A stretch of DNA of 64,000 nt from Haloterrigena sp. KLK7 (GTDB lineage: Archaea > Halobacteriota > Halobacteria > Halobacteriales > Natrialbaceae). The stretch spans positions 1,550,001-1,614,000 of the forward strand of contig NZ_CP149787.1 in NCBI RefSeq assembly GCF_037914945.1, read 5' to 3'. Made by a program: the position numbers and the translations under genes. Under the pieces are notes generated by a model. The model saw only the letters and a list, made by a program, of their open reading frames with translations. It made no database searches and was not told the DNA's origin. Positions 1-64,000 of the stretch are shown here, piece after piece; positions within the stretch are counted from its first letter, which is position 1, and every line of letters begins with the position of its first letter.

Positions 1-761
1 TCCCCGTCACCGTCCCCGGCCCCGTCTTCCTCGAGGCTCTCGATCCGTTCGATCTTCCCGTCGAGCAGGTGGACGATGCGCTCGGCGCGTTCCGCGACGT
101 GGCGCTCGTGGGTGACGACGATCATCGTCGTCCCGGCGTCGTGGAACTCCCCGAAGAGGTCGAGGATGTCGGCCTCCGTGTCGGTGTCCAGATTGCCCGA
201 CGGTTCGTCGGCCAGCACGAGGGCGGGGTCGTTGACCAGTGCCCGCGCGAGCGCGACTCGCTGGCGCTGCCCGCCGGAGAGTTCGTTGGGCAGGTGATCG
301 GCCCGATCCGCGAGGCCGACCCGCTCGAGCAAGTCGCGGGCCCGCTCGCGGCGTCGCTCGCGATCGACGTTCTGGAACAGCTGCGGGAGCGCGACGTTCT
401 CCGTGGCGGTCAGCCGGGGCATGAGGTTGAACGTCTGGAAGACGAAGCCGACCGTCGTCCCTCGCAGCGTCGTCCGTTCGCGGTCGGTCAGCGCCGCCAC
501 GTTCTCGCCGTCGACGACGACGGTGCCCTCGGTCGGCGTGTCCAGACAGCCGACGAGGTTCATCAACGTCGACTTCCCCGAGCCGCTCGGCCCCATGATC
601 GCCGTATAGGAGCCGCGCGGAATCTCGAGGGAGACGCCGTCTAACGCGTGGACCGGTTCGCCAAGCTGGTAGGTCTTGCGGACGTCCTCGAGGGCCACTG
701 CCGTGCCGATACCGTCGTCGGGATCGGCACTGCCGGCGCCCCCGGTTCCCGATGTCGCCAT
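1..761 (-). CDS. ABC transporter ATP-binding protein, LolD/MacB-like (3' end outside window)
   Basis: This is the nucleotide-binding subunit of an export-type ABC system of the LolD/MacB class, which pairs with FtsX-like permeases. Walker A (GPSGSGKST) lies at residues 57-65. It is followed by the Q-loop (FVFQTFN), the signature LSGGQRQR, Walker B (LVLADEP) and the switch histidine in VVTHE. The ATG is at 761. About 253 residues are visible and the frame is still open at base 1, where the tail turns acidic and glycine-rich, so little is probably missing. The first 20 residues form a Gly/Ser/Asp-rich leader. The partner permease would lie to the left, outside the window, so the substrate cannot be read. 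Confidence 0.93.
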   Translation of the reverse strand, partial: MATSGTGGAGSADPDDGIGTAVALEDVRKTYQLGEPVHALDGVSLEIPRGSYTAIMGPSGSGKSTLMNLVGCLDTPTEGTVVVDGENVAALTDRERTTLRGTTVGFVFQTFNLMPRLTATENVALPQLFQNVDRERRRERARDLLERVGLADRADHLPNELSGGQRQRVALARALVNDPALVLADEPSGNLDTDTEADILDLFGEFHDAGTTMIVVTHERHVAERAERIVHLLDGKIERIESLEEDGAGDGDG

Positions 762-797
762 AGGTGGTCGACCACGGCCCCGCCGAAAAAGCTAGTA

Positions 798-1226
798 CTA
801 GCGGCGGATCGCGTCCACGAACTCGAGCCAGCGCTCGTGGTCGTCCAGCGTCGCCGAACGGGCTTCGGCGCCGAACCGCTCGCGCCGAAGGCTCTTCAGG
901 GCGTTTCGCGCGCGGTCGATCCCGACGATCGTCTCGACGATCTCCTCGCCCGTCTCGCGGTCGATCGGGGCCGACTCGAGGCGCTCGACGAGTCGTTTCC
1001 GTTCGGCGGCCAACTCCCGTTCGGTCTCCCGGACCAGCGGCTTCACGTCATCGGGGATACCTTCGACTTTCCGGGTCTCGATGATGAACTCCTCGAGGGG
1101 GAGGTCGTCGTCGCCGACGGTGATCGTCTCGGGGAGTTCCCGTCCGATGGTCGCGCTCTGGCGGTTGGCGCGCTCGAGGAGGTCGCGTCGGTCAGCGGCG
1201 TCCAGTTTGTCGGTTGAGCCTGTCAT
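798..1226 (-). CDS. DUF5788 family protein
   Basis: This is a 142-residue acidic soluble protein that I recognise as the haloarchaeal DUF5788 family; no function is known. It is predicted to be mostly helical, rich in Arg/Glu pairs, with no signal peptide, membrane segment or cysteine. It starts with ATG and lies on the same strand as the ABC ATPase at 1-761, separated by 36 bases, so the two could be co-transcribed. The family name is from memory; the coding call rests on codon pattern and family resemblance. Confidence 0.8.
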   Translation of the reverse strand: MTGSTDKLDAADRRDLLERANRQSATIGRELPETITVGDDDLPLEEFIIETRKVEGIPDDVKPLVRETERELAAERKRLVERLESAPIDRETGEEIVETIVGIDRARNALKSLRRERFGAEARSATLDDHERWLEFVDAIRR

Positions 1227-1263
1227 ACTGCGTGAATCGAGTGAGAACGCGGGACGGTCGTCG

Positions 1264-1551
1264 CTACCAGTCGGTGTCGTCAGCGTCGCTCTGGGGGGAG
1301 TCCCATTCGTTGCCGGTCGTCTCGGCCGCTGTCGGCTCTCCGTCGGTTGCGTCGCCCCGAACGAAGTAGTACACGATGAGTGCGATGACCCCTGCAGGAG
1401 GGAACAGGAACATCACCACGCCGGCGCCGATCGCCCAGCGGAGTTCGTTGTTCTCCCGCTTGGACGCGTCCCTGTAGACCCAGTAGCCGGCCCCGATTCC
1501 GAGGAGCAGCAGGACTGCCAACTGAATGAGTAGCGTTTCCGTGCTCGGCAT
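1264..1551 (-). CDS. small two-TM membrane protein
   Basis: This is a 95-residue protein with two hydrophobic segments, at about residues 7-24 and 39-62. They flank a short polar loop carrying YRDASKRENN, and an acidic tail follows that ends in DDTDW. I chose the ATG at 1551 because GGAGGT sits four bases before it, a good Shine-Dalgarno match. An in-frame upstream ATG at 1599 would add 16 residues. It resembles the small membrane proteins often annotated as hypothetical in haloarchaea, and I assign no function. Confidence 0.7.
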   Translation of the reverse strand: MPSTETLLIQLAVLLLLGIGAGYWVYRDASKRENNELRWAIGAGVVMFLFPPAGVIALIVYYFVRGDATDGEPTAAETTGNEWDSPQSDADDTDW

Positions 1552-1852
1552 AGTGACCTCCTCGCCGGCCTGTAACGGAACGAGCGCGAGTTCGATCATG
1601 CGATCACCTCTCGGTCGCGACTCGCTCGAGCGCTGTGACGCCGCTGTTGACCGTCGATCTGCGGGGATACCATGTTCATCTGTTTTCTACAGGCAAAAAA
1701 TAATAGATATCGAATATATTTCTTTCGTTTGTTCCGCTGCTATCTGGATAACAAGAACTGATAATTACCTCTCCTTTAATCGGGATGAGCCGCGTAAATC
1801 TATGGGAGAAGCGATAATTTCCCCGTTCGACGTTCCTCTAATCGGATGAACC

Positions 1853-1860
1853 TATTTAAT
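1853..1860 (+). promoter_or_regulatory. TATA-like box for the ABC-2 operon
   Basis: TATTTAAT lies in an AT-rich stretch (about 1680-1880) that contrasts with the GC-rich surroundings. Its centre is about 24 bases before the ATG at 1880, which is the spacing expected of a leaderless haloarchaeal transcript. The rest of the gap between 1600 and 1850 shows no gene that I can support. Confidence 0.5.
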
Positions 1861-1879
1861 AGCAGAACATATATGTATA

Positions 1880-2839
1880 ATGGATAGAAAAGACTTACTT
1901 AATACTGTGTCAGCAATCGAACTTTCCAACGTGACGAAGCGGTACGGGTCGGAGACGGCCCTCGGCGGGCTGGATCTCACGGTCGAGTCCGGCGAGATCT
2001 ACGGCTTCCTCGGGCCCAACGGCGCGGGGAAGTCGACGACGATCAATCTCATCCTGGATTTCATCCGCCCGACCGCCGGCGAGGTGCGCGTCTTCGGCCT
2101 CGACGCTCGAGCGGAGACCCTCGAGATCCGCAATCGGACCGGTATCCTCCCCGAGGGCGTGGAGACCTACGACCGCCTGACCGGCCGCAAACACGTCGAG
2201 TTCGCCATCGAATCGAAGAACGCGGACGACGACCCCGACGAACTGCTGGAACGGGTCGGCATCGCCGACGCGGCCGACAAGAAGGCCGGCGGCTACTCGA
2301 AGGGGATGGCCCAGCGGCTCATGCTCGCGACGGCGCTGGTCGGCGAGCCGGACCTCCTGATTCTGGACGAGCCGTCGACCGGACTCGACCCCAACGCCGC
2401 CCGCGAGATGCGCGAGATCATCCGCGAGGAGAACCGCCGCGGTGCGACCGTCTTCTTCTCGAGTCACATCCTCGGTCAGGTCGAGGCGATCTGTGACCGC
2501 GTCGGCATCCTCCGGGACGGCGTACTGGTCGCCGAGGACACCATCGAGGGGCTCCGAGACTCCATGCCCAATCAGACCCGCCTCCGCGTCCAGCTCGATC
2601 GGGTTCCCGACGACTCGGCGGGCGCCCTCGAGGCGGTGCAGTCGATCGACGGCGTCTCCGAGGTCTCGGCCGACGGAACGACGCTCGTCGTGACCTGCGA
2701 GGACCGGGTGAAGACGGCCGTCCTCCGGACGATCGAGGAGTTCGACGTCGAGGTCGACGACTTCGCGACCGACGAGTCCTCGCTCGAGGAGCTGTTCATG
2801 GCGTACACCGAGGACGACGCCCAGGGGGTGCAGCCATGA
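1880..2839 (+). CDS. ABC-2 type transporter ATP-binding protein
   Basis: This is the ATPase of an ABC-2 (multidrug, polysaccharide or Nod-type) exporter. Walker A GPNGAGKST is at residues 45-53. The signature YSKGMAQR, Walker B LLILDEPSTGLDP and the switch histidine in FSSH follow. The last 100 or so residues form the extension usual for this subfamily. The start at 1880 suits a leaderless transcript, while a GTG at 1910 would remove ten residues whose codons are unusually AT-rich. It overlaps the permease at 2836 by ATGA, so the pair is translationally coupled. The substrate is unknown. Confidence 0.95.
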   Translation: MDRKDLLNTVSAIELSNVTKRYGSETALGGLDLTVESGEIYGFLGPNGAGKSTTINLILDFIRPTAGEVRVFGLDARAETLEIRNRTGILPEGVETYDRLTGRKHVEFAIESKNADDDPDELLERVGIADAADKKAGGYSKGMAQRLMLATALVGEPDLLILDEPSTGLDPNAAREMREIIREENRRGATVFFSSHILGQVEAICDRVGILRDGVLVAEDTIEGLRDSMPNQTRLRVQLDRVPDDSAGALEAVQSIDGVSEVSADGTTLVVTCEDRVKTAVLRTIEEFDVEVDDFATDESSLEELFMAYTEDDAQGVQP

Positions 2840-3687
2840 GCGCGGTCACCGTCGCGAAGAAGGAGTTCGAGGACGCCGTCCGATCACGCAAGCTGATCGC
2901 GCTGACGGCGGTCTTCGCCCTCTTCACGCTCGGCGGAGCGTACCTCGCCGCGCAGCTCGGCGAGTTTTTCGCGGAAATCGGCGAAGAGGGTGCACAGGGG
3001 ACGCTCGATCTCGTCTTCGCCCTGCAGACGCCCGCGGCCTTTCTCGTGCCGATCATCGCGTTGATGGTCAGCTACAAGGCGATCTGCGGCGAGCGCGAGA
3101 GCGGGAGCCTGAAGTTCCTGCTCGGCCTGCCGCACACGCGTAACGACGTCGTGTTCGGGAAGGTCCTCGGCCGCTCGGCCGTCGTTGCCGCCTCGATCGT
3201 CGTCGGCTTCGCCGTCGGATTGGGCGGCCTCGTGGCCTTCGTCGGCTCCGTCTCGATCGTCGATTACCTCCTGTTTACGCTGGTGACGATGCTGTTCGGA
3301 TTCGTCTACGTCTGTCTGGGAATCGGTATCTCCTCGATGACGCGCTCGACGACTCGCGCGGCGGTCGGCGCGTTCGGACTGATCCTGTTCTTCCAGATGG
3401 TCTGGGCGATCCTGTTGCAGGTGCTGCTGTACGTCGTCGAGAACACGCTCGTCCCCGAACAGTATCCGGACTGGTACATCGGACTGGCCTCGATCTCGCC
3501 GGACGCCGCCTACGGCTCCGCGCTGGGGGCCGTCTTCGACGAATCGGCGCTCACCATGGCCAACGCGTACGGCGTCGAGGAACTTCCGCTGGTCGCGGAG
3601 CCGTGGTTCGGCTTCGTCTGGCTCGCGCTCTGGGCGGCCGTCCCGCTCGGACTCGGTCTCTGGCGGTTCGGCAGCGTCGATCTCTGA
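2836..3687 (+). CDS. ABC-2 type transporter permease
   Basis: This is a 283-residue membrane protein with about six hydrophobic segments: one near residues 20-37, then pairs around 65-80, 110-135, 140-165, 175-205 and 255-275. The layout is that of ABC-2 permeases. After the second segment comes the conserved patch CGERESGSLKFLLGLP, the cytoplasmic coupling region typical of this family. Its start overlaps the ATPase stop as ATGA, so the two form a two-gene operon. It is probably an exporter of unknown substrate. Confidence 0.93.
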   Translation: MSAVTVAKKEFEDAVRSRKLIALTAVFALFTLGGAYLAAQLGEFFAEIGEEGAQGTLDLVFALQTPAAFLVPIIALMVSYKAICGERESGSLKFLLGLPHTRNDVVFGKVLGRSAVVAASIVVGFAVGLGGLVAFVGSVSIVDYLLFTLVTMLFGFVYVCLGIGISSMTRSTTRAAVGAFGLILFFQMVWAILLQVLLYVVENTLVPEQYPDWYIGLASISPDAAYGSALGAVFDESALTMANAYGVEELPLVAEPWFGFVWLALWAAVPLGLGLWRFGSVDL

Positions 3688-3751
3688 GGCGGAGACCACC
3701 GATCGACTCGAGAGTACAACGTTTTTCCCGTCGCCCCGCGCCGTAGTAGCC

Positions 3752-4459
3752 ATGAAGACGGCAGGCGGTTCCGACGCGGCGAAGCGACGGGCCGGCGAAC
3801 GCGCCGCCGACGAGGTCGCGGACGGGTTCGTCGTCGGGCTCGGCACCGGGTCGACGACCGCGTACGCGATCGAGGCGCTCGGCCGGGCCGTCGACGACGG
3901 CCTCGAGATCCGCGGCATCCCCACCTCGTTTCAGTCCCGGCAGCTGGCCCTCGAGGTCGGGATTCCGCTGACGACGTTAGACGCGGTCGAGGGAGTTGAC
4001 CTCGCGATCGACGGCGCCGATCAGGTGGCCGACGACCCCGCGGCCGACGGCTACGGCGCGCTGATCAAGGGCGGCGGCGCCGCGCACACGCGCGAGAAAC
4101 TCGTCGACGCGGCGGCCGACCGGTTCGTCGTCGTCGCCGACCCCTCGAAGCTCGCGGCGACGCTCGAGCGATCGGTCCCGATCGAGGTGATCCCCGACGC
4201 CCACACGGTCGTCGCCGACCGCGTTCGCGACCTCGACGGTGAGCCGACCCTTCGGGAGGCCGAGGGCAAGGACGGGCCGGTCGTGACCGACAACGGCAAT
4301 CTCGTCCTCGACTGCGCGTTCGGCTCGATCGAGGATCCCGACGCGCTGGCGACCCGCCTCTCGCGGCTCCCCGGCGTCGTCGAACACGGCCTGTTCGTCG
4401 GGCTGGCCGACGCGACCTACGTCGGGACGGACGACGGCGTCGAGCGCCGCGACTACTGA
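3752..4459 (+). CDS. rpiA: ribose-5-phosphate isomerase A
   Basis: The enzyme interconverts ribose 5-phosphate and ribulose 5-phosphate; in haloarchaea it feeds nucleotide and aromatic precursors. Family motifs are clear. GTGST at residues 31-35 is the phosphate-binding loop. DGAD at 87-90 and KGGGA at 106-110 line the active site. Glu115 in HTREK matches the catalytic glutamate of bacterial RpiA. The length of 235 residues is normal. The ATG at 3752 follows the ABC-2 permease by 64 bases that include a T-run, so it is probably a separate transcript. Confidence 0.96.
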   Translation: MKTAGGSDAAKRRAGERAADEVADGFVVGLGTGSTTAYAIEALGRAVDDGLEIRGIPTSFQSRQLALEVGIPLTTLDAVEGVDLAIDGADQVADDPAADGYGALIKGGGAAHTREKLVDAAADRFVVVADPSKLAATLERSVPIEVIPDAHTVVADRVRDLDGEPTLREAEGKDGPVVTDNGNLVLDCAFGSIEDPDALATRLSRLPGVVEHGLFVGLADATYVGTDDGVERRDY

Positions 4460-4487
4460 GCGGTCTCGGTGTGACGTCGATATCGGC

Positions 4488-4892
4488 TCACTCGCGGCCG
4501 TCGTCCGGCGCGGCTCCGCGGCCCGCGAACAGTCCGACGGCCAGATACCACGCTCCAAGCAGTCGCGTCGCCGGCACCACCCACGGTTTCACCTCGAGTG
4601 CCGTCGGATTCGCGTAGGCGGTCCGAAGGCCGAGCCGGAGCGACGTTCGCGGCGCCAGCGCGAGGGCGATTCCCAGTCCGGCGAGGGGCCGCTCGAGGGC
4701 GGTTATCCCGTCGGGACGGCGGACGACTACCCAGACGACCAGCAGTCCCTCGAGCCGACCGATCGGGAGCGTCCACGGTCGCAGCCGGCCGTCTTCGGGG
4801 TTCTCGAAGGCGAGCCGTTCGGCGGGCTCGACGATCCGATTCGGAGCGAGAACCATGAGCAGCCCGAGCCCGAGCGTGAGGTATCGTCGCAT
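4488..4892 (-). CDS. membrane protein with internal ENP/LxPW repeat (paralogue of 4964-5404)
   Basis: This is a 134-residue hydrophobic protein of unknown function. It contains two copies of one unit, at about residues 15-52 and 80-117. Each copy carries xNP, then (R/K)PW, then a conserved R-L-x-G before a hydrophobic segment. It aligns without gaps over about 120 residues with the product of the neighbouring gene at 4964-5404, so the pair arose by gene duplication. The ATG at 4892 gives the N-terminus that matches the paralogue (M-x-R-x-L). It converges on rpiA. Confidence 0.8.
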   Translation of the reverse strand: MRRYLTLGLGLLMVLAPNRIVEPAERLAFENPEDGRLRPWTLPIGRLEGLLVVWVVVRRPDGITALERPLAGLGIALALAPRTSLRLGLRTAYANPTALEVKPWVVPATRLLGAWYLAVGLFAGRGAAPDDGRE

Positions 4893-4963
4893 ACGGCTAC
4901 GTCTCGCGCCAGTCGCAAAACGGTTCGCGAGCGGTCCGTCACGGACCGCGGCGGTCGCGCCGA

Positions 4964-5404
4964 CTACCGCTCCGTCGACTTCGGTCCGATCTCGGGCAGC
5001 ACCTCGTCGCTCCCCGTCGCCTCGTCGCCGCCCATCGATAGGACGACGACGAGCAGGTAGAGCGCACCCAGGGCTCGAGCCGCGGGCCCGATCCACGGCT
5101 TCAACTCGAGATCGTCCGTGTTCTCGTAGACGACGCGCTGGCTGAGTTCGATGACCGGCTGCGGGAGCAGTACCAGCACGAGCCCGGCCAGCCCGAGCAG
5201 CGCGCTGACGGGTGTCGACCCCTCTCGGCCGCGAACGAGCAGCCAGACGAACAGGAGCCCCTCGAGTCGCGCCCCCCATAGCGCCCGCGGACGCAACTCC
5301 GCTTCGTCGGGGTTTTCCAGGCCGATCCGCTCGCACGCGTCCATGACCGGTCGTGGCCTGACGATCTCGAAACAGCCGAAGCCGATCAACAGTTTCCTGA
5401 GCAT
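4964..5404 (-). CDS. membrane protein with internal ENP/LxPW repeat (paralogue of 4488-4892)
   Basis: This is a 146-residue membrane protein and the upstream member of a tandem pair, 71 bases before its paralogue on the same strand. The two internal repeats lie at residues 17-52 (ENPDEAELRPR) and 81-118 (ENTDDLELKPW). The hydrophobic segments after each repeat probably span the membrane. The C-terminus is an acidic tail that the paralogue lacks. No family name comes to mind, and nothing in the context points to a role. Confidence 0.8.
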   Translation of the reverse strand: MLRKLLIGFGCFEIVRPRPVMDACERIGLENPDEAELRPRALWGARLEGLLFVWLLVRGREGSTPVSALLGLAGLVLVLLPQPVIELSQRVVYENTDDLELKPWIGPAARALGALYLLVVVLSMGGDEATGSDEVLPEIGPKSTER

Positions 5405-5537
5405 CCTCGGCCGGCCGATACCACAGCCATCGTGAAAAAGTTCGACTCGGCAGCGCCACGGCGCCCGGTGCGACCGAACGGATGGCCGACGCTACTCGAG
5501 AACTGACGTCGATAAAAAACCGCTTCCGTGGCGAACC

Positions 5538-5705
5538 TTACAGGTCGCGGGGCTGGACCGTCTTCCGGTCGTTCGCTTCGGCTCGTCGCGCAGCGTCCTC
5601 GAGCAGCTCGTCGACTTCGTCGTCGAGCGCTTCGTAGAAGTCCGAGGCGACGTTCTTGTCATCGAGCGCTTCCTTCACGGCGGCTTTGACGATAAGATCT
5701 GCCAT
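5538..5705 (-). CDS. DUF1931 family single histone-fold protein
   Basis: This is a 55-residue protein matching the short haloarchaeal DUF1931 (NFYB/HAP5-like) proteins. The segment KAAVKEALDDKNVA reads as the first histone-fold helix, and a second helix (ALDDEVDELLEDAARRAEAN) is followed by a C-terminal KTVQPRDL. The family is thought to adopt a histone fold; whether this form binds DNA is unknown. It ends in TAA and has its own promoter (TATA at 5732-5739), about 30 bases before the ATG. Confidence 0.88.
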   Translation of the reverse strand: MADLIVKAAVKEALDDKNVASDFYEALDDEVDELLEDAARRAEANDRKTVQPRDL

Positions 5706-5731
5706 ACGATTCACGGATTCCGCTTTACCTA

Positions 5732-5739
5732 CTATAAAT
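5732..5739 (-). promoter_or_regulatory. TATA box for the DUF1931 gene
   Basis: On the minus strand this reads ATTTATAG. Its centre is about 30 bases before the ATG at 5705, predicting a leader of only a few bases. Confidence 0.5.
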
Positions 5740-5870
5740 GCTCTGGTTGCTATCGGGAATACGGGGGTTGCAGCGGTTGCTCCGCCTGTTTCGACGCCCG
5801 ACACCACCGGAAAGTATATGTTTGATGAATCACCGAGCGCGATTCGACCGCCGTCGACGGACGAAATCCG

Positions 5871-5904
5871 GCTCGCGCGCGCTGCAGGTCCGCTCGCGCG
5901 CGCT
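5871..5904. repeat. two 13-base direct repeats, 21 bases apart
   Basis: GCTCGCGCGCGCT occurs at 5871-5883 and again at 5892-5904, upstream of larB (ATG 5982). The 21-base period is two turns of B-DNA. A TATA-like AAGTATATG at 5815-5823 lies further upstream. The repeat could be an operator or just a CG-alternating tract; only its presence is certain. Confidence 0.5.
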
Positions 5905-5981
5905 TTCGTTTGACACGCGTTGGGCCCGACCACGCGCGAACGGGTCGACGCATTGGAGTACGTTCGCCCACGAGTGCGCGT

Positions 5982-6746
5982 ATGCGCGAACTGCTCGAGG
6001 CCGTCGCTGACGGCTCGCTCTCGCCGTCGGCGGCCGAAGCACAACTCAGAGGATACGTGACCGGCGAGGCCGGCCGGTTCGACGCGGCCCGAAAGCAGCG
6101 CCGCGGCATTCCGGAGGCCATCCTCGCCGAGGGGAAGTCGGCCCCACAGGTCGTCGCGCTCGCCGAGACCGCTCTCGAGACGACCGACCGAGCGCTCGTG
6201 ACTCGCGTCTCCGACCCGCAGGTCGAGGCCCTGGAGACGAGTCTCGAGGAGACGTTCCCCGACGCCACCCTCGAGCGCCGAGGATCGACGGTTCGGGTGC
6301 TGGCGGCCGACTACGACCCGCCGTCGCTCGAGGCGACCGTGGGAATCGTGACGGCGGGGACCGTCGACGGTCCCGTCGCCGACGAGGCGGAGGTCGTCTG
6401 CGTCGACGCGGGAGCGACCATCGACCGGATCGACGACATCGGCGTCGCGGCGCTCGACCGGACGCTCGATCAGGTCGACCGCCTCCGGGAGGTGGACGTC
6501 CTGATCGTCGCCGCTGGCCGGGAGGGGGCGCTCCCGACGGTCATCGCCGGGCTCGTCGACACGCCGGTCATCGGCGTCCCCGTCTCGAGCGGCTACGGCC
6601 ACGGCGGCGACGGCGAGGCCGCGCTCGCGGGGCTGCTCCAGTCGTGTACCGTCCTCTCGGTCGTCAACATCGACGCGGGATTCGTCGCCGGCGCACAGGC
6701 GACGCTGATCGCGCGAGCGATCGATCGCGCCCGCGAGGAGGGGTGA
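5982..6746 (+). CDS. larB: LarB, nickel-pincer cofactor biosynthesis (NaAD carboxylase/hydrolase)
   Basis: LarB carboxylates the pyridinium ring of nicotinic acid adenine dinucleotide and hydrolyses the phosphoanhydride. This is the first step toward the nickel-pincer cofactor of lactate racemase-type enzymes. The 254-residue protein has the family's N-terminal helical part with GxLSPxxAE-like spacing. A PurE-like domain follows from about residue 115, with VGIVTAGTVDGPVADEA and GVPVSSGYGHGGDGE. The ATG at 5982 starts at the conserved MRELLE; an upstream in-frame start at 5910 would add unconserved residues. larC, larE and a racemase gene are not in the window. Confidence 0.92.
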   Translation: MRELLEAVADGSLSPSAAEAQLRGYVTGEAGRFDAARKQRRGIPEAILAEGKSAPQVVALAETALETTDRALVTRVSDPQVEALETSLEETFPDATLERRGSTVRVLAADYDPPSLEATVGIVTAGTVDGPVADEAEVVCVDAGATIDRIDDIGVAALDRTLDQVDRLREVDVLIVAAGREGALPTVIAGLVDTPVIGVPVSSGYGHGGDGEAALAGLLQSCTVLSVVNIDAGFVAGAQATLIARAIDRAREEG

Positions 6747-6805
6747 TCTAACGCACCACGAAAAATATCTTCGGTGAACGCAACGCCAAACGGTGTTTGG
6801 GGAAG

Positions 6806-6853
6806 CTTATTTAACTTCACACCGGGTAGCTTTGGATACCGGCTCCGGCCGGT
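6806..6853 (+). promoter_or_regulatory. promoter and leader hairpin of the DUF7563 gene
   Basis: A TATA box (CTTATTTAA, 6806-6814) predicts transcription from about 6837. The leader would then open with the inverted repeat ACCGGC-TCCG-GCCGGT (6838-6853), a six-base-pair stem with a four-base loop. The ATG lies 15 bases further on. Most genes in this window appear to have no leader, so a hairpin at the very 5' end stands out. Confidence 0.5.
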
Positions 6854-6867
6854 GTGACCAGTACCCA

Positions 6868-7017
6868 ATGCCAACCTGTGACCATTGCGGCGCACACGTC
6901 TCCGAACGCTTCGCACGCGTCTTCGCCGACGAGAACGGTGAAATCCGTGCGTGTGTGAGTTGTTCGGCCAACGCTGGGATCGAACAAGCCGCGAGAGAAC
7001 GCGCGCGCGGCGCCTGA
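6868..7017 (+). CDS. DUF7563 family small zinc-finger protein
   Basis: This 49-residue protein has a treble-clef-like zinc site. CDHCG is at residues 4-8 and CVSC at about 29-32, with a His in between (GAHVSERF). An Arg-rich C-terminus follows ([10 protein letters not shown]). It matches a widespread family of tiny haloarchaeal zinc-finger proteins, which I name DUF7563 from memory. A nucleic-acid or protein-binding role is likely for such proteins but unproven here. Confidence 0.85.
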
Positions 7018-7096
7018 TCCCACTGGAGCATCGCGACCGACGACCACGCGTCCCCGTAGCGTGACGCTTTTTACGCCCCGTTTCGATCGATCGCGC

Positions 7097-7351
7097 ATGA
7101 CCGAGGCCGACCACGTCGTCTACGTCCTCGAGTGTGCCGACGGGTCGCTCTACACCGGCTACACGACGGACCTCGAGCGGCGGGTCGCCGAACACGACGC
7201 CGGCGAGGGCGCGAAGTACACGCGCGGCCGCACGCCCGTCGAACTGCGCTACCACGAGCGCTACGAGTCGCGATCGGCCGCGATGTCCCGGGAGTACGAG
7301 ATCAAGCAACTCTCCCGTCGGGAGAAGGAGCGTCTCGTCGGCCTCGAGTGA
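7097..7351 (+). CDS. GIY-YIG nuclease family protein (UPF0213/YhbQ-like)
   Basis: This is an 84-residue single-domain GIY-YIG protein. [15 protein letters not shown] at residues 9-23 holds the two halves of the signature. The conserved Arg of the fold lies in DLERRVAEH, and the catalytic-type Glu in the C-terminal helix [10 protein letters not shown]. Stand-alone members such as YhbQ are proposed DNA endonucleases, although their cellular role is poorly defined. The ATG at 7097 gives the family-length N-terminus; an earlier start at 7061 would add 12 residues absent from the family. Confidence 0.9.
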
Positions 7352-7495
7352 AGGTCTCGAGTCCGCTGCCCTCGAGTACGGGCCTGATCTCGTCGCCTCT
7401 CGAGCGACGGCGACGAAACCGGGTTCTCGTGCTAGTATTCTCCCGTTGGATATCCCGAAAAATAGATACTATCGGCGCCCCCTTGTGGGAACGAC

Positions 7496-8455
7496 ATGGA
7501 ACTCGAGATCGTCGACGACCTCAAACAGCCGGCGTACACCGGCGAGAATCGGTGTGAGCCGTGTACGATACTGAACCTGGTTATCGCCGCCCTGGTCGGC
7601 TCGCTGATCGCGCGCAAATCCAGACTCGGCGGCGCGCTCGCGGTCGGCATTTCGATCGCGCTCATCTATCTCCGGGGGTATCTCGTCCCCGGAACGCCGA
7701 CGCTGACGAAGCGCTACCTGCCGCCGGAACTGCTTCGCTGGTTCGGCAAGGAGCCCGAACCGGAGCTCGCGAGCGGGCTCGGTGCCGTCGACGGCACCGA
7801 CACCGCGGCGTCCGCCGCCGACGCCGCTCCCGCCACCGACGACGAGCGACCCGCCGAGACGAGCGCGACCACCGACGAATCGACCGCCGAAACGGACGCG
7901 ACCGACTCCGCGGATCCCGCTGACGAACGGCCCGTTGCCGACCTCGAGACGTACTTCCTCGAGCACGAGGTCTTAGAGCCCTGCGCCGAGGACGACGACC
8001 TCTGTCTCACCGACGCGTTCGAGACCGTCTGGCTCGAGGAGATCGAGGCGGTCGAGGAGTCGGGGCTGGCGGTCGCGGACGCCGTCGACGCCTTCGGCTT
8101 CGACGCCGACGTCGAGGAGTTCGAACTCGACACGCGCGACGACGTCCACGTCCTCCGTTCCGAGCGGGGTATCGCCGGCCGCTGGCCGTCGCGGGCCGCG
8201 CTGCTCGCCGACGTCGGCGCCAGCCGCGCGCTCGCCGAGTGGATCGACGACTGGGACGCCCACGGTCCCGAACTGAAGGGACAGGTCCTCAACGGGCTCC
8301 GGATGTTCCTCGAGACGTGCCCGACCGGCGGCGAGATCAGCATGAGCGAGGAGACGGTCGAGTCCTGCTGTACCTCACACGAGGTCTTCGCCGTCACCTG
8401 CGACGAGACCGGCGAGCGGCTGTTCGAACAGCGACTCGACGCCGTCGACGCCTGA
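7496..8455 (+). CDS. haloarchaeal membrane-anchored hypothetical protein
   Basis: This is a 319-residue protein that I do not recognise. An N-terminal segment carries CEPC (residues 20-23). Two hydrophobic stretches at about residues 24-60 follow. Then comes an Asp/Thr/Ala-rich linker (about 100-145) and an acidic C-terminal domain with CAEDDDLC and ESCCTSHEVFAVTC. The paired cysteines hint at a metal or disulfide site. TATA-like AAATAGATAC lies about 30 bases before the ATG. It stands alone between a GIY-YIG gene and a convergent FMN reductase. Confidence 0.8.
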   Translation: MELEIVDDLKQPAYTGENRCEPCTILNLVIAALVGSLIARKSRLGGALAVGISIALIYLRGYLVPGTPTLTKRYLPPELLRWFGKEPEPELASGLGAVDGTDTAASAADAAPATDDERPAETSATTDESTAETDATDSADPADERPVADLETYFLEHEVLEPCAEDDDLCLTDAFETVWLEEIEAVEESGLAVADAVDAFGFDADVEEFELDTRDDVHVLRSERGIAGRWPSRAALLADVGASRALAEWIDDWDAHGPELKGQVLNGLRMFLETCPTGGEISMSEETVESCCTSHEVFAVTCDETGERLFEQRLDAVDA

Positions 8456-8490
8456 GCGCGGGGGGGCGGCGTTCGGTCTCGATTTCGCGC

Positions 8491-9090
8491 TCAGTCGTCG
8501 GCCGCCGTCGACTGCGCCGACGTGACGCTGGGGTCGATGAAGGCGTACTCGACGAGGTTCCGACCGAGTTTCTCCACCCGGTCCTGCAGGCCGGGATCGC
8601 GGAACCGACGACCGTCGATGGATTCGGGATCGGCCTCGAACTTCCCCGAGGCGTCGCGGAGGCCGACCTGATGGGGAAGGACCCAGCCGTGGACGCCGCG
8701 GACGGTGATTCGCAGGTGATCCAGCGTCGAGCCGTAGCTGCCGCCGCCGGCGGTCGCCAGCAGCCCGACCGTCGTCTCCTCGTACTCGTCGAAGCCGCAG
8801 TAGTCGTGGAAGTTCTTCAGCGCGCCCGAGTAGGAGCCGTGGTAGACCGGCGTCCCGAGCGCGACGGCGTCGGCCTCGCGGACGAGTCGCGTCGCTTCGG
8901 CGGCGTCGCCCTGATCCTCGAGGTCGCGGTCGGGGTCGTAGACGGGGAGGTCGTACGCTCGGAGGTCGAGCAGCGTCGTCTCGGCGCCGGCGTCAGCGGC
9001 GGCCCGTAATACGTACTTCAGGGCCGTTCGGGTGTAGCTCTCGTCACGGAGACTGCCGCTGACGGCGACGACGGAGGGCGTCTGGCTCAT
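8491..9090 (-). CDS. NADPH-dependent FMN reductase
   Basis: This is a 199-residue flavodoxin-fold oxidoreductase of the NADPH_dep_FMN_red (SsuE/ArsH-like) family, using NAD(P)H to reduce FMN. The N-terminal phosphate-binding loop SGSLRDESYT (residues 11-20) is clear, as is GTPVYHGSYSGALKNFHDY near the flavin. The last 20 or so residues are acidic. The ATG at 9090 starts MSQTPSVVAVSGS, right at the first strand; longer upstream reading in this frame is non-coding. The physiological acceptor is unknown. Confidence 0.92.
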   Translation of the reverse strand: MSQTPSVVAVSGSLRDESYTRTALKYVLRAAADAGAETTLLDLRAYDLPVYDPDRDLEDQGDAAEATRLVREADAVALGTPVYHGSYSGALKNFHDYCGFDEYEETTVGLLATAGGGSYGSTLDHLRITVRGVHGWVLPHQVGLRDASGKFEADPESIDGRRFRDPGLQDRVEKLGRNLVEYAFIDPSVTSAQSTAADD

Positions 9091-9244
9091 ACGTGGTCCT
9101 ACGAGCGACCGTCGGAAAACGTCAGTGCCGGAACCCACCGGTCTCTGCGCGTCGGGTCGTCCCGTCGGTTCGACGCCCGCTCTCCCTCGAGCGCCCGCTG
9201 CGGAATGGCGTCGCTTTTTTCGCCGCCGACGTAGACCCGCCTGT

Positions 9245-10639
9245 ATGGAGTCGATCAGCTTCGGCACCGACGGCTGGCGGGCGACGCTCGAGGAATTCAC
9301 GACGCCGCGGGTCCGGATGGTCGGGCAGGCGGTCGCAACGTATCTGACCGACGAGGGACTCGAGGGGACGGTCGCGGTCGGATACGACGCCCGCGAGAGC
9401 TCCCGTGGATTCGCCGAAGAACTGGCGCGCGTGCTGTGCGTGAACGGGTTCGACGTCGTGATGCCCGAGCGCGACCGGCCGACGCCGCTGGTCGCCCACG
9501 CCATCGTCGAGCGTGATCTGATCGGCGGGTTCGCCATCACCGCCTCGCACAATCCGCCGGAGTACAACGGCGTGAAGTTCATTCCGCGGGACGGTGCCCC
9601 CGCGCTCCCCGAGGTGACCGACGCCATCGCGGACCGGCTCGCCGAGCCCGAACCGCTCCCCGAGGACGAGCACGGGACCGTCGAGGAGGTCGACCTCGTC
9701 ACGCCCCACGCCGACGCCGCCCTCGAGTTGGTCGAGGAGATCACGGGCAGCACCGACCTCTCGGGGCTGACCGTCGCCTACGACGCCATGCACGGCAGCG
9801 GCCGTGGGACGACCGACGCCCTCTTAGAGCGGGCCGGCGCCTCGCTGGAACTCCTGCGCTGCGAGCGCGACCCCGAGTTCGGCGGCGGCGCGCCCGAACC
9901 GGCCCCCGAAAATCTCGAGACGCTGATCGACCTGGTCACCGACGACGACGCCGGACCGGACCTCGGGGTCGCCAACGACGGGGACGCCGATCGGATCGCA
10001 ATCGTCACGCCCGAACGGGGCTATCTCGACGAGAACCTCTTCTTCGCCGCGCTCTACGACTACCTGCTCGAGGACGACGCGGGAGCGGTCGTCCGGACCG
10101 TCTCGACGACGTTCCTGATCGACCGCGTCGCCGAGGCCCACGGCGAGACGGTCCACGAGGTCCCGGTCGGATTCAAGTGGGTCGCCGACGCGATGGGCGA
10201 ACACGACGCCCTCGTCGGCGGCGAGGAGTCCGGTGGCTTCACCGTCCGCGGCCACGTCCGCGAGAAGGACGGCGTCCTGATGGCGTTGCTCGCGGCCGCG
10301 ATGCACGCCGAAGAGCCGCTGGACGAGCGGGTGGATCGGCTGCTCGAGGAACACGGCACCGTCGTGCAGGACAAGATCAGCGTGGCGTGTCCCGACCACG
10401 AGAAGGTGCGAGTCCTCGAGGACCTCGAGGCCGAGATCCCCGACGAAGTAGCGGGGACGGCCGTCGACGGCGTCAATACCGCCGACGGCTTCAAACTGCA
10501 ACTCGCCGACGGCTCGTGGCTGCTGATCCGCCCCAGCGGGACCGAGCCCGTGCTACGGGTTTACGCCGAGGCCGAAAACGAAGAGCGGGTGGGGGAGTTG
10601 CTCGAGGCCGGCGAGGAGTTAGTCGAGCCGCTGGTCTGA
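9245..10639 (+). CDS. phosphoglucomutase/phosphomannomutase family protein
   Basis: This is an alpha-D-phosphohexomutase that moves phosphate between C1 and C6 of a hexose or hexosamine, feeding sugar-nucleotide and glycan synthesis. The phosphoserine is Ser101 in TASHNPPEYNG. The Mg site is NDGDADRIAI, the sugar-specificity loop GGEESGGF, and the phosphate-binding domain ends with RPSGTEPVLR. The GEESGG loop suits glucose or mannose but does not settle the substrate. The length of 464 residues is normal for the family. The ATG at 9245 begins MESISFGTDGWR, the family N-terminus. Confidence 0.94.
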   Translation: MESISFGTDGWRATLEEFTTPRVRMVGQAVATYLTDEGLEGTVAVGYDARESSRGFAEELARVLCVNGFDVVMPERDRPTPLVAHAIVERDLIGGFAITASHNPPEYNGVKFIPRDGAPALPEVTDAIADRLAEPEPLPEDEHGTVEEVDLVTPHADAALELVEEITGSTDLSGLTVAYDAMHGSGRGTTDALLERAGASLELLRCERDPEFGGGAPEPAPENLETLIDLVTDDDAGPDLGVANDGDADRIAIVTPERGYLDENLFFAALYDYLLEDDAGAVVRTVSTTFLIDRVAEAHGETVHEVPVGFKWVADAMGEHDALVGGEESGGFTVRGHVREKDGVLMALLAAAMHAEEPLDERVDRLLEEHGTVVQDKISVACPDHEKVRVLEDLEAEIPDEVAGTAVDGVNTADGFKLQLADGSWLLIRPSGTEPVLRVYAEAENEERVGELLEAGEELVEPLV

Positions 10640-10725
10640 CCTGATTCGGGCGGCCTGCCCGTGACTCGAACCGGGTTGCGTGCTCCGGGCCCTTCTTTAC
10701 CACTGTTGGTCCGTAAGTTAGACAC

Positions 10726-11106
10726 ATGAGCGAACGAGACCGCGAGGACGCCGCGTACACGGAACTCACGCCGGACTCGTGGCACCAGAACGACGAGGGC
10801 GGCTACTATCTCGATTGCCCGGAGTGTGGCTCCGCGGCGACGCTGATGAACATCGTCAAACACGGCCGCTGTAACGGCTACATGGACCAACGGGAGGAGG
10901 AGACCGAACTCGACGAGGAGGGGGAGGAAGGGGTCGACTGTACGGCGAAACTCACCCTCGAGCTCGGCTACACGTCCGATCCCGATCCCGGAGCGACCGA
11001 GTCGGACGCCGAACAGTCTTCCGAGAGCGTCTCGACGGGCGAGGGCGTCCCCGGGGAGGGATCCCCAGCGGGCTCGGACGGGACCGTAAGCAACGAGCAA
11101 CAGTAG
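10726..11106 (+). CDS. haloarchaeal zinc-ribbon-like hypothetical protein
   Basis: This is a 126-residue acidic protein. An N-terminal module carries CPECG (residues 33-37), a cysteine in HGRCNGYM and another in VDCTAKL, which would make a four-Cys zinc site. A low-complexity Ser/Glu/Gly tail begins at about residue 84. It starts 86 bases after the phosphohexomutase on the same strand and may be co-transcribed. I recognise it only as a haloarchaeal conserved hypothetical. Confidence 0.8.
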   Translation: MSERDREDAAYTELTPDSWHQNDEGGYYLDCPECGSAATLMNIVKHGRCNGYMDQREEETELDEEGEEGVDCTAKLTLELGYTSDPDPGATESDAEQSSESVSTGEGVPGEGSPAGSDGTVSNEQQ

Positions 11107-11170
11107 GAACCTGGCGAATCCGTGCGTCGACGCTCAGACGGACTGTTGGAAATCGGTACAGCAGACCGTC

Positions 11171-11680
11171 TCAGTCCACCCGTTCTGCCGGTACCCCGAC
11201 GACCGTCGCGCCCGGGTCGACGTCACTCGTGACGACCGAACCCGCGCCGACGGCCGCGTCCTCCCCGACCGTGATATCGCCCAGCAGCGTCGCGTTCGCG
11301 CCGATGTGGACGCCCGTCTCGACCGTCGGGTGGCGCTTGACGGGTTCGTTCGTGTCGCCGCCGAGCGTGACGCCGTGGTACATGTGGACGTCGTCGCCGA
11401 TGTCGGCCGTCTCGCCGATCACCACGCCCATTCCGTGGTCGATCGTCACCCGCTTTCCGAGCGTCGCGCCGGGATGGATCTCGACGCCGGTCAGCAGGCG
11501 CACGACGTTGGACAGCAGCCGCGCGGTGAGTTCGAACCCGTCGTTCCAGAGTCGGTGGAGCAGCAGGTGTGCCCAGACGGCGTGGAGGCCCGGATAACAC
11601 AGCAGGACCTCGAGTCGGCCCGTCGCCGCGGGGTCGCGGGCGGCCATCGCCCGGACGTCCTCACGTATTCGTCGGAACAT
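11171..11680 (-). CDS. cysE: serine O-acetyltransferase
   Basis: This enzyme acetylates L-serine with acetyl-CoA to O-acetylserine, the carbon skeleton for cysteine. A short N-terminal helical part is followed by a left-handed beta helix of hexapeptide repeats from about residue 67 (VEIHPGATLGKRV). The catalytic-type DHGMGVVIGETA and YHGVTLGG are present. At 169 residues it is the short archaeal/Bacillus type, lacking the long N-terminal domain of the E. coli enzyme. No cysK is adjacent. Confidence 0.93.
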   Translation of the reverse strand: MFRRIREDVRAMAARDPAATGRLEVLLCYPGLHAVWAHLLLHRLWNDGFELTARLLSNVVRLLTGVEIHPGATLGKRVTIDHGMGVVIGETADIGDDVHMYHGVTLGGDTNEPVKRHPTVETGVHIGANATLLGDITVGEDAAVGAGSVVTSDVDPGATVVGVPAERVD

Positions 11681-11897
11681 CGCTCACCCGGTTGCACGCG
11701 GTCGGAGCGGTCGCGGCGCGAGGCTGGCGGTGCGGTGTTCCGTGAGGACGCGGACCACAGCGACACCGGCCACTGTCGCGACGCGGATAGTTCCTGTCGG
11801 TACGCGCGGTGTGGCCGGTGGGTACCATATCCGGCCATATCGGCGAGATCGTCTAAAAGGGTTCGTTTCCCCGCGGTCCGGACCGACCGGCGGGCCG

Positions 11898-12566
11898 TCA
11901 CTTCCCGCGGGCGAGCCGCCGGCCGATCCGTTCGGGGAGCCCCGCCTCCGTGACGGCCGCCTGGACGGCCTCGATATCGTACTCGAGGCGGTGTGTCTCG
12001 ACGGTCAGCGCGTCGAGGTCGACGACCGCGTAGCCCGCCCGCGGGTCGCCGTCGCGGGGCTGGCCGACGCTGCCCGGGTTGACGACGATTCCCTCGGTGA
12101 ACTTCTCGACGCCCTGGACGTGGGTGTGGCCGAGCACGAGGACGTCCTCGTCGCCGAGCAGCCGCGGTGAGAACTCGTCCGGGTACGTATAGCGGGTGTA
12201 CCGGTCCGGATCGTCCGGATGGCCGTGGACGAGTTTCACCCGCCCGTCGCACTCGAGGCGCTCGGCGGGCAGGGACTCGAGCCACGCCAGCTGGTCGTCG
12301 TCGAGGCGCTTTTTCGCGTGTTCGACGCCCGCCTTTGCCATCCCGTTGAATCGGAACGGGGTAGTCGCGGCGACCGCGGCGTCGTGGTTACCCATCACCG
12401 TCGGCACGTCCCGCTCGCGGAGTTCGTCGACGCACTCTCCGGGCCACGGATTGTAGCCGACCACGTCGCCGGCACAGAGGAGTCGGTCGACGGATGGCAT
12501 GTCCTCGAGGACGGCCTCGAGGGCGACCCGGTTGCTGTGGACGTCCGAGATGAGTCCGACCTTCAT
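11898..12566 (-). CDS. metallophosphoesterase, YfcE/MJ0936-like
   Basis: This 222-residue calcineurin-like phosphoesterase has all five metal-binding blocks: SDVHSN (residues 6-11), CAGDVVGYNP, MGNHDA, VHGH and LGHTHVQG. Single-domain relatives are phosphodiesterases of uncertain substrate. The ATG at 12566 puts the first block at the family position. Upstream is a 400-base non-coding stretch holding a dispersed repeat. Confidence 0.93.
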   Translation of the reverse strand: MKVGLISDVHSNRVALEAVLEDMPSVDRLLCAGDVVGYNPWPGECVDELRERDVPTVMGNHDAAVAATTPFRFNGMAKAGVEHAKKRLDDDQLAWLESLPAERLECDGRVKLVHGHPDDPDRYTRYTYPDEFSPRLLGDEDVLVLGHTHVQGVEKFTEGIVVNPGSVGQPRDGDPRAGYAVVDLDALTVETHRLEYDIEAVQAAVTEAGLPERIGRRLARGK

Positions 12567-12966
12567 GCGCGATTATAACAGCCGCGAGGGGCTTGTAGGT
12601 TGGCCGAGTGCTTCGTCATTGTAGTCATCACGCGAGGAACTCGAGCGGAGTGGGACGAAACGACGTGTTCTGCTATCGTGGCACCAGGGAACCGCCACCC
12701 CCTCCCCAACCGATTCGCTCGTTCCCGTTGTCTGCTCACGGGCGCGACGCGCCCGTTCGCATGGTTCGCGGAACCTCCGGTTCCGCGCCAGTCACTCGCT
12801 CATCCCTCGCGCGTCGCCGTCGACCGCCCTCACTGACGTTCGGACGTCGACAGCGCGCGCCACCGCATACTGACTGATCGGGACGGAGTATGCCGTAACC
12901 CGAGCCGGTCGAACAGCCTCGGTTCTGCGGGAAGCGACCTCGGCCGTTCGAGTCGCGACGGACCGA
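12567..12966. other. 400-base non-coding gap with repeat and hairpins
   Basis: I see no gene in this gap. It holds the dispersed repeat at 12665-12873, within which lie two perfect hairpins at 12738-12756 and 12767-12787. Frames open across it translate to a peptide containing FCYRG, which also appears from the second repeat copy and is an artefact of the repeat. Confidence 0.6.
12665..12873 (+). repeat. dispersed intergenic repeat, copy A
   Basis: The left core (12665-12720) matches the reverse complement of 55000-55055 at 52 of 56 bases, and the right core (12848-12873) matches 54911-54936 at 25 of 26. Between the cores, copy A carries two extra stem-loops: ACGGGCGC-GAC-GCGCCCGT (12738-12756) and CGCGGAACC-TCC-GGTTCCGCG (12767-12787). 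No coding capacity or terminal inverted repeat is evident. It could be a non-autonomous element or a structured RNA. Confidence 0.75.
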
Positions 12967-13557
12967 TCAGTCGCCGTTCTCGATCGCCGTCTCGAAGCCG
13001 TTCTCGGTTCTGGCGACGCCGGCCGCACAGACCGCGTGTTCGAACTCGAGGTCGTACGCCTCGCTCGCCGCTTCCGACGCGCTCTCGGCCTCGAACGCGA
13101 ACGGCTCGGGGGCGTTCTTCTCGTAGGTCGCGACCAGCGTCGGCTCGTCGACGGTCTCGACGAGCAGGGCGTCCTTCCGGACCGTCCCGATCAGCGCCTC
13201 GCCGTCGTCGCCGATCGTCGCCGCGATGCGGGGCGTGTCGTAGTCGTCCTTCTCGTAGTCCAGCGCCAGCAGGCTCTCAGCCAGCGCGTCGCGGGCCGGG
13301 TAGCCTAACTCGAGTTTCTCCGCGATCGGATCGACGTGCGAGCCGTTGCCGAAGGCGACCGTCTCGCCGGTCGGCGTCTCGACGACGCGCAGGCAGTTGT
13401 ACGAGACGTAGGGGTTGTCCGTCTCCGGGGCGTCCGCGGTGGGCCCCACGGTGAGGGCCTCGTCTCGAGCGGTGATCTCGCGGTTCGGGAACGATCTCGA
13501 GGAGACGCGGTAGGCGCCGCCCTCGGGGCCGACGACGACGAATCGTCCGACGTACAT
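12967..13557 (-). CDS. purO: IMP cyclohydrolase, archaeal PurO type
   Basis: PurO closes the inosinate ring from FAICAR, the last step of IMP synthesis in many archaea, replacing the cyclohydrolase domain of PurH. The 196-residue protein begins [10 protein letters not shown] and contains [19 protein letters not shown] and [13 protein letters not shown], which I recognise as PurO family blocks. The ATG at 13557 gives the family N-terminus. It is a single gene here; no other purine gene is adjacent. Confidence 0.92.
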
Positions 13558-13633
13558 ACTCGAGGGTGCGCGCGACCGGGAAAAAGGAATACCGATTTGA
13601 CTCGAGGCGAGGCGTATCGGCCTCGTCCGAGAG

Positions 13634-13639
13634 TTTATC
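13634..13639 (+). promoter_or_regulatory. TATA box for the HNE-repeat gene
   Basis: TTTATC is centred about 27 bases before the GTG at 13664, which supports that GTG as a leaderless start. Confidence 0.5.
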
Positions 13640-13663
13640 TGTTATCGAGCGGCCAACCGGGGT

Positions 13664-13906
13664 GTGACTACGGCGGAGGAGTGCCTCGAGGCGTTGCGCG
13701 AAGCCGCCGAGCGACTCGGCGAGTCGCCGACGAAGGCGCAGTACGAGGAGCTGGGGTTGACGCCGGCGTCCGCGACGATCATTCGGACGTGTGGCGGCTG
13801 GAACGATGCGAAGGAGAAGGCGGGGCTCGAGACGTCGCACTCGAGGGGGTCTCGAGTTCGAAAGGAGCACTACGACTTGCACTGTACCGATAATCTGAGT
13901 TCGTAA
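13664..13906 (+). CDS. homing-endonuclease-associated (HNE) repeat protein
   Basis: This is an 80-residue protein with one HNE-type repeat: ALREAAERLGESPTKAQYEE, then LTPASATII and GGWNDAKEKAGL (residues 9-55). In the known family this helical unit often accompanies HNH or LAGLIDADG endonucleases and is taken to bind DNA. Here it stands alone with a basic tail and no nuclease domain. The start is GTG, supported by a well-placed TATA box. It lies 67 bases before a tRNA gene. Confidence 0.8.
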   Translation: MTTAEECLEALREAAERLGESPTKAQYEELGLTPASATIIRTCGGWNDAKEKAGLETSHSRGSRVRKEHYDLHCTDNLSS

Positions 13907-13973
13907 CACTCTAATACGGGTGCCGTCTATCACATGATACGCCGTTGGAAGCGGACACCAACGGAGACATATC

Positions 13974-14046
13974 AGTCCATTGGGGTAGCGGCCAATCCTG
14001 AAGCCTTCTGGGGGCTTCGACCCTGGTTCGAATCCAGGATGGACTA
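13974..14046 (+). tRNA. tRNA-Gln (anticodon CTG)
   Basis: The acceptor arms AGTCCAT and ATGGACT pair perfectly over seven bases. The T arm is CCTGG-TTCGAAT-CCAGG. The anticodon stem AAGCC/GGCTT closes the loop TTCTGGG, giving anticodon CTG, which reads CAG. The D arm GGGT...ATCC is plausible. No intron is visible, the discriminator base is A, and CCA is not encoded. A pyrimidine-rich stretch downstream may end the transcript. Confidence 0.95.
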
Positions 14047-14177
14047 CTCCTTTCCGTTCTTTCGACTCGAGTCCGTTCCCAGTCCCGTCTATCGATTTCC
14101 ACTCGAAACCAAGGGGTCTGACGAACGCCGTTCCGCCACCAGAAGCCCTATCTCTCCCTCCACACTACAAGTCGAGT

Positions 14178-14891
14178 ATGAATCGACGGACGGTCCTCGC
14201 TGTCGCCGGGGCGACGGCGCTGGGCGGAATTGCGGGCTGTCTCGGTGATGGCGATGACAGCGCGACGGCGGCAAACGAGTTCGACTACGAACTGTACTCG
14301 CCACGCAACGGACCCGACGTTCCGCTCGTGCCGGTCGAAGACGCCTACGAGTGGTACAAAAACGACGAGGCGCGATTTGTCGATGCGCGCGGTCGGGCCC
14401 AGTACGACGAGGCGCGGATCAAAGGCGCCGTCTTCTCGCCGGCAAAGGCGGCGGGTGACGTCGACGACGATCCGGTCGAGGAGTGGTCGACCGATACCCG
14501 GATCGTCACCTACTGTCAGTGTCCGCACCACCTGTCGTCCCAGCGGGCCGCGTCCCTGATCGAAGCGGGATACGAACACGCGTACGCGATCGACGAGGGG
14601 CTCCGCGGTTGGATCAACAGCGGTTACCCGCTCGAGGGGTCGGCCGTCGACGCCGAATGGCAAAAGTACGAGATCAACGGGACGACTGATTCCCAGTACG
14701 CGGGTGAGATGGTCACCCTCGAGCAACTCGAGAAGGATCGCAGCGAGATCGCGCCGATTCAGGACGACGGCTCGTACACGCTTCAGTTACACTATGCGGG
14801 GTCGACGGACTCGCGGTTCAGAGTCGTGGCGCCCGATTACACGGTCGAGGGAACCCTGGAGGAACTGACGAACGAAACCGTCAGCGGCTGA
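14178..14891 (+). CDS. Tat-exported lipoprotein with rhodanese domain
   Basis: This 237-residue protein has a Tat signal (NRRTVLAVAGA) and a lipobox ending at Cys21 (GGIAGC), so it should be lipid-anchored outside the membrane. A rhodanese domain spans roughly residues 50-135, with VDARGRAQYDEARIKGAV. The active loop is YCQCPHHLSSQR, where Cys115 is the likely sulfur-carrying residue and Cys113 is extra. The C-terminal 100 residues are a separate acidic domain. It may handle sulfur or disulfides at the cell surface; the substrate is unknown. Confidence 0.9.
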   Translation: MNRRTVLAVAGATALGGIAGCLGDGDDSATAANEFDYELYSPRNGPDVPLVPVEDAYEWYKNDEARFVDARGRAQYDEARIKGAVFSPAKAAGDVDDDPVEEWSTDTRIVTYCQCPHHLSSQRAASLIEAGYEHAYAIDEGLRGWINSGYPLEGSAVDAEWQKYEINGTTDSQYAGEMVTLEQLEKDRSEIAPIQDDGSYTLQLHYAGSTDSRFRVVAPDYTVEGTLEELTNETVSG

Positions 14892-14903
14892 ACCGGTTGA
14901 TCG

Positions 14904-16268
14904 TCACGACTCGGTCCGATCGTACACGCCTTCGCGCTCGAGTTCGCCCCGCTTTCGAAGCACGTCCGGCGTCCGACAGATTCCGGGGGCACCCGTCACT
15001 TGCGGAACGGTACAGTTGTTGCAACTCTCACAGAGCACCCGCGGGTCGGTATCTTCTGCCCCGGTCTCGAGCAGTCGCGCACCCAGCCGCGGTTCGGCGT
15101 AGAAGGGCCGGGCCATGCCGACCATGTCGCAGGCCGGCGGCTCGCCCCCGTTAGTTCCCCCACCACTCGAGCCCCCCAGCAACCGATCCATCCGCGATCG
15201 CTCGCGGATCCCGCCCTCTGCAAGCACGGGGATCGACACCCGCTCGCGAACGCGCCGGCAGAAGTCCGCGTTCCACGCGGATTCGAAGTCGTACTGCAGC
15301 GACTGGACCCGATTCGCCGCCGAGACGAGTCGCTTTCGCGTCGAACCGCCGAAGGCCGCGTCGTACGCCGCCTGCAGCCCCTCGTTAGTCCACGCCCGTT
15401 CGGGGTACTCTCCGCGGACGATGCTCATGTCCCAGACGACCGACGTCTGCACCGGGACGACCGCATCGTAACCGATCCGCTCGAGTCGGCGGGCGATCTC
15501 GACGCCGTCCTCGAGCGACAGCTTTCGGCGAACGACGGGTGCGGGCGGCGCGGGCGTCTCCGCCGGTACTTTGGTCATCAGCGGGACGTCCCCGGCCCGA
15601 TCGCGGATCTCGTCGTGGACGACGGCGAGGAACTCGAGTCGCGCCGCCGGACTGCCGCCGAACTCGTCGTCGCGCCGGTTGTAGAAGGGCGAGAGGAACT
15701 GCTGGACGATGCCCATGTTGGCCCCCGCGAGGTGGATCCCGTCGTAGCCGGCGTCGACCGCGGACGCCGCGGCCCGGCCGAAATCGGCCGCGAGGTCGTA
15801 CACGTCCTCGGTCGAGAGGACGCGCGGATCGTAGTCTAGGAAGCCGAGTCGATCGAGCAGCCGCAACTGCCACGGCGGCCGCGAGACCGCGAGCTGCTCG
15901 AGGTCGGGGTGCTCCCGGCGATACTCGGCGTGCCAGGTCTCCATGCTCCGCAGGCCGCCGTGCTCGAGTTGGACGAAGATTCGACTGCCGTAGTCGTGAA
16001 TGCGGTCGGTCAGCCGGGACAGCCGCGAGACGAAGTCGGGGTCGTGGACGCGGGTCATCCCCGGCGCGGCGCAGCCGCCGTCGCCGCGGACGATCGTCGC
16101 TCCCTGACAGATGAGACCGACGCCGGACTCGGCGGCCGGCTCGAGGTCGTCGATTAGCGCGTCGACCGCGTCGGGGCCGTTGCCCGCACACTCGAGCAGC
16201 GGCGCGCGGTAGAGCCGGTTGGGGATCGTGACGCCGCCGATCTCGATGGGATCCTCGAGGGTGGCCAT
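14904..16268 (-). CDS. NADH:flavin oxidoreductase, Old Yellow Enzyme family
   Basis: This is an FMN-dependent TIM-barrel ene-reductase. Visible blocks are GGVTIPNRLYRAPL at the start, QLEHGG, and YDGIHLAGANMGIVQQFLSP with FNRR-like NRRDDEFGGSP. Near the phosphate come LAEGGIRERS and MARPFYAEPRLG. The C-terminus has CESCNNC and later GICRTP, as in the iron-sulfur members such as 2,4-dienoyl-CoA reductase. However, the protein ends at about 455 residues, without the C-terminal FAD/NAD domain. The ATG at 16268 begins MATLEDPIEIGG; an upstream ATG at 16292 would add eight residues. Confidence 0.9.
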   Translation of the reverse strand: MATLEDPIEIGGVTIPNRLYRAPLLECAGNGPDAVDALIDDLEPAAESGVGLICQGATIVRGDGGCAAPGMTRVHDPDFVSRLSRLTDRIHDYGSRIFVQLEHGGLRSMETWHAEYRREHPDLEQLAVSRPPWQLRLLDRLGFLDYDPRVLSTEDVYDLAADFGRAAASAVDAGYDGIHLAGANMGIVQQFLSPFYNRRDDEFGGSPAARLEFLAVVHDEIRDRAGDVPLMTKVPAETPAPPAPVVRRKLSLEDGVEIARRLERIGYDAVVPVQTSVVWDMSIVRGEYPERAWTNEGLQAAYDAAFGGSTRKRLVSAANRVQSLQYDFESAWNADFCRRVRERVSIPVLAEGGIRERSRMDRLLGGSSGGGTNGGEPPACDMVGMARPFYAEPRLGARLLETGAEDTDPRVLCESCNNCTVPQVTGAPGICRTPDVLRKRGELEREGVYDRTES

Positions 16269-16416
16269 GGAGGTGATATCAGGCGATTCCACAAGAGGGT
16301 AGCGACGCCGACGGTTCGACCCTCGAGGGACCGATAGACGGCGGCTCGGTTTCGGCGTGACTGGTTCGAAATACTGACGGTGCGAACGTCTATTTCGTGG
16401 TGGGTGTTACCATAGG

Positions 16417-16638
16417 ATGGTGGTGGTGATGGCCGCCGAAAACGAGCGAACCACGGAACCGCCCACGTGTTCGGGCTGTGGAATCGAGATGGAGTTCAGG
16501 GGTGCCGGGACCACGAGGACCGTCCCGATCGTCGGCCAGGAGATCGAGTTCCGGCAGTACAGTTGTCCCGAGTGCGGACAGGGTGCTCGACTCGAACGGC
16601 GCGAGCATGAGGAGGCGTGGTCGCGACCCACCCTCTGA
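16417..16638 (+). CDS. small zinc-ribbon protein
   Basis: This is a 73-residue protein with two knuckles, CSGCG (about residues 18-22) and CPECG (about 50-54), forming a four-Cys zinc ribbon separated by FRGAGTTRTVPIVGQEIEF. It ends in a charged helix. The ATG at 16417 lies about 25 bases after TCTATTT, consistent with a leaderless start; an ATG at 16429 would drop four residues. The function is unknown. The 194 bases that follow, up to the alcohol dehydrogenase, hold nothing I recognise. Confidence 0.75.
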   Translation: MVVVMAAENERTTEPPTCSGCGIEMEFRGAGTTRTVPIVGQEIEFRQYSCPECGQGARLERREHEEAWSRPTL

Positions 16639-16832
16639 ACGGACGCGAGGAGCCGAACCGTCCGAACGGCTGTCGATCCGAGGTGTCGATCGTCGAACAC
16701 GCTCCGCGGCGCTATTTCTATCGACGAACGCGACGATCGGGTCGCCGTCGCGACGGACGGTCCGACGCCGTCCGTTCGGTGGACGCCGCCGGGAGGCTCC
16801 GCTCCGAGAGGTATCTGCGACGGCCGAGCGAC

Positions 16833-17876
16833 TCACGGCGGCTGGATCACCGCCCGGCCCTCAATCTCGTTGTGCTCGAGTCGCTCCGCGACCGTGTTGA
16901 TCTCGCTCAGGTCGTGGCGTTCGGTGCGCAGTTCGACCTCGCCGCGGTCGACGAGCGCGACGAGCTCCTGCAGTTCGGCGTACTTGCCGACCAGCGTCCC
17001 CCGGAACGAGAACTCGCCGTCGACCAGTGCCTGGCTGGGTTCGTGGATGTGGCCGCCGTAGCCGACGATGTGGTGGTCGCCGCCGGCGGCGACGACGTCG
17101 CCCGCGAGCCCCGTCGTCTCGTCGCTCCCGACGAAGTCGATCACCTGTTGGGCGCCCTTGTCGTCGGTCAGATCCGCGATCACGTCCGGGAGGTCCTCCT
17201 CGGCGGAGTTGACGGTGTGTCGAGCGCCGAGATCCTCGGCCAACTCGAGGGCCTCGTCCTTGATGTCGGCGGCGACGATGTCGGCGGCGCTCATCGCCTC
17301 GAGACACTGCAGGCCGATGTGGCCGAGGCCGCCGACGCCGACGACGACGCAGGTGTCGCCGGGGTTCAGTTCGTCGACCGCCTTCTTGACGGCGTGGTAG
17401 GCCGTGATCCCCGCGTCGGCGTGGGGTGCGATCTCGGTCGGATCGACGCCGTCGGGCAGCGGGATCACGGCGCGCTCGTTTGTCTGCAGGTACTCCGCGA
17501 AGCCACCGTCGGTCGTGAGCCCGTTGAACGCGCTGTTCTCGCAGTACATGTCCTCACCGAGCCGACAGGGCCGACAGATGCCGCAGGTCTGGACGGGGTG
17601 GCAGATCACCGGATCGCCCTCCTCGACCAGCGTCACCTCTTCGCCGGTCTCGGCGACGATCCCGGCGTTCTCGTGACCCAGCGTCATCGGCAGATCCTGC
17701 GGAGCGTACTCCGCCCACATCCCCTCGATGATGTGGTTGTCCGTCTGGCACCACCCCGCGCCCGCGACCTCGACCAGCACCTGATCCGACCGCTCGAGAT
17801 CGGGGCGGTCGATATCGTCGATCTGCAGCGCCTCGCTCATCTCCTCGGTGTACTCGTGGAGTCGTGCTGCTTGCAT
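16833..17876 (-). CDS. zinc-dependent, NAD-linked alcohol dehydrogenase (MDR family)
   Basis: This 347-residue medium-chain dehydrogenase has catalytic zinc ligands Cys43 and His68-Glu69 (GHEN) and the structural-zinc cysteines 98, 101, 104 and 112. The Rossmann loop GVGGLG (residues 180-185) is followed by Asp204 at the end of the second strand, which favours NAD over NADP. It is transcribed away from the amidohydrolase across a 187-base AT-rich gap. In actinobacterial propane monooxygenase clusters such an ADH sits with an amidohydrolase and a DUF59 protein, so a secondary or small alcohol is a reasonable but unproven substrate. Confidence 0.94.
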   Translation of the reverse strand: MQAARLHEYTEEMSEALQIDDIDRPDLERSDQVLVEVAGAGWCQTDNHIIEGMWAEYAPQDLPMTLGHENAGIVAETGEEVTLVEEGDPVICHPVQTCGICRPCRLGEDMYCENSAFNGLTTDGGFAEYLQTNERAVIPLPDGVDPTEIAPHADAGITAYHAVKKAVDELNPGDTCVVVGVGGLGHIGLQCLEAMSAADIVAADIKDEALELAEDLGARHTVNSAEEDLPDVIADLTDDKGAQQVIDFVGSDETTGLAGDVVAAGGDHHIVGYGGHIHEPSQALVDGEFSFRGTLVGKYAELQELVALVDRGEVELRTERHDLSEINTVAERLEHNEIEGRAVIQPP

Positions 17877-18063
17877 GGTACTGAGTCACAGTTCACCGTC
17901 ATCCGTGATAACGTTCCGCTCGCGTATCGCCGCGTGTGAATATTTGAATTTTGATACGAATTGGACGATCCGCTAATTTTAGTGAAGCGTACTCGTGTCC
18001 CAGTGTCACTCTGTGATGTCTGAAAAAAGAGTAATGTGGTGTGGTATCTACCTTCACGGTGCG
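17877..18063. promoter_or_regulatory. divergent promoter region between ADH and amidohydrolase
   Basis: The gap is AT-rich around 17938-17985. A minus-strand TATA-like AAATATT (about 17940-17946) would serve the dehydrogenase. A plus-strand CTAATTTTA (17972-17980) would serve the amidohydrolase-DUF59 pair. The inverted repeat TCAC-CGTCATCC-GTGA lies close to the ADH start and could be an operator. These assignments come from pattern only. Confidence 0.4.
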
Positions 18064-19128
18064 ATGTACCAGCACAACGGCGAGGAGATCTTCGTCATCG
18101 ACGGGCACGTCCACCTGTGGGACGCTACAGAGGAGAACATCAAACACGAGGGCGGGGAGGAGTTCATCCAGTGTTTCTACGACTATCACACGACGTTCAC
18201 CCCGGACGATCGGCAGTGGAGCATCGACGAGTATCGCGAGTACGGCGCCGACCGAATGGTCGAGGACCTGTTCGGCAACGCCGCCGCGGACATGGCGATC
18301 TTCCAGCCGACGTACCTCACTGACTTCTACGAGGACGGCTTCAACACGACCGAGCAGAACGCCGAACTCGCGACCGAGTACCCCGAACGGTTCGTGCTCA
18401 ACGGCACGTTCGATCCTCGGGACGGTGAGGAGGGCCTCGAGTACCTCGAGGAACTCCACGAGACCTACGACGTTCCGGGCGTCAAACTCTACACCGCCGA
18501 GTGGCGCGGCGAGTCGAAGGGGTGGCGACTCGACGACGAGGAGGCGTTCGAGTTCCTAGAGAAGTGTTCGGAACTGGGGATCGAGAACATCCACGCGCAC
18601 AAGGGCCCGACCATTCGCCCGCTGAACCGCGACGCGTTCGACGTGGCCGATATCGACGACGCGGCCTCGTCGTTCCCGGAACTCAACTTCGTCGTCGAAC
18701 ACGTCGGACTGCCCCGCCTCGACGACTTCTGCTGGATCGCCACCCAGGAGAGCAACGTCTACGGCGGGCTGGCCGTCGCCGCGCCGTTCGCCCAGAACCG
18801 GCCGGGCAAGTTCTCGGAGATCCTGTCCGAACTCCTCTGGTGGCTCGGCGAGGACCGCGTCGTCTTCGGGTCGGATTACGCCATCTGGAACCCCGACTGG
18901 CTGGTCGAGGAGGTCATCGAGGCCGAACTCACGCAGGAACACCGCGCGGAGTACGGCGTCGAGTGGGACCTCGAGACGAAACGGAAGGTCATGGGCGAGA
19001 ACATCGCCGACCTCTACGACATCGACATCGAGGAGAAACGGCGGGCGTTCCGGAACGACGAGATCAGCCGGGAGTTCGGTCTCGGCGACCACTACGCCAG
19101 CGAAGAACCCGCGGCGGCCGACGACTGA
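18064..19128 (+). CDS. amidohydrolase family protein (monooxygenase-cluster type)
   Basis: This is a 354-residue TIM-barrel metal-dependent hydrolase of the amidohydrolase_2 class. The HxH metal site is H15 and H17 in VIDGHVHLWD. Further blocks are CFYDYH, AIFQPTYL, GVKLYTAEW, HAHKGPTIRPL, VEHVGLPRLDDFCWIATQE and the metal aspartate in FGSDYAIWNP. These blocks closely resemble the amidohydrolase encoded beside bacterial soluble di-iron monooxygenases. Its reaction there is not established. The ATG at 18064 gives the MYxxNGEE N-terminus; upstream in-frame starts exist at 17995-18039. It overlaps the DUF59 gene by one base (TGATG). Confidence 0.92.
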   Translation: MYQHNGEEIFVIDGHVHLWDATEENIKHEGGEEFIQCFYDYHTTFTPDDRQWSIDEYREYGADRMVEDLFGNAAADMAIFQPTYLTDFYEDGFNTTEQNAELATEYPERFVLNGTFDPRDGEEGLEYLEELHETYDVPGVKLYTAEWRGESKGWRLDDEEAFEFLEKCSELGIENIHAHKGPTIRPLNRDAFDVADIDDAASSFPELNFVVEHVGLPRLDDFCWIATQESNVYGGLAVAAPFAQNRPGKFSEILSELLWWLGEDRVVFGSDYAIWNPDWLVEEVIEAELTQEHRAEYGVEWDLETKRKVMGENIADLYDIDIEEKRRAFRNDEISREFGLGDHYASEEPAAADD

Positions 19129-19955
19129 TGAGCGGGACCGAATCCGACGGTGCGACGCCCGAACCCGCGCGGGCGGCCGTCCGCGACCGACTGGACCGCG
19201 TCACCGATCCGGAACTGGACCGCTCGATCGTCGAACTCGACTACGTCGACGGGATCGAGATCGACGGCGGCCGCGTCGGCGTCGATCTCACGCTCCCGAC
19301 GGCGTGGTGCTCGCCCGCGTTCGCCTGGATGATGGCCGTCGACGCCCGCGACGAGGTCGAGTCGCTGTCGGCGGTCGACGAGGTCCGGATCACGCTCCGC
19401 GAACACATGCACGAGACCGAGATCAACCGCGGCGTCAACGAGGGCCTGTCGTTCGCCGAGTCGTTCCCCGACGCGGACGGCGACGTCGCCGCGGTCCGCG
19501 CCGAACTCGACGAGAAGGCCCGCGTCGCCCGCCAGTACGACGCGGTCGAGGCGCTGCTCGAGGCCGGACTCGACGCGGATTCGATCGTCGACCTTCGACT
19601 GCGGGACGTCGATGGGCTCGAGCCGACGGAAGCCGGAGACGAGGAGGTCGTCGGCGAGAGCGGGGACTCGGACGAGACGGTCGCCGTCTACGTTCGCGAC
19701 CGCTCGTTCGCGGTCAGCGTCCCAGCGGATCCGCTCGAGCGCTACCTCGAGAAGGCCCGCGAGACCGACCTCGTCTCAGATCCGGACGACGTCCTGTTCC
19801 GAACGCCCGAGGGCGAGCCGATCGAGGCCGACTCCTTCGACCTCGTCCACCAACGGGGCCGGCTCGCGCAGGTCAACATGTCGAGTCAGGGCGGCATCTG
19901 CGACGGTCTCCGGGAGGCCAGGGAGGGGCGACTCGAGGACCCCGCGGACGACTGA
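19128..19955 (+). CDS. DUF59/MIP18-type metal-sulfur cluster assembly factor with C-terminal extension
   Basis: Residues 12-115 or so form a DUF59 (MIP18/SufT-like) domain with VTDPELDRSIVELDYVDGI and the conserved Cys61 in AWCSPAF. Such proteins help mature iron-sulfur or other metal centres. It then runs on to 275 residues with an acidic linker and a C-terminal region (VAVYVRDRSFAVSVPADPLERY, later NMSSQGGICDGL). This is about twice the length of a bare MIP18 domain. It is translationally coupled to the amidohydrolase, implying that the two act together. Confidence 0.88.
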   Translation: MSGTESDGATPEPARAAVRDRLDRVTDPELDRSIVELDYVDGIEIDGGRVGVDLTLPTAWCSPAFAWMMAVDARDEVESLSAVDEVRITLREHMHETEINRGVNEGLSFAESFPDADGDVAAVRAELDEKARVARQYDAVEALLEAGLDADSIVDLRLRDVDGLEPTEAGDEEVVGESGDSDETVAVYVRDRSFAVSVPADPLERYLEKARETDLVSDPDDVLFRTPEGEPIEADSFDLVHQRGRLAQVNMSSQGGICDGLREAREGRLEDPADD

Positions 19956-20021
19956 TTCCGACGGCGGTGTCGTCTCCGGGAGACGGTTCTCTCCCGAATG
20001 ATGAATCCCGCGGGCGGCCGG

Positions 20022-20582
20022 TCACTTCTCGACCTCGAGCAACGCCACGCGCTCGCGGACCAGCGCCGACAGCGAGGCGTCGGTCGCCCCGCGCTCGGCG
20101 TCGGTGATCTCGAAGAAGGCCGACAGGGTCTCCTCGTCGGGCTCCTCGAGCGTCGGTTCGGTCGCGACGACGGCCGCGAGTTCCGTGACGGCCTCGACGG
20201 CGGCCGCTTCGTCGGCGTCGGCGGTAGCATCGCCACTGCCGCCGTCCCCGTCCGGAACCCCTTCGTTTCCGGTGGAACCCCCGTCAACGAGGACCACGGT
20301 GCGGGTCTCGCCCTCGTCGACGCCCATCTCGAGGGCGCGATCGATCTGGCGGCGGCCGGCGGCGTACAGCAGGATCTCGACGGCCCGATCCCGGGCGACG
20401 TTCTCGCCGCGGGCGATGGCGCGATCGGCGAGTTCGACGGCCCGCTCGAGGTGGGCGCGGTCGACGACGTAGCGGGCGTCGAAGGCCTGTATCGTCACGT
20501 CGTGGCGGTCGCCGATTTCGCCGAGGTCGGCGACGAACGCGTCGAGGTCGTCGATCGAGAGGGTACACTCGAGTAGCTCCAT
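20022..20582 (-). CDS. cgi121: KEOPS complex subunit Cgi121
   Basis: Cgi121 is the KEOPS subunit that binds tRNA during N6-threonylcarbamoyladenosine synthesis. The 186-residue protein has the family's core (IQAFDARYVVDRAHLERAVELADRA, then NVARDRAVEILLYAAGRRQIDRALEMG). An Asp/Ala-rich extension follows from about residue 110, and the C-terminal VSVALLEVEK-like end is typical of haloarchaea. Its start overlaps the hel308 stop by one base, so it is translated as the second gene of that operon. Other KEOPS genes are not in the window. Confidence 0.92.
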   Translation of the reverse strand: MELLECTLSIDDLDAFVADLGEIGDRHDVTIQAFDARYVVDRAHLERAVELADRAIARGENVARDRAVEILLYAAGRRQIDRALEMGVDEGETRTVVLVDGGSTGNEGVPDGDGGSGDATADADEAAAVEAVTELAAVVATEPTLEEPDEETLSAFFEITDAERGATDASLSALVRERVALLEVEK

Positions 20583-22945
20583 CAGAAGTCACCCAGGCTG
20601 GACTGGCTGTCGTCGGATTCGGTCCCCGCCGTCGAGGCCGCGTCGTCGCCGCTACTCGAGTTTACGGCGTCTGTCCCGTCCCCGTCGATGCCAGCCGGTT
20701 CGACGCCGTCCATCGAGGGATCCTCGCGGCCGGCGTTCTCGAGGATGTTCTCGGCCGTCTTTTCGCCCTTGAGCACGCTCAGCACGACGCCCTTGTCGGC
20801 GCTCCGGAGGTCAGCGGGCTCCTCGATGCCCGCATCGTAGAGTCTGCGGGCGCGCTTGCGGCCGACGCCGCCGACCGAGACGAGCTCGAGCAACTCCTCG
20901 CCGACGCCGTGTTCGACGCAGGCCCGCGCCTCGCGGACGGCGACGGTCCACTCGCTGCCGAGCTCCGCGGCCAGCGACTCGGCCGCGCCCAGCAGCCACT
21001 CTGCGGTGTCGACCTTCCCGCGGAGGTCGCCGGGACCGATCTTGTACCGGTCGGTGATCGTCTCCTCGTCGGTCTCCTCGGCCCAGTCCTCGAGCAGTTT
21101 GCCCGTCTTCAGCGCGGCCAGCCAGTCCTCGAAGCGGTCCTCCTCGTACTCGCTGGGCGCGTCGCCGAGCAGTTCGGCCTCGCGCTCGTAGAAGAGTTCG
21201 CCGAACTTCTCGTCCTCGCCCGAACGCAGGTAGAGCTCGTACATGTCCGGCGTCCGCGAGACCAGTTGGTAGAGACCGAGCGCGGTCGGGCGCTCGTCGG
21301 CGCGCTCGAGGCCGTGGACGATCTCGGCGGCGCTCATCGGATCGAGATAGAGCCGCGAGACGGTGTGACCGAGGCTGGTCGCCTCGAGGGTCTCTTCTCG
21401 CTTCGCGGCCTGCTGGTCGGCGAGGTCGGCCGCGGAGGTGAAGGGGCCGTCGTCTTCGCCGCTGTCCTCGGCCGCGTCGTCTTGGCCCCGTTCGATGAAG
21501 TCGTTCCGCTCGAGGTAGTCCAGCACGTCGTCGGTCACGGACTCGAGTCGACCGCTCTCCGTCGACTGGCTCGCGTAGAGGGTGGCCTCGAGGAACTCGA
21601 GCAGTCCCTCTCGCGTGCGGGCGAAGCCGGAGGCGATGGTCGCGAGCACGTGGGTCCGCAGGGCGGGTTCGGCCGCCAGTTTCGAGCGGACGGGTTCGGG
21701 GTCGGCCCAGACGTAGCGGTCGAACAGCTCCTCGCTCTCGTCGTGGCTCTTCGCGAGCAGGACGGCCTCGCCGTAGGGGTCGAGGCCGGGTCGGCCGGCC
21801 CGGCCCATCATCTGGTGGACCTCGAGGACGTCCAGCGGGGCCATCCCGCCGGCGCTGGGGTCGAAGCGCCGCCAGTCGCGGACGATGACGCGCCGGGCCG
21901 GCGTGTTGACCCCTGCGGCGAGCGTCGGCGTCGCCGAGATGACCTTCAGCAGGCGGTCGCGGAAGGCGTCCTCGACGAGGCTCCGCTGGGTGCTCGAGAG
22001 CCCGGCGTGGTGGAAGGCCGCGCCGCGCTCGACGCAGTCGGCGAGGTCCTTGCTGGTCTCGGTGTCGCTATCGTCGCGGATCTCCTCGGCGAGGGCGGCC
22101 AGTTCCTCGCGTTCGTCCTCGGTGATCTCGCGGCTCGAGACCTGTCCCAGTCGCTTCGCGGCGCCCTCGGCGTTGCGCCGGGAGTTGACGAAGACGAGCG
22201 AGGAGCCCCCCTCCTGGAGGATGTCCCGGACGAGCGCGGCCTCCTGTTTCTCCGATCCCTCGACGGGCACCTCTCGGGTCGAGCCGTCGTCGAAGTTCAG
22301 GGCGTTGCCGTAGTGGACCCCCATCCGGAGGTCGATCGGGCGCCAGTCGGTGTCGACCAGCGCGGCGTCGAGCCAGTCGGCGATCTCGTCGGCGTTGCCG
22401 ACCGTCGCCGAGAGCGCGACGACCTGCATTCCGGGGTTGAGCTGCCGGAGCTTCGCGAGGGTGACCTCGAGGGTCGGTCCTCGGTTGCGGTCGTCGATCA
22501 GGTGCACTTCGTCCGAGACGACGCAGGTCAGCTCCGAGAGCCAGTCGGCGCCGTTTCGCACCAGCGAGTCGACCTTCTCGCTCGTCGCGACGATGATGTC
22601 CTTCGTCGCGAGCCAGTCGTCGGTGCTCTCGTAGTTGCCGGTCGTCACGCCGACCGTGACGCCGAACTCCTCGTAGGCCTCGAACTCTTCCTTTTTCTCG
22701 CTGGCGAGGGCTCGCAGGGGGACGATGTACAGCGCTTTCCCGCCGCGCTGGATCGCCGACAGCATCGAGAGCGCGGCGATCATCGTCTTCCCGCTGGCGG
22801 TGGGGACGGCCGCGACGAGGTTCTCCCCGTCGGTCGCGCCGGCCTCGACGGCGTCGGCCTGAGGCGGGTAGAGCTCCTCGATCCCCTCCGCCCGGAAGTG
22901 GTCGGTCGCACCGGGCGGGAGCCCCGACAGCTCCTCGATATTCAT
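20582..22945 (-). CDS. hel308: ATP-dependent DNA helicase Hel308
   Basis: Hel308 is a superfamily-2 3'-5' helicase that unwinds lagging strands at stalled forks. Walker A is VPTASGKT (residues 47-54), motif II is DEVH in [10 protein letters not shown], and motif VI is [13 protein letters not shown]. The ratchet and C-terminal HhH ([24 protein letters not shown]) follow. The protein ends in QSSLGDF, an exact QxxLxxF PCNA-interacting box. The ATG at 22945 starts [10 protein letters not shown]; an upstream ATG at 23014 would add 23 unlikely residues. The length of 787 is slightly long because of an acidic insert before the end. Confidence 0.96.
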
Positions 22946-23117
22946 TACTCGCCCTTGGCGCGTCCCGCGGTTTAAAGTATCGTCTCGAGGGCTCGAGCTC
23001 ATTTTCGGTGCCAACGACGTCGACGAACGCGCGAGCGATGGCGATCTGCGATGCGTCCGGGACGACGGCGTCTGACGTCGTCCGGCAGTAGCTAATACGA
23101 TCGAGCGTCACTGACGG

Positions 23118-23771
23118 TCACTCGAGGGCGCGCTTGCGCTCTCTCCGGTGGGCCATGAGGTCGGCGCACGTCTTGAAAAACACCAGGACGACGATTACGC
23201 CCATCGGGCCCCGGGTAAACGAGGTTGCACCGAGACCGAAGATGATCGTCAACAGAAGTGCCCAGAACCGCGGTGCCGGTTCGACCAACAACGACACCGG
23301 ACCCCGTCGTTCGTACTCCCGGAGCCCGACGTACTCGTACCAGTACGAGAAGACGTGGTAGCCAACGAGGCTGACGCCCGCGAGGGCGACGACGCCGGGA
23401 CTCGCCGGCTCGACGGACCACTGTTCGTCGACGAACGGGATGATGCAGACGAACCCGCCCGCGAAGAGCCAGGTACCCGCGTAGTTCGAGACGAGGGCGT
23501 CGGCCACCGTTCGGTTCGACTCGCCGACGTACGACTGGGGCCGCTCGCCGCTGACCTGTGTCCACGACCGAATCTCCTCGGGGTCGTCGGTCCCCTCGGC
23601 GCGCAGGATTTTCGCCACGGAGACCGCCACGACGACGCCGGTCTCCAGCCAGTAGACGATCAGGAGTGCGTGGGCTCGCCAGTCGTACCACCAGATCGCG
23701 GCCACCGACGCGAGATTGGCGAGGATGACGCCGACGAACGACGTCTGCGAGCGCTTCCACGTTGTGCGCAC
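23118..23771 (-). CDS. DUF6498 family membrane protein
   Basis: This is a 217-residue polytopic protein with about five or six hydrophobic segments, including the start FVGVILANLASVAAIWW and LLIVYWLETGVVVAVS. I recognise DUF6498 from the YWLETGVV region; its function is unknown. The start is a GTG at 23771, about 24 bases after a minus-strand AAAATAT box, consistent with a leaderless transcript. It ends in a basic cytoplasmic tail. Confidence 0.8.
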   Translation of the reverse strand: MRTTWKRSQTSFVGVILANLASVAAIWWYDWRAHALLIVYWLETGVVVAVSVAKILRAEGTDDPEEIRSWTQVSGERPQSYVGESNRTVADALVSNYAGTWLFAGGFVCIIPFVDEQWSVEPASPGVVALAGVSLVGYHVFSYWYEYVGLREYERRGPVSLLVEPAPRFWALLLTIIFGLGATSFTRGPMGVIVVLVFFKTCADLMAHRRERKRALE

Positions 23772-23968
23772 ATCGGCCCGTCGCGCGCCATATTTTGTTA
23801 ACGTATTGATCTCTATCGCAGCTGTGATCGAAGCTGACCCTCGTGCGGCGCAGTTCGCGTGTCGACTGTCACAGTCCGATGATCGCCTCGAGGGCGGCGG
23901 TGCCCCGCTCCCGTCCGGTCACTGTCCGCTACCCCAATCGTTTAGAACGACGCGAAAGCCTTCGACGT

Positions 23969-25216
23969 ATGGCCGAACAGCTAACGGACGTTCAGCAGGC
24001 GATCGCGACGTCGCCGACGCCGGCCGCAGAGTTCCAGCGACTGTCGCGGCGTCGCCAGCGAGAGGTGTTCTTCCTCCTCCCGGAGACGGTCCGGGAGTCG
24101 CTCGTCGCGGACATGGACCGCGAGGGGTTGCGGGAGTTCGTCCGCCGGCTCGATCCCGACGAAGTCGCGGACGTCCTCGAACTGGCGGACGAAGACACGC
24201 GGACGGCGGTGCTCCGGCGACTCGACGAAGACCGTCGAGAGCGGGCCGAGTATCTCCTCGGATTCAGTTCCGAGAGCGCCGCCGGCCTGATGCACCTCGA
24301 CTACGTCACCGTCGACGTCGATCAGGGACTCGAGGCCGTCGCGGACCGCGTCCAGCGCCACGAGGCCCGGACCGACCGGATCCCGACGATCTTCGTCACC
24401 GACGACGGGGAGTTCGTGGGCGAACTTCCCGGACAGGTGCTGGCGATGGCCGACGACGGACCCGTGGATCTCGGCGAGCACGTCCACGAGACGCCGGCGG
24501 TCGCGTACGACGCGCCCGACGAGGACGTCCTCGACGTGTTTCGACGGCATCCCGAGAGTTCGGTCGCCGTCCTGGACGACGACGGCTCCGTCATGGGCGT
24601 CATCTACGCCGAGGACCTCCTCAGCGTCGTCGAGGAGGAGGCGACCGAGACGCTCTACGAGTTCACGGGCGTCCAGGAGGAGGAGAGCATCCTCGACGGC
24701 CCGCTCTCGAAGGTCCGGTACCGGTACAAGTGGCTGATCATCAACCTCGGGACGGCGTTCCTGGCGGCCGGCGCGGTCGGCTTCTTCGAGGACACGATCG
24801 CGGCGTTCACGCTGCTGGCGGTGTACATGCCGGTCGTCGCCGGGATGGGCGGCAACGCCGGCACGCAGTCGATGGCCGTGACCGTCCGCGGCATCGCTCT
24901 CGACCAGATCTCGCTGTCGACCGGCGGTCGCGCCGTGGTCAACGAGATCATCGCCGGCGCCGCCAACGGCCTCATCACGGGCGTCCTCGTCGCGGTCATC
25001 GCGTCGGTGTTCAACCAGAGCCCGCTGCTGGGGCTCGTCCTCGGCGTCTCGATGGTACTGAACCTCGTCATCGCCGGCTTCTTCGGGACGATCATCCCCC
25101 TGATCCTCGACAAGATCGGCAAGGACCCGGCGACGTCGGCGACGATCTTCATCACGACGATGACCGACGTGCTCGGGTTCTTCATCTTCCTCGGGCTGGC
25201 GCGAGCCGTCCTCTGA
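23969..25216 (+). CDS. mgtE: magnesium transporter MgtE
   Basis: MgtE is a Mg2+-gated Mg2+ channel. The 415-residue protein has the three expected parts. The N domain (about 10-125) includes REFVRRLDPDEVADVLEL. Two CBS domains (about 130-250) contain YVTVDVDQGLEAV and VMGVIYAEDLL. Five membrane helices follow from about residue 260, with GGNAGTQSMAVTVRG, the ion-path signature. The ATG at 23969 is about 26 bases after CGTTTAGAAC, a possible TATA box, so it is probably leaderless. Confidence 0.95.
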   Translation: MAEQLTDVQQAIATSPTPAAEFQRLSRRRQREVFFLLPETVRESLVADMDREGLREFVRRLDPDEVADVLELADEDTRTAVLRRLDEDRRERAEYLLGFSSESAAGLMHLDYVTVDVDQGLEAVADRVQRHEARTDRIPTIFVTDDGEFVGELPGQVLAMADDGPVDLGEHVHETPAVAYDAPDEDVLDVFRRHPESSVAVLDDDGSVMGVIYAEDLLSVVEEEATETLYEFTGVQEEESILDGPLSKVRYRYKWLIINLGTAFLAAGAVGFFEDTIAAFTLLAVYMPVVAGMGGNAGTQSMAVTVRGIALDQISLSTGGRAVVNEIIAGAANGLITGVLVAVIASVFNQSPLLGLVLGVSMVLNLVIAGFFGTIIPLILDKIGKDPATSATIFITTMTDVLGFFIFLGLARAVL

Positions 25217-25314
25217 GGCGGTCGCCTCGTCCGTTTCCGCGGTCGCCCTTCTCGAGTGTCCCGTCCACGTCCCGTGACGACTCGAGCGACGGCGACGCTC
25301 CCGGCGATAGACCG

Positions 25315-25776
25315 ATGGCCGTGGCGACCGAACCCCCACCCATGGCCGATCCCGACCGCGTCCTCGTCCCCACGCTCGGCCGTCCGCGGGAGGACGAGGC
25401 CCTCACCTACGCCCTCGAGACCTTCCCCGACGCCGAGATCACCCTGCTGGCGGTCGTGACGCCGCTGGACGCGCCGCTCAGCGAGGGCGGCGTCCTCGAG
25501 CGGAGCGAGGACCGCGCGTCACAGGCGCGATCCAGCGCGGCCGAGTTGCTCGAGTCGGTCGCCGAACCGACCGCGGCGGCGCGGGTTCGAGTCGAGACCG
25601 TCGACGGGCGGCCCGGAAACGTCATCCCGCAGTACGCGAGCGAGGCGGACGTCGATCACGTCGTCATGTACGGCCACGGGACCGAGACGAGCGGCTTCGT
25701 CCGGCGGTTCCTCGGCCGCGGAATCGCCGCGACCGTCGTCGAACGCACCTCGGAGCCGGTGACGGTCCTCGAGTGA
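25315..25776 (+). CDS. universal stress protein (UspA family)
   Basis: This is a 153-residue Usp-fold protein: VLVPTLGRPREDEALTYAL at the first strand and helix, then DHVVMYGHGTETSGFVRRFLGRG and TVVERTSEPVTVLE at the end. The ATP-binding G-x2-G-x9-G-(S/T) motif is only partly present (GHGTETSGF...), so nucleotide binding is uncertain. An alternative start at 25342 (MADPDRVLVP) would shorten it by nine residues. It follows mgtE by 98 bases on the same strand. Confidence 0.88.
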   Translation: MAVATEPPPMADPDRVLVPTLGRPREDEALTYALETFPDAEITLLAVVTPLDAPLSEGGVLERSEDRASQARSSAAELLESVAEPTAAARVRVETVDGRPGNVIPQYASEADVDHVVMYGHGTETSGFVRRFLGRGIAATVVERTSEPVTVLE

Positions 25777-25824
25777 GGCGCCGTCGCCTCGGTCTCGAGC
25801 CGCCGCTCGCCCGCTCGAACGCCG

Positions 25825-27033
25825 TCACCCGCCGATGACGGCCGCGAGCAGCCGGTACAGTCCGTAGCCGACGACGATCGAACTTCCCAGCGTCAGCAGC
25901 CAGAACGTGATCGTGACGCCGATCTTCCGTCGCGAGACGCCGGCCGAGCCGCCGGCCAGCCCGCCGCCGATGACCCCAGAGAGGACGATGTTGTTCAGCG
26001 AGACCGGAATCCCGAGCGCGATGGCCAACTGCGCGACGACGAAGCCCGGCACGAGCGCGGCGATCGAGCGCCGGACGCCGAGCTGGGCGTACTCCCGCGA
26101 GGTCGCCTGCAGCAGTCGCGGCGCGGCCATCCAGGCGCCCGCGAGGATGCCGGTCGCACCGATCGCCAGCAGGACGATTCCCGGCAGACCGAGTTCGACG
26201 CGAAAGAGGTTCTCGAGCGGGCCGGTCGCGAGGCCGACCTGCGAGCCCCCCGAGGAGAAGGCGACGATGCCGCCCAGGACGAGCAGGAACGACCGAATCC
26301 CGTCCTCGACGGAGACGCGGACGCGCTCGCGGACCCAGTAGAAGGCGAGCGCGCCGCAGGCGATCGTCACGAGGGCGGTCCCGAGGTCGAACTCGCCGAC
26401 CAGCGCCGGTCCGCCGCCGAACTGCCGGGCGACGAAGCCGGCGAGGGTGCCCTGGTCAGCCGCCGGATCCGGGATGATCCCGAGGCGGACGTTCGCGACG
26501 ATGGCGCCGACGATGCCGGCCAGCAGCGGCACGCCCACCGTCTCGGGGACGTCGTCGCGTCGCAGGACCGTCGCCGTCGCGTACGCCAGCCCACCGGACA
26601 TCACCGGCACCAGCGCCCAGAAGATCCCGAGCCGGCGGTAGGTCGCCATCGCCGGATCGCCGCCCAGCGAGAGGCCGACGCCGACCATCGCGCCCGTCGT
26701 CGCGAACGCGGCGGGGATCGGATACCGCGTGTAGATGCCGATCGCCATGAACGTCGCCGCCGTCAGCAGGCCGGCGGTGGCGGCCAGCGGCGTGATCACG
26801 ACACCGTTGATGAGATCCGCGCCGACCGTCTCGGAGATGCTCCCGCCCTGCATGAGCGCCCCCGCGGCCGCGAGCAGCCCGATCACGAACGCGGCCTGCA
26901 TCGTCGAGATCGCGTTCGCGCCGATCGCGGGGGCGAAGGGCGGTGAGTTGCTGTTCGCCCCGAGCACCCACGACATGAACAGACAGGTGACGATCGCGGT
27001 CCCGACGAGTACCGCAGACGACAGTGCGACCAT
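25825..27033 (-). CDS. inorganic phosphate transporter, PiT family
   Basis: This is a 402-residue membrane protein of about 10-11 hydrophobic segments. The two PiT half-signatures are present as GANSNSPPFAPAIGANAIST near the N-terminus and GIPVSLNNIVLSGVIGGGLAGG near the C-terminus. PiT proteins import phosphate with a cation. The first signature differs from the usual GANDxxN (GANS), a variation seen in haloarchaeal members. No PhoU-like regulator gene is adjacent. Confidence 0.9.
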   Translation of the reverse strand: MVALSSAVLVGTAIVTCLFMSWVLGANSNSPPFAPAIGANAISTMQAAFVIGLLAAAGALMQGGSISETVGADLINGVVITPLAATAGLLTAATFMAIGIYTRYPIPAAFATTGAMVGVGLSLGGDPAMATYRRLGIFWALVPVMSGGLAYATATVLRRDDVPETVGVPLLAGIVGAIVANVRLGIIPDPAADQGTLAGFVARQFGGGPALVGEFDLGTALVTIACGALAFYWVRERVRVSVEDGIRSFLLVLGGIVAFSSGGSQVGLATGPLENLFRVELGLPGIVLLAIGATGILAGAWMAAPRLLQATSREYAQLGVRRSIAALVPGFVVAQLAIALGIPVSLNNIVLSGVIGGGLAGGSAGVSRRKIGVTITFWLLTLGSSIVVGYGLYRLLAAVIGG

Positions 27034-27090
27034 TACGTCTCGTACCCCGTCGTTCCACGACCCGGTGGAAAAGCGTTGGCTCGGCGGGCC

Positions 27091-27927
27091 CTATACGGAC
27101 CGCTTTTCCAGCACCGCTCGGTAGTGGGCGTCCCCGTCGGCCCGGAGCACGTCGCAGACGCGCCACGGCGTCTCGACCGTCGTCTCGCGGAGCCGAGCGG
27201 GCGAACACAGCAGGAAGTGCAGCGTCCGACCGACCTCGCGGTACCGCCCGCCGTCGGCCCGTTCGCCCACGAACTCGAGGTGAAAACACCGGTGAGCGAT
27301 TCCCTCGCGGGGATCCGACCGGTAGCCGAAGCAGTCGTCCAGTCGCGTCGGATCGTAGTTGTCGACGACGCCCATCGCCTCGTCGGCCGTGACGCGGGCG
27401 AACTCCCGAAGCAACTCGCGGATCCCCGCCAGCGAGCCGCCCAGTCCCAGCTGGGTGCCGGCGGCGTGGACGGCCCCGAACGCGCCCGTCGGCACCGGCA
27501 GGTCGAACATGTCGCCGACGAGGACGGCCTCGAGGCCGCTCCGCTTCGAGGTCCCGCGGCCCTCGCACCGCTCGCGGGCCGTCAGGACCGCGTTCGGGCT
27601 CGCGTCGACGCCGACGGCCGCGACGTCGCGGGCGGCCCACCACAGGAGGTGCGCGCCCGCGCCACAGCCGACGTCGAGGATCGGCTCGCAGTCGGCCAGG
27701 CGCTCGAGGGCCTCGATCGTGGCCCGGTCCCAGGACTCGCTGGGCGAGAAGTAGAACGACTCGACGTTGCCGTCCCGGGTGTCGGCGCCGTCGCGATAGA
27801 CGAGTTCTCCCGGTTCGTCGCGGTGGTGTGCGAGCATCGCTCGGCCGAGCGGATCGGCCGCCGCCTGCATTCCGTCGCGATCCCCTGTCGGCTGTGAGCC
27901 CACCGGTCGAGTCCGATCTCGTCCCAT
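27091..27927 (-). CDS. class I SAM-dependent methyltransferase
   Basis: This is a 278-residue Rossmann-fold methyltransferase. Motif I is ILDVGCGAGAHLLWW, followed by VGVDASPNAV (acidic ribose-binding end of strand 2) and DMFDLPVPTGAFGAVHAAG. The C-terminal half is a mixed domain ending in YRAVLEKRSV. The acceptor is unknown. The ATG at 27927 lies 27 bases after a minus-strand TTTACTAT, supporting a leaderless start; an internal ATG at 27870 would drop 19 residues. Confidence 0.88.
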   Translation of the reverse strand: MGRDRTRPVGSQPTGDRDGMQAAADPLGRAMLAHHRDEPGELVYRDGADTRDGNVESFYFSPSESWDRATIEALERLADCEPILDVGCGAGAHLLWWAARDVAAVGVDASPNAVLTARERCEGRGTSKRSGLEAVLVGDMFDLPVPTGAFGAVHAAGTQLGLGGSLAGIRELLREFARVTADEAMGVVDNYDPTRLDDCFGYRSDPREGIAHRCFHLEFVGERADGGRYREVGRTLHFLLCSPARLRETTVETPWRVCDVLRADGDAHYRAVLEKRSV

Positions 27928-28040
27928 GCTCGAGTCGACGTCTCGGCCGATAGTAAAGATCTAGTGACATGTGTTCTACGCACACATTGAACACAATCCC
28001 GACCGCTACCGATTTACGACGATCGATCCAACGCTCACGC

Positions 28041-28286
28041 ATGAAGGTCGAATTCGACGAGGAGGTCTGTATCGGGATGTACCAGTGCGTCGCCGAGTGG
28101 GACGCCTTCGAGAAGGACACGTCGAAGGGAAAGGCCGTCCTCGAGGGCAGCGAGGAGGTCGAGGACGGCGTCTTCGCCCGCGAGGTTCCCGAGAGCGCGG
28201 AACTGGACGCGAAGTTCGCCGCCCGGACCTGTCCCGTCGACGCGATCAGGATCTACGACGACGACGGCGAACAGTTGATTCCCTGA
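28041..28286 (+). CDS. small ferredoxin, 3Fe-4S/4Fe-4S type
   Basis: This 81-residue ferredoxin has a single cluster. C10-IGMYQ-C16 stands near the N-terminus and C-PVDAI near the C-terminus, with acidic stretches between. Only three cluster cysteines follow the pattern, and the middle position is replaced by Met or Tyr, as in 3Fe-4S ferredoxins that serve cytochrome P450s. It lies about 740 bases before a P450 gene on the same strand, with an HTH gene between on the other strand. It is a plausible but unproven electron donor to that P450. Confidence 0.87.
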   Translation: MKVEFDEEVCIGMYQCVAEWDAFEKDTSKGKAVLEGSEEVEDGVFAREVPESAELDAKFAARTCPVDAIRIYDDDGEQLIP

Positions 28287-28320
28287 TTTCCCTCGATTCC
28301 GACTCGCCGTCGTCGACCCG

Positions 28321-28974
28321 TCACCGAGCGACGGCGGCCTCGACCAGCGCGGCCTCCGCCGATCGGAGCAGCGTCGACGCCGCGCTCTCCGAACAGTCCA
28401 GTTTAGCGGCGACCTCGGCCAGCGACCCCGTTCGCGGGACGTCGAAGTAGCCCAGTTCCTGAGCGACCTCGAGCGCCTCGAATTGGCGGGCGGTGAGCCG
28501 CCCCGCGAGCGTCTCCGCGCGACGTTGGTGTTCGCTCACGCGCCGGACCTCGACGCCGACGCCGTCGGGAATGCGTCCGAGCAGCGTCGGCATCGCTTCG
28601 GGATCGCCAAGAACGGTGATGTGAACGTTCTCTCGGCCCGTGTACACCATCGGTGGGACGATCACGAGGCCGGGAAGATCGAACGCCTCGAGGAGCGCAA
28701 CGTCGGAGCTCCGGAGGTCCATCTCCACGTAGCCGTAGAACGTATCGGCGTCGACCGGCGTGAGGTCGTATCGGTACATGTGCTCGAGGTCGTCGGCCAG
28801 ATCGCCGAGCACGCCGGGATCGCCGACGATCAGTGACAGGAAGCGGATCCGCCGGGCCTCGCGGTCGATCTCCCAGGAGAGCACCTCCTCGCGCCGGACC
28901 GACTCGAGCGTCCCCTCGGGAGCCGGCGACTGCATCGCGGGCGGGAGTCGAAGGGTGAGATCGGCCGATTGCAC
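28321..28974 (-). CDS. bacterio-opsin-activator-type HTH transcriptional regulator
   Basis: This is a 217-residue haloarchaeal regulator. The C-terminal HTH_10 domain spans about residues 160-212 (LTARQFEALEVAQELGYFDVPR, then SLAEVAAKLDCSESAASTLLRSAE). The N-terminal 150 residues form the Bat-like sensor part. It starts with GTG at 28974, 24 bases from the TATA element it seems to share with the divergent P450 gene. Lying between the ferredoxin and P450 genes, it is the obvious candidate to regulate them. Confidence 0.9.
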   Translation of the reverse strand: MQSADLTLRLPPAMQSPAPEGTLESVRREEVLSWEIDREARRIRFLSLIVGDPGVLGDLADDLEHMYRYDLTPVDADTFYGYVEMDLRSSDVALLEAFDLPGLVIVPPMVYTGRENVHITVLGDPEAMPTLLGRIPDGVGVEVRRVSEHQRRAETLAGRLTARQFEALEVAQELGYFDVPRTGSLAEVAAKLDCSESAASTLLRSAEAALVEAAVAR

Positions 28975-28993
28975 AGCGGGCGTTCGACAGCCT

Positions 28994-29002
28994 CATATAA
29001 AG
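28994..29002. promoter_or_regulatory. shared TATA element between HTH regulator and P450
   Basis: CATATAAAG on the plus strand reads CTTTATATG on the minus strand, so it can act as a TATA box in both directions. Its centre is about 31 bases from the P450 ATG at 29029 and 24 bases from the regulator's GTG at 28974. Confidence 0.5.
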
Positions 29003-29028
29003 AGGTTCAGTGGTTCGAGCGAGCGACG

Positions 29029-30396
29029 ATGACCTATCGGCGCGAACCGAGAGCTATGAGCGACGCACGACCGTCGACGTCCTCGCTTCCGGGCCCCCGC
29101 GGCCTCCCGCTCGTCGGAAACACGATCTCGTTCGCCCGCGAACCGCTCGCGTTCCTCGAGGCGATCCGCGAGTACGGCGACCTCGCCCGGTACGAGGCGT
29201 TCGGTCGCGAGTTCGTCGTCGTTTCCCGCCCCGACCTCGTCGAAGCGGTGCTGGTCTCTCGGAGCGACGAGTTCTGGCGGGGGTCGTTCGAACACGAGTT
29301 GGGCGAAGGCGTCGGTATCGAAGGGGTGTTCTTCTCCGAGGGCGAGCAGTGGCGACGGCAGCGGCTGCTCCTGCAGAACGCGTTCACGCCGGCGCGGATC
29401 GAATCGTACGCCGAGGTCATGGTCGACGAGACCGTCCGAGAAGTCGACGGCTGGCGCGAGAGCACGGTCGTCGACGTGAACGAACGGCTGTCGACGCTGA
29501 CCCTCGGCGCGCTCACGCGGTCGCTGTTCGCGCTCCCGCTCGAGGGCGACCGCGCCGACCGCGTGCGACGCTGGGTCGACGCTATGGGCGCGTACCTCGA
29601 AGCCGACTTCTTCGGCCCGGGCGCCGTGTTGCCGTCGTGGCTGCCGCGGCGAACCGAACGCGAGTACGAGCGCGCTACGGCCGACGTCGAAGCGCTCGTC
29701 GGTGACCTCCTGACGGAGCGTCGAGAATCGGACGGCGAGGGCGACGACCTCCTTTCGCTGCTCGCGACGGCCGAGTACCCCGACGGAACCCGTCCCTCGG
29801 CCGACGAAATCTCCGATCAGTTGTTGACGTTCCTGCTCGCGGGCCACGAGACGACCGCAACCGCGCTCACCTACGCCTGTTGGTTCCTCGCGGCCGACGA
29901 CGAGATTCGGGAACGGCTCGAGCGGGAGGTCGAGGCCGTCTGCGGCGACCGCGACCCGACGTTCGCCGATCTCCCCGAACTGACCGTTGCCAAGGCCGTC
30001 GGTCGAGAGGCGTTGCGGCTCTATCCGCCGCTGCCGTTCCTCCACCGAGAGCCCCGCGAGCCGACGTCCCTCGACGGCGTCCGCGTCGCGCCTGGGACGA
30101 CGATCCAGTTGAACATGTACGGGATCCACCGCGACGATCGCTGGTGGGCTGCTCCCGATTCGTTCCGTCCGGGGCGCTGGCTCGACGACGCCGATCGACC
30201 CGAGTACGCCTCCTTCCCCTTCGGCGGGGGACCGCGACACTGCATCGGCATGCGATTCGCGATGACGGAGCTCAAACTGTCGCTCGCGACGATCGCGCGT
30301 CGGGTCCGGTTCGACCGCGTCTCGACGTCGCTCGATCCGTCGATCGAGGTCTCGCTCGATCCAGGGACCGTCGAGATGCGTGTTCGTCGACCGTAG
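29029..30396 (+). CDS. cytochrome P450
   Basis: This is a haem monooxygenase of about 455 residues. The proline-rich hinge SLPGPRGLPLVGN is near the N-terminus. The I-helix oxygen motif is AGHETT, ExxR is EALR in GREALRLYPP, and the haem-ligand loop is FPFGGGPRHCIG. No membrane anchor is visible, so it is soluble. The ATG at 29029 sits just after the predicted transcription start; a second ATG at 29056 gives the MSDARPS start closer to family length. The substrate is unknown, while the neighbouring ferredoxin suggests a class I electron chain. Confidence 0.94.
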   Translation: MTYRREPRAMSDARPSTSSLPGPRGLPLVGNTISFAREPLAFLEAIREYGDLARYEAFGREFVVVSRPDLVEAVLVSRSDEFWRGSFEHELGEGVGIEGVFFSEGEQWRRQRLLLQNAFTPARIESYAEVMVDETVREVDGWRESTVVDVNERLSTLTLGALTRSLFALPLEGDRADRVRRWVDAMGAYLEADFFGPGAVLPSWLPRRTEREYERATADVEALVGDLLTERRESDGEGDDLLSLLATAEYPDGTRPSADEISDQLLTFLLAGHETTATALTYACWFLAADDEIRERLEREVEAVCGDRDPTFADLPELTVAKAVGREALRLYPPLPFLHREPREPTSLDGVRVAPGTTIQLNMYGIHRDDRWWAAPDSFRPGRWLDDADRPEYASFPFGGGPRHCIGMRFAMTELKLSLATIARRVRFDRVSTSLDPSIEVSLDPGTVEMRVRRP

Positions 30397-30542
30397 CCGC
30401 GGGCTCGCTTCTCGAGGTCCGGATTCGACGGTCGTCGGTGCGTTCTTCTGGTGGGATACTAAGCATGGTCGATCGTCACTACGCGTCTCTCTCCGTCCCC
30501 GTTATCGACGAAAAAAGCGGGCTCGAAACCGAGAGACCGCGA

Positions 30543-31457
30543 TTACGAGATCTCGTCGTACTGCTCGGAGAGCTTCTCGGCGGCCTCGCCGAGCTGGTTG
30601 CGCTCGTACTCGGTGAGGTCCCACTCGACGATCTCCTCGACGCCGTCGGAGCCGAGTTTGACGGGGACGCCGAAGGCGGTGTCCTCCTGCCCGTACTCGC
30701 CCTCGAGTTTGACGCTGCAGGGCAGCACCTCGCCCGTATCGCGGAGGATGGCCTCGACCGTGTGGCCGACGCCGGTCGCCGGGCCCCACTGGGTCGCGCC
30801 CTTCTTCTCGATGACGTTCATCGCCGAGGTCTGGAGCTCCTCGAGCAGGTCGTCCTTCTCGTCCTCGTCGAACTCGGGGTCCTGCCCGTTGACGCGGACC
30901 TTCGAGAACACGGGGACCTGCGCGTCGCCGTGTTCGCCGAGGATCGTCGCCTCGACGTTCTGGACCGGTGCGTCGAAGCGCTGGGAGATCACGTAGCGGA
31001 ACCGGGCGGAGTCGAGCCGGCCGCCGAAGCCGATCACCTTCTCGCGGGCGCGGTCGCCCGTCTCGTAGAGGTGGCGGTTGAGCAGGTCGACGGGGTTCGA
31101 CGTGGTGACGGTGACGAAGTCGTCGTTGTGCTCGGCGATCGAGGAGCCGATGTCCTCCATGATCGGCGCGTTGTCGCCGGCCAGATCGATCCGGGTCTGG
31201 CCCGGCTGGCGCGGGATGCCGGCGGTGATGACGACGACGTCCGAGCCGGCGGTGTCCTCGTAGCCGCCCTGCCGGATCGTCGTGTTGGCGTCGTAGGCCG
31301 CGCCGTGGTTGACGTCGGCGGCCTGCCCGATCGTGTCGTCTTCCTTGTCCGGAATGTCCACCAGGACGAGTTCGTCGGCGATGTCCCGAAGCGCGATGTT
31401 GTACGCCGCAGCGGCCCCGACCGTGCCGGCCGCTCCGACTACGCTAACTTTCGTCAT
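30543..31457 (-). CDS. mdh: malate dehydrogenase, LDH-like halophilic type
   Basis: This TCA-cycle enzyme oxidises malate to oxaloacetate with NAD. It has 304 residues. The nucleotide loop is [18 protein letters not shown] carries the acidic residue for [17 protein letters not shown] carries the substrate arginines, with R rather than Q marking malate over lactate specificity. The catalytic His is in GEHGDAQVP. It matches the tetrameric halophilic enzyme studied in Haloarcula. A minus-strand TATA (ATTTAAC, 31485-31491) lies about 30 bases before the ATG. Confidence 0.96.
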
Positions 31458-31794
31458 ACCACGTAAATCTCTACCACGCTACGCGTTAAATCCGTCGGAA
31501 ACCGCTCCGTGAGATGGTCTGACGATCGATCGTTCGACAGTCGTCGATCACCGGCGAGCCCGTCCGATTGCACCGCAGGAAACTACACGTGTCATCACAT
31601 CTCGAGCGTATTCGGTTCGAAAATCACACGTCCGTCGGCTAGTGGCCGCGAGCGATCGGCGGCAGTGTCGATCGAGCGATCCGCCTCGAGGCCGACGGCC
31701 GCGGACCGACGCGGCAGCCGCGATCGGCGTGGGAGCGACCACGGCCACTGGCCGGAACCGAACCGATCATTGCCGACGTCGTCGTCGTTCGCGT
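31458..31794. other. 337-base gap; only the mdh promoter recognised
   Basis: The left edge holds the mdh promoter at 31485-31491 on the minus strand. From about 31500 to 31794 I see no gene, repeat or RNA that I can support. The open frames across it lack family resemblance. Confidence 0.5.
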
Positions 31795-32271
31795 ATGCGC
31801 GTCAGCGTTATCGGCGGCGGTGCGATCACCGACGAACAGGCGGCTCGCGCGGAAGCCGTCGGGCGGGAACTCGGCGCCCGCGAGCACACGGTCGTCTGCG
31901 GCGGCCGCGGCGGGACGATGGAAGCGGTCTGTCGCGGCGCGACGGACGAGGGCGGCACGACGATCGGGATTCTCCCGAGCGACCGCCGCGAACAGGCGAA
32001 CGAGTACGTCGACATCCCGGTCGCGACGGGGCTCGGCCACGCCAGGAACGCCCTCGTCCCCATGAACGGCGACGCAGTTATCGCGCTCACCGGCGGCGTC
32101 GGCACCCTCTCGGAGATCGGCTTCGCCGGCATCTACGACCGACCCGTCGTCGGCCTCGCGACCCACGACGTCTCGAGTCTCGAGGCTGACCTCGCGCTCG
32201 AGATCGAGACCGTCGAGACGCCGGCGGCAGCGGTCGACGCGGTTGAGGCGGCGCTCGAGCGTCGTTCCTGA
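31795..32271 (+). CDS. TIGR00725/LOG-like Rossmann nucleotide-binding protein
   Basis: This is a 158-residue protein of the lysine-decarboxylase-like (LOG/DprA-related) fold. The start MRVSVIGGG is followed by VVCGGRGGTMEAVCRGA and the phosphoribohydrolase-type loop LTGGVGTLSEIGFA. It belongs with TIGR00725 proteins, whose activity is not defined; cytokinin-type LOG enzymes carry PGGxGTxxE, here TGGVGTLSE. The ATG at 31795 begins at the first beta strand. Confidence 0.88.
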   Translation: MRVSVIGGGAITDEQAARAEAVGRELGAREHTVVCGGRGGTMEAVCRGATDEGGTTIGILPSDRREQANEYVDIPVATGLGHARNALVPMNGDAVIALTGGVGTLSEIGFAGIYDRPVVGLATHDVSSLEADLALEIETVETPAAAVDAVEAALERRS

Positions 32272-32342
32272 GCGGGAGCCCGGCGGTTCCGAGCGGCAAT
32301 CAGATGGAACTGATATAGCTGCGGAACTGACTACCGGCCGAC

Positions 32343-33029
32343 ATGGGGCTCGTGGCCGAATTCGACATCTCCTGTGAGCGGCTTCCGCTCGTCGGCGTCG
32401 CAGCGGCCGTGCCGGACGCGGCGCTGACGCTCGAGTTACAGTACAATCACGGCGAGCGGCCGCCGTTTCTCGCCACCGTGACCGGTGGCTCGCCGACCGC
32501 GATCGAACGCGCCTTCGACGACGCCGTCGACGTCGCCGAGTGGACGCTGGTGGGTGAAGCCGGCGACACGCGGCGCTATCAGGCGTTACCGGCGTTCAGC
32601 TTCGAGGAGCAACTCGGGGCTCACCTCGACGATCTCGAGGGACTGAAGGCGCTCGCAACGGCCGACGCCATCATCGAACGAATCGAAGTGACTAGCGAGG
32701 GGTGGACGCAGACGGGCTGGTTCGCCGACCGCACGGCGTTCGACTCGTTCCGGAAGTTCTGGCAGCGCAACGACTATTTCCGGCTCCGTCGACTCACTCG
32801 AGACGGTGATCCCGAACCGCCCGGCGACGGGCTCACCGACCCCCAGCGCGAGGCGCTTCGGACGGCCTACGAACTGGGCTATTTCCGCGTTCCGCGGGGT
32901 GCGTCGCTCGAGGACGTCGCGGCGGAATTGGGCGTTTCGGCGTCGTCGGTCTCCGAACGCCTGCGCCGCGCCCAGACGCAACTCATCGAGGAGTCGGTCG
33001 CCACGATGTGGCCGCCGCTGCACCACTGA
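32343..33029 (+). CDS. bacterio-opsin-activator-type HTH transcriptional regulator
   Basis: This is a 228-residue HTH_10 regulator: LTDPQREALRTAYELGYFRVPR, then ASLEDVAAELGVSASSVSERLRRAQ at about residues 166-215. The N-terminal 150 residues are the variable Bat-like domain. A TATA-like CTGATATA about 27 bases before the ATG predicts a leaderless transcript. It is only distantly similar to the regulator at 28321-28974. Target genes cannot be inferred from the context. Confidence 0.9.
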   Translation: MGLVAEFDISCERLPLVGVAAAVPDAALTLELQYNHGERPPFLATVTGGSPTAIERAFDDAVDVAEWTLVGEAGDTRRYQALPAFSFEEQLGAHLDDLEGLKALATADAIIERIEVTSEGWTQTGWFADRTAFDSFRKFWQRNDYFRLRRLTRDGDPEPPGDGLTDPQREALRTAYELGYFRVPRGASLEDVAAELGVSASSVSERLRRAQTQLIEESVATMWPPLHH

Positions 33030-33401
33030 GGGCGTTCCATCGGACGCTCGACGATCGGATCTCCCGGAGCCGTCTCGTGGAACTCGAGGGCGTCGGTCGC
33101 GTCGGTATCCAGACGGCGCCCGACCGGGTCGCGACGGCGCTTCGAACCTTCCGGCAGGAGCAAACGTCAGGGGCTCGATCGGCGCTCGGACTGAAACTCG
33201 CTTTCGAGGACGAGAGCTGTCACTTTGATAGCGGACGTCGACGGCTTCGACGAGCGATTCGGGGACGAGGAGATCCGTCCCGCCTCGAAGGGGATGGCCC
33301 GTCAAACCGAGTCGCGCTCCGTTCGCCGGCGTTCGGGCGCTGCAGCGTCGCCCGTTCGCCCCTTCGCAGCTTTTTCGACGTTCCAATCCCTCGAGACGGA
33401 T
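33030..33401. other. 372-base gap without a supported gene
   Basis: I see no convincing gene, RNA or repeat here. The frame of the SSSCA1-type gene stays open upstream to 33225, but that extension is Arg/Ser-rich, lacks family resemblance and reads as non-coding. Confidence 0.5.
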
Positions 33402-34196
33402 ATGAGCGACTTCGACAAGGAAGCCGAGCGCGAGAAACTCCGGGAGAAGTACGAGCGCGATCAGGAGGAGCGACAGGCCACCCAGCGCATGAGCGATCTA
33501 CTGCTCAAGGGCGCGACGATGACCAACGCCCACTGCGGCACCTGCGGCGACCCCCTGTTCCAGATGGACGGCACCACCTTCTGTCCGAGCTGTCACGGCA
33601 ACCCCGACGCCGTCGAGGGGACGCAACTCGAGGCCCAGTCGGCCGAGGAGACGGCCGACGAAGCGACCGACGAGACGGCCAGCGACCGGGACGCGACCCG
33701 TCGCGACTCGAGCCAGGCGGCCGGCGGCTCCGAGTCGACCGAAACGGCCGAACCGGACGCCGCGGCCACACGCTCGGACCGACGTCGCGGCCAGCAGGCG
33801 GGCGGTGCCGACGCGAGCGGGCCGACCGACTCGAGGACGGCGGCCGACGAGACCGCGGCGGGCGACTCGGAAACCGCGAGCGAGACTCCGACGGCCCCCG
33901 CCGCCGCGGACGACCGGCAGCCGTCGACCGCTCGCTCGGAGTCGACGCGCTCGACCGGCGCCGACCGCGAGCGCGCCCCCCGATCGGCCACCGACGACCG
34001 GCGATCGACTGGCGGTGCCAGCGCCGGCAGGACCGCTCGCGCCGCTGACGGCGACCTCGAGGCCGCCCACGATTCGCTCGTCGCGGCCCTCGAGAAGTTC
34101 GCCGGAAAGGCCGCGGCGACGGACGACCCCCGCTACGCGAAGGAGTGTCTCGAGGCGGCCCGCGAGGCCGGCGAGACCCTCGAGACGCTGCGCTGA
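33402..34196 (+). CDS. SSSCA1/ZNRD2-type zinc-ribbon protein with disordered middle
   Basis: This is a 264-residue protein. A charged N-terminal helix (DKEAEREKLREKYERDQEER) precedes MSDLLLKGATMTNAHC and the four-Cys zinc ribbon CGTCGDPLF...CPSCHGNP (about residues 45-67), matching the Sjogren-syndrome/scleroderma autoantigen 1 family. A long Ala/Thr/Asp/Arg low-complexity stretch follows (about 75-210), then a helical tail (DLEAAHDSLVAALEKF). Archaeal members are conserved and their role is unknown. The ATG at 33402 fits the family N-terminus. Confidence 0.88.
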   Translation: MSDFDKEAEREKLREKYERDQEERQATQRMSDLLLKGATMTNAHCGTCGDPLFQMDGTTFCPSCHGNPDAVEGTQLEAQSAEETADEATDETASDRDATRRDSSQAAGGSESTETAEPDAAATRSDRRRGQQAGGADASGPTDSRTAADETAAGDSETASETPTAPAAADDRQPSTARSESTRSTGADRERAPRSATDDRRSTGGASAGRTARAADGDLEAAHDSLVAALEKFAGKAAATDDPRYAKECLEAAREAGETLETLR

Positions 34197-34307
34197 TCGG
34201 CGTCGGTCCGGTTTCGCGTCGGTCGACTCGAGCGGACGACGCCCCGATCGGCGCCGTCAGCCGTCGGATCGCTCGACACTCGTTCTATCGTTCGGATCGC
34301 TCGCGTT

Positions 34308-34327
34308 CGTTCGACGGCGGTCGAACG
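34308..34327. repeat. inverted repeat downstream of the SSSCA1-type gene
   Basis: CGTTCGAC-GGCG-GTCGAACG forms an eight-base-pair stem with a four-base loop, about 110 bases after the SSSCA1-type stop and 120 before the multicopper oxidase start. It might end or process a transcript, but it has no T-run. Confidence 0.4.
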
Positions 34328-34448
34328 GAGCGCGATTCGGAGTCGCGAGTGATTCTATTCTTAACTGTTTGCGGGAACGTGTTCACGGGACTTCCCACCC
34401 GGTAAGAACGGCCTCGCCCCGTTATACGTCGGCTCTTCATAGGATCGC

Positions 34449-35612
34449 ATGTCTATGAACGATCGCATCGGCGCACCCGGATCCGGCCTCTCGCGACGCG
34501 ACGTGATGATCGCCACCGGCGGCGCGGCGGCCCTGGCCGGCTGTATGAGCCGCAGTCGGGCGGACGATCCCGAGTCGTCGGAGTCGAGCAATGAAGACGA
34601 AGACGAAGACGAGGGCCGGTCGTCGGACCTCCCCTGGACGAGCGCGCCCGAAGTCGTTCGGGTGGACGAACAGGGCGGGAGCGTGACGCTGCGTTCGGTG
34701 ACGTCTCGGCACGCCGTCCACCCGATGGATTCGATGGGCGGCCCGATCGAACTCCCGAAGGTCTGGGCGTTTCAGGCCGACGACGGCGAGCCGAGCGTTC
34801 CCGGCCCGATCCTTCGGACCACGGAGGGCAACGACATGGAAGTCACGCTGGACAACACGGACGCCAGCCATCCCCACACCCTGCACTTCCACGGCGTGCG
34901 GAAGACGTGGGAGAACGACGGCGTTCCCACGACGACCGGGATCCGCGTCGATCCCGGCGAGAAGCACACCTACACGATCCCGGCGAACGTCCCCGGAACG
35001 CACTTCTATCACTGCCACTACCAGACCCATCGCCACATCGATATGGGGATGTACGGGATCTTCCGCGTCGATCCGAAGGGGTACGAACCCGCCGACAAGG
35101 AGTACTTCTTCACCCTCAAGGACTGGGACTCGCGGGTCAACCGGCAGCTGGCCGGTGAGGACGTGGACTACAGTCCGCGCCAGCGCAACCCCGACGTGTT
35201 CACGATCAACGGAAAGAGCCTCCCCCGGACGCTCCACCCCGAGGAGGGGTCGCCGATCATCGTCGACCACGGTGACACCGTCCGCCTCCACATGGTCAAC
35301 GCGGGCTACATGTCCCACCCGATGCACACACACAACCACCGGTACCGCCTCGTCGAGAAGGACGGCGGGCAGATCCCCGAAGCCGCCCAGTACGAACAGG
35401 ACATCACGAACATCGCGCCAGCCGAGCGCCACACTATCGAGTTCGAGGCCGACGCCGACCCCGGCATCTACCTCATGCACTGCCACAAGGTCGACCACGC
35501 CATGAACGGGCGCTCATACCCCGGCGGGATGGTCAACGGCATCGTCTATCGCGACGCGATGGACACCGACGTCTTCGCTGATCTCATGGAGTACGCCGGA
35601 TACAAGGGCTAA
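34449..35612 (+). CDS. Tat-exported multicopper oxidase lipoprotein
   Basis: This is a 387-residue extracytoplasmic copper oxidase. The signal has SRRDVM (Tat) and a lipobox ending at Cys32 (LAGC), then an acidic linker to about residue 60. Two cupredoxin domains follow. The first has HPHTLHFHG and HFYHCHYQTHRHIDMGM; the second has HPMHTHNH and YLMHCHKVDHAM. The His-Cys-His pattern thus occurs in both domains. Its length suggests a two-domain laccase or NirK-like enzyme. The substrate is unknown; the cell-surface location fits metal or phenol oxidation. Confidence 0.93.
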   Translation: MSMNDRIGAPGSGLSRRDVMIATGGAAALAGCMSRSRADDPESSESSNEDEDEDEGRSSDLPWTSAPEVVRVDEQGGSVTLRSVTSRHAVHPMDSMGGPIELPKVWAFQADDGEPSVPGPILRTTEGNDMEVTLDNTDASHPHTLHFHGVRKTWENDGVPTTTGIRVDPGEKHTYTIPANVPGTHFYHCHYQTHRHIDMGMYGIFRVDPKGYEPADKEYFFTLKDWDSRVNRQLAGEDVDYSPRQRNPDVFTINGKSLPRTLHPEEGSPIIVDHGDTVRLHMVNAGYMSHPMHTHNHRYRLVEKDGGQIPEAAQYEQDITNIAPAERHTIEFEADADPGIYLMHCHKVDHAMNGRSYPGGMVNGIVYRDAMDTDVFADLMEYAGYKG

Positions 35613-35819
35613 GCCGACGATACAGGTCGTCGGGAGAGTTCCACGCCGGTACGATCACGAGAGCCGGTATCGACGGGCGCCGGAGGGTTTCCGAATCGGT
35701 CGCACGGATTCCGGTCGATACACGCCTCTTTCTTCCGGTCGAACGGGTACCGTCCGATGGACGCGGTTCGCTCCGGTCGGGGATCCTCGAGCGACCGCGA
35801 TTCGCACTCGATTCAAGTA

Positions 35820-35880
35820 AATAGATATATATATAAGTAAAAGATATAGAATTACTAGAATAACGAGGATACTACGATAA
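35820..35880 (+). promoter_or_regulatory. AT-rich promoter of the PAP2 gene
   Basis: A long AT-rich tract (35815-35860) contains ATATATATAAG as a TATA candidate around 35824-35834, and GAGGAT (about 35866) may pair with 16S rRNA ten bases before the ATG. This is one of the few genes here with a likely leader and Shine-Dalgarno site. Confidence 0.45.
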
Positions 35881-36737
35881 TGGCACTGGCTAATATGCTC
35901 CTCCTGACCGTCCTCGCCGTCCTGGCCGGGTTGACGATGACGTGTTGTCTCTGCCTCGACCGCGAGAAACTCCGCCGAACCGTCGGTGAGTACGATTACC
36001 GACTCCGGGAAGTCGCCCCGTATCTCGGCGTCGCGGCGCTGTTCTTCCTGACTAAGCGGGCGACTCACGGCTACAGCGTGAAACTCTCGCACGCGCTCGA
36101 CTGGGATATCACGGCCGAACTCTACGCCGTCGAAGGCGAGTTCGTCGCACACCTCCAGCGTATCGATCCACCGGCTATGCTGGAGTTCTTCTCAATCATG
36201 TACATGTTCGGCTTTCCGTTCCTCCTGGTGACCGCGCCGATCCTCTACTTCGCGTTGCCCTCCCAGCGCCACCTCAAGGAGTTGCTCATCGCGTACGTGC
36301 TCAACTACGTGATCGGCGCGATCTGTTACACGCTGTTCATCGCGTACGGACCGCGAAACCATCTGTCGACCGTCGAGGGCCTCATGTACGACTTCTACCC
36401 GCAAACGCAGGACATGACGTCGGCGGTCTCGGCGAACACGGACGTGTTCCCGTCGCTGCACACGTCGCTGGCGGTCGTCGTCCTGCTGTTCGCGTGGCGC
36501 TCGCGCCGGGAGTACCCCCGCTGGTTCCCGCTCGCCGCGTTCGTGGTCTCCAGCGTCGTCTTCTCGACGATGTACCTGGGCATCCACTGGTTGACGGACG
36601 TCGTGGCCGGCCTCGTCCTCGGCGTGGGAAGCGTCTACGCCGCGGAACGGATCGTCGCCCGCTCGGAAGGCGACGCCGGTCGGGTGACCGTTCCCGGCGA
36701 CCGCGAGGAGGGGATCGCGTCCGACGCGACCGACTGA
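35880..36737 (+). CDS. PAP2 family phosphatase (Aur1/inositol phosphorylceramide synthase-like)
   Basis: This is a 285-residue membrane protein with about six to seven hydrophobic segments. The phosphatase motifs are FPSLHTS (the PSGH-type block) and YLGIHWLTDVVAG (the SRxxxxxHxxxD-type block). The preceding YGPRNHL resembles the PAP2_3/Aur1 subgroup. It probably acts on a lipid phosphate or polyprenyl diphosphate at the membrane surface; the exact substrate is not evident. A Cys-rich patch (MTCCLCLD) lies in the first loop. Confidence 0.9.
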   Translation: MALANMLLLTVLAVLAGLTMTCCLCLDREKLRRTVGEYDYRLREVAPYLGVAALFFLTKRATHGYSVKLSHALDWDITAELYAVEGEFVAHLQRIDPPAMLEFFSIMYMFGFPFLLVTAPILYFALPSQRHLKELLIAYVLNYVIGAICYTLFIAYGPRNHLSTVEGLMYDFYPQTQDMTSAVSANTDVFPSLHTSLAVVVLLFAWRSRREYPRWFPLAAFVVSSVVFSTMYLGIHWLTDVVAGLVLGVGSVYAAERIVARSEGDAGRVTVPGDREEGIASDATD

Positions 36738-36749
36738 CGTAAACGCCGA

Positions 36750-39266
36750 CTACCCCGTATACTCGCTCCCGATGACCTCCCGGATCCGCTCGGCGGTCAC
36801 CGCCCCGACGCCGTCGGCCTCCTGTAACTCGTCTTCGGTCGCGATCATCATCGCCTCGACGGTGCCGAACTCCTCGAGCAGCGAGCGCGCCGTCACGGGC
36901 CCGATCTCGGCGATCGAGGAGACGACGTACTCCTGTTGCTCGGCGAGCGTCTTCGACTGCTTCTCGCCGTGGACCGACACCTCCCGGTCGGCCGTCTCCT
37001 GCTCGCGGCCGGCGATTACCGCCAGCAGTTCGGTCGTTTCCTCCTCGCCCTCCGTCCGGAGGACGCTCGCGCCGAAGTCGACGGCCAGACTCGAGAGCGC
37101 GCCTCGGACTGCGTTGGGGTGGACGTCCCGCTGCTCGTAGAGGCCGTCGCCCTCGACGATCACGATCGGCCGGGAGTAGTGGCGGGCCATCGCGCCGACC
37201 TGCTCGAAGACCGACCGGTCGCCGCCGACCAGCGAGTCGACGAAGTCCGCGACGGACTTGCGCTCGACGACCACCCGGTCCGAACAGACGTAGTCGCCGA
37301 CGTCGAGCGTCTCGAGGGTCACTTCGATCTCCTCGCGTCTCGAGAGGTCTCGCGCGATGTTGGCGTCCATCTCGCGCTGGTCGGCGACGACCTCGATCGC
37401 GTCGCCCTCGGCGTGGGGTTCGTGGGTTTCGACGTCGTCTCCCGCAGCGCCGTCTCCGCTCTCCTCGTTCCCGTCGGAGCCGTCTTCGGTTTCGCCGTCG
37501 CCCGCGAAATCCCGCAGTCCCGGCTGTGTCGAAACCCCTTCAGTTCCACTGGAAGAATCGCCGACGGCGTCGGGGTTTTCGCCTTGCCCGTCCACTTTCA
37601 CTTCGCTTTCCGCGGCGCCTCGGCTCGCGGCTCCGCCGCTCGCCCCGTCCGAGGAGCGTCGCTCCTCGCTCCCGTCGAAGTCCGTCAGCGCCTGCTGGGA
37701 GTCGTCGAGTTCCGCCTCGAGCTCGTCGGCGACCCCTTTCAGGTCGCGCAGCTCCGACTCCATCTCCTTCTCGCGGCGCCGCGAGATCCAGAAGTAGGCC
37801 TCGTCGCGGGTGTCCTCGGCCATCAGGACGACGACCCGGCCCTCGGACTGGCGGCCGGTTCGGCCCTTGCGCTGGATGGAGCGGATCGCCGTCGGGACGG
37901 GCTCGTAGAAGAGCACGAGGTCGACCTCCGGCACGTCCAGCCCCTCCTCGGCGACCGAGGTGGAGACCAGCACCTCGAACTCGCCGCCGCGGAACTGGTC
38001 GAGCACTTCCTGTTGCTCCGTCTGTGTCATCCCGTCCGAGCCCTCGCGGTCGCCCTGCCCGACGAACCGCTTGGCCTCGAAGCTCTCCGAGAGGAACTCC
38101 GTCAGCGCCTCCGCGGTGTCGCGGGACTCGGTGAAGACGATGACGCGTTCGCCGCCCTCGAGACCCAGCGTCTCGGCGAGCAGCATTCTGGTCTTGCGGT
38201 ACTTGGGGTGGAGCTGGTCGAAGCTCTCGGCCTTGCGCATCGCCTCCCGCACTCGCGGGTCCGACACCAGCCGCTGGCTCGCCTTCGAGGCGCCCGACGA
38301 GCGGGCCTGGTTGCGCTGGCGGTCGAAGTACCGACAGACGGCCTCGACGCTCTGGGTCTCGACCAGCGTCACGGCCTGCCGGAGCTTCATGATCTCCGCG
38401 TGGATGGACATCCCCTCGAACCCCTCCGACTGGTCGTTGTTGATCAGCTTCTGGAGCTCCGCGCGCATCTTGTTCAGGTCCTTCTGGGACTGGTCGGGCT
38501 GGGTCGAGGACGCGACGCCGAGTTCCTTCAGCTTCTCGAGGCGCTCCTTGATTACCTCGTTGAGCCCGTCCCGGATCTCGATGACCTCCTCTGGGAGGTC
38601 GATGCGCTCCCACTCGACGTCGGTGTCGTGGGTGAACTCGTCGACGTCGGCGTCCTCCTCGGTCATCACCTCGACCTCCTGCAGGCCGAGGTTCTCGCAG
38701 ACCTCGAGGATGGCCTCCTCGTCGCCGCCGGGGGAGGCCGACATGCCGGTCACCAGCGGATCCGTCGCGTCGGCGTGGTAACGCTCGGCGATATAGTTGT
38801 ACGCGTAGTCACCCGTTGCGCGGTGGCACTCGTCGAAGGTGATGTGAGTCACGTCGGACAGGGAGATCCGACTGCCGACGAGGTCGTTCTCGATCACCTG
38901 CGGGGTCGCCATCACGACCGTCGCTTCCTCCCACATCGCGGCGCGGTCGTCGGGACTGACGTCGCCCGTGAAGACGACGATCTCCTCGTCGGGGATCTGC
39001 AGCGCTTCGCGGTAGAAATCGGCGTGTTGCTGGACGAGGGGTTTCGTCGGCGCGAGCATCAGCGACTTGCCGCCGACCTCCTCGAGTCGGCGGGCCGTGA
39101 CGAGCAGGCTCACAGTCGTCTTCCCCAGTCCGGTCGGGAGACAGACGAGCGTGTGATGGTTCGCGGCCGTTCCCGCGAGCTTTAGCTGGTAGAGTCGCCG
39201 TTCTAGAAAGTCGGGCTCGAGGAGCGGATGCTCGATCGAGGGCGGTTCCTCGTCCTGTGCTGCCAT
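36750..39266 (-). CDS. hef: Hef: fork-structure helicase/nuclease
   Basis: Hef is the archaeal FANCM/XPF-like protein that processes stalled forks and crosslinks. Residues 1-500 or so form an SF2 helicase: CLPTGLGKTT (Walker A), FDECH (motif II), and QRKGRTGR (motif VI). An acidic linker of about 120 residues follows. Then comes the XPF/ERCC4 nuclease with VGDY and VERKSVADF (the GDx(n)ERKxxxD core), and a helix-hairpin-helix pair (AEIGPVTARSLLEEFG, GVGAVTAERIREVIG). All active-site residues are present. In haloarchaea it acts alongside Holliday-junction resolvase. Confidence 0.96.
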   Translation of the reverse strand: MAAQDEEPPSIEHPLLEPDFLERRLYQLKLAGTAANHHTLVCLPTGLGKTTVSLLVTARRLEEVGGKSLMLAPTKPLVQQHADFYREALQIPDEEIVVFTGDVSPDDRAAMWEEATVVMATPQVIENDLVGSRISLSDVTHITFDECHRATGDYAYNYIAERYHADATDPLVTGMSASPGGDEEAILEVCENLGLQEVEVMTEEDADVDEFTHDTDVEWERIDLPEEVIEIRDGLNEVIKERLEKLKELGVASSTQPDQSQKDLNKMRAELQKLINNDQSEGFEGMSIHAEIMKLRQAVTLVETQSVEAVCRYFDRQRNQARSSGASKASQRLVSDPRVREAMRKAESFDQLHPKYRKTRMLLAETLGLEGGERVIVFTESRDTAEALTEFLSESFEAKRFVGQGDREGSDGMTQTEQQEVLDQFRGGEFEVLVSTSVAEEGLDVPEVDLVLFYEPVPTAIRSIQRKGRTGRQSEGRVVVLMAEDTRDEAYFWISRRREKEMESELRDLKGVADELEAELDDSQQALTDFDGSEERRSSDGASGGAASRGAAESEVKVDGQGENPDAVGDSSSGTEGVSTQPGLRDFAGDGETEDGSDGNEESGDGAAGDDVETHEPHAEGDAIEVVADQREMDANIARDLSRREEIEVTLETLDVGDYVCSDRVVVERKSVADFVDSLVGGDRSVFEQVGAMARHYSRPIVIVEGDGLYEQRDVHPNAVRGALSSLAVDFGASVLRTEGEEETTELLAVIAGREQETADREVSVHGEKQSKTLAEQQEYVVSSIAEIGPVTARSLLEEFGTVEAMMIATEDELQEADGVGAVTAERIREVIGSEYTG

Positions 39267-39384
39267 TGCCGGCGATTCGACGCGGCCGCGGTTAAGCGTT
39301 GAGAAAGCGGGGTGGAAGTGAACGCGATGTTCGAGCCGGCTTCCTCCCGCGGCGCTATCGTCGATTTCAGCCCGAACGTGTAGA

Positions 39385-39392
39385 TTTAAATA
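39385..39392 (+). promoter_or_regulatory. TATA box for the bPH2 operon
   Basis: TTTAAATA is centred about 28 bases before the ATG at 39417, so the first gene of the operon is probably leaderless. Confidence 0.55.
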
Positions 39393-39416
39393 TACTATGT
39401 ACGGATCCTCGACGTG

Positions 39417-39905
39417 ATGGACGAGCCCTCGAGTCGGTCCCCCGCCGAATCGGCGACGAACCGACTACATCCACGCATACGGATCGTCTGGGCGATCAAG
39501 TGGCTGCTGGTCGGCGTCGTCGCGGCGGTCGTCGCGACGATCGTGCTGTCGTCGGACTCGAGCCTCGAGCGGCCCCTCCTCGCCGTCGCGGCGGCGACTC
39601 CCGTCGTCGGACTCCTGCTGGCGGTCGTCCGCTACCGCCGGTTCCGATACGCGGTCACCGACGACGGCGTCTACGTGCGCCGCGGGCTGGTCACCGTCAA
39701 CGAGACGGTCGTGCCCGCCGCGAGCATCCAGCAGGTCGACGTCGACGAACCGCTCCTCGCGAGGCCGTTCGGCCTCGTCTCCGTCCGGCTCTACACCGCG
39801 GGGACGTTCGGCGGGCGGGTCGCGATCCCCGGACTCGACTCGGACACGGCGGCCGACCTCGCGGACCGACTCGATCGACTCGCCAGAGGTGAGTCGGGCG
39901 TATGA
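39417..39905 (+). CDS. PH domain-containing membrane protein (YdbS-like, bPH2)
   Basis: This is a 162-residue protein with two hydrophobic segments (about residues 25-43 and 50-68). A bacterial PH-like (DUF304/bPH2) domain follows, recognisable by YAVTDDGVYVRRGLVTVNETVVP and the conserved SIQQVDVDEPLLARPFGLVSVRLYTAG. An in-frame GTG directly precedes the ATG at 39417. It overlaps the next gene by ATGA. In bacteria such YdbS/YdbT pairs are adjacent; their function is not settled. Confidence 0.88.
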   Translation: MDEPSSRSPAESATNRLHPRIRIVWAIKWLLVGVVAAVVATIVLSSDSSLERPLLAVAAATPVVGLLLAVVRYRRFRYAVTDDGVYVRRGLVTVNETVVPAASIQQVDVDEPLLARPFGLVSVRLYTAGTFGGRVAIPGLDSDTAADLADRLDRLARGESGV

Positions 39906-41431
39906 GTGCGCACACGAGTCTGAAGCCTGACATCCGGTCAATTCCGGTCAGAGCGCTCGAGAACGTCGACTTCACGACGGTCGCGATGCTCGCGGTGATG
40001 CTGACGGTGCTCGGCGACGGATCGGCGTCCGGAATCGACGCGGTCGTCTCGGGAGTGGTAACCCTGGTGCTGATCGCCGTCTCCTTGGGATGCTTCAACC
40101 TCGTCATCGAGGGCGTCGAGTGGTGGCGCTACGAACTCACCCTCGAGGAGGAGTCGATCGTCGTCCGCTCCGGCTTCTTCCGGCCCAAACGCCGGACGAT
40201 CCCGTTCTCTCGGATCCAGCAGTCGACGGTCTCGACGACGACGGTGAGCCGCCCGTTCGGACTCGCTGCCCTCGAGTGCGAGACCGCCGGCAACCCCGAC
40301 GAGCCCGACGTCTCGGTGCGGTACCTCGAGCGGGCCGACGCCGAGGAGCTCCAGCAGCGAATCCAGTCGGCCGCCGCCGTCGATGCGACGGCCGCGGAGC
40401 CGCCGGACCGCCGTCGCGTCTTCACGCTTCGGCCGCGGGAGCTCGCCCTGTACGGCGTGACCCGAACCCACCCCAAGACGGTGCTCCTGGCCGCGCTGGC
40501 GTGGGTCGGGGCGCACTACTTCGAACCGGACGCGATGACCGACTTGCGATCGACCGCCGTCGCCGTCCTCGAAGATTTCCTGCCGCTGTCGCCGGCGGTT
40601 ATGCTGGGTCTGGTCGTCCTCACCGGCTGGCTCGCCGGAGTCGCCCTCGGAATCGAACGGATGGCCCGCTTTCGCCTCTCCGCGGGCGAGGGCTCGTTTC
40701 GGCGCCAGCACGGCCTCTTCCGGACGACTGACGCGGACGTCTCGAGCGACCGCATCCAGATCGCCCGCGTTCGGTCGAACCCGCTACACCGACGGCTGGG
40801 ACTGGCGCAGGCGGATATCGGCACCGCTGGGCTCTCGGACCCCGTTCCGTTCGGATTGCAGTGGCCGCTGGCACCGCTGGCCCGGCGGGACGTCGCGTGG
40901 GACCTCGTCGAGCGAGCGGTCGGAGTCGACCGATCGGCGGTCCAGTTGCGGTCGCTCCCCACCCGCGCCCGACGGCGGTACGTCGTCAGATACGCGCTCG
41001 GCGTCGTCGCGCTGGCCGTCGGCACGGCGATCGCCCGGCAGTTCGTTCCGGCGGCTCGAGCGATTCCCCTCCCGCTGTTCGCCCTCCTCCTCGCGCTCGC
41101 GCCGCTCGCGGGCCACGTGACGTGGAGCCATCGCGGCTACGCGCTGCTCGAGGACCATATCGTCGTCCGGCGCGGCTTCTGGACGCGCCGAACGTACGTC
41201 GTCCCGACCGACACCGTCCAGAACCTGACCGTCTCGCAGAGCCCGTTCCAGCGACGCGTCGATCTCGTCTCGGTTCGCCTCGACATCGCGTCGATGCCGT
41301 TTCTCCCCGGCGTTCCGCTACCCGACGTCGACGCGTCGGTCGGCGGACGACTTCGGCATCGGCTGCTCGAGGACGATTCCGATGGTGACTCCGAGGACGG
41401 CCCCATTGAGGTACCGAACGAACGCGCATGA
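39902..41431 (+). CDS. PH domain-containing membrane protein (YdbT-like)
   Basis: This is a 509-residue partner of the YdbS-like protein. It has about six hydrophobic segments and several bPH2 domains: RYELTLEEESIVVRSGFFRPKR with FSRIQQSTV at about 75-110, a second around 250-300 (RLSAGEGSFRRQHGLF), and a third near 415-470 (YALLEDHIVVRRGFWTRR). Its ATG overlaps the upstream stop, so the two are coupled. The repeated FxRIQ or DTVQNL motif after each first strand is a family feature. The role in the membrane is unknown. Confidence 0.9.
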   Translation: MSAHTSLKPDIRSIPVRALENVDFTTVAMLAVMLTVLGDGSASGIDAVVSGVVTLVLIAVSLGCFNLVIEGVEWWRYELTLEEESIVVRSGFFRPKRRTIPFSRIQQSTVSTTTVSRPFGLAALECETAGNPDEPDVSVRYLERADAEELQQRIQSAAAVDATAAEPPDRRRVFTLRPRELALYGVTRTHPKTVLLAALAWVGAHYFEPDAMTDLRSTAVAVLEDFLPLSPAVMLGLVVLTGWLAGVALGIERMARFRLSAGEGSFRRQHGLFRTTDADVSSDRIQIARVRSNPLHRRLGLAQADIGTAGLSDPVPFGLQWPLAPLARRDVAWDLVERAVGVDRSAVQLRSLPTRARRRYVVRYALGVVALAVGTAIARQFVPAARAIPLPLFALLLALAPLAGHVTWSHRGYALLEDHIVVRRGFWTRRTYVVPTDTVQNLTVSQSPFQRRVDLVSVRLDIASMPFLPGVPLPDVDASVGGRLRHRLLEDDSDGDSEDGPIEVPNERA

Positions 41432-41712
41432 TGACGGATCGCACCGTCGGTTCCGGGCCTGCCGCCGGGCGACCGTCGGCATCGTCGACCGCCTCGAGCG
41501 CGCCGTCCGTGACGATGTCCCTGCGCACCGACGGCGACGATCACAGTTCGGTGCGGCTGAATCGCTAGTAGCCGATTCGCTATCGCCTGCCGACGAAACG
41601 GCGGTCGCTCGAGTGTCGACCGGCAGCTCGGAACGGCACGCGTTGCGTCCCGCTCGCGCGATCGCGTTCGTCGGGAGCCGAGAACTCGTCTCCCGCGTCG
41701 GCAGCCGTCGGC

Positions 41713-42261
41713 TCAGTCCGCGCTCGCGTTGGCGGACGAGGCGGTGGTCGCCGCCGTCGCTCCGGAGACGGTCCCGGTCGCGTCCGGAATCTCGCGCTGT
41801 CGAGCGTCGATCGCCGCACGGAACGCCCGAGCGAGCCGCTGAACCCGGTCCACCGAATACGACTGCCGCGCGTCGGGCCGTCGTTCGCTCGAGTCGCGGT
41901 CGTCGGACGCCGTCCCGACGAGCGGAACGCGGTCGACGAGCAGCGAGAGGAGCCGGCGGAGCCGATCCGCCGGCGAGCGGTCTCGAGTCGCGTCGGCTTC
42001 GGTCGTCGCTCCTGCAGGTACATCCGATGCCCGTTTCTCGCACTCGACGTAGCCCTCGAGTCGCGCCCGAATCGTCTCCAGTTCGCGGAGCGTGAGTTCG
42101 CCCGTCGGATCGACGCCCGTGATATCGACTAGCAGGTCGCGATGGGGCTCGAGCGAGAGCCGCCACTGTCCGTCCTCGCCGTCGAGTCCCTCGACCGGCG
42201 GTGGCATCCGTTCTCCGTCGACGCGAATCGGTAGTTCCCCACCCATGAGTCGTCGAATCAT
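41713..42261 (-). CDS. haloarchaeal hypothetical protein
   Basis: This is a 182-residue protein that I do not recognise. The N-terminal 70 residues look structured (MGGELPIRVDGERMPPP, DGQWRLSLEPHRDLLVDITGVDPTGELTLRELETI). The rest is Asp/Arg/Ser/Ala-rich and probably less ordered. The ATG at 42261 is about 30 bases after a minus-strand CTATTATC box; an ATG at 42246 would drop five residues. It is divergent from the phosphatase-ppk operon and shares a promoter element with it. The 281 bases to its left, from 41432, hold nothing I recognise. Confidence 0.7.
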   Translation of the reverse strand: MIRRLMGGELPIRVDGERMPPPVEGLDGEDGQWRLSLEPHRDLLVDITGVDPTGELTLRELETIRARLEGYVECEKRASDVPAGATTEADATRDRSPADRLRRLLSLLVDRVPLVGTASDDRDSSERRPDARQSYSVDRVQRLARAFRAAIDARQREIPDATGTVSGATAATTASSANASAD

Positions 42262-42286
42262 ACTGACTAATATGTATTTAATACTT

Positions 42287-42334
42287 TGGATAATAGATGT
42301 ACGTTCGAAAACGTATTCTCGGAATTCGAACGTA
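42287..42334 (-). promoter_or_regulatory. promoter of the 41713-42261 gene with TTCGAACGTA inverted pair
   Basis: On the minus strand TTCGAACGTA (42309-42300) runs directly into a TATA-like CATCTATTATCC, whose centre is about 31 bases before the ATG at 42261. A second copy in the opposite orientation lies at 42325-42334, making a ten-base inverted repeat with a 15-base spacer. Confidence 0.55.
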
Positions 42335-42592
42335 GAATCCGATGATAGCGGTACCTCTTTTCGATATCGAACGCCCCTTCCGCTCGGCGGAGGGGAGTAC
42401 GGAGTACCCGGTCGATCGATCCATCGTTCCGATTCGAACTCGCCGCTCGTCCCGTTCTGGCCGGTCTAATGCCCTATTCCGTCTGTTCTGATTCACCGTC
42501 AGTGTACGTACTCCGGATCGAACTTCGGTGCGTTCCGTTTCGAGAGCCGAATCGAATCGTCTCCAAGAGTGGATATGATGGACTATATACCG

Positions 42593-42617
42593 ATACGTAT
42601 TCGAACGTATATAAAAT
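42593..42617 (+). promoter_or_regulatory. promoter of the phosphatase-ppk operon with TTCGAACGTA element
   Basis: TTCGAACGTA (42600-42609) runs directly into TATAAAAT (42610-42617). The element is embedded in the palindrome ATACGT-ATTCGA-ACGTAT (42593-42610). Transcription is predicted at about 42640, giving a leader of about 23 bases before the GTG at 42663. Confidence 0.6.
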
Positions 42618-42662
42618 ATAACATCTTATCTCTGATTTTTCGAAGCTTTTGGTAGGAAACTC

Positions 42663-43352
42663 GTGACGATTGTTCCATCCGCTGCCGACGACGAGGTATC
42701 GTTCGACCATCAGTGTCTCGACGCCGACTCCTACGACGATGTCTACGTCATCGGCGACGTTCACGGCTGTCTCGACTCCCTCGAGCGGTTGCTCTCGACG
42801 CTCGAGTTCGGCCCGAACGATCTCGGCGTGTTCGTCGGAGATCTCGTGCGGAAGGGACCGGAGAGCAAGGCGGTCCTCGAGCGAGTCAGGGACTCGCCGC
42901 AGTTGCAGTCGGTCAGGGGCAACAACGAGCAGAAACTCCTCGACGACGAGGCCGACCTCCCGGATCTCGAGCCGGCCGATTACCGGTACCTCGAGTCGCT
43001 GCCGACCGCCATCTCGTGGGACGACCACCTCGTCGTCCACGGCGGCGTCGATCCGACGCGATCGCTCCCCGACCACTCGGATCGAGACCTGCTGACGATG
43101 CGGAGTCCGAACGGCGACGGCTACGACGGCCCGTTCTGGTTCGACGAGTACGCGGGCCCGCTGCGGGTCTTTTTCGGCCACACCGTTCTCGACGAGCCCC
43201 TCGACCGCGAGTGGGCCGTCGGTCTCGATACCGGCTGCGTCTACGGCGGCCGGCTCACGGCCTATGACCTCCGCGGCGAGCGGTTCGTGAGCGTCTCGAC
43301 GCCCGAGCACCAGCCGCGCCCGGACGAGAAGTTCGCCGAACCTGCGGAGTGA
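42663..43352 (+). CDS. PPP-type serine/threonine (or diadenosine/bis-nucleoside) phosphatase
   Basis: This is a 229-residue calcineurin-like phosphatase of the PPP/PrpE/ApaH group: VIGDVHGCLDSL (metal block), FVGDLVRKGPES, VRGNNEQKLL (the GNHE block with Asn for His), VVHGGVDP, and FFGHTVLDEPL. The GNNE variation occurs in some small PPP enzymes and may alter metal binding. The start is a GTG at 42663. It lies seven bases before the polyphosphate kinase gene, so they are one operon. It could act on phosphoproteins or a polyphosphate-linked nucleotide; neither is shown. Confidence 0.9.
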   Translation: MTIVPSAADDEVSFDHQCLDADSYDDVYVIGDVHGCLDSLERLLSTLEFGPNDLGVFVGDLVRKGPESKAVLERVRDSPQLQSVRGNNEQKLLDDEADLPDLEPADYRYLESLPTAISWDDHLVVHGGVDPTRSLPDHSDRDLLTMRSPNGDGYDGPFWFDEYAGPLRVFFGHTVLDEPLDREWAVGLDTGCVYGGRLTAYDLRGERFVSVSTPEHQPRPDEKFAEPAE

Positions 43353-43359
43353 GATCGGG

Positions 43360-45819
43360 ATGAACGGGGATGACACATCCGAAGCCGATCGATCGGAGCA
43401 GTGGAATCGACCGACCGAACGACCGAACCGCACGACCCAGGACGACGACGTACCGACCGCTCGAGCGATGAGCGACGGCGGTTCGTCGGGGGACGACGCC
43501 GACGCGACGGCCGAGGACGACGCGACGCTCGCGTACGATACGGGTGCCGACGACGCGCCCGCCGCTGACCCCGACGATGGAACCGGGTCCGAGCCCGACG
43601 CAGTCGATGCCGAGGACCGTGGACCCGACGCCGACGAATCCGAGCCGACCAGCGCCCTCCCCGCCGACACGTTGTCGGTCGACGAGGCGAGCGTCGCGGA
43701 CGCCGCGGCGACGACCGACTCGGCCTCGGAAGGGGACGTCGTTCGGGCCGAGTCCGTCGATCTCTCGGACCCGCGCTACTACCTCAACCGCGAACACAGC
43801 GTCCTCGAATTCCAGCGTCGCGTCCTCCACGAGGCCATGGACGAGAAGAACCCGCTGCTCGAGCGGGTGAAGTTCCTCGCGATCTTCACGACGAACGTCG
43901 ACGAGTTCATCCGGAAACGCGTCGGGGGGCTCAAACAGCAGATCGCCGCGGGCATCACCGAGGAAACGCCCGACGGCCGCACGCCCCGCGAACAGTGGCG
44001 CGAGGTCCTGGCGGAGGCCCGTTCGCTGCTCGAGCGCCAGAGCCGCTGCTACCGCGAGGAGATCCGACCCGCCCTCCACGAGGAAGGGATCCACATCGTC
44101 GACTACGACGAGCTCTCGACCGCCGAGCAACGGGAGGTTCGCGACTACTTCGAGAGCTCGGTCCTGCCGACCCTGACCCCGCTGACGTTCGATCCGGCCC
44201 ATCCCTTCCCGTTCATCTCGAACCAGAGCCTCTCGCTGGCCGTCCTGACTCGGGAACGACCCGGCGCCGATCTCACGTTCTCGCGGGTGAAGATCCCGCG
44301 CAACCAGGTCCGGTTCGTCCAGCTCGGCGACGACGACCGCTACGTGCTCCTCGAGGACATCGTTCGGGCGAACCTCGACCTGCTGTTCCCGGACGTCGAG
44401 GTCGTCGATACGGCCCTGTTCCGGGTGACGCGAAACGCCGAGGTCCGCCGCGACGAGGAGGTCGCCGAGGACCTCATCGAGATGATCGAGGAGGTCTTAG
44501 AGGAGCGTCGGTTCGCCACCGTCGTGCGCCTCGAGATCGAGGAGGACGCGCCCGAGGGAATCCTCGAAATCCTCCGGCGTGAACTCGAACTCGACGAGCG
44601 GGAGGTGTTCCACCTCGACGGGCCGCTGGACTACCGGGACTTCTTCGAACTGGCCGACCTCGACCGCGAGGAGCTGCAGTTGCCCGACTGGACGCCCCAA
44701 CCGCATCCGCGGCTGGGAACCCGGGGGGACGGCCGCCCCATCTTCGACGTGATCCGCGACCGCGACGTCCTCGTCCACCACCCCTACCACGCCTTCGAGG
44801 ACACCGTCCAGCGGTTCTTAGAGGAGGCGGCCGAGGATCCCGACGTGCTGGCGATCAAGGCGGCGATCTACCGCACGGCCAGCGACTCGAAGATCATCGA
44901 GACGCTCATCGATGCCGCCCGCAACGGGAAACAGGTCGCGGTCATGGTCGAGCTCAAGGCCCGCTTCGACGAGGAGAACAACCTCGAGTGGGCCAAGAAA
45001 CTCGAGGAAGCGGGGATCCACGTCGCCTACGGGACGATCGGCTACAAGACCCACACGAAGACGTCGTTGGTCGTCCGCGAGGAAGACGACGGCGTGCAAC
45101 TCTACTCCCACATCGGCACCGGCAACTACCACTCCGAGACCGCCAAGCAGTACGAGGATCTCGGCCTGCTGACCGCCGATCACGACATCGGGCAGGACCT
45201 CGTGCGGGTGTTCAACTACTTCACGGGCCACTCGATGCACCGCGACTACCGCAAACTCCTGATCGCCCCCGGCAACATGCGCGAGCGGTTCGTCGACCTC
45301 GTCCGGACGGTCGCCCGGCGCGCTCGGGACGGTGATAACGGCCGAATCGTCGCCAAGATGAACCGACTGGAGGACCCGCAGCTCGTTCGGGAACTCTATC
45401 GCGCGTCGATGGCCGGCGTCGACATCGACCTCATCGTTCGCGACATCTGTCGGCTCCGTCCCGGTCTCGAGGACGTCAGCGAGAACATCACTGTCCACAG
45501 CGTCGTCGGCCGGTTCCTCGAGCACTCGCGGATCTTCTACTTCCGGGTAGGCGACGAGGACTGCTATTACACCGGCTCGGCCGACTGGATGACCCGAAAC
45601 CTCGACAACCGCGTCGAGGCGGTCACGCCGATCGAGGACCCGCGGCTCCAGTCCCGCCTCGACGAGATCCTCGAGACGCTCCTGCAGGACACCCGAAACC
45701 GGTGGGTGATGCAATCGGACGGCACCTACGAGCGGTGCCGGAAGCGGGTCGACGAGGCGACGACGGACGCCCACGCGACGTTCATGGAATCGGCTCGAGA
45801 ACGGACGACGCGACACTGA
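43360..45819 (+). CDS. ppk1: polyphosphate kinase 1 with acidic N-terminal extension
   Basis: PPK1 reversibly transfers the ATP gamma-phosphate to polyphosphate. The 819-residue protein opens with about 125 Asp/Ala/Ser/Thr-rich residues unlike other PPKs. Then comes the family N domain (RYYLNREHSVLEFQRRVLHEA, FLAIFTTNVDEFIRKRVGGL), the head domain, and two PLD-like catalytic domains. The phosphorylated His is in GYKTHTKTSLV and the second catalytic His in LEHSRIFYF. The GTGNYH and GSADWMTRNL blocks are also present. It is co-transcribed with the phosphatase upstream. An in-frame ATG at 43468 would remove 36 residues. Confidence 0.95.
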   Translation: MNGDDTSEADRSEQWNRPTERPNRTTQDDDVPTARAMSDGGSSGDDADATAEDDATLAYDTGADDAPAADPDDGTGSEPDAVDAEDRGPDADESEPTSALPADTLSVDEASVADAAATTDSASEGDVVRAESVDLSDPRYYLNREHSVLEFQRRVLHEAMDEKNPLLERVKFLAIFTTNVDEFIRKRVGGLKQQIAAGITEETPDGRTPREQWREVLAEARSLLERQSRCYREEIRPALHEEGIHIVDYDELSTAEQREVRDYFESSVLPTLTPLTFDPAHPFPFISNQSLSLAVLTRERPGADLTFSRVKIPRNQVRFVQLGDDDRYVLLEDIVRANLDLLFPDVEVVDTALFRVTRNAEVRRDEEVAEDLIEMIEEVLEERRFATVVRLEIEEDAPEGILEILRRELELDEREVFHLDGPLDYRDFFELADLDREELQLPDWTPQPHPRLGTRGDGRPIFDVIRDRDVLVHHPYHAFEDTVQRFLEEAAEDPDVLAIKAAIYRTASDSKIIETLIDAARNGKQVAVMVELKARFDEENNLEWAKKLEEAGIHVAYGTIGYKTHTKTSLVVREEDDGVQLYSHIGTGNYHSETAKQYEDLGLLTADHDIGQDLVRVFNYFTGHSMHRDYRKLLIAPGNMRERFVDLVRTVARRARDGDNGRIVAKMNRLEDPQLVRELYRASMAGVDIDLIVRDICRLRPGLEDVSENITVHSVVGRFLEHSRIFYFRVGDEDCYYTGSADWMTRNLDNRVEAVTPIEDPRLQSRLDEILETLLQDTRNRWVMQSDGTYERCRKRVDEATTDAHATFMESARERTTRH

Positions 45820-45980
45820 CCGGCGCGAACCCGCGTTTCGGTCCGCCGCGTGCGATCCCGTCCGGCACTCGCACCCGGAACGACCGGTAGCGACCCGCGT
45901 CGGCGTGATTACTTTCCGTCGTCCTTCGAAAACTGATAATCTACCTCGCACTTTTCAACGGTACTGACGTTCTCGAAACC

Positions 45981-46916
45981 GTGACTGACTGGACCACGAC
46001 GCGGCGCGGACTGCTCGTCGCCGCCGGCGCCGGCGTCGGCCTCGCCGGCTGTCTCGGGAGCGGCGATGACGACGACGGCGGTAATGGAAATTCGAACGAG
46101 AACGGCTCCGACGACGGAACGGCGGACTCGACCGAGCAGGTCAACGGCGTCCCGGCGGGGGACATCGAGGCTCGCCGGGAACAGATGCCCGACCCTGGCG
46201 TCACGGTCGACTGGTCGGACGCCCGGGAGTTCCGCAAGTGGCTGTTCGACGACGGCAACGCGAGTAACGGTCGGTTCGACTACACGGAAGACCTGCCGCC
46301 CGCCGAGGACGTCGACTCGCCCGTCCTCGAGGTGCTCGACGTCTATCCCGATCGAGTCGACGGGCTGCTCAGCCAGGGCACGACGCAGGTCGTCCTCGGT
46401 CAGTTCGACGCCGACGCGCTCGAGACGCAACTCGCGGAGTCGGACCGGTACGACGCCACCGACGAATACGCCGGCTACGCCCTCGCCGGGGGGACCGACG
46501 ACGAAACGTCGGCGGGACCGATCGCCGTCGGCGACGACGCGCTCGTCCTCGGCGCCGGCTACGAGGCGCCGATCGACGCCAGACACGGCGACCGCGACCG
46601 ACTCGAGGACGTCGATCCGTGGATGACGCACCTACTCGAGACGCTGCCCGAGGACCCCCTCGTTACCGGGGAGTATCTGACGCCGCTCGTCGACACCGTC
46701 GATATCGACGAAATCTACTGCTGGGGGCTGTCGATGCCGGGACGCGACGCCGAGACGGCGACCTGGGCGTTCGTCTTCGACGATCCCGACGACATCACCG
46801 ACGACGTTCGCACGGAGATTCGGACGCTGGTCGACGAGGTCGACGACCTCGAGACCGACGGTCGGACGCTGACGATGACGGGGACGGTCCCCGAGAGCCC
46901 CGATGCGGGCCAGTAG
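45981..46916 (+). CDS. Tat-exported lipoprotein, unknown function
   Basis: This is a 311-residue haloarchaeal surface lipoprotein. TTRRGLLVAAGAGVGLAGC carries the twin arginine and a lipobox ending near Cys24. It is followed by an Asp/Gly/Asn-rich linker to about residue 50 and an acidic domain with no motif that I recognise. The start is GTG at 45981. A CGAAAACTGATAAT box about 40 bases upstream is a BRE/TATA candidate. It ends 51 bases before the convergent MFS gene. Confidence 0.82.
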   Translation: MTDWTTTRRGLLVAAGAGVGLAGCLGSGDDDDGGNGNSNENGSDDGTADSTEQVNGVPAGDIEARREQMPDPGVTVDWSDAREFRKWLFDDGNASNGRFDYTEDLPPAEDVDSPVLEVLDVYPDRVDGLLSQGTTQVVLGQFDADALETQLAESDRYDATDEYAGYALAGGTDDETSAGPIAVGDDALVLGAGYEAPIDARHGDRDRLEDVDPWMTHLLETLPEDPLVTGEYLTPLVDTVDIDEIYCWGLSMPGRDAETATWAFVFDDPDDITDDVRTEIRTLVDEVDDLETDGRTLTMTGTVPESPDAGQ

Positions 46917-46967
46917 CGGTCGATACGGCAGTCAGTCGATAGCGATCGTCGGGACGGGGGACGGTCG

Positions 46968-48197
46968 TCAGTCCGACGCCGATTCCGTGAGGTCGGGCAG
47001 CCACCGGACGAGCGCCATCGCGACGAGCGCGAACGCCGCCAGCACGACGTAGCCCTCGTCGAAGAACCCCCGCTCGGCGAGCGCGCCGAACAGGACCGGG
47101 CTCCCGGCGCCGATGGTCATGTAGGTGCTCCGCAGGAACCCCACGCCCGTCCCCTGCATGTCCGACGGGAACGCCGCGGTCATGTACGGCAGCGTGATCG
47201 TCCCGTACCCGAGGATGCTCGAGAGCAACACCGTCCCGGCGACGACCGGCCAGAACCCCTCGAGGAACGGGAGGGCGACGAGCGAGACGGCGATGACGGC
47301 CAGGATGACCGGAAGCGACCGTCGGATCCCCAGTTCGTCGTAGAGTCGCCCGGTCACCGGCTGGACGACGATCCCGAGCGCGAAGAACGCGCTGAACAGC
47401 GCCGTGGCGACCCCCTCCGAGAACCCCTTGATCTCGATCAGATAAGTCGGATAGAAGCCGGTAAACGCCTGCCAGACGCAGTAGGTGAGGATCTGGATCG
47501 CCGTCACGACGACGATCTCTCGGCGGCGCAACTGGGCGGCTACGTACCGGACGGTCTCGAGCGAGAGGCTATCGACGGCGCTGCCCTCGCCGGAGGTGCG
47601 GCCGGGGACGACGGTCCACAGCAGGCCGGCGACGAGCAGGAAGACGGGCGCGGCGAGCCCGAAGCCGAACTGCCAGGCCAGCGTCGTCGCGATGGCGCCG
47701 GCCGCGAGCGGGAGCGCGGCGTTCCCGACCTCGCCGGCGGCCATCGTGACGCCGACCGCGGTCCCGGCGTTGTTCGGGAAGACGTCCGAGAGGATGGTGA
47801 ACCGAGCGACGCCGTACAGCGCCGTCCCGAAGCCGAAACAGCCCGTCGCGAGGTAGACGAGCGCCGCCGAATCGGCGACGGCGACGACGCCGACCGTCAC
47901 CGCCGAACTGAGCGTGCTCAGGACGAGGATGTTCCCCTCGCCGAGGCGGTCGGCGAGGATCCCGCCGGGAAGTTGGCCCAGCGCGTACGCGAGCCACAGC
48001 ACCGTCAGCAGGAACCCCGCCGTCGTCAGGTCGAGTCCGTAGGCCTCCCGCAGGAAGGGTAACAGTACCGGATAGGTGAGCCGGACGCCGATCGAGAAAC
48101 ACCAGCCGGTCGCGACGGCGAACAGGATCCTCCCCCGCCCGTCCGCGAGCACCGACTGGATCCGCGACACTCGTTCGAACCGCTGCAACCGAGACAC
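46968..48197 (-). CDS. major facilitator superfamily transporter
   Basis: This is a roughly 409-residue, 12-helix MFS carrier. The conserved loop between helices 2 and 3 is GGILADRLGEGN, and the second-half counterpart is GRLYDELGIRRS. Helix 1 begins at ILFAVATGWCFSIGVRLTYP. I chose the GTG at 48197 because longer in-frame starts (to 48296) add an Arg-rich stretch with no family resemblance; the start is uncertain. The substrate is not predictable. Confidence 0.88.
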   Translation of the reverse strand: MSRLQRFERVSRIQSVLADGRGRILFAVATGWCFSIGVRLTYPVLLPFLREAYGLDLTTAGFLLTVLWLAYALGQLPGGILADRLGEGNILVLSTLSSAVTVGVVAVADSAALVYLATGCFGFGTALYGVARFTILSDVFPNNAGTAVGVTMAAGEVGNAALPLAAGAIATTLAWQFGFGLAAPVFLLVAGLLWTVVPGRTSGEGSAVDSLSLETVRYVAAQLRRREIVVVTAIQILTYCVWQAFTGFYPTYLIEIKGFSEGVATALFSAFFALGIVVQPVTGRLYDELGIRRSLPVILAVIAVSLVALPFLEGFWPVVAGTVLLSSILGYGTITLPYMTAAFPSDMQGTGVGFLRSTYMTIGAGSPVLFGALAERGFFDEGYVVLAAFALVAMALVRWLPDLTESASD

Positions 48198-48336
48198 GGG
48201 CCTCCACGTTCGAGGCAGGCGATGTTGAGGCCTCCTGAACGGTACGGTGTTGCCGATACCGGAACGGGCTACGTGATCGGTCTCGCTGGACAACACGGCA
48301 AAAGGGTACTGATATCGAATCTCTCCGCCCCGGATT

Positions 48337-48353
48337 CGCTCGCTTCGCGAGCG
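48337..48353. terminator. perfect triloop hairpin downstream of the dolichol-kinase-like gene
   Basis: CGCTCGC-TTC-GCGAGCG forms a seven-base-pair stem with a three-base loop, 11 bases after the stop of the minus-strand gene at 48364. Its position suits transcript termination or 3' end protection, but no U-run follows. It resembles the stem-loops at 49006-49205. Confidence 0.45.
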
Positions 48354-48363
48354 GCTGCTACAT

Positions 48364-48954
48364 TCAGACCGGCCCGAACTCGAGGACCAGCGTCGCCAGC
48401 AGGCCGGCGTAGATGGGGATCGTCAGGTTGTCGTCGACGATGTACTCACCCAGCCTGAGCTTGACACCGTCGGCGACGGTCGCCCCGACCGCGGCCGCGA
48501 GGACGGCCAGCGGTCGCTCGTGGAGAAAGGGGACGGCGATGAGCGTCGAGACGACGAACATCGTGACCAGCACCTTCGGCCCCTTGACGAACTTGAGGCT
48601 GTCGTCCGAGACAGTCCCGCTGATCGGATCGCCGATCGCGAGCATCAACATCGCCGGGAGCGCGACCCGCGGCTCGAAGAACAACACGGCGGCCGTCATA
48701 CTGACCATGTAGTAGCCGTAGCCGGCGAACTGGTCCTGTTCGTACTCTCGAGTCAGTGGGTCGTAGAGCGACAGCTCGAGACCGACCTGCAATCGGAGGA
48801 ACTCGAGGGCGATCGTTCCGGCCGCGAGGAGCCCCATCAGGAGCTGAAATCGATCCCAGGTCAGTCCGAGATCGAACTGAGCGGCGAGGAGATAGAGCGC
48901 GACCAGTCCCGCCCCGCTCGCGTGGACGGCTCGTCGCTTTAGTTCGTCAGCCAT
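48364..48954 (-). CDS. dolichol kinase/CDP-diglyceride synthase-like membrane protein
   Basis: This is a 196-residue protein with about six hydrophobic segments of the CTP-dependent polyprenol/dolichol kinase (SEC59/phosphatidate cytidylyltransferase) class. It begins MADELKRRAVHASGAG. The conserved block AIGDPISGTVSDD and the late ATVADGVKL are the family's nucleotide and metal region. Archaea use dolichol phosphate to carry N-glycans, so a kinase role would fit; the exact reaction is inferred. The MFS gene lies downstream on the same strand. Confidence 0.83.
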   Translation of the reverse strand: MADELKRRAVHASGAGLVALYLLAAQFDLGLTWDRFQLLMGLLAAGTIALEFLRLQVGLELSLYDPLTREYEQDQFAGYGYYMVSMTAAVLFFEPRVALPAMLMLAIGDPISGTVSDDSLKFVKGPKVLVTMFVVSTLIAVPFLHERPLAVLAAAVGATVADGVKLRLGEYIVDDNLTIPIYAGLLATLVLEFGPV

Positions 48955-49005
48955 CAGGTTTTCCCTCGAAGGTAGCGACCTTCAGTCCGTCGATCAACTC
49001 CGACC

Positions 49006-49205
49006 TTTTGCTCTGCGTGCGGTCGCTCCGCGACCGCACTCGGCAAAATCTCGAGAGAGCGAAGCTCTCTCGGACCTCGCGGGATCGAAGATCCCGCTTA
49101 GCTTCGATGAAAAGCACTCCTCCCTCCCCTCCGCGCGGCGAGCCGCGCTCCGGGTCGGTCGTCGGCCCGCTCGCTCGGCCTGCGGCCTCGCTCGCGGATG
49201 CAAAA
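49006..49205. repeat. array of perfect stem-loops between glyS and the dolichol-kinase-like gene
   Basis: At least four inverted repeats lie in 200 bases. TGCGGTCGC-TCC-GCGACCGCA is at 49018-49038, CGAGAGAGC-GAA-GCTCTCTCG at 49052-49072, GCGGGATC-GAA-GATCCCGC at 49079-49097, and GCGCGGC-GA-GCCGCGC at 49133-49148. The first is framed by TTTTGC (49006-49011) and GCAAAA (49043-49048), and GCAAAA recurs at 49200-49205. No protein-coding potential is evident. The block lies at the 3' end of glyS (minus strand) and before the kinase-like gene. Confidence 0.75.
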
Positions 49206-49226
49206 CGGTGTCCCGGTGGAGTCGAC

Positions 49227-51017
49227 CTACAGCTCGTCGAACTCGAGGTCGCCCTCTCGGATCGCCGACAGCGTCTCCGCGAGATCGTCGACCGAGAGTC
49301 GCTTCTGCTCGGTCGTGTCCCGCTCGCGGACGGTGACGGTCGTCTCCTCCTCCTCGATCGTCTCGTAGTCGACGGTCACGCAGAACGGCGTGCCGACCTC
49401 GTCCTGCCGGCGGTAGCGCCGCCCGATGTTCCCCGAGTCGTCGTAGGTCACGGAGAGCCCGACCTCGCGCAGGTCGTCGACGATAGCCTGAGCCTGAGAC
49501 TCGAGTTCGTCGTCGCTCTGCAGCGGGAAGACGCCGACGAAGGTCGGCGCGACCTCGGGCTCGAGTTCGAGGTAGGTCCGCTCCTCGTCGGCGACCTCGT
49601 CCTCGCGGTAGGCGTGGTGCAGGACGGTGTAGACCAGACGGTCGACGCCGAAGGAGGGTTCGACGACGTGGGGCGTGATGTGCTCGCCCGCTTCGGTCTG
49701 CTCCTCGACCGCGAAGCCGGTCTTCTCGACGGGGAGCTCGTGGGTCTCGCCCTCGAGATCGATCTCGACGGTATCGCCGTCGAAGGCCGAGCGATCGCGC
49801 GCGGCGAGGTCCTCGAGTTTCTGGACGACGGCCTGCGCGTCGCCGCCGAACTCGGGACCCAGGTAGCTCATGTCGGGGTCGACGGTGGCGCGCTCGACGG
49901 TCTTCGGTTCGTCGTACTGCTTGAAGATCGTAAAGCGATCGTCCGAGTGCTCGCCGTGCTTCGAGAGGTCGTAGTCGCCCCGGTAGGCGAAGCCGGCCAT
50001 CTCGATCCAGTTCCCGTCGATCTCGCTCTCGGCGTCCCAGCAGTCGCTGGCGTAGTGGGCCCGCTCGCCCGAGAGGTGCTGGCGGAACCGAAATCGGTCC
50101 ATGTCGACGCCGACCGCGTCGTACCACGGCTTGGCGACCCCGAGGAAGTAGGCGACCCACGGGCTCGAGATGATCCCCTCCTCGACGGCGTCGCCGATCG
50201 TCGTCTGGATCTCGTCGCCGTCCTCGGCGTTCTGCTCGCTGGCCGGATAGAGCGTCACCTCGACGTCTGCGACGCTCGAGAGGTCCGGTTCGTCCGTCTC
50301 GGGATCGATGAAGTACTCGAGTTCGGCCTGGGTGAACTCCCGCGTCCGGATGATCGAGCGTCGAGGGCTGATCTCGTTCCGATACGCGCGGCCGATCTGG
50401 GTGACGCCGAAGGGGAGCTGGTTGCGCGCGTACTCCTTCAGGCGGGGGAACTCGACGAAGATGCCCTGTGCGGTCTCGGGGCGCATGTAGCCCGGATCGG
50501 AGTCGCCGGGGCCGATGTTCGTCGCGAACATGAGGTTGAACGTGTCGACGGCCTGGCCCGCCAGTCCCGCCCCGCAGGACGGACAGACGAGTTCGTGCTC
50601 GGCGATGACCTCCTCGACCTCCGGAATGGGGAGGCTCTCGGCGTCCTCGTACTCGGTGTTGTCCTCGACGACGTGGTCCGCGCGGTGGCTCTCGCCGCAG
50701 TCGGGACACTCGACGAGCATGTCGTCGAAGCCCTCGAGGTGGCCCGAGGCCTCGAAAACGGGTTCGGGCATGATGGTGGGGGCGTCGATCTCCATGTTGC
50801 CCTCGGCGACGGCGAAGCGATCGCGCCAGGCGTCCTCGACGTTGCCCTTCAGGGACGCGCCCTGCGGGCCGAAGGTGTAGAAGCCGCCGACGCCGCCGTA
50901 GGCCCCGCTGGACTGGAAGAAGTAGCCCCGGCGCTTGGCCAGTTCGACCAGCTTCTCGCTGGTCGCCTCCGCTTCGTCCTCGGTCGCCGCCGCGGACTCG
51001 TGCTCGCGGTCACTCAT
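49227..51017 (-). CDS. glyS: glycyl-tRNA synthetase
   Basis: This is a class II glycyl-tRNA synthetase of the archaeal/eukaryotic alpha2 type, 596 residues. Motif 1 region GGFYTFGPQGASLKGNVEDAWRD is near the N-terminus. A zinc knuckle pairs CPDCGESH and CPSCGAG. Motif 2 is RPETAQGIFVEF with IGRAYRNEISPR, and motif 3 is FGVDRLVYTVLHH. The anticodon-binding domain closes the protein. The ATG at 51017 overlaps the upstream CBS gene by eight bases (ATGAGTGA), so the two form an operon. A stem-loop array follows its stop. Confidence 0.96.
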   Translation of the reverse strand: MSDREHESAAATEDEAEATSEKLVELAKRRGYFFQSSGAYGGVGGFYTFGPQGASLKGNVEDAWRDRFAVAEGNMEIDAPTIMPEPVFEASGHLEGFDDMLVECPDCGESHRADHVVEDNTEYEDAESLPIPEVEEVIAEHELVCPSCGAGLAGQAVDTFNLMFATNIGPGDSDPGYMRPETAQGIFVEFPRLKEYARNQLPFGVTQIGRAYRNEISPRRSIIRTREFTQAELEYFIDPETDEPDLSSVADVEVTLYPASEQNAEDGDEIQTTIGDAVEEGIISSPWVAYFLGVAKPWYDAVGVDMDRFRFRQHLSGERAHYASDCWDAESEIDGNWIEMAGFAYRGDYDLSKHGEHSDDRFTIFKQYDEPKTVERATVDPDMSYLGPEFGGDAQAVVQKLEDLAARDRSAFDGDTVEIDLEGETHELPVEKTGFAVEEQTEAGEHITPHVVEPSFGVDRLVYTVLHHAYREDEVADEERTYLELEPEVAPTFVGVFPLQSDDELESQAQAIVDDLREVGLSVTYDDSGNIGRRYRRQDEVGTPFCVTVDYETIEEEETTVTVRERDTTEQKRLSVDDLAETLSAIREGDLEFDEL

Positions 51018-51864
51018 AGAGGGCCTCCAGGAGATCGACGTCACAGACGACGCCGACGAGGTCCTCGCCCGTGACCATCGGGATCTGTTCGATATCGTTG
51101 CTGATCATCCGCTGTGCGGCCTCCTGAATCGACGCGCCCGCCGAGACCGTCACCACGTCGTCGCTCATGAACTCGCTGACCGGCTCGGCCGGAATCTCGA
51201 TGTCCCGCGTGGGGAGGTAGCGACTGCCGACGGCCTTGATCCCCTCCCACGACCAGTCGTCGTCCTGATCGCCGAAGTTGTCGCCGGTCTCCTCCTCGCC
51301 CTCGACGATGCGGGCGACGTCGATGACGTCGACCTCCGTCAGGACGCCGCTCATCCGGCCGTCGTCGTCCAGCGCGACGGTGTAGGGGACGTTCGCGTAC
51401 GAGAGCTCGCGTTCGGCGACCGGGAGCGGCGCGCCCTCGTAGGTGGTGTTGACGTCCTCGCTCGCGTAGGACTCGACGGTGCCGTCGGTCTCCTGATCGC
51501 CCGTCGCGATCGCGTGGATCACGTCGGTCACCGTGACGATGCCTTCGAACTCCCCGTCCACGACCGGGACGCGGCGCGCTCCGTCCTCGACCATCGTCCG
51601 CGCGACGTCCTCGAGCGCGGTGTCGGCCGTGGTGGTCGGCACGTCCTCGTCTAACAGCATGACGAGTTGGTCCTCGTCGGGCTGTTCGATCAGGGCGTCG
51701 CGGGAGATCAACCCTCTGTACTCGAGGCCGTCCTCGGTCGATTTGAGCACCGGAACGGACGAGAACGGCCGCTCCTGGAGGTACTCGAGGACGTCCGAGC
51801 GCGAACCCGGCAGTTCGACGGTTACCACGTCTTCGCGGGGCGTCATCGCGTCGGCTACGTTCAT
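51010..51864 (-). CDS. four-CBS-domain protein
   Basis: This is a 284-residue protein consisting of two CBS pairs (Bateman modules). MNVADAMTPREDVVTVELPG and VPTTTADTALEDVARTM begin the first pair; LPVAERELSYANVPYTVALD and VSEFMSDDVVTVSAG the second. Such stand-alone proteins bind adenine nucleotides or SAM and act as sensors; the partner is unknown. The ATG at 51864 gives MNVADAMTP, the usual first CBS strand. Coupling to glyS by an eight-base overlap is conserved-looking but unexplained. Confidence 0.92.
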   Translation of the reverse strand: MNVADAMTPREDVVTVELPGSRSDVLEYLQERPFSSVPVLKSTEDGLEYRGLISRDALIEQPDEDQLVMLLDEDVPTTTADTALEDVARTMVEDGARRVPVVDGEFEGIVTVTDVIHAIATGDQETDGTVESYASEDVNTTYEGAPLPVAERELSYANVPYTVALDDDGRMSGVLTEVDVIDVARIVEGEEETGDNFGDQDDDWSWEGIKAVGSRYLPTRDIEIPAEPVSEFMSDDVVTVSAGASIQEAAQRMISNDIEQIPMVTGEDLVGVVCDVDLLEALYE

Positions 51865-51964
51865 ATCCCCACGGTACGGCGAAAATGAGTATAAACCCAG
51901 TGTTTCGTGTGCCCGCGATAGCGTCAGGTGACCAGTCACGCAGACGGATAGTTCGATTCGATGA

Positions 51965-51971
51965 GTTTATA
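51965..51971 (+). promoter_or_regulatory. TATA box for the DUF7556 gene
   Basis: TTTATAT is centred about 28 bases before the ATG at 51996, predicting a leaderless or near-leaderless transcript. Confidence 0.5.
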
Positions 51972-51995
51972 TGTTATTGGGAAAGAGTCACATGC

Positions 51996-52163
51996 ATGGC
52001 GACGAACCCCCACGCCATGACGTCCGACGACAGCGACACCGTCGTCGGTTCGATCGACTCGACGGACTCGAGTACGGAGTACGTCATCGCCGACATCTCG
52101 GCCGATGGCGCCTGGCTTTCCATGCAGGCTGACGACGCACCGACGCTTCCGGCATGGCGATAA
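51996..52163 (+). CDS. small haloarchaeal protein, DUF7556-like
   Basis: This 55-residue acidic protein contains EYVIADISADGAWLSM and ends in LPAWR, a pattern I recall from the small haloarchaeal DUF7556 family. No cysteines or membrane segment are present. It has its own promoter and a leaderless-type start. The 295 bases that follow, to 52458, contain no gene that I can support. Confidence 0.75.
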   Translation: MATNPHAMTSDDSDTVVGSIDSTDSSTEYVIADISADGAWLSMQADDAPTLPAWR

Positions 52164-52458
52164 TTGGGGGTGGGACACGGGATTTCTGTCCCGTCGGCGG
52201 AATCGGGTCGCGCACCGGTCACCGGTGATCGGGCGGGGACCGACTCCGACTCGACGGAGTATTTCACGAGGCCAGTCGCGACGTTCGTCGCGGCCGAGAG
52301 CGGCATCCCGACGGTTTCCGTCGGCGTCCGTCGCGACGCCGAACGAGACGACCGCGATCGATGGCGTCGCGATCACGTCGCCGGTCGCTCGCGTCTCCGG
52401 CGCCAACGGCCGTGGGGCGACCAACGACTTTAGTACGCGAGGGACGAGCGTCCGATCG

Positions 52459-52983
52459 ATGGACAGTCCAGACCCTCGACGCGACGGCGGGTCCGAGCGC
52501 CAGCGGTCGGCGGACGCGTTCGGCCTCGAGCGCGACGGCTCGCGGCCGACCGTCGCGACGTTCCTCTCGTCGCTCGTCCCGGCGGCGCTGGCCCGGCGGG
52601 CGATCGCCGTCTCGATCGCGACCGACCGCGACGTCTACGCTCGCGACGAGCCGGTCGAAATCTCGATCGACTTCAAAAACCGGCTGCCGGTCCCCGTCTC
52701 GGTGCCGACGCCGCGGCGGCGCCGCTGGGGGTGGACGATCGACGGCGACCTCGAGGGCAGCGACGAGCGCCGCTACGTTCCGGAGCGGCCCTCCACGTTT
52801 CGCTTCCGGGGCGGCGAGCGGAAACGGGTTCAGGTGACCTGGAACGGCCGCCTCGAGCGCACCGGCGGCGACCGCCGCGAGTCGGTCGTCCCGGATCCCG
52901 GCACGTACGACCTCCGGGCGTTCGTCGCGACCGGCGCGGACCGGTACCGGCCCAGCGACGCGACGACGATTCGCCTCGAGTAG
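52459..52983 (+). CDS. BsuPI-like beta-sandwich protein
   Basis: This is a 174-residue soluble protein. From about residue 50 it resembles the intracellular proteinase inhibitor BsuPI fold: RDVYARDEPVEISIDFKNRLPVPVSV, then RWGWTIDGDLE, a stretch RKRVQVTWNGRLE, and PDPGTYDLRAFVATG. The N-terminal 45 residues are a charged leader. The BsuPI link is by pattern only, and inhibition of a protease is not implied. The ATG at 52459 follows CGCGAGGGACGAGCG with a weak Shine-Dalgarno-like purine run. Confidence 0.78.
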   Translation: MDSPDPRRDGGSERQRSADAFGLERDGSRPTVATFLSSLVPAALARRAIAVSIATDRDVYARDEPVEISIDFKNRLPVPVSVPTPRRRRWGWTIDGDLEGSDERRYVPERPSTFRFRGGERKRVQVTWNGRLERTGGDRRESVVPDPGTYDLRAFVATGADRYRPSDATTIRLE

Positions 52984-53036
52984 CGCGATTCGGACCCACC
53001 GGTAACCGTTTACTCGATTGTGCTGTGGTATCATAC

Positions 53037-53543
53037 ATGTCGCTCGAACAGGTGTTCTCTCGACTGCCGGACCCTCGATCGCACGCGTTTCCGGACCACT
53101 CGCTGCCCCGCGGCGAGCCCGTGTTCCCGATCGCGGTCACCCGAGCGGAACTCACGACGGTTCTGGACCTCTACGAGACGTTTCGGGCCGTCGACCCGAC
53201 CGGACTCGACGCGAGCCCGTTCCTCGAGGCGGCGACGACGCACATGCGACAGACGTTCGGGGTGCCCCGGTATCGGCCGGACGAGCAGTTGGCCGACGAC
53301 GTCGCGGCGCTGCTCAACGACTTCTCGGACGATCTGGGCGGCCGATCGATGGGCGTCGTCGACGCGACGCCGGCCCACCACCGGACGCTGTACTTCTTCC
53401 TGGTGAGTTGTCGCGGCTATCACGGCGCTCCCCACATTCGATTCGAGCCCGACGAGGCGGCCGTGGAGACGCTGTACGACCTCTATCAGCGGGTAACCGA
53501 ACAGGAGGTGTATCTCAAGCGGCCGTCGTCGGTCCTCGAGTGA
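53037..53543 (+). CDS. haloarchaeal hypothetical protein
   Basis: This is a 168-residue soluble protein without cysteine clusters or a membrane segment; I do not recognise it. It has a helical N-terminal half (VTRAELTTVLDLYETFRAVD, HMRQTFGVPRY) and a C-terminal part with GYHGAPHIRFEPDEAAVETLYDLYQRV. The ATG at 53037 is 53 bases after the BsuPI-like gene on the same strand, so they may be co-transcribed. Confidence 0.75.
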   Translation: MSLEQVFSRLPDPRSHAFPDHSLPRGEPVFPIAVTRAELTTVLDLYETFRAVDPTGLDASPFLEAATTHMRQTFGVPRYRPDEQLADDVAALLNDFSDDLGGRSMGVVDATPAHHRTLYFFLVSCRGYHGAPHIRFEPDEAAVETLYDLYQRVTEQEVYLKRPSSVLE

Positions 53544-53705
53544 CGTCGTCGCGTTCCGTTCGGTGTCCTACGCGTCGCCGGTCGCTCGAGTGAGGCGCCC
53601 TCGAGCGCGGCGCTATCGCCGGCGTTCGACCGCGTCTGCGGTCCCGCTGCGACGCCAGCATTCCCTGGCCCAACCGCCACGGACGGCTCCGTGCAACGGG
53701 ACGCT

Positions 53706-53960
53706 ATGGAACGACACGACTTCTACCAGTCCGTGCAGTACGAGGCGACCCTCGCGGGCGAAGCCGACGCGCGAAACGCGACGCAGGCGGTGCTCTCCGC
53801 GCTCGGCGAGCGACTCGACGAGACGCGGTCCCAACGCCTCGACGGGCAGCTGCCCGAGGAGATCGGTGACCACCTCGTCCGGGGCGATTCGGACCGGCGG
53901 TTCGACTACGACGAGTTCGGTGCGGTGATTCCGGAGACCGGACCGGGCGCCAGGAGTTAA
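53706..53960 (+). CDS. short DUF2267-like protein
   Basis: This is an 84-residue protein with one DUF2267-type unit: ATQAVLSALGERLDETRSQRLDGQLPEEIGDHL, followed by RRFDYDEFGAVI. It is clearly paralogous to the first half of the product at 54076-54498, but it stops after one unit, whereas DUF2267 proteins usually have two. The function is unknown. It starts at the ATG giving MERHDF; an in-frame ATG at 53691 adds five residues. Confidence 0.78.
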   Translation: MERHDFYQSVQYEATLAGEADARNATQAVLSALGERLDETRSQRLDGQLPEEIGDHLVRGDSDRRFDYDEFGAVIPETGPGARS

Positions 53961-54075
53961 CAGTCGATTGTAAGAACCCGTTTCAGGGAGAGTGGCCGGG
54001 CTGTTGCTGTTTCCCGCCCGCCACCCGGCAGTTGCCGCCCGAACCGTGAGGGCCAGAGTCACCCTTCCCACGGAT

Positions 54076-54498
54076 ATGGAGCAAGCAGAACTACTCGAGA
54101 CGGTACGCGACCGTGCCGCCGCCGATGCGGACGAGGAATCGGCCGACGACGCGACGCGGGCGGTTCTCCAGACGCTCGGCGAACGCCTGAGCGAGGACGA
54201 GGCCGAGGATCTGGCCGCACAACTTCCCGGCGATCTGAGTCGGCACCTCACGCAGAGCGAGTCGGGGCAGCGCTTCTCCGAGGAGGAGTTCGTCTCTCGA
54301 ATCGACCAGCGCATGGACACCGTCGAACTGCACGGCGAAGAAGCGGCGACGACCGTCCTCGGGACGGTCCTCGAGGCGGTCGACGAGAGCGAGCGCGCGG
54401 CCGTCGTCGACCGGTTCCAGCACTACGGCTTCGGCGAACTGCTGGCTGAGACGGACGCGGACGTCGACGTCAACGATCGGACGCCGGGCGAGTACTGA
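54076..54498 (+). CDS. DUF2267 family protein
   Basis: This 140-residue protein has two DUF2267 halves. The first is at about 25-78 (ATRAVLQTLGERLSEDEAEDLAAQLPGDLSRHLTQ, then RFSEEEFVSRI). The second is at about 95-130 (TTVLGTVLEAVDESERAAVVDRFQHYGFGELL). DUF2267 proteins are common under stress in bacteria and their function is unknown. It lies 115 bases after the shorter paralogue on the same strand. Confidence 0.85.
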   Translation: MEQAELLETVRDRAAADADEESADDATRAVLQTLGERLSEDEAEDLAAQLPGDLSRHLTQSESGQRFSEEEFVSRIDQRMDTVELHGEEAATTVLGTVLEAVDESERAAVVDRFQHYGFGELLAETDADVDVNDRTPGEY

Positions 54499-54564
54499 CC
54501 GCTCGATTGCTCGAACCCCGTTCGCGCTTTTTTCGCAGCGTCGGACTCGGGCTGAGTCGTCGCC

Positions 54565-54831
54565 CTACGCTTGATCGACCTGCTCGCGGTAGTCTTCGAC
54601 CTCTTCGATCGCCTCCTCGACCTTGTCCTTGGTGTTGCCGTCGGCCTCCTCGCGGACCTGCCGGAGCGTGTTGAGCCGCTCGTCGAGGATCGCGTGATCG
54701 GGCGCCGTGTCGCTCATCACGTAGTCGTCGAACGCGTCGGTCGTCTCGCGGATGTCGTCGCGGACGTCGTCGTCGGCCGACTTGGCCGCTTCCTCGAGGT
54801 CGTCGCGCGCCTGCTGGAGTTGCTCAGTCAT
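54565..54831 (-). CDS. DUF7553 family small helical protein
   Basis: This is an 88-residue, fully helical acidic protein: LQQARDDLEEAAKSADDDVRDDI, then LDERLNTLRQVREEADGNTKDKVEEAIEEVEDYREQV. It matches the haloarchaeal DUF7553 family as I remember it; the function is unknown. The ATG at 54831 is the conserved MTEQL start. It converges on the DUF2267 gene. Confidence 0.82.
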   Translation of the reverse strand: MTEQLQQARDDLEEAAKSADDDVRDDIRETTDAFDDYVMSDTAPDHAILDERLNTLRQVREEADGNTKDKVEEAIEEVEDYREQVDQA

Positions 54832-54910
54832 GGTCGAATCCACCACGAGACGACGCATAACGATTGGGCGAGCAATCGCCACGTTCGTCAACTCCACTTC
54901 GGACCGGGTT

Positions 54911-55055
54911 TCAGTATGCGATGGCGCGCGCTGTCGATCGTGGCCGAGCAATAGCGAGGCCCGATCGACGACACCGTGCGAGGGATGAGCGAACGCAGTG
55001 AGCGAATCGGCTGGGGAGGGTGTGGCGATTCCCTGTTGCCACGATAGCAGAACAC
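54911..55055 (-). repeat. dispersed intergenic repeat, copy B
   Basis: The reverse complement of 55000-55055 matches copy A (12665-12720) at 52 of 56 bases, and 54911-54936 matches 12848-12873 at 25 of 26. Copy B is 145 bases against 209 for copy A; the difference is mainly the two stem-loops present only in copy A. It lies between the DUF7553 gene and uvrB, in the gap 54832-55180, which otherwise holds only the relic at 55067-55177 and the uvrB promoter. Confidence 0.75.
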
Positions 55056-55066
55056 TCCCTTTCGGA

Positions 55067-55177
55067 TCACATTCCATCGGTTTCGACGATCAGTTCGCAG
55101 ACGGTGTCCAGGTTCGATTCGTCTACCGAGAAGTCGCGTAATGCGAGCGCGTAAAGTACCTCGAGGCCCTGATCCCG
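55067..55177 (-). pseudogene. possible 36-codon C-terminal gene relic
   Basis: The minus-strand frame starting just after a stop (55178-55180) reads [16 protein letters not shown] and then VCELIVETDGM before a TGA at 55067-55069. It looks like the helical C-terminus of a real haloarchaeal protein, but it has no start codon, and upstream of it lies uvrB. It abuts repeat copy B, suggesting a truncation event. The evidence is protein-like composition only. Confidence 0.3.
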
Positions 55178-55180
55178 CTA

Positions 55181-57244
55181 ATGAGCGACTCCGATTCTCG
55201 AGGCCCTCTCCAGCCGGATCGTCCCGACGTCGATCGACCGTTCGAGGTCGACGCGCCCTTCGAACCCGCGGGCGACCAGCCCGAGGCGATCGAGCAGTTA
55301 GCCGAGGGCTTCCGGCAGGGGATGGACAAACAGACCCTGCTCGGGGTGACCGGCTCCGGGAAGACCAACACCGTCTCGTGGCTGATCGAGGAGATCCAGA
55401 AGCCGACCCTCGTAATCGCGCACAACAAGACGCTGGCCGCGCAGTTGTACGAGGAGTTCCGGAACCTCTTCCCCGAGAACGCCGTCGAGTACTTCGTCTC
55501 CTACTACGACTACTACCAGCCCGAGGCCTACGTCGAGCAGACCGACACCTACATCGACAAGGACGCCTCGATCAACGACGAGATCGACCGCCTGCGCCAC
55601 TCCGCGACGCGCTCGCTGCTGACCCGCGAGGACGTCATCGTCGTCGCCTCGGTCTCGGCCATCTACGGCCTCGGTGACCCGCGCAACTACGTCGACATGT
55701 CCATGCGACTCGAAGTCGGCGAGGAGGTCGGCCGCGACGAGCTCTTGAAGCGGCTGGTGGACCTGAACTACGAGCGCAACGACGTCGACTTCACGCAGGG
55801 CACCTTCCGCGTGCGCGGCGACACCGTCGAGATCTACCCGATGTACGGCCGGTACGCGGTGCGCGTCGAGCTCTGGGGCGACGAGATCGACCGCATGGTC
55901 AAGGTCGATCCGCTCGAGGGGCAAACCCAGGGCGACCAGCAGGCGGTGCTGGTCCACCCGGCGGAGCACTACTCGATCCCGGAGACGACCCTCGAGGAGG
56001 CGATGGACGAGATCAGAGACGATCTGGACTCGCGCATCTCCTACTTCGAGCGGCAGGGCGACATGATCGCCGCCCAGCGCATCGAAGAGCGAACGAGCTT
56101 CGACCTCGAGATGATGCAGGAGACGGGCTACTGTTCGGGGATCGAGAACTACTCGGTCTACCTCTCGGACCGCGAGTCGGGCGACGCACCGTACACGCTG
56201 CTGGACTACTTCCCGGACGACTTCCTGACCGTCGTCGACGAGTCCCACGTCACGCTACCCCAGATCCGCGGACAGTACGCCGGCGACAAGTCGCGCAAGG
56301 ACTCGCTGGTCGAGAACGGCTTTCGACTCCCCACGGCGTACGACAATCGGCCGCTCACGTTCGAGGAGTTCCAGGAGAAGACCAACCAGACGCTGTACGT
56401 CTCGGCGACGCCGGGCGACTACGAGCGCGAGGAGAGCGACCAGATCGTCGAACAGATCGTTCGGCCCACCCACCTCGTCGACCCCGAGATCGAGGTCTCG
56501 CCGGCCAGCGGCCAGATCGACGACCTGATGGACCGCATCGACGAGCGCATCGAGCGCGACGAGCGCACGCTCGTCACCACCCTCACCAAGCGGATGGCCG
56601 AGGACCTCACGGAGTACCTCGAGGAGGCCGGCGTGAACGTCGAGTACATGCACGACGAGACCGACACGCTCGAGCGCCACGAGATCATCCGCTCGCTGCG
56701 ACTCGGTGAGATCGACGTCCTCGTCGGGATCAACCTCCTGCGGGAGGGGCTGGACATCCCCGAGGTCTCGCTGGTAGCGATCTTGGACGCCGATCAGGAG
56801 GGCTTCCTCCGCAGCGAAACGACGCTCGTCCAGACGATGGGTCGCGCGGCGCGAAACGTCAACGGCGAGGTCGTCCTCTACGCCGACGACCCCTCGAACG
56901 CCATGGAGTCGGCGATCGAGGAGACCCGCCGGCGCCGCCGGATCCAGCAGGAGTACAACGAGGAACACGGCCTCGAGCCAACGACGATCGAGAAGGAGGT
57001 CGGCGAGACCAACCTCCCGGGGAGCAAGACCGAGACCTCGAGCGTCTCCGGTCGGGACATCGCGGACGACGAGGAGGCCGAACGCTACATCGCCGAACTC
57101 GAGGACCGGATGGACGAAGCGGCGAGCAACCTCGAGTTCGAACTCGCCGCGGACATTCGGGACCGCATTCGGGAGGTCCGCGAGGAGTTCGATCTCGCAA
57201 GCGACGAAGACGAGGGAATCGCGCCGCCGACCGAGGAGTTCTGA
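55181..57244 (+). CDS. uvrB: excinuclease ABC subunit UvrB
   Basis: UvrB is the damage-verifying helicase-like subunit of bacterial-type nucleotide excision repair, which haloarchaea acquired. The 687-residue protein has [10 protein letters not shown] (Walker A), the beta-hairpin [33 protein letters not shown] (motif II), QTMGRAARN (motif VI), and a C-terminal UVR domain ([20 protein letters not shown]) that contacts UvrC. An N-terminal extension of about 30 residues is acidic. A TATA-like GCGTAAAGTACC about 27 bases before the ATG fits a leaderless start. uvrA and uvrC are not in the window. Confidence 0.96.
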
Positions 57245-57263
57245 GCGGGCCGACGACCGATGG

Positions 57264-57492
57264 ATGGTGAAGTCGGTAGACACGCGCGAGCCGGGGGCCG
57301 CTTTCGAGAACCTACTCTCAGAAAGATTCCGATCAAAAGCCGAAACTGATCCGGAAAATCGCCACGAGCAACTGGAGTCTGTCTCTACGAAAATTCGGGA
57401 GACGGGCATCGAATACGATGTGTTTGCGCTATACGAGGAAGCGGTAGATTATTGCCAATCACTCAGTAGTCCTCTCCCGAAGATTCTAGAGC
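57264..57492 (+). pseudogene. possible truncated gene remnant
   Basis: An ATG frame at 57264 reads MVKSVDTREPGAAFENLLSE, then helical, low-GC coding-like sequence (YDVFALYEEAVDYCQSL, LPKILEL). Near 57493 it runs into the antisense of the manganese-transporter gene, where the frame continues only as an Arg-rich shadow. The base composition (many A/T third positions) differs sharply from its neighbours. It looks like the 5' part of a gene whose 3' end was lost, possibly acquired from elsewhere; I cannot name it. Confidence 0.4.
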
Positions 57493-58716
57493 TTACAGCA
57501 CGCCGAAACCGTACTCCGCCATCCCGAAGACGGGCGCCCACAGGAGGTGGAGCGCGACGCCGACGACGACGGCGGGCAGGAAGTTGTAGATCGTGGCGAC
57601 GATCGCGGCTCTGGCGTCGACGGCCAGCAGCGGGAACAGCGCGTCGCCGTCCTGGGCGATCGCGTTGGCGGTCAGCGCCGAGAACGGCAGGCCGCCCTCG
57701 GCGTAGACGCTCGCCAGCAGGATCTGCGGGCCACAGCCGGGAATGAGGCCGACGACGGCGCCGCCGATCGGCGCCAGCACCCCCGCCGCCGCGGCGACGG
57801 TGGTGACGTCGATCCCCGTGAGGAGGACGGCGTACTCGTAGACGAGGAAGGCCACGAGCACCCAGACGGTGACGAAACTCGTCTCCATCGCCGCGTGGGT
57901 GAGCGTATCGTATATCGACCCGAAGGAGTCCCGCGCCCGGGCGATCTCGCCCTCGCCGACGTAGTGGCGGCCGACCGCGTAGAGGTACAGCGACAGCGCC
58001 GCGCCGACGATGCCGACGACGGTGAAGAGCCCGTCGAAGCCGAGGCCCGCGGTCAGCGCGACCTCGGGACCGCCGCGCAGCAGGTAGAGGCTTCCGAGGA
58101 CGAGCCCCGCGACGGCCGCGACCCACCACAGCACGTGCGCGAGGTGCGAGAGCGGGGTCAGCACCCGAGACGTTCGATCCGGGCCGGCTTCGTGCGCGTG
58201 CGCCGGCGCCGGGCCGCCGTAGTCGTGGGCGGGATTCGGTCCGACACCGCTGTTGACGACGGTGCCGCCGTCGGCCATCGCCGGCGAGAGCTTCGCGACG
58301 GCGTCGTCGACTCGAGTGACGCCGAGCCCGACGGAGTCGACGAGGTAGCCGGTCGCGACGGAGGCCGCGAAGGCGATGGCGTAGGCGTACAGCGCGGCTT
58401 CGGGCGCGAGCGCGAGGATGACGAACGCCGAGTCGCCCGCGGTCGCGCCGAGGGTCGCGACGACGGTCCCGAAGCTGACCGTGCCGCGGACGTACAGCGG
58501 CATCACGACGATCGCCCCGCCGCAGCCGGGCGTCAGCCCGAGGAGGCCGCCGAACAGCACCTGCAGTCGCTCGTTCTCCTCGATGGTCGAGAGCACGGCG
58601 CCGTCGGTCCGGTACTGGATCAGTCCGAACGCCAGCACCGTCACCGCGACGAACGCGCTCACCTGGACGTAGCCGTCCCGTAGCGACTCGAGCAGGACGG
58701 TCAGCAGTTCGTTCAC
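57493..58716 (-). CDS. putative manganese transporter (DUF2899/ArsP_2-like)
   Basis: This is a 407-residue polytopic protein with about ten hydrophobic segments in two inverted halves. Each half carries a G-x-x-PGCG motif, GLTPGCGGAIVVMPLY near residue 58 and GLIPGCGPQILLASVY near residue 318, as in the family annotated putative manganese transporter. A His/Pro-rich cytoplasmic loop (PAHAHEAG) lies between. The start is GTG at 58716. A palindromic operator candidate lies at its promoter, supporting metal control. Direction of transport and metal are not proven. Confidence 0.85.
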   Translation of the reverse strand: MNELLTVLLESLRDGYVQVSAFVAVTVLAFGLIQYRTDGAVLSTIEENERLQVLFGGLLGLTPGCGGAIVVMPLYVRGTVSFGTVVATLGATAGDSAFVILALAPEAALYAYAIAFAASVATGYLVDSVGLGVTRVDDAVAKLSPAMADGGTVVNSGVGPNPAHDYGGPAPAHAHEAGPDRTSRVLTPLSHLAHVLWWVAAVAGLVLGSLYLLRGGPEVALTAGLGFDGLFTVVGIVGAALSLYLYAVGRHYVGEGEIARARDSFGSIYDTLTHAAMETSFVTVWVLVAFLVYEYAVLLTGIDVTTVAAAAGVLAPIGGAVVGLIPGCGPQILLASVYAEGGLPFSALTANAIAQDGDALFPLLAVDARAAIVATIYNFLPAVVVGVALHLLWAPVFGMAEYGFGVL

Positions 58717-58732
58717 GGGACCTCACCCGCCG

Positions 58733-58798
58733 TTTGTGAGGGGCTCCACAAAAGATTAGACATCTCTAAACATAGGTTTAGTAGCATACGCTATATAG
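58733..58798 (-). promoter_or_regulatory. promoter with tandem palindromes upstream of the manganese-transporter gene
   Basis: On the minus strand CTATATAG (58791-58798) is a TATA box. Between it and the predicted start (about 58767) lie two overlapping inverted repeats: CTAAAC-ATAG-GTTTAG (58766-58781) and TTAGA-CATC-TCTAA (58756-58769). A third inverted repeat, TTTGTG...CACAAA (58733-58752), lies in the leader and could form a hairpin. TTAG/CTAA arms are typical of DtxR/MntR-family operators. Confidence 0.55.
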
Positions 58799-59001
58799 TT
58801 GCTGGTGGCCCCTGCCGGTCGGTGCGGCGACGATCGATCGACTGTCCGCTACAGCGAGCGTCGGCTACGCCGTGTTCGCCGCCGTCCGCTCCCAGTACTA
58901 GCGATCGCAAGCGATCGGTCGGCGGTCGGCGCGGCGTCTCGAGAACAGTCGCTCGAGCGACGCTCACCCGTCGTTCGGTCCGAATGCCGGCTACCCGACG
59001 G

Positions 59002-59484
59002 TCAGAGTTCGAGCGTGTAGACGACTTCCCGGCGCTCTTGGCCGCCTATCTCGACGGTTCCCTCGCCGGTCCGCTCGAACCCCTGTCGCTCGTAGAACTC
59101 CTGGCCGCCCTCGTTGGAGGCGAGGTCGATCGCCCGCACGCGCTCCATATTGAAGTCCTGCAAGTCCTCGCAGAGCCGCTCGTGCAGCGCCGTCCCGATC
59201 CCCTGTCCCTGATGGTCCGGATGGACCGCCATTCGGAGGACGTCGCCCTCTGCCCCGCTGACGACGCCGTGGGTGAAGCCGACCACCTCATCGTCGACTT
59301 CGGCGACGAGAAACGCCGTTCCCGGTTTCGACAGCGACTCCTCGAGTCGCTCGTCGCCGTACCAGTCGTCGATCGTTTCGTCGATCGCGTCGGACTCGAG
59401 TTCGTCGTACGTTTCGTGCCAGGTGTCGCGAGCGACGCTCCTGATCGCCGAACGGTCCTCGAGGGTGGCCGGTCGAAGCTCCAT
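59002..59484 (-). CDS. GNAT family N-acetyltransferase
   Basis: This is a 160-residue acetyltransferase. The acetyl-CoA-binding motif A is LRMAVHPDHQGQGIGTALHERL, and motif B is AIDLASNEGGQEFYERQGFERTG. The ATG at 59484 starts MELRPATLEDR, the typical first GNAT strand; an upstream start at 59526 would add 14 residues. The substrate is unknown. It is not obviously in an operon. Confidence 0.9.
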   Translation of the reverse strand: MELRPATLEDRSAIRSVARDTWHETYDELESDAIDETIDDWYGDERLEESLSKPGTAFLVAEVDDEVVGFTHGVVSGAEGDVLRMAVHPDHQGQGIGTALHERLCEDLQDFNMERVRAIDLASNEGGQEFYERQGFERTGEGTVEIGGQERREVVYTLEL

Positions 59485-59746
59485 ACCGCCCGCTACACCG
59501 TCGGCTGTCAAAGTGGTTTCACCCATTCCTCTGGGGCAATAACAGGCGACTAGAACGGTCGCTTCGAGTGGAACCGAAACGGGAGTCGAACGCTGGTTGC
59601 GGGAGGCGGTCGAACGATACGACTCCGTGCGAATGACTGTCGAGCCAGCGGAGGCCGGTGGCTGCGATCGGCGCGGTCGCTACGAAGTCAGTCTCGAGTG
59701 GAAGGAGAGGGGTCGCGATCGCGGGCGGCGGACATCGCCGTCGTCC

Positions 59747-59905
59747 TCACCCGGTGAGGAGACCGCCGGCCGGGATACGCGTCGCGGGACTGCCGTCCTC
59801 GTTCGTCGTTCGGTCGTCCCCGAAGTCGGGGGAGTGGCGGATCGTTCGTCGGGCCTTTGCGAATCGCTGCGTGCCTGCCGTGACGGTGGCGAGTATCTTA
59901 CTCAT
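59747..59905 (-). CDS. candidate small leaderless protein
   Basis: A 52-codon frame starts at ATG 59905 (MSKILATVTAGTQRFAKARR) and ends LLTG. The support is mainly the promoter: on the minus strand CGAAA followed by TACTTATATG (about 59946-59930) is a strong BRE-plus-TATA match, and its TATA centre is about 28 bases before the ATG. The palindrome TTACTCAT-GT-ATGAGTAA overlaps the start codon. I recognise no family, and the codon pattern is only weakly coding-like. Confidence 0.4.
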   Translation of the reverse strand: MSKILATVTAGTQRFAKARRTIRHSPDFGDDRTTNEDGSPATRIPAGGLLTG

Positions 59906-59946
59906 GTATGAGTAAAGAAGTGCGGCACGCATATAAGTATTTTCGA
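59898..59946. promoter_or_regulatory. bidirectional TATA element with adjacent 18-base palindrome
   Basis: The palindrome TTACTCAT-GT-ATGAGTAA (59898-59915) has eight-base perfect arms. CATATAAG (59930-59937) reads as a TATA box in either direction, with CGAAA-type BRE sequence beyond it (59942-59946) for the minus strand. The palindrome falls at the predicted minus-strand transcription start, a place where a repressor would act. Confidence 0.5.
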
Positions 59947-60123
59947 AATGAAAGATGGTGTGGTTCCAGCGGTACTGGACAGAGATCCTGTTATCTGACG
60001 AACGGGCGCTTTAGACTCCTTCGATGCCGAATTCGGGTGATTTATCAACACTAATTTCCGGTCCTAGAGAGCAGTTCACAATGGTACTAAATCAGATACA
60101 ACGGCGGTATCGATGCCGAACCG

Positions 60124-61476
60124 TCAGCGGTGGAGGTGACACGCGGCGAAGTGCTCGCCCGACCCGACGGCCGGCTCGAGTTCGTACGCGGGTCGCTCCT
60201 CGGCGCAGATACTGCGTTCGGCGAACGACTCGAGCAGGAGGGCGGCCGCCTCGTCCCAGTCGTCCTCGGTGACGGCCCCGCCGCCCGCACCGGCCGAGCC
60301 GTCGCCGCCGTTGCGGTCGGTCGCGAGCCGGTCGATCGCCTCGGCGACGATCTCGCCGGCTTCGCCGCCGGGCGGCTGGCCGCCGAAGAACTCCCGGCGG
60401 AGCTCGTCGGCCGGCATCGCCTCGAAGGTCCGGCGTTTGACCGCGCGCATGAACGCGCGGGTGTGGGCCCACTCCTCGTCGGTCAGGTCGTACTCGTCGG
60501 GGGCGATCAGCCGCGGGCATCTGGTTCGGAACCGACAACCCGAGGGCGGGTCCTGCGGGCTCGGTACCTCTCCCTCGAGGACGCCGCGGACGCCCTCTTC
60601 GCGCGGATCGGGGACGGGGATGGACTCCAGCAGCGCCTTCGTGTAGGGATGCTGGGGGTTCTCGAACAGCTCCTCTTTCTCCGCGAGTTCGACGATGTGG
60701 CCCAGATACATCACCGCCACGCGGTCGGAGACGTAGCGGATGACCGAGAGATCGTGGGCGATGAAGAGGTAGGTCAGGCCGAACTCCTCCTGGAGCTCGT
60801 CCATCGTGTTCATCACCTGGGCCTGGATGGAGACGTCGAGCGCGGAGACCGGTTCGTCACAGACCACGAAGTCGGGGTCGACCGACAGCGCCCGCGCGAG
60901 GTTGATCCGCTGGCGCTGTCCCCCCGAGAACGCGTGGGGATGGCGGTTGTAGTGGCGCGGATCGAGCCCGACCTTCTCGAGCAGTTCCTTCGCCCGCGCC
61001 TCCCGCCCCTCGTCGTCGAGCATGTCGTGGGCCCGCATCGGCTCCTCGATGATCTGCCCGACCTTCATGCGGGGATCGAGCGACGACTGCGGGTCCTGGA
61101 AGATCATCTGCATGTCCGAGCGCGTCCGCCGCAGCTCCTCGCCGCCGAGGTCGGCCAGATTCTCGCCCTTGAAGTAGATGTCCCCCTCGGTCGGCTCGAG
61201 CAGGCGCAGGATCGTCCGGCCGAGCGTGCTCTTCCCGCAGCCGGACTCGCCGACGAGCCCGAGCGTCTCGCCGGGCCGAATCTCGAGCGAGACGTCGTCG
61301 ACCGCCTGAACGCTCCCGTGGTCCACGCTGATCGGTGGAAACCGATCCGGATCGAACTGCAGCCCCGCGAACAGCCCCGACTCCTGGGCGAAGTGCTTCG
61401 AGACGCCCTCGAGTTCGAGCAGCGGGCCGTCCCCCTCGTAGCCGCTGTCGTCGCCCAGTCGAAGCCCGCTACTCAC
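60124..61476 (-). CDS. dppF: peptide/oligopeptide ABC transporter ATP-binding protein, DppF/OppF type
   Basis: This is the second ATPase of a Dpp/Opp-class importer. Walker A is GESGCGKST, the signature [15 protein letters not shown], Walker [15 protein letters not shown]. The C-terminal Oligo_HPY domain starts at [12 protein letters not shown] but is split by about 85 extra acidic/Gly-rich residues before resuming at [11 protein letters not shown] and ending HFAACHL. The GTG at 61476 overlaps the dppD stop (GTGAGTAG); a GTG at 61485 adds three residues. It is the last gene of the operon. Confidence 0.94.
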
Positions 61477-62635
61477 GGCCCTCACCTCCGCCGTCGTCGG
61501 TCGTCGGGTTCGCGGTGAGACTCGAGTCGGCGCCGGCGGCTTCCTCCCCGCTCGGCGTCGGCTCCCGTCCCTCGAGCGGCGGGCTCTCGTCGTAGCCCAC
61601 GTCGAAGGCGTCGTGTTTCACGCAGGCCGCTCGATGGGGCTCGCCGTCGCCGTCCGCGACGACCTTCGGCTCGGGATGGACTCGCTTGCACACCTCCCGC
61701 GCGTCGGGACAGCGGGGGTGGAACCGACAGCCAGAGGGCGGGTCGATCGCTTCGGGCATCACGCCCTCGATGGGCTCGAGGTCCTCGACGGTCCGGTCGG
61801 GGCGGGGCATCGAGTCGAGCAGGGCGTTCGTGTAGGGGTGTTGGGTGTCGTAGAACAGGTCGTCCACGGAGGCCTGCTCGATGATCTCGCCGAGGTACAT
61901 CACGTTCACGCGGTCGCAGATCTCCGCGACGACGCCGAGGTCGTGGGTGACCCAGATGAAGCTCGTCCCGTACTTCGCCTGGAGCTCGTCGACGAGATCG
62001 AGGATCTGGCCCTCCACGGTGACGTCGAGCGCCGTCGTCGGCTCGTCGGCGATGATGAGACTGGGCTCGCAGGCTAAGGCCATCGCGATGAGCACGCGCT
62101 GGCGCATCCCGCCGGAGAACTGGTGGGGGTACTCCTCGTAGCGCTGCTCGGGATCGGGGATGCCGACCTCCCGGAGCATGTCGATCGCCTCCGCCTTCGC
62201 CTCCTCCTCGGAGAGCCCGCGGTTGAGTTCGATGAACTCCCGGAGCTGTCCGCCGACGGTGAAGACGGGGTTGAGCGACTCCATCGGGTCCTGGAAGATC
62301 ACCGCGATCTCGTTGCCCCGGATTCGGGTCCGGATCTCCTCGTTCGAGAGCACGTCGTCCCGTTCCCGGAGTTCGCCGTTCGGTCCCTCCTCGAGGCCGA
62401 AGATGGTCTCGCCCTTGTAGGTGATCTCGCCGGCGACGATCTCGCCGGGGTCCTCGACGAGCCGCAGCAGGCTCATCGAGGCGACCGACTTGCCGGCGCC
62501 GCTCTCGCCGACGAGGCCGACGATCTCGCCCTCGTAGACCTCGAAGGAGATCCCGTCGACTGCGCGCACTGTACCGGCTTCCGTGAAGAACTGCGTCTTG
62601 AGGTTCTCGACGCGAAGGAGTGGTTCGGAGCTCAT
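61469..62635 (-). CDS. dppD: peptide/oligopeptide ABC transporter ATP-binding protein, DppD/OppD type
   Basis: This is the first ATPase of the importer, 388 residues. Walker A is GESGAGKSV (with a Val in the last position), the signature [15 protein letters not shown], Walker [14 protein letters not shown]. The C-terminal Oligo_HPY domain has cysteines in [16 protein letters not shown] and AACVKH, a set seen in Dpp/Opp ATPases and proposed in some to bind an iron-sulfur cluster. An acidic tail follows. It begins two bases before the dppC stop on the minus strand. Confidence 0.94.
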
Positions 62636-62636
62636 G

Positions 62637-63668
62637 TTAGTCGTTGATCCGCGGGTCGAGGGCGTCCTGTAAGCCGTCGCCGAACAGGTTGAAGCCCATG
62701 ATGGTGATCATGATCGCGATTCCCGGCCAGATCGACAGCCAGACGTTCGAGTGCATGTAGCCGTGGGCGGTCCTGAGCATCGCGCCCCAGTCCGGGGTCG
62801 GCGGCTGGGCGCCGTAGCCGAGGAACGAGAGGCCGGCGACGATGAGGATCGTCACGCCGATCTGCAGCGTCGCGTACACCAGCACCGGCGCGAAGCTGTT
62901 CGGAATGACGTGCCTGAGGATGATGTTGCGATCCTTGACGCCCGCCGCCCGAGCCGCCTCGATGTAGTCCATCTCGCGGATGCTCAGGACCCGGCTCCGG
63001 ATGATGCGGGCGAAGACCGGCACGAACGTGATTCCGACGCCGAGCACCGCGTACCAGATGTTCGCCCCGCCGACGAAGACGGTGAAGACGATGATGAGGA
63101 TCAGCGGCGGGATCGAGTAGACCGTCTCGACGGCCCGCATCAGGACGTCGTCGATTCGACCGCCGTAGTAGCCGGCGGTGGCGCCGATGAGCGTCCCGCC
63201 GAGCAGTCCGATGAACGCCGAGATCAGCCCGACGAACACCGACACCTGCGTCCCGTAGACGATCCTCGTGAAGTAGTCCCGGCCGGCGCGATCGGTCCCC
63301 AGCGGGTGCTCGAGGGTGCCGCCGGCCGGTAACGGGTTCCACGACTGCTCCGCGAGCGGGAAGTACGGCGGGACGTGTTCCTGGCCCTGGCCCGGCGGCG
63401 GGATGTGGGTCGGATGGTCGAAGATCGGGAGCAGCTGCGCGAACCGATAGTTCGACACGTGCCCGAACGTGAGCCGCGAGAGGTTGCTGTCGATCAGGGC
63501 GTACACCGCGACGAATAGCACGAACGAGACGATGTACAGCCCCCAGCGGGCCGTCGTGTCCCGTTTGACCTGTGCGACGGTGTACCGCCAGCCGACGCGG
63601 GCTTCGACCTCGTCGTCCTCTGGGACCGATTCCGAGCCGCTTTCGATCTGTGATTCGCCGACTGCCAT
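62637..63668 (-). CDS. dppC: peptide/oligopeptide ABC transporter permease, DppC/OppC type
   Basis: This is a 343-residue permease of the BPD_transp_1 class. A cytoplasmic acidic N-terminus precedes helix 1 (YIVSFVLFVAVYAL). A periplasmic-side loop rich in Pro/His follows, then HPLGTDRAGRDYFTRIVYG, the OppC N-terminal hallmark. The EAA loop is YIEAARAAGVKDRNIILRHVIPNS. The ATG at 63668 comes one base after the dppB stop; a GTG at 63677 would add three residues. Confidence 0.93.
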   Translation of the reverse strand: MAVGESQIESGSESVPEDDEVEARVGWRYTVAQVKRDTTARWGLYIVSFVLFVAVYALIDSNLSRLTFGHVSNYRFAQLLPIFDHPTHIPPPGQGQEHVPPYFPLAEQSWNPLPAGGTLEHPLGTDRAGRDYFTRIVYGTQVSVFVGLISAFIGLLGGTLIGATAGYYGGRIDDVLMRAVETVYSIPPLILIIVFTVFVGGANIWYAVLGVGITFVPVFARIIRSRVLSIREMDYIEAARAAGVKDRNIILRHVIPNSFAPVLVYATLQIGVTILIVAGLSFLGYGAQPPTPDWGAMLRTAHGYMHSNVWLSIWPGIAIMITIMGFNLFGDGLQDALDPRIND

Positions 63669-63669
63669 G

Positions 63670-64000
63670 TTATTCACTCTCTCCGTAGGTAACGCGCGGG
63701 TCGACGTACGCGTAGGAAATGTCGGTGACGATGACGCCGATCACGAACAGGAACCCGAGCATCATCGTGATCCCCATCACGAGCTGGTAGTCGTTCTGGG
63801 CGATCGCGTCGACGAACAGCCGACCCATGCCGTTGATGTTGAACACCGTTTCGACCAGCACCGCGCCGCCGATCGCCGTCGACAGGTTCAGTCCGACGAT
63901 CGTGATGATCGGCAGCTGGGCGACGTTGAAGGCGTGCTTTCGCAGGATCGTCCGCTCGGGCACGCCGTAGGCGCGGGCCAGCTTGACGTACTCGCCCTGC
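63670..64000 (-). CDS. dppB: peptide/oligopeptide ABC transporter permease, DppB/OppB type (5' end outside window)
   Basis: Only the C-terminal 109 or so residues are in the window. GEYVKLARAYGVPERTILRKHAFN is the EAA loop of an OppB-type permease, and the next helices (IITIVGLNLSTAIGGAVLVETVF, then a final segment) end DISYAYVDPRVTYGESE. The start lies beyond base 64000. It leads directly into dppC, DppD and DppF in the usual order; a peptide-binding protein gene may lie to the right. Confidence 0.92.
   Translation of the reverse strand, partial: QGEYVKLARAYGVPERTILRKHAFNVAQLPIITIVGLNLSTAIGGAVLVETVFNINGMGRLFVDAIAQNDYQLVMGITMMLGFLFVIGVIVTDISYAYVDPRVTYGESE

Follow-up and report, generated by a model that had tools for sequence, protein, structure and literature searches.

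The phosphatase-ppk1 operon of Haloterrigena sp. KLK7 is transcribed away from a hypothetical gene, and a 416-base intergenic region separates the two. The original prediction held that both divergent promoters carry one ten-base element, TTCGAACGTA. Is this decamer a control site, and does it tie polyphosphate synthesis to phosphate status? We analyzed a window of 64 kb (contig 1, 1550001-1614000, of the 4.64 Mb genome) and compared it to genomes of the same genus and family, the closest named relative among the matches being Haloterrigena salina JCM 13891 (94% phosphatase identity). ORF starts are simple reading-frame calls rather than annotation. The ATG at 42246 is the probable start of the hypothetical gene, because the upstream ATG at 42261 is missing or followed by a stop in the siblings. 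The features of the locus are:

41713-42246, minus strand: hypothetical 177-aa protein, start at 42246 preferred over 42261
42276-42283, minus strand: conserved TATA TATTAAAT of the divergent hypothetical gene, putative core promoter
42299-42316, minus strand: minus-promoter module ATACGTTTTCGAACGTAC (arm-N4-arm), contains the decamer at 42300-42309; found in 5/5 genus genomes with the gene
42325-42334, plus strand: third decamer copy, inverted relative to the minus-promoter copy; only in KLK7 and G024
42584-42599, plus strand: exact box pair TATATACCGATACGTA, corresponding to TAYRTA-N4-TAYRTA; one of 4 exact sites in the genome
42593-42610, plus strand: plus-promoter module ATACGTATTCGAACGTAT, with the TAYRTA-like boxes ATACGTATTC and GAACGTATAT one turn apart; contains the decamer at 42600-42609
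42620-42630, plus strand: conserved BRE/TATA AACATCTTATC of the phosphatase-ppk1 operon, putative core promoter, from conservation
42663-43352, plus strand: calcineurin-like phosphoesterase, first gene of the operon
43360-45819, plus strand: polyphosphate kinase 1 (ppk1), 7 bases after the phosphoesterase gene

A search of the 64-kb window located all three predicted copies of TTCGAACGTA, at 42300-42309 (minus), 42325-42334 (plus) and 42600-42609 (plus), with the flanking bases as described, and no other copy even when one mismatch was allowed (3 observed versus 3.82 expected, and thus no enrichment). The first two copies face each other and form the predicted inverted pair at 42300-42334, and the copy at the plus promoter indeed sits in an imperfect palindrome (42593-42610). 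The third copy, at 42325-42334, is kept in two of five genus genomes, KLK7 itself and G024, and is possibly a distal half box. A distal palindrome centered on TACGTA (42500-42515) is imperfect in KLK7 (CAGTGTACGTACTCCG) and lies in a poorly conserved stretch; four siblings have CGGAGTACGTACTCCG, CGGAATACGTATTCCG or CGAAGTACGTACTTCG there, the changes on one arm being paired by changes on the other. The complete KLK7 genome contains 11 copies of the decamer, 8 of them away from this locus and several inside genes. In a genome scan for copies within 40 bases upstream of starts, none of the 8 outside copies was seen in front of a credited ORF (ORFs of at least 120 aa). A regulon defined by the decamer thus fails the very check that was proposed for it, and we rejected it.

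We compared both promoters among the five genomes of the genus that contain both genes. The conserved unit in these genomes is an arm-N4-arm module, approximately RTACGTW-N4-AACGTAY. At the plus promoter, 5/5 genomes have constant arms (RTAYGTA and AACRTAT) and N4 is free (TTCG, TTCA, CTGC, TTCA and CTTC). The minus promoter carries ATACGTT-N4-AACGTA(C/T) in 5/5 genomes, and the sole change besides the last base maps to the spacer. As the plus-side spacer varies while the arms stay, the decamer mixes spacer and arm. By this comparison it is the N4 spacer plus one arm and no control site by itself, and the idea of the decamer as the functional unit had to be given up. An operator-like element common to both divergent promoters had also been predicted, and the arm-N4-arm module, kept on each side in all five genomes, appears to be such an element. 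The sequence common to the two promoter copies extends beyond the decamer (ATACGT(T/A)TTCGAACGTA, identical at 16 of 17 positions). The 4.64 Mb genome contains ATACGTNNTCGAACGTA at exactly two positions, the promoters of this locus, and allowing one mismatch yields no further site.

The core promoters were assigned by conservation. CTTAT(C/T) at 42625-42630 is found in 8/8 orthologous plus promoters from two genera and is part of a AACATATAAACGRCTTATC-like block found repeatedly across the family. TATAAAAT, present in 3/8 of these promoters, was rejected as the TATA box. On the minus strand, TATTAAAT (42283-42276) is found in 4/5 genus genomes, and the fifth differs by one change. About 15 bases separate the module from the conserved TATA on both strands, and the decamer thus does not abut the two TATA boxes as had been claimed.

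Upstream of the plus TATA, boxes follow each other in ten-base steps, CTATATACCG ATACGTATTC GAACGTATAT AAAATATAAC. Read in this register, TTCGAACGTA is the seam of the successive boxes ATACGTATTC and GAACGTATAT, the second and third step. In the exact pair at 42584-42599, the first box together with the preceding C is CTATATAC (42583-42590), and further boxes of the series occupy 42593-42599 and 42603-42610. The exact pair TAYRTA-N4-TAYRTA is present at the orthologous plus promoter in 6/6 genus genomes, and the boxes are kept across species close upstream of the conserved BRE/TATA. Phosphatase promoters from other genera contain CTATATAG-like boxes about 33 bases before TATA, many of them with an additional CTATA ten bases earlier. 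Of 62 phosphatase loci from other genera, 45 contain TAYRTA 80 to 60 bases before the predicted start, where base composition predicts 2.1 (68 of 77 rows of the phosphatase set were used, after exclusion of 9 weak or short rows). Box positions are more scattered in 48 named loci from other families, for which the starts are less certain (24/48 at -150 to -100, 8/48 at -80 to -60).

Similar boxes mark the promoters of phosphate transport genes. Family pstS promoters follow the expression CTATATAG-N2..4-TCATAGTAG-N2-TACTTATC. We sampled 30 loci among the best-scoring of more than 150 matches, with box positions counted from the twin-arginine motif rather than from the start codon; 29 loci could be parsed, and L190 was left out. 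In this best-scoring sample, TAYRTA falls into one 20-base bin in 29/29 parsed loci, versus 2.1 expected, and the full two-element expression fits 25/29.

The KLK7 genome contains four exact TAYRTA-N4-TAYRTA sites, namely at the phosphatase-ppk1 promoter, at both pstS promoters and in front of a predicted secreted nuclease gene; PstS proteins were identified by TIGR02136. The last site (L207; contig 2 of G000, 245388-245403) is followed after 18 bases by an ORF whose product has staphylococcal-nuclease (SNase) and lamin-tail domains and a signal-like N terminus, a candidate DNA-scavenging enzyme. The six genus genomes together contain 23 distinct exact pairs, counting a TA run in G025 once. 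The ppk operon accounts for 6, pstS-1 for 6 and pstS-2 for 5 of these (17/23), and 6 are found elsewhere, including the nuclease site. Across the family, the 23 of 61 searched genomes with a complete list of sites, three of the six genus genomes among them, were tallied and gave 62 exact pairs. Of these, 24 precede pstS, 6 in the intergenic region between the phosphatase and the hypothetical gene, 4 before genes for PF12974 phosphonate-binding proteins (L314, L315, L316 and L323, from four genomes of two other genera) and 3 in TA runs; at the other 25, no phosphorus gene was recognized. Two of the 6 intergenic sites, both from genus g4, are 15 bases away from the homologue of the hypothetical gene. 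Two genomes of genus g9 (L327, L328) have the conserved pair TACGTACYGTTACGTA in common, located in front of an ORF or in an intergenic position near a TrkA-type potassium protein, and no phosphorus gene was recognized there.

A problem with this analysis is the shortness and high AT content of the box pair. When one mismatch is tolerated, the KLK7 genome yields 35 matches, compared with 30 for a reversed-pattern control; exact matches in the six genus genomes number 30 versus 18, and in many genomes the match number is not distinct from the control. Since the number of matches barely exceeds the control, the case rests on their location. The pattern was furthermore framed after viewing the ppk and pstS promoters, and independent evidence thus comes from the nuclease and phosphonate genes alone. 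When we scored the window with a fixed-register pstS matrix, the plus promoter ranked 12th and the minus promoter 17th of 127906 positions, no higher than other AT-rich spots. The top match (17.6), at 35809-35856 (plus), falls into an AT-rich promoter; the gene that directly follows (35880-36737) encodes a PAP2-superfamily phosphatase and is possibly a further phosphorus-linked target. Second in this ranking is a copy of CTATATAG at 58791-58798, which precedes by about 75 bases an ORF on the minus strand whose product resembles a membrane protein. CTATATAG alone was rejected as a marker: it occurs at 12 genome places, 2 of them at pst genes, and its reversed control at 20.

These findings suggest that the plus element probably belongs to a haloarchaeal phosphate-regulon promoter of the phosphatase-ppk1 operon; the operon itself very probably is part of that regulon, as far as can be judged from the sequence. 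A link with phosphate, originally raised as a possibility for both transcription units, is supported for the polyphosphate operon, on the basis of phased TAYRTA boxes common to pstS, phosphonate-binding and nuclease genes rather than of the decamer, and is less certain for the hypothetical gene. Homologues of the hypothetical protein were matched in 8 of the 125 family genomes, namely in 5 of the 6 genus genomes including KLK7, in 2 of genus g4 and, weakly, in one more. It shows no Pfam match at E-values up to 1 and no PDB match at E-values up to 0.001, and its predicted structural model is poor (mean pLDDT 63.7). Its promoter maintains the same register, with TACGTT starting 32 bases before TATTAAAT, compared with 31 bases between the start of TACGTA and CTTATC on the plus side. 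In the own genus, both boxes of the minus promoter are one letter off TAYRTA. Genus g4 keeps only part of the module there, with TATATA or TATGTA in the register, and has an exact pair, TACGTATTAGTATGTA, between TATA and the start of the homologous gene in 2/2 genomes. On balance, co-regulation of the hypothetical gene (41713-42246) with the phosphatase-ppk1 operon appears likely, by a modest degree.

It is from the sequence, register, conservation and genome location of the boxes that we infer how they may be used, from binding and the identity of the regulator to the direction of control and the signal. TAYRTA-like boxes about 10 bp apart would present themselves on one face of the DNA, and the series ends one to two turns before BRE/TATA. 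A dimeric regulator would bind adjacent boxes and aid TBP/TFB under phosphate shortage. The hypothetical gene, with its two-box module at an equal distance from its TATA, would be a probable further member of the regulon. The likeliest candidate for the regulator may be a PhoU protein whose N terminus forms a DNA-binding domain of the MazE/AbrB type. One such protein is encoded divergently from pstB in KLK7 (L158:8452-9447, near 1863451-1864446 of contig 1), with a one-mismatch box pair in between, and a similar PhoU-MazE/AbrB protein adjoins a pstS promoter site in a g4 genome (L319). In published work, Haloferax volcanii PhoU2 is predicted to have a DNA-binding N terminus and to act as a phosphate-uptake regulator (PMC6267482), pho-boxes are essential in Halobacterium salinarum pst promoters and are termed PhoU binding motifs (PMC6560208), and H. 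volcanii polyphosphate kinase mRNA is induced by starvation (PMC6560208). Lrp and SirR have been linked to phosphate transport genes (PMC2894021, PMC1502140), and therefore a regulator other than PhoU is possible. As a tentative generalization, the haloarchaea considered here, and perhaps most others, may have a one-component regulon, in which a PhoU-MazE/AbrB fusion would read TAYRTA boxes one helical turn apart and switch as one set pst, ppk1 and the genes for phosphonate binding, for a nuclease that scavenges DNA and for a novel small protein encoded divergently from the polyphosphate operon.

The module could instead be a local operator, in which RTACGTW-N4-AACGTAY would serve only the two divergent promoters and a dedicated regulator would couple the hypothetical gene to the ppk operon independently of a phosphate regulator. 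All 5 genus genomes with the gene retain the near-perfect dyad of the minus promoter, which favors this reading, and zero-mismatch RTACGTWN4WACGTAY sites are confined to this locus in KLK7 and in all six genus genomes, a distribution for which we rejected a genome-wide regulon defined by the palindrome. The plus-promoter arms, however, fit a box register common to other genera and to pstS, no regulator gene adjoins the module, and the hypothetical protein, with its poor model, shows no known DNA-binding domain. We consider a local operator unlikely.

Even less probable is that the locus represents AT-rich promoter DNA with chance repeats and no specific function. We estimated chance levels from dinucleotide shuffles of the 416-base intergenic region. 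A 10-mer occurring at least twice was found in 858/2000 shuffles, and a twice-shared decamer is hence ordinary, whereas three copies of a 10-mer (8/2000 shuffles) or a pair matching at 16 of 17 positions (1/500) are indeed unusual. The good pstS-matrix scores of AT-rich places are consistent with a chance origin. The 16-of-17 pair argues against it, as do the placement of the box in one narrow bin in 45/62 phosphatase promoters and 29/29 best-scoring pstS promoters (about 2 expected in each) and the exact pairs landing on phosphorus genes. The decamer as an alternative, TFB-specific BRE, originally suggested and favored by the TATA-like letters that follow it on both strands, is highly improbable, as the conserved TATAs are about 15 bases away and are accompanied by BRE-like letters (AAC or AAAG) of their own, the module is more than one turn away from the conserved BRE/TATA, the decamer letters differ among siblings and none of the 8 copies elsewhere in the genome is at a promoter.

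A phosphate regulon that includes the polyphosphate operon thus remains our preferred reading. The boxes suggest that in these organisms phosphate supply switches polyphosphate making and perhaps also the small hypothetical neighbor gene. Such a short pattern, marking genes for phosphate uptake, polyphosphate synthesis and phosphorus scavenging family-wide, would make the regulon and its regulator directly testable. To our knowledge, the DNA sites of archaeal phosphate control are much less well described than bacterial ones. Furtwangler et al. reportedly described pho-boxes of Halobacterium salinarum pst promoters in 2010. The literature that we searched, which did not extend to this 2010 paper, contained no text that gives the letters of the pho-box or names a ppk operon or the hypothetical gene as box-bearing targets. 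Phosphate-responsive haloarchaeal pst promoters with pho-boxes are already known. The H. salinarum pho-boxes, like the TAYRTA boxes described here, are elements of haloarchaeal pst promoters and are tied to phosphate starvation with PhoU as the named regulator (PMC6560208). We liken the two by promoter context. The bacterial PHO box consists of 11-bp repeats bound by the response regulator PhoB at sigma-70 promoters. Both systems feature direct repeats near one helical turn, with pst and phosphatase targets; the boxes here differ from the PhoB site in their TAYRTA sequence, their step of about 10 bp and the archaeal BRE/TATA. The GvpE UAS is an archaeal upstream activating element that adjoins BRE, an activator site just upstream of BRE/TATA, and its letters and target genes differ from those of the boxes described here. 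The same relationship holds for the Bat UAS (PMC1502140), an activator site that is likewise positioned just upstream of BRE/TATA and has other letters and other target genes.
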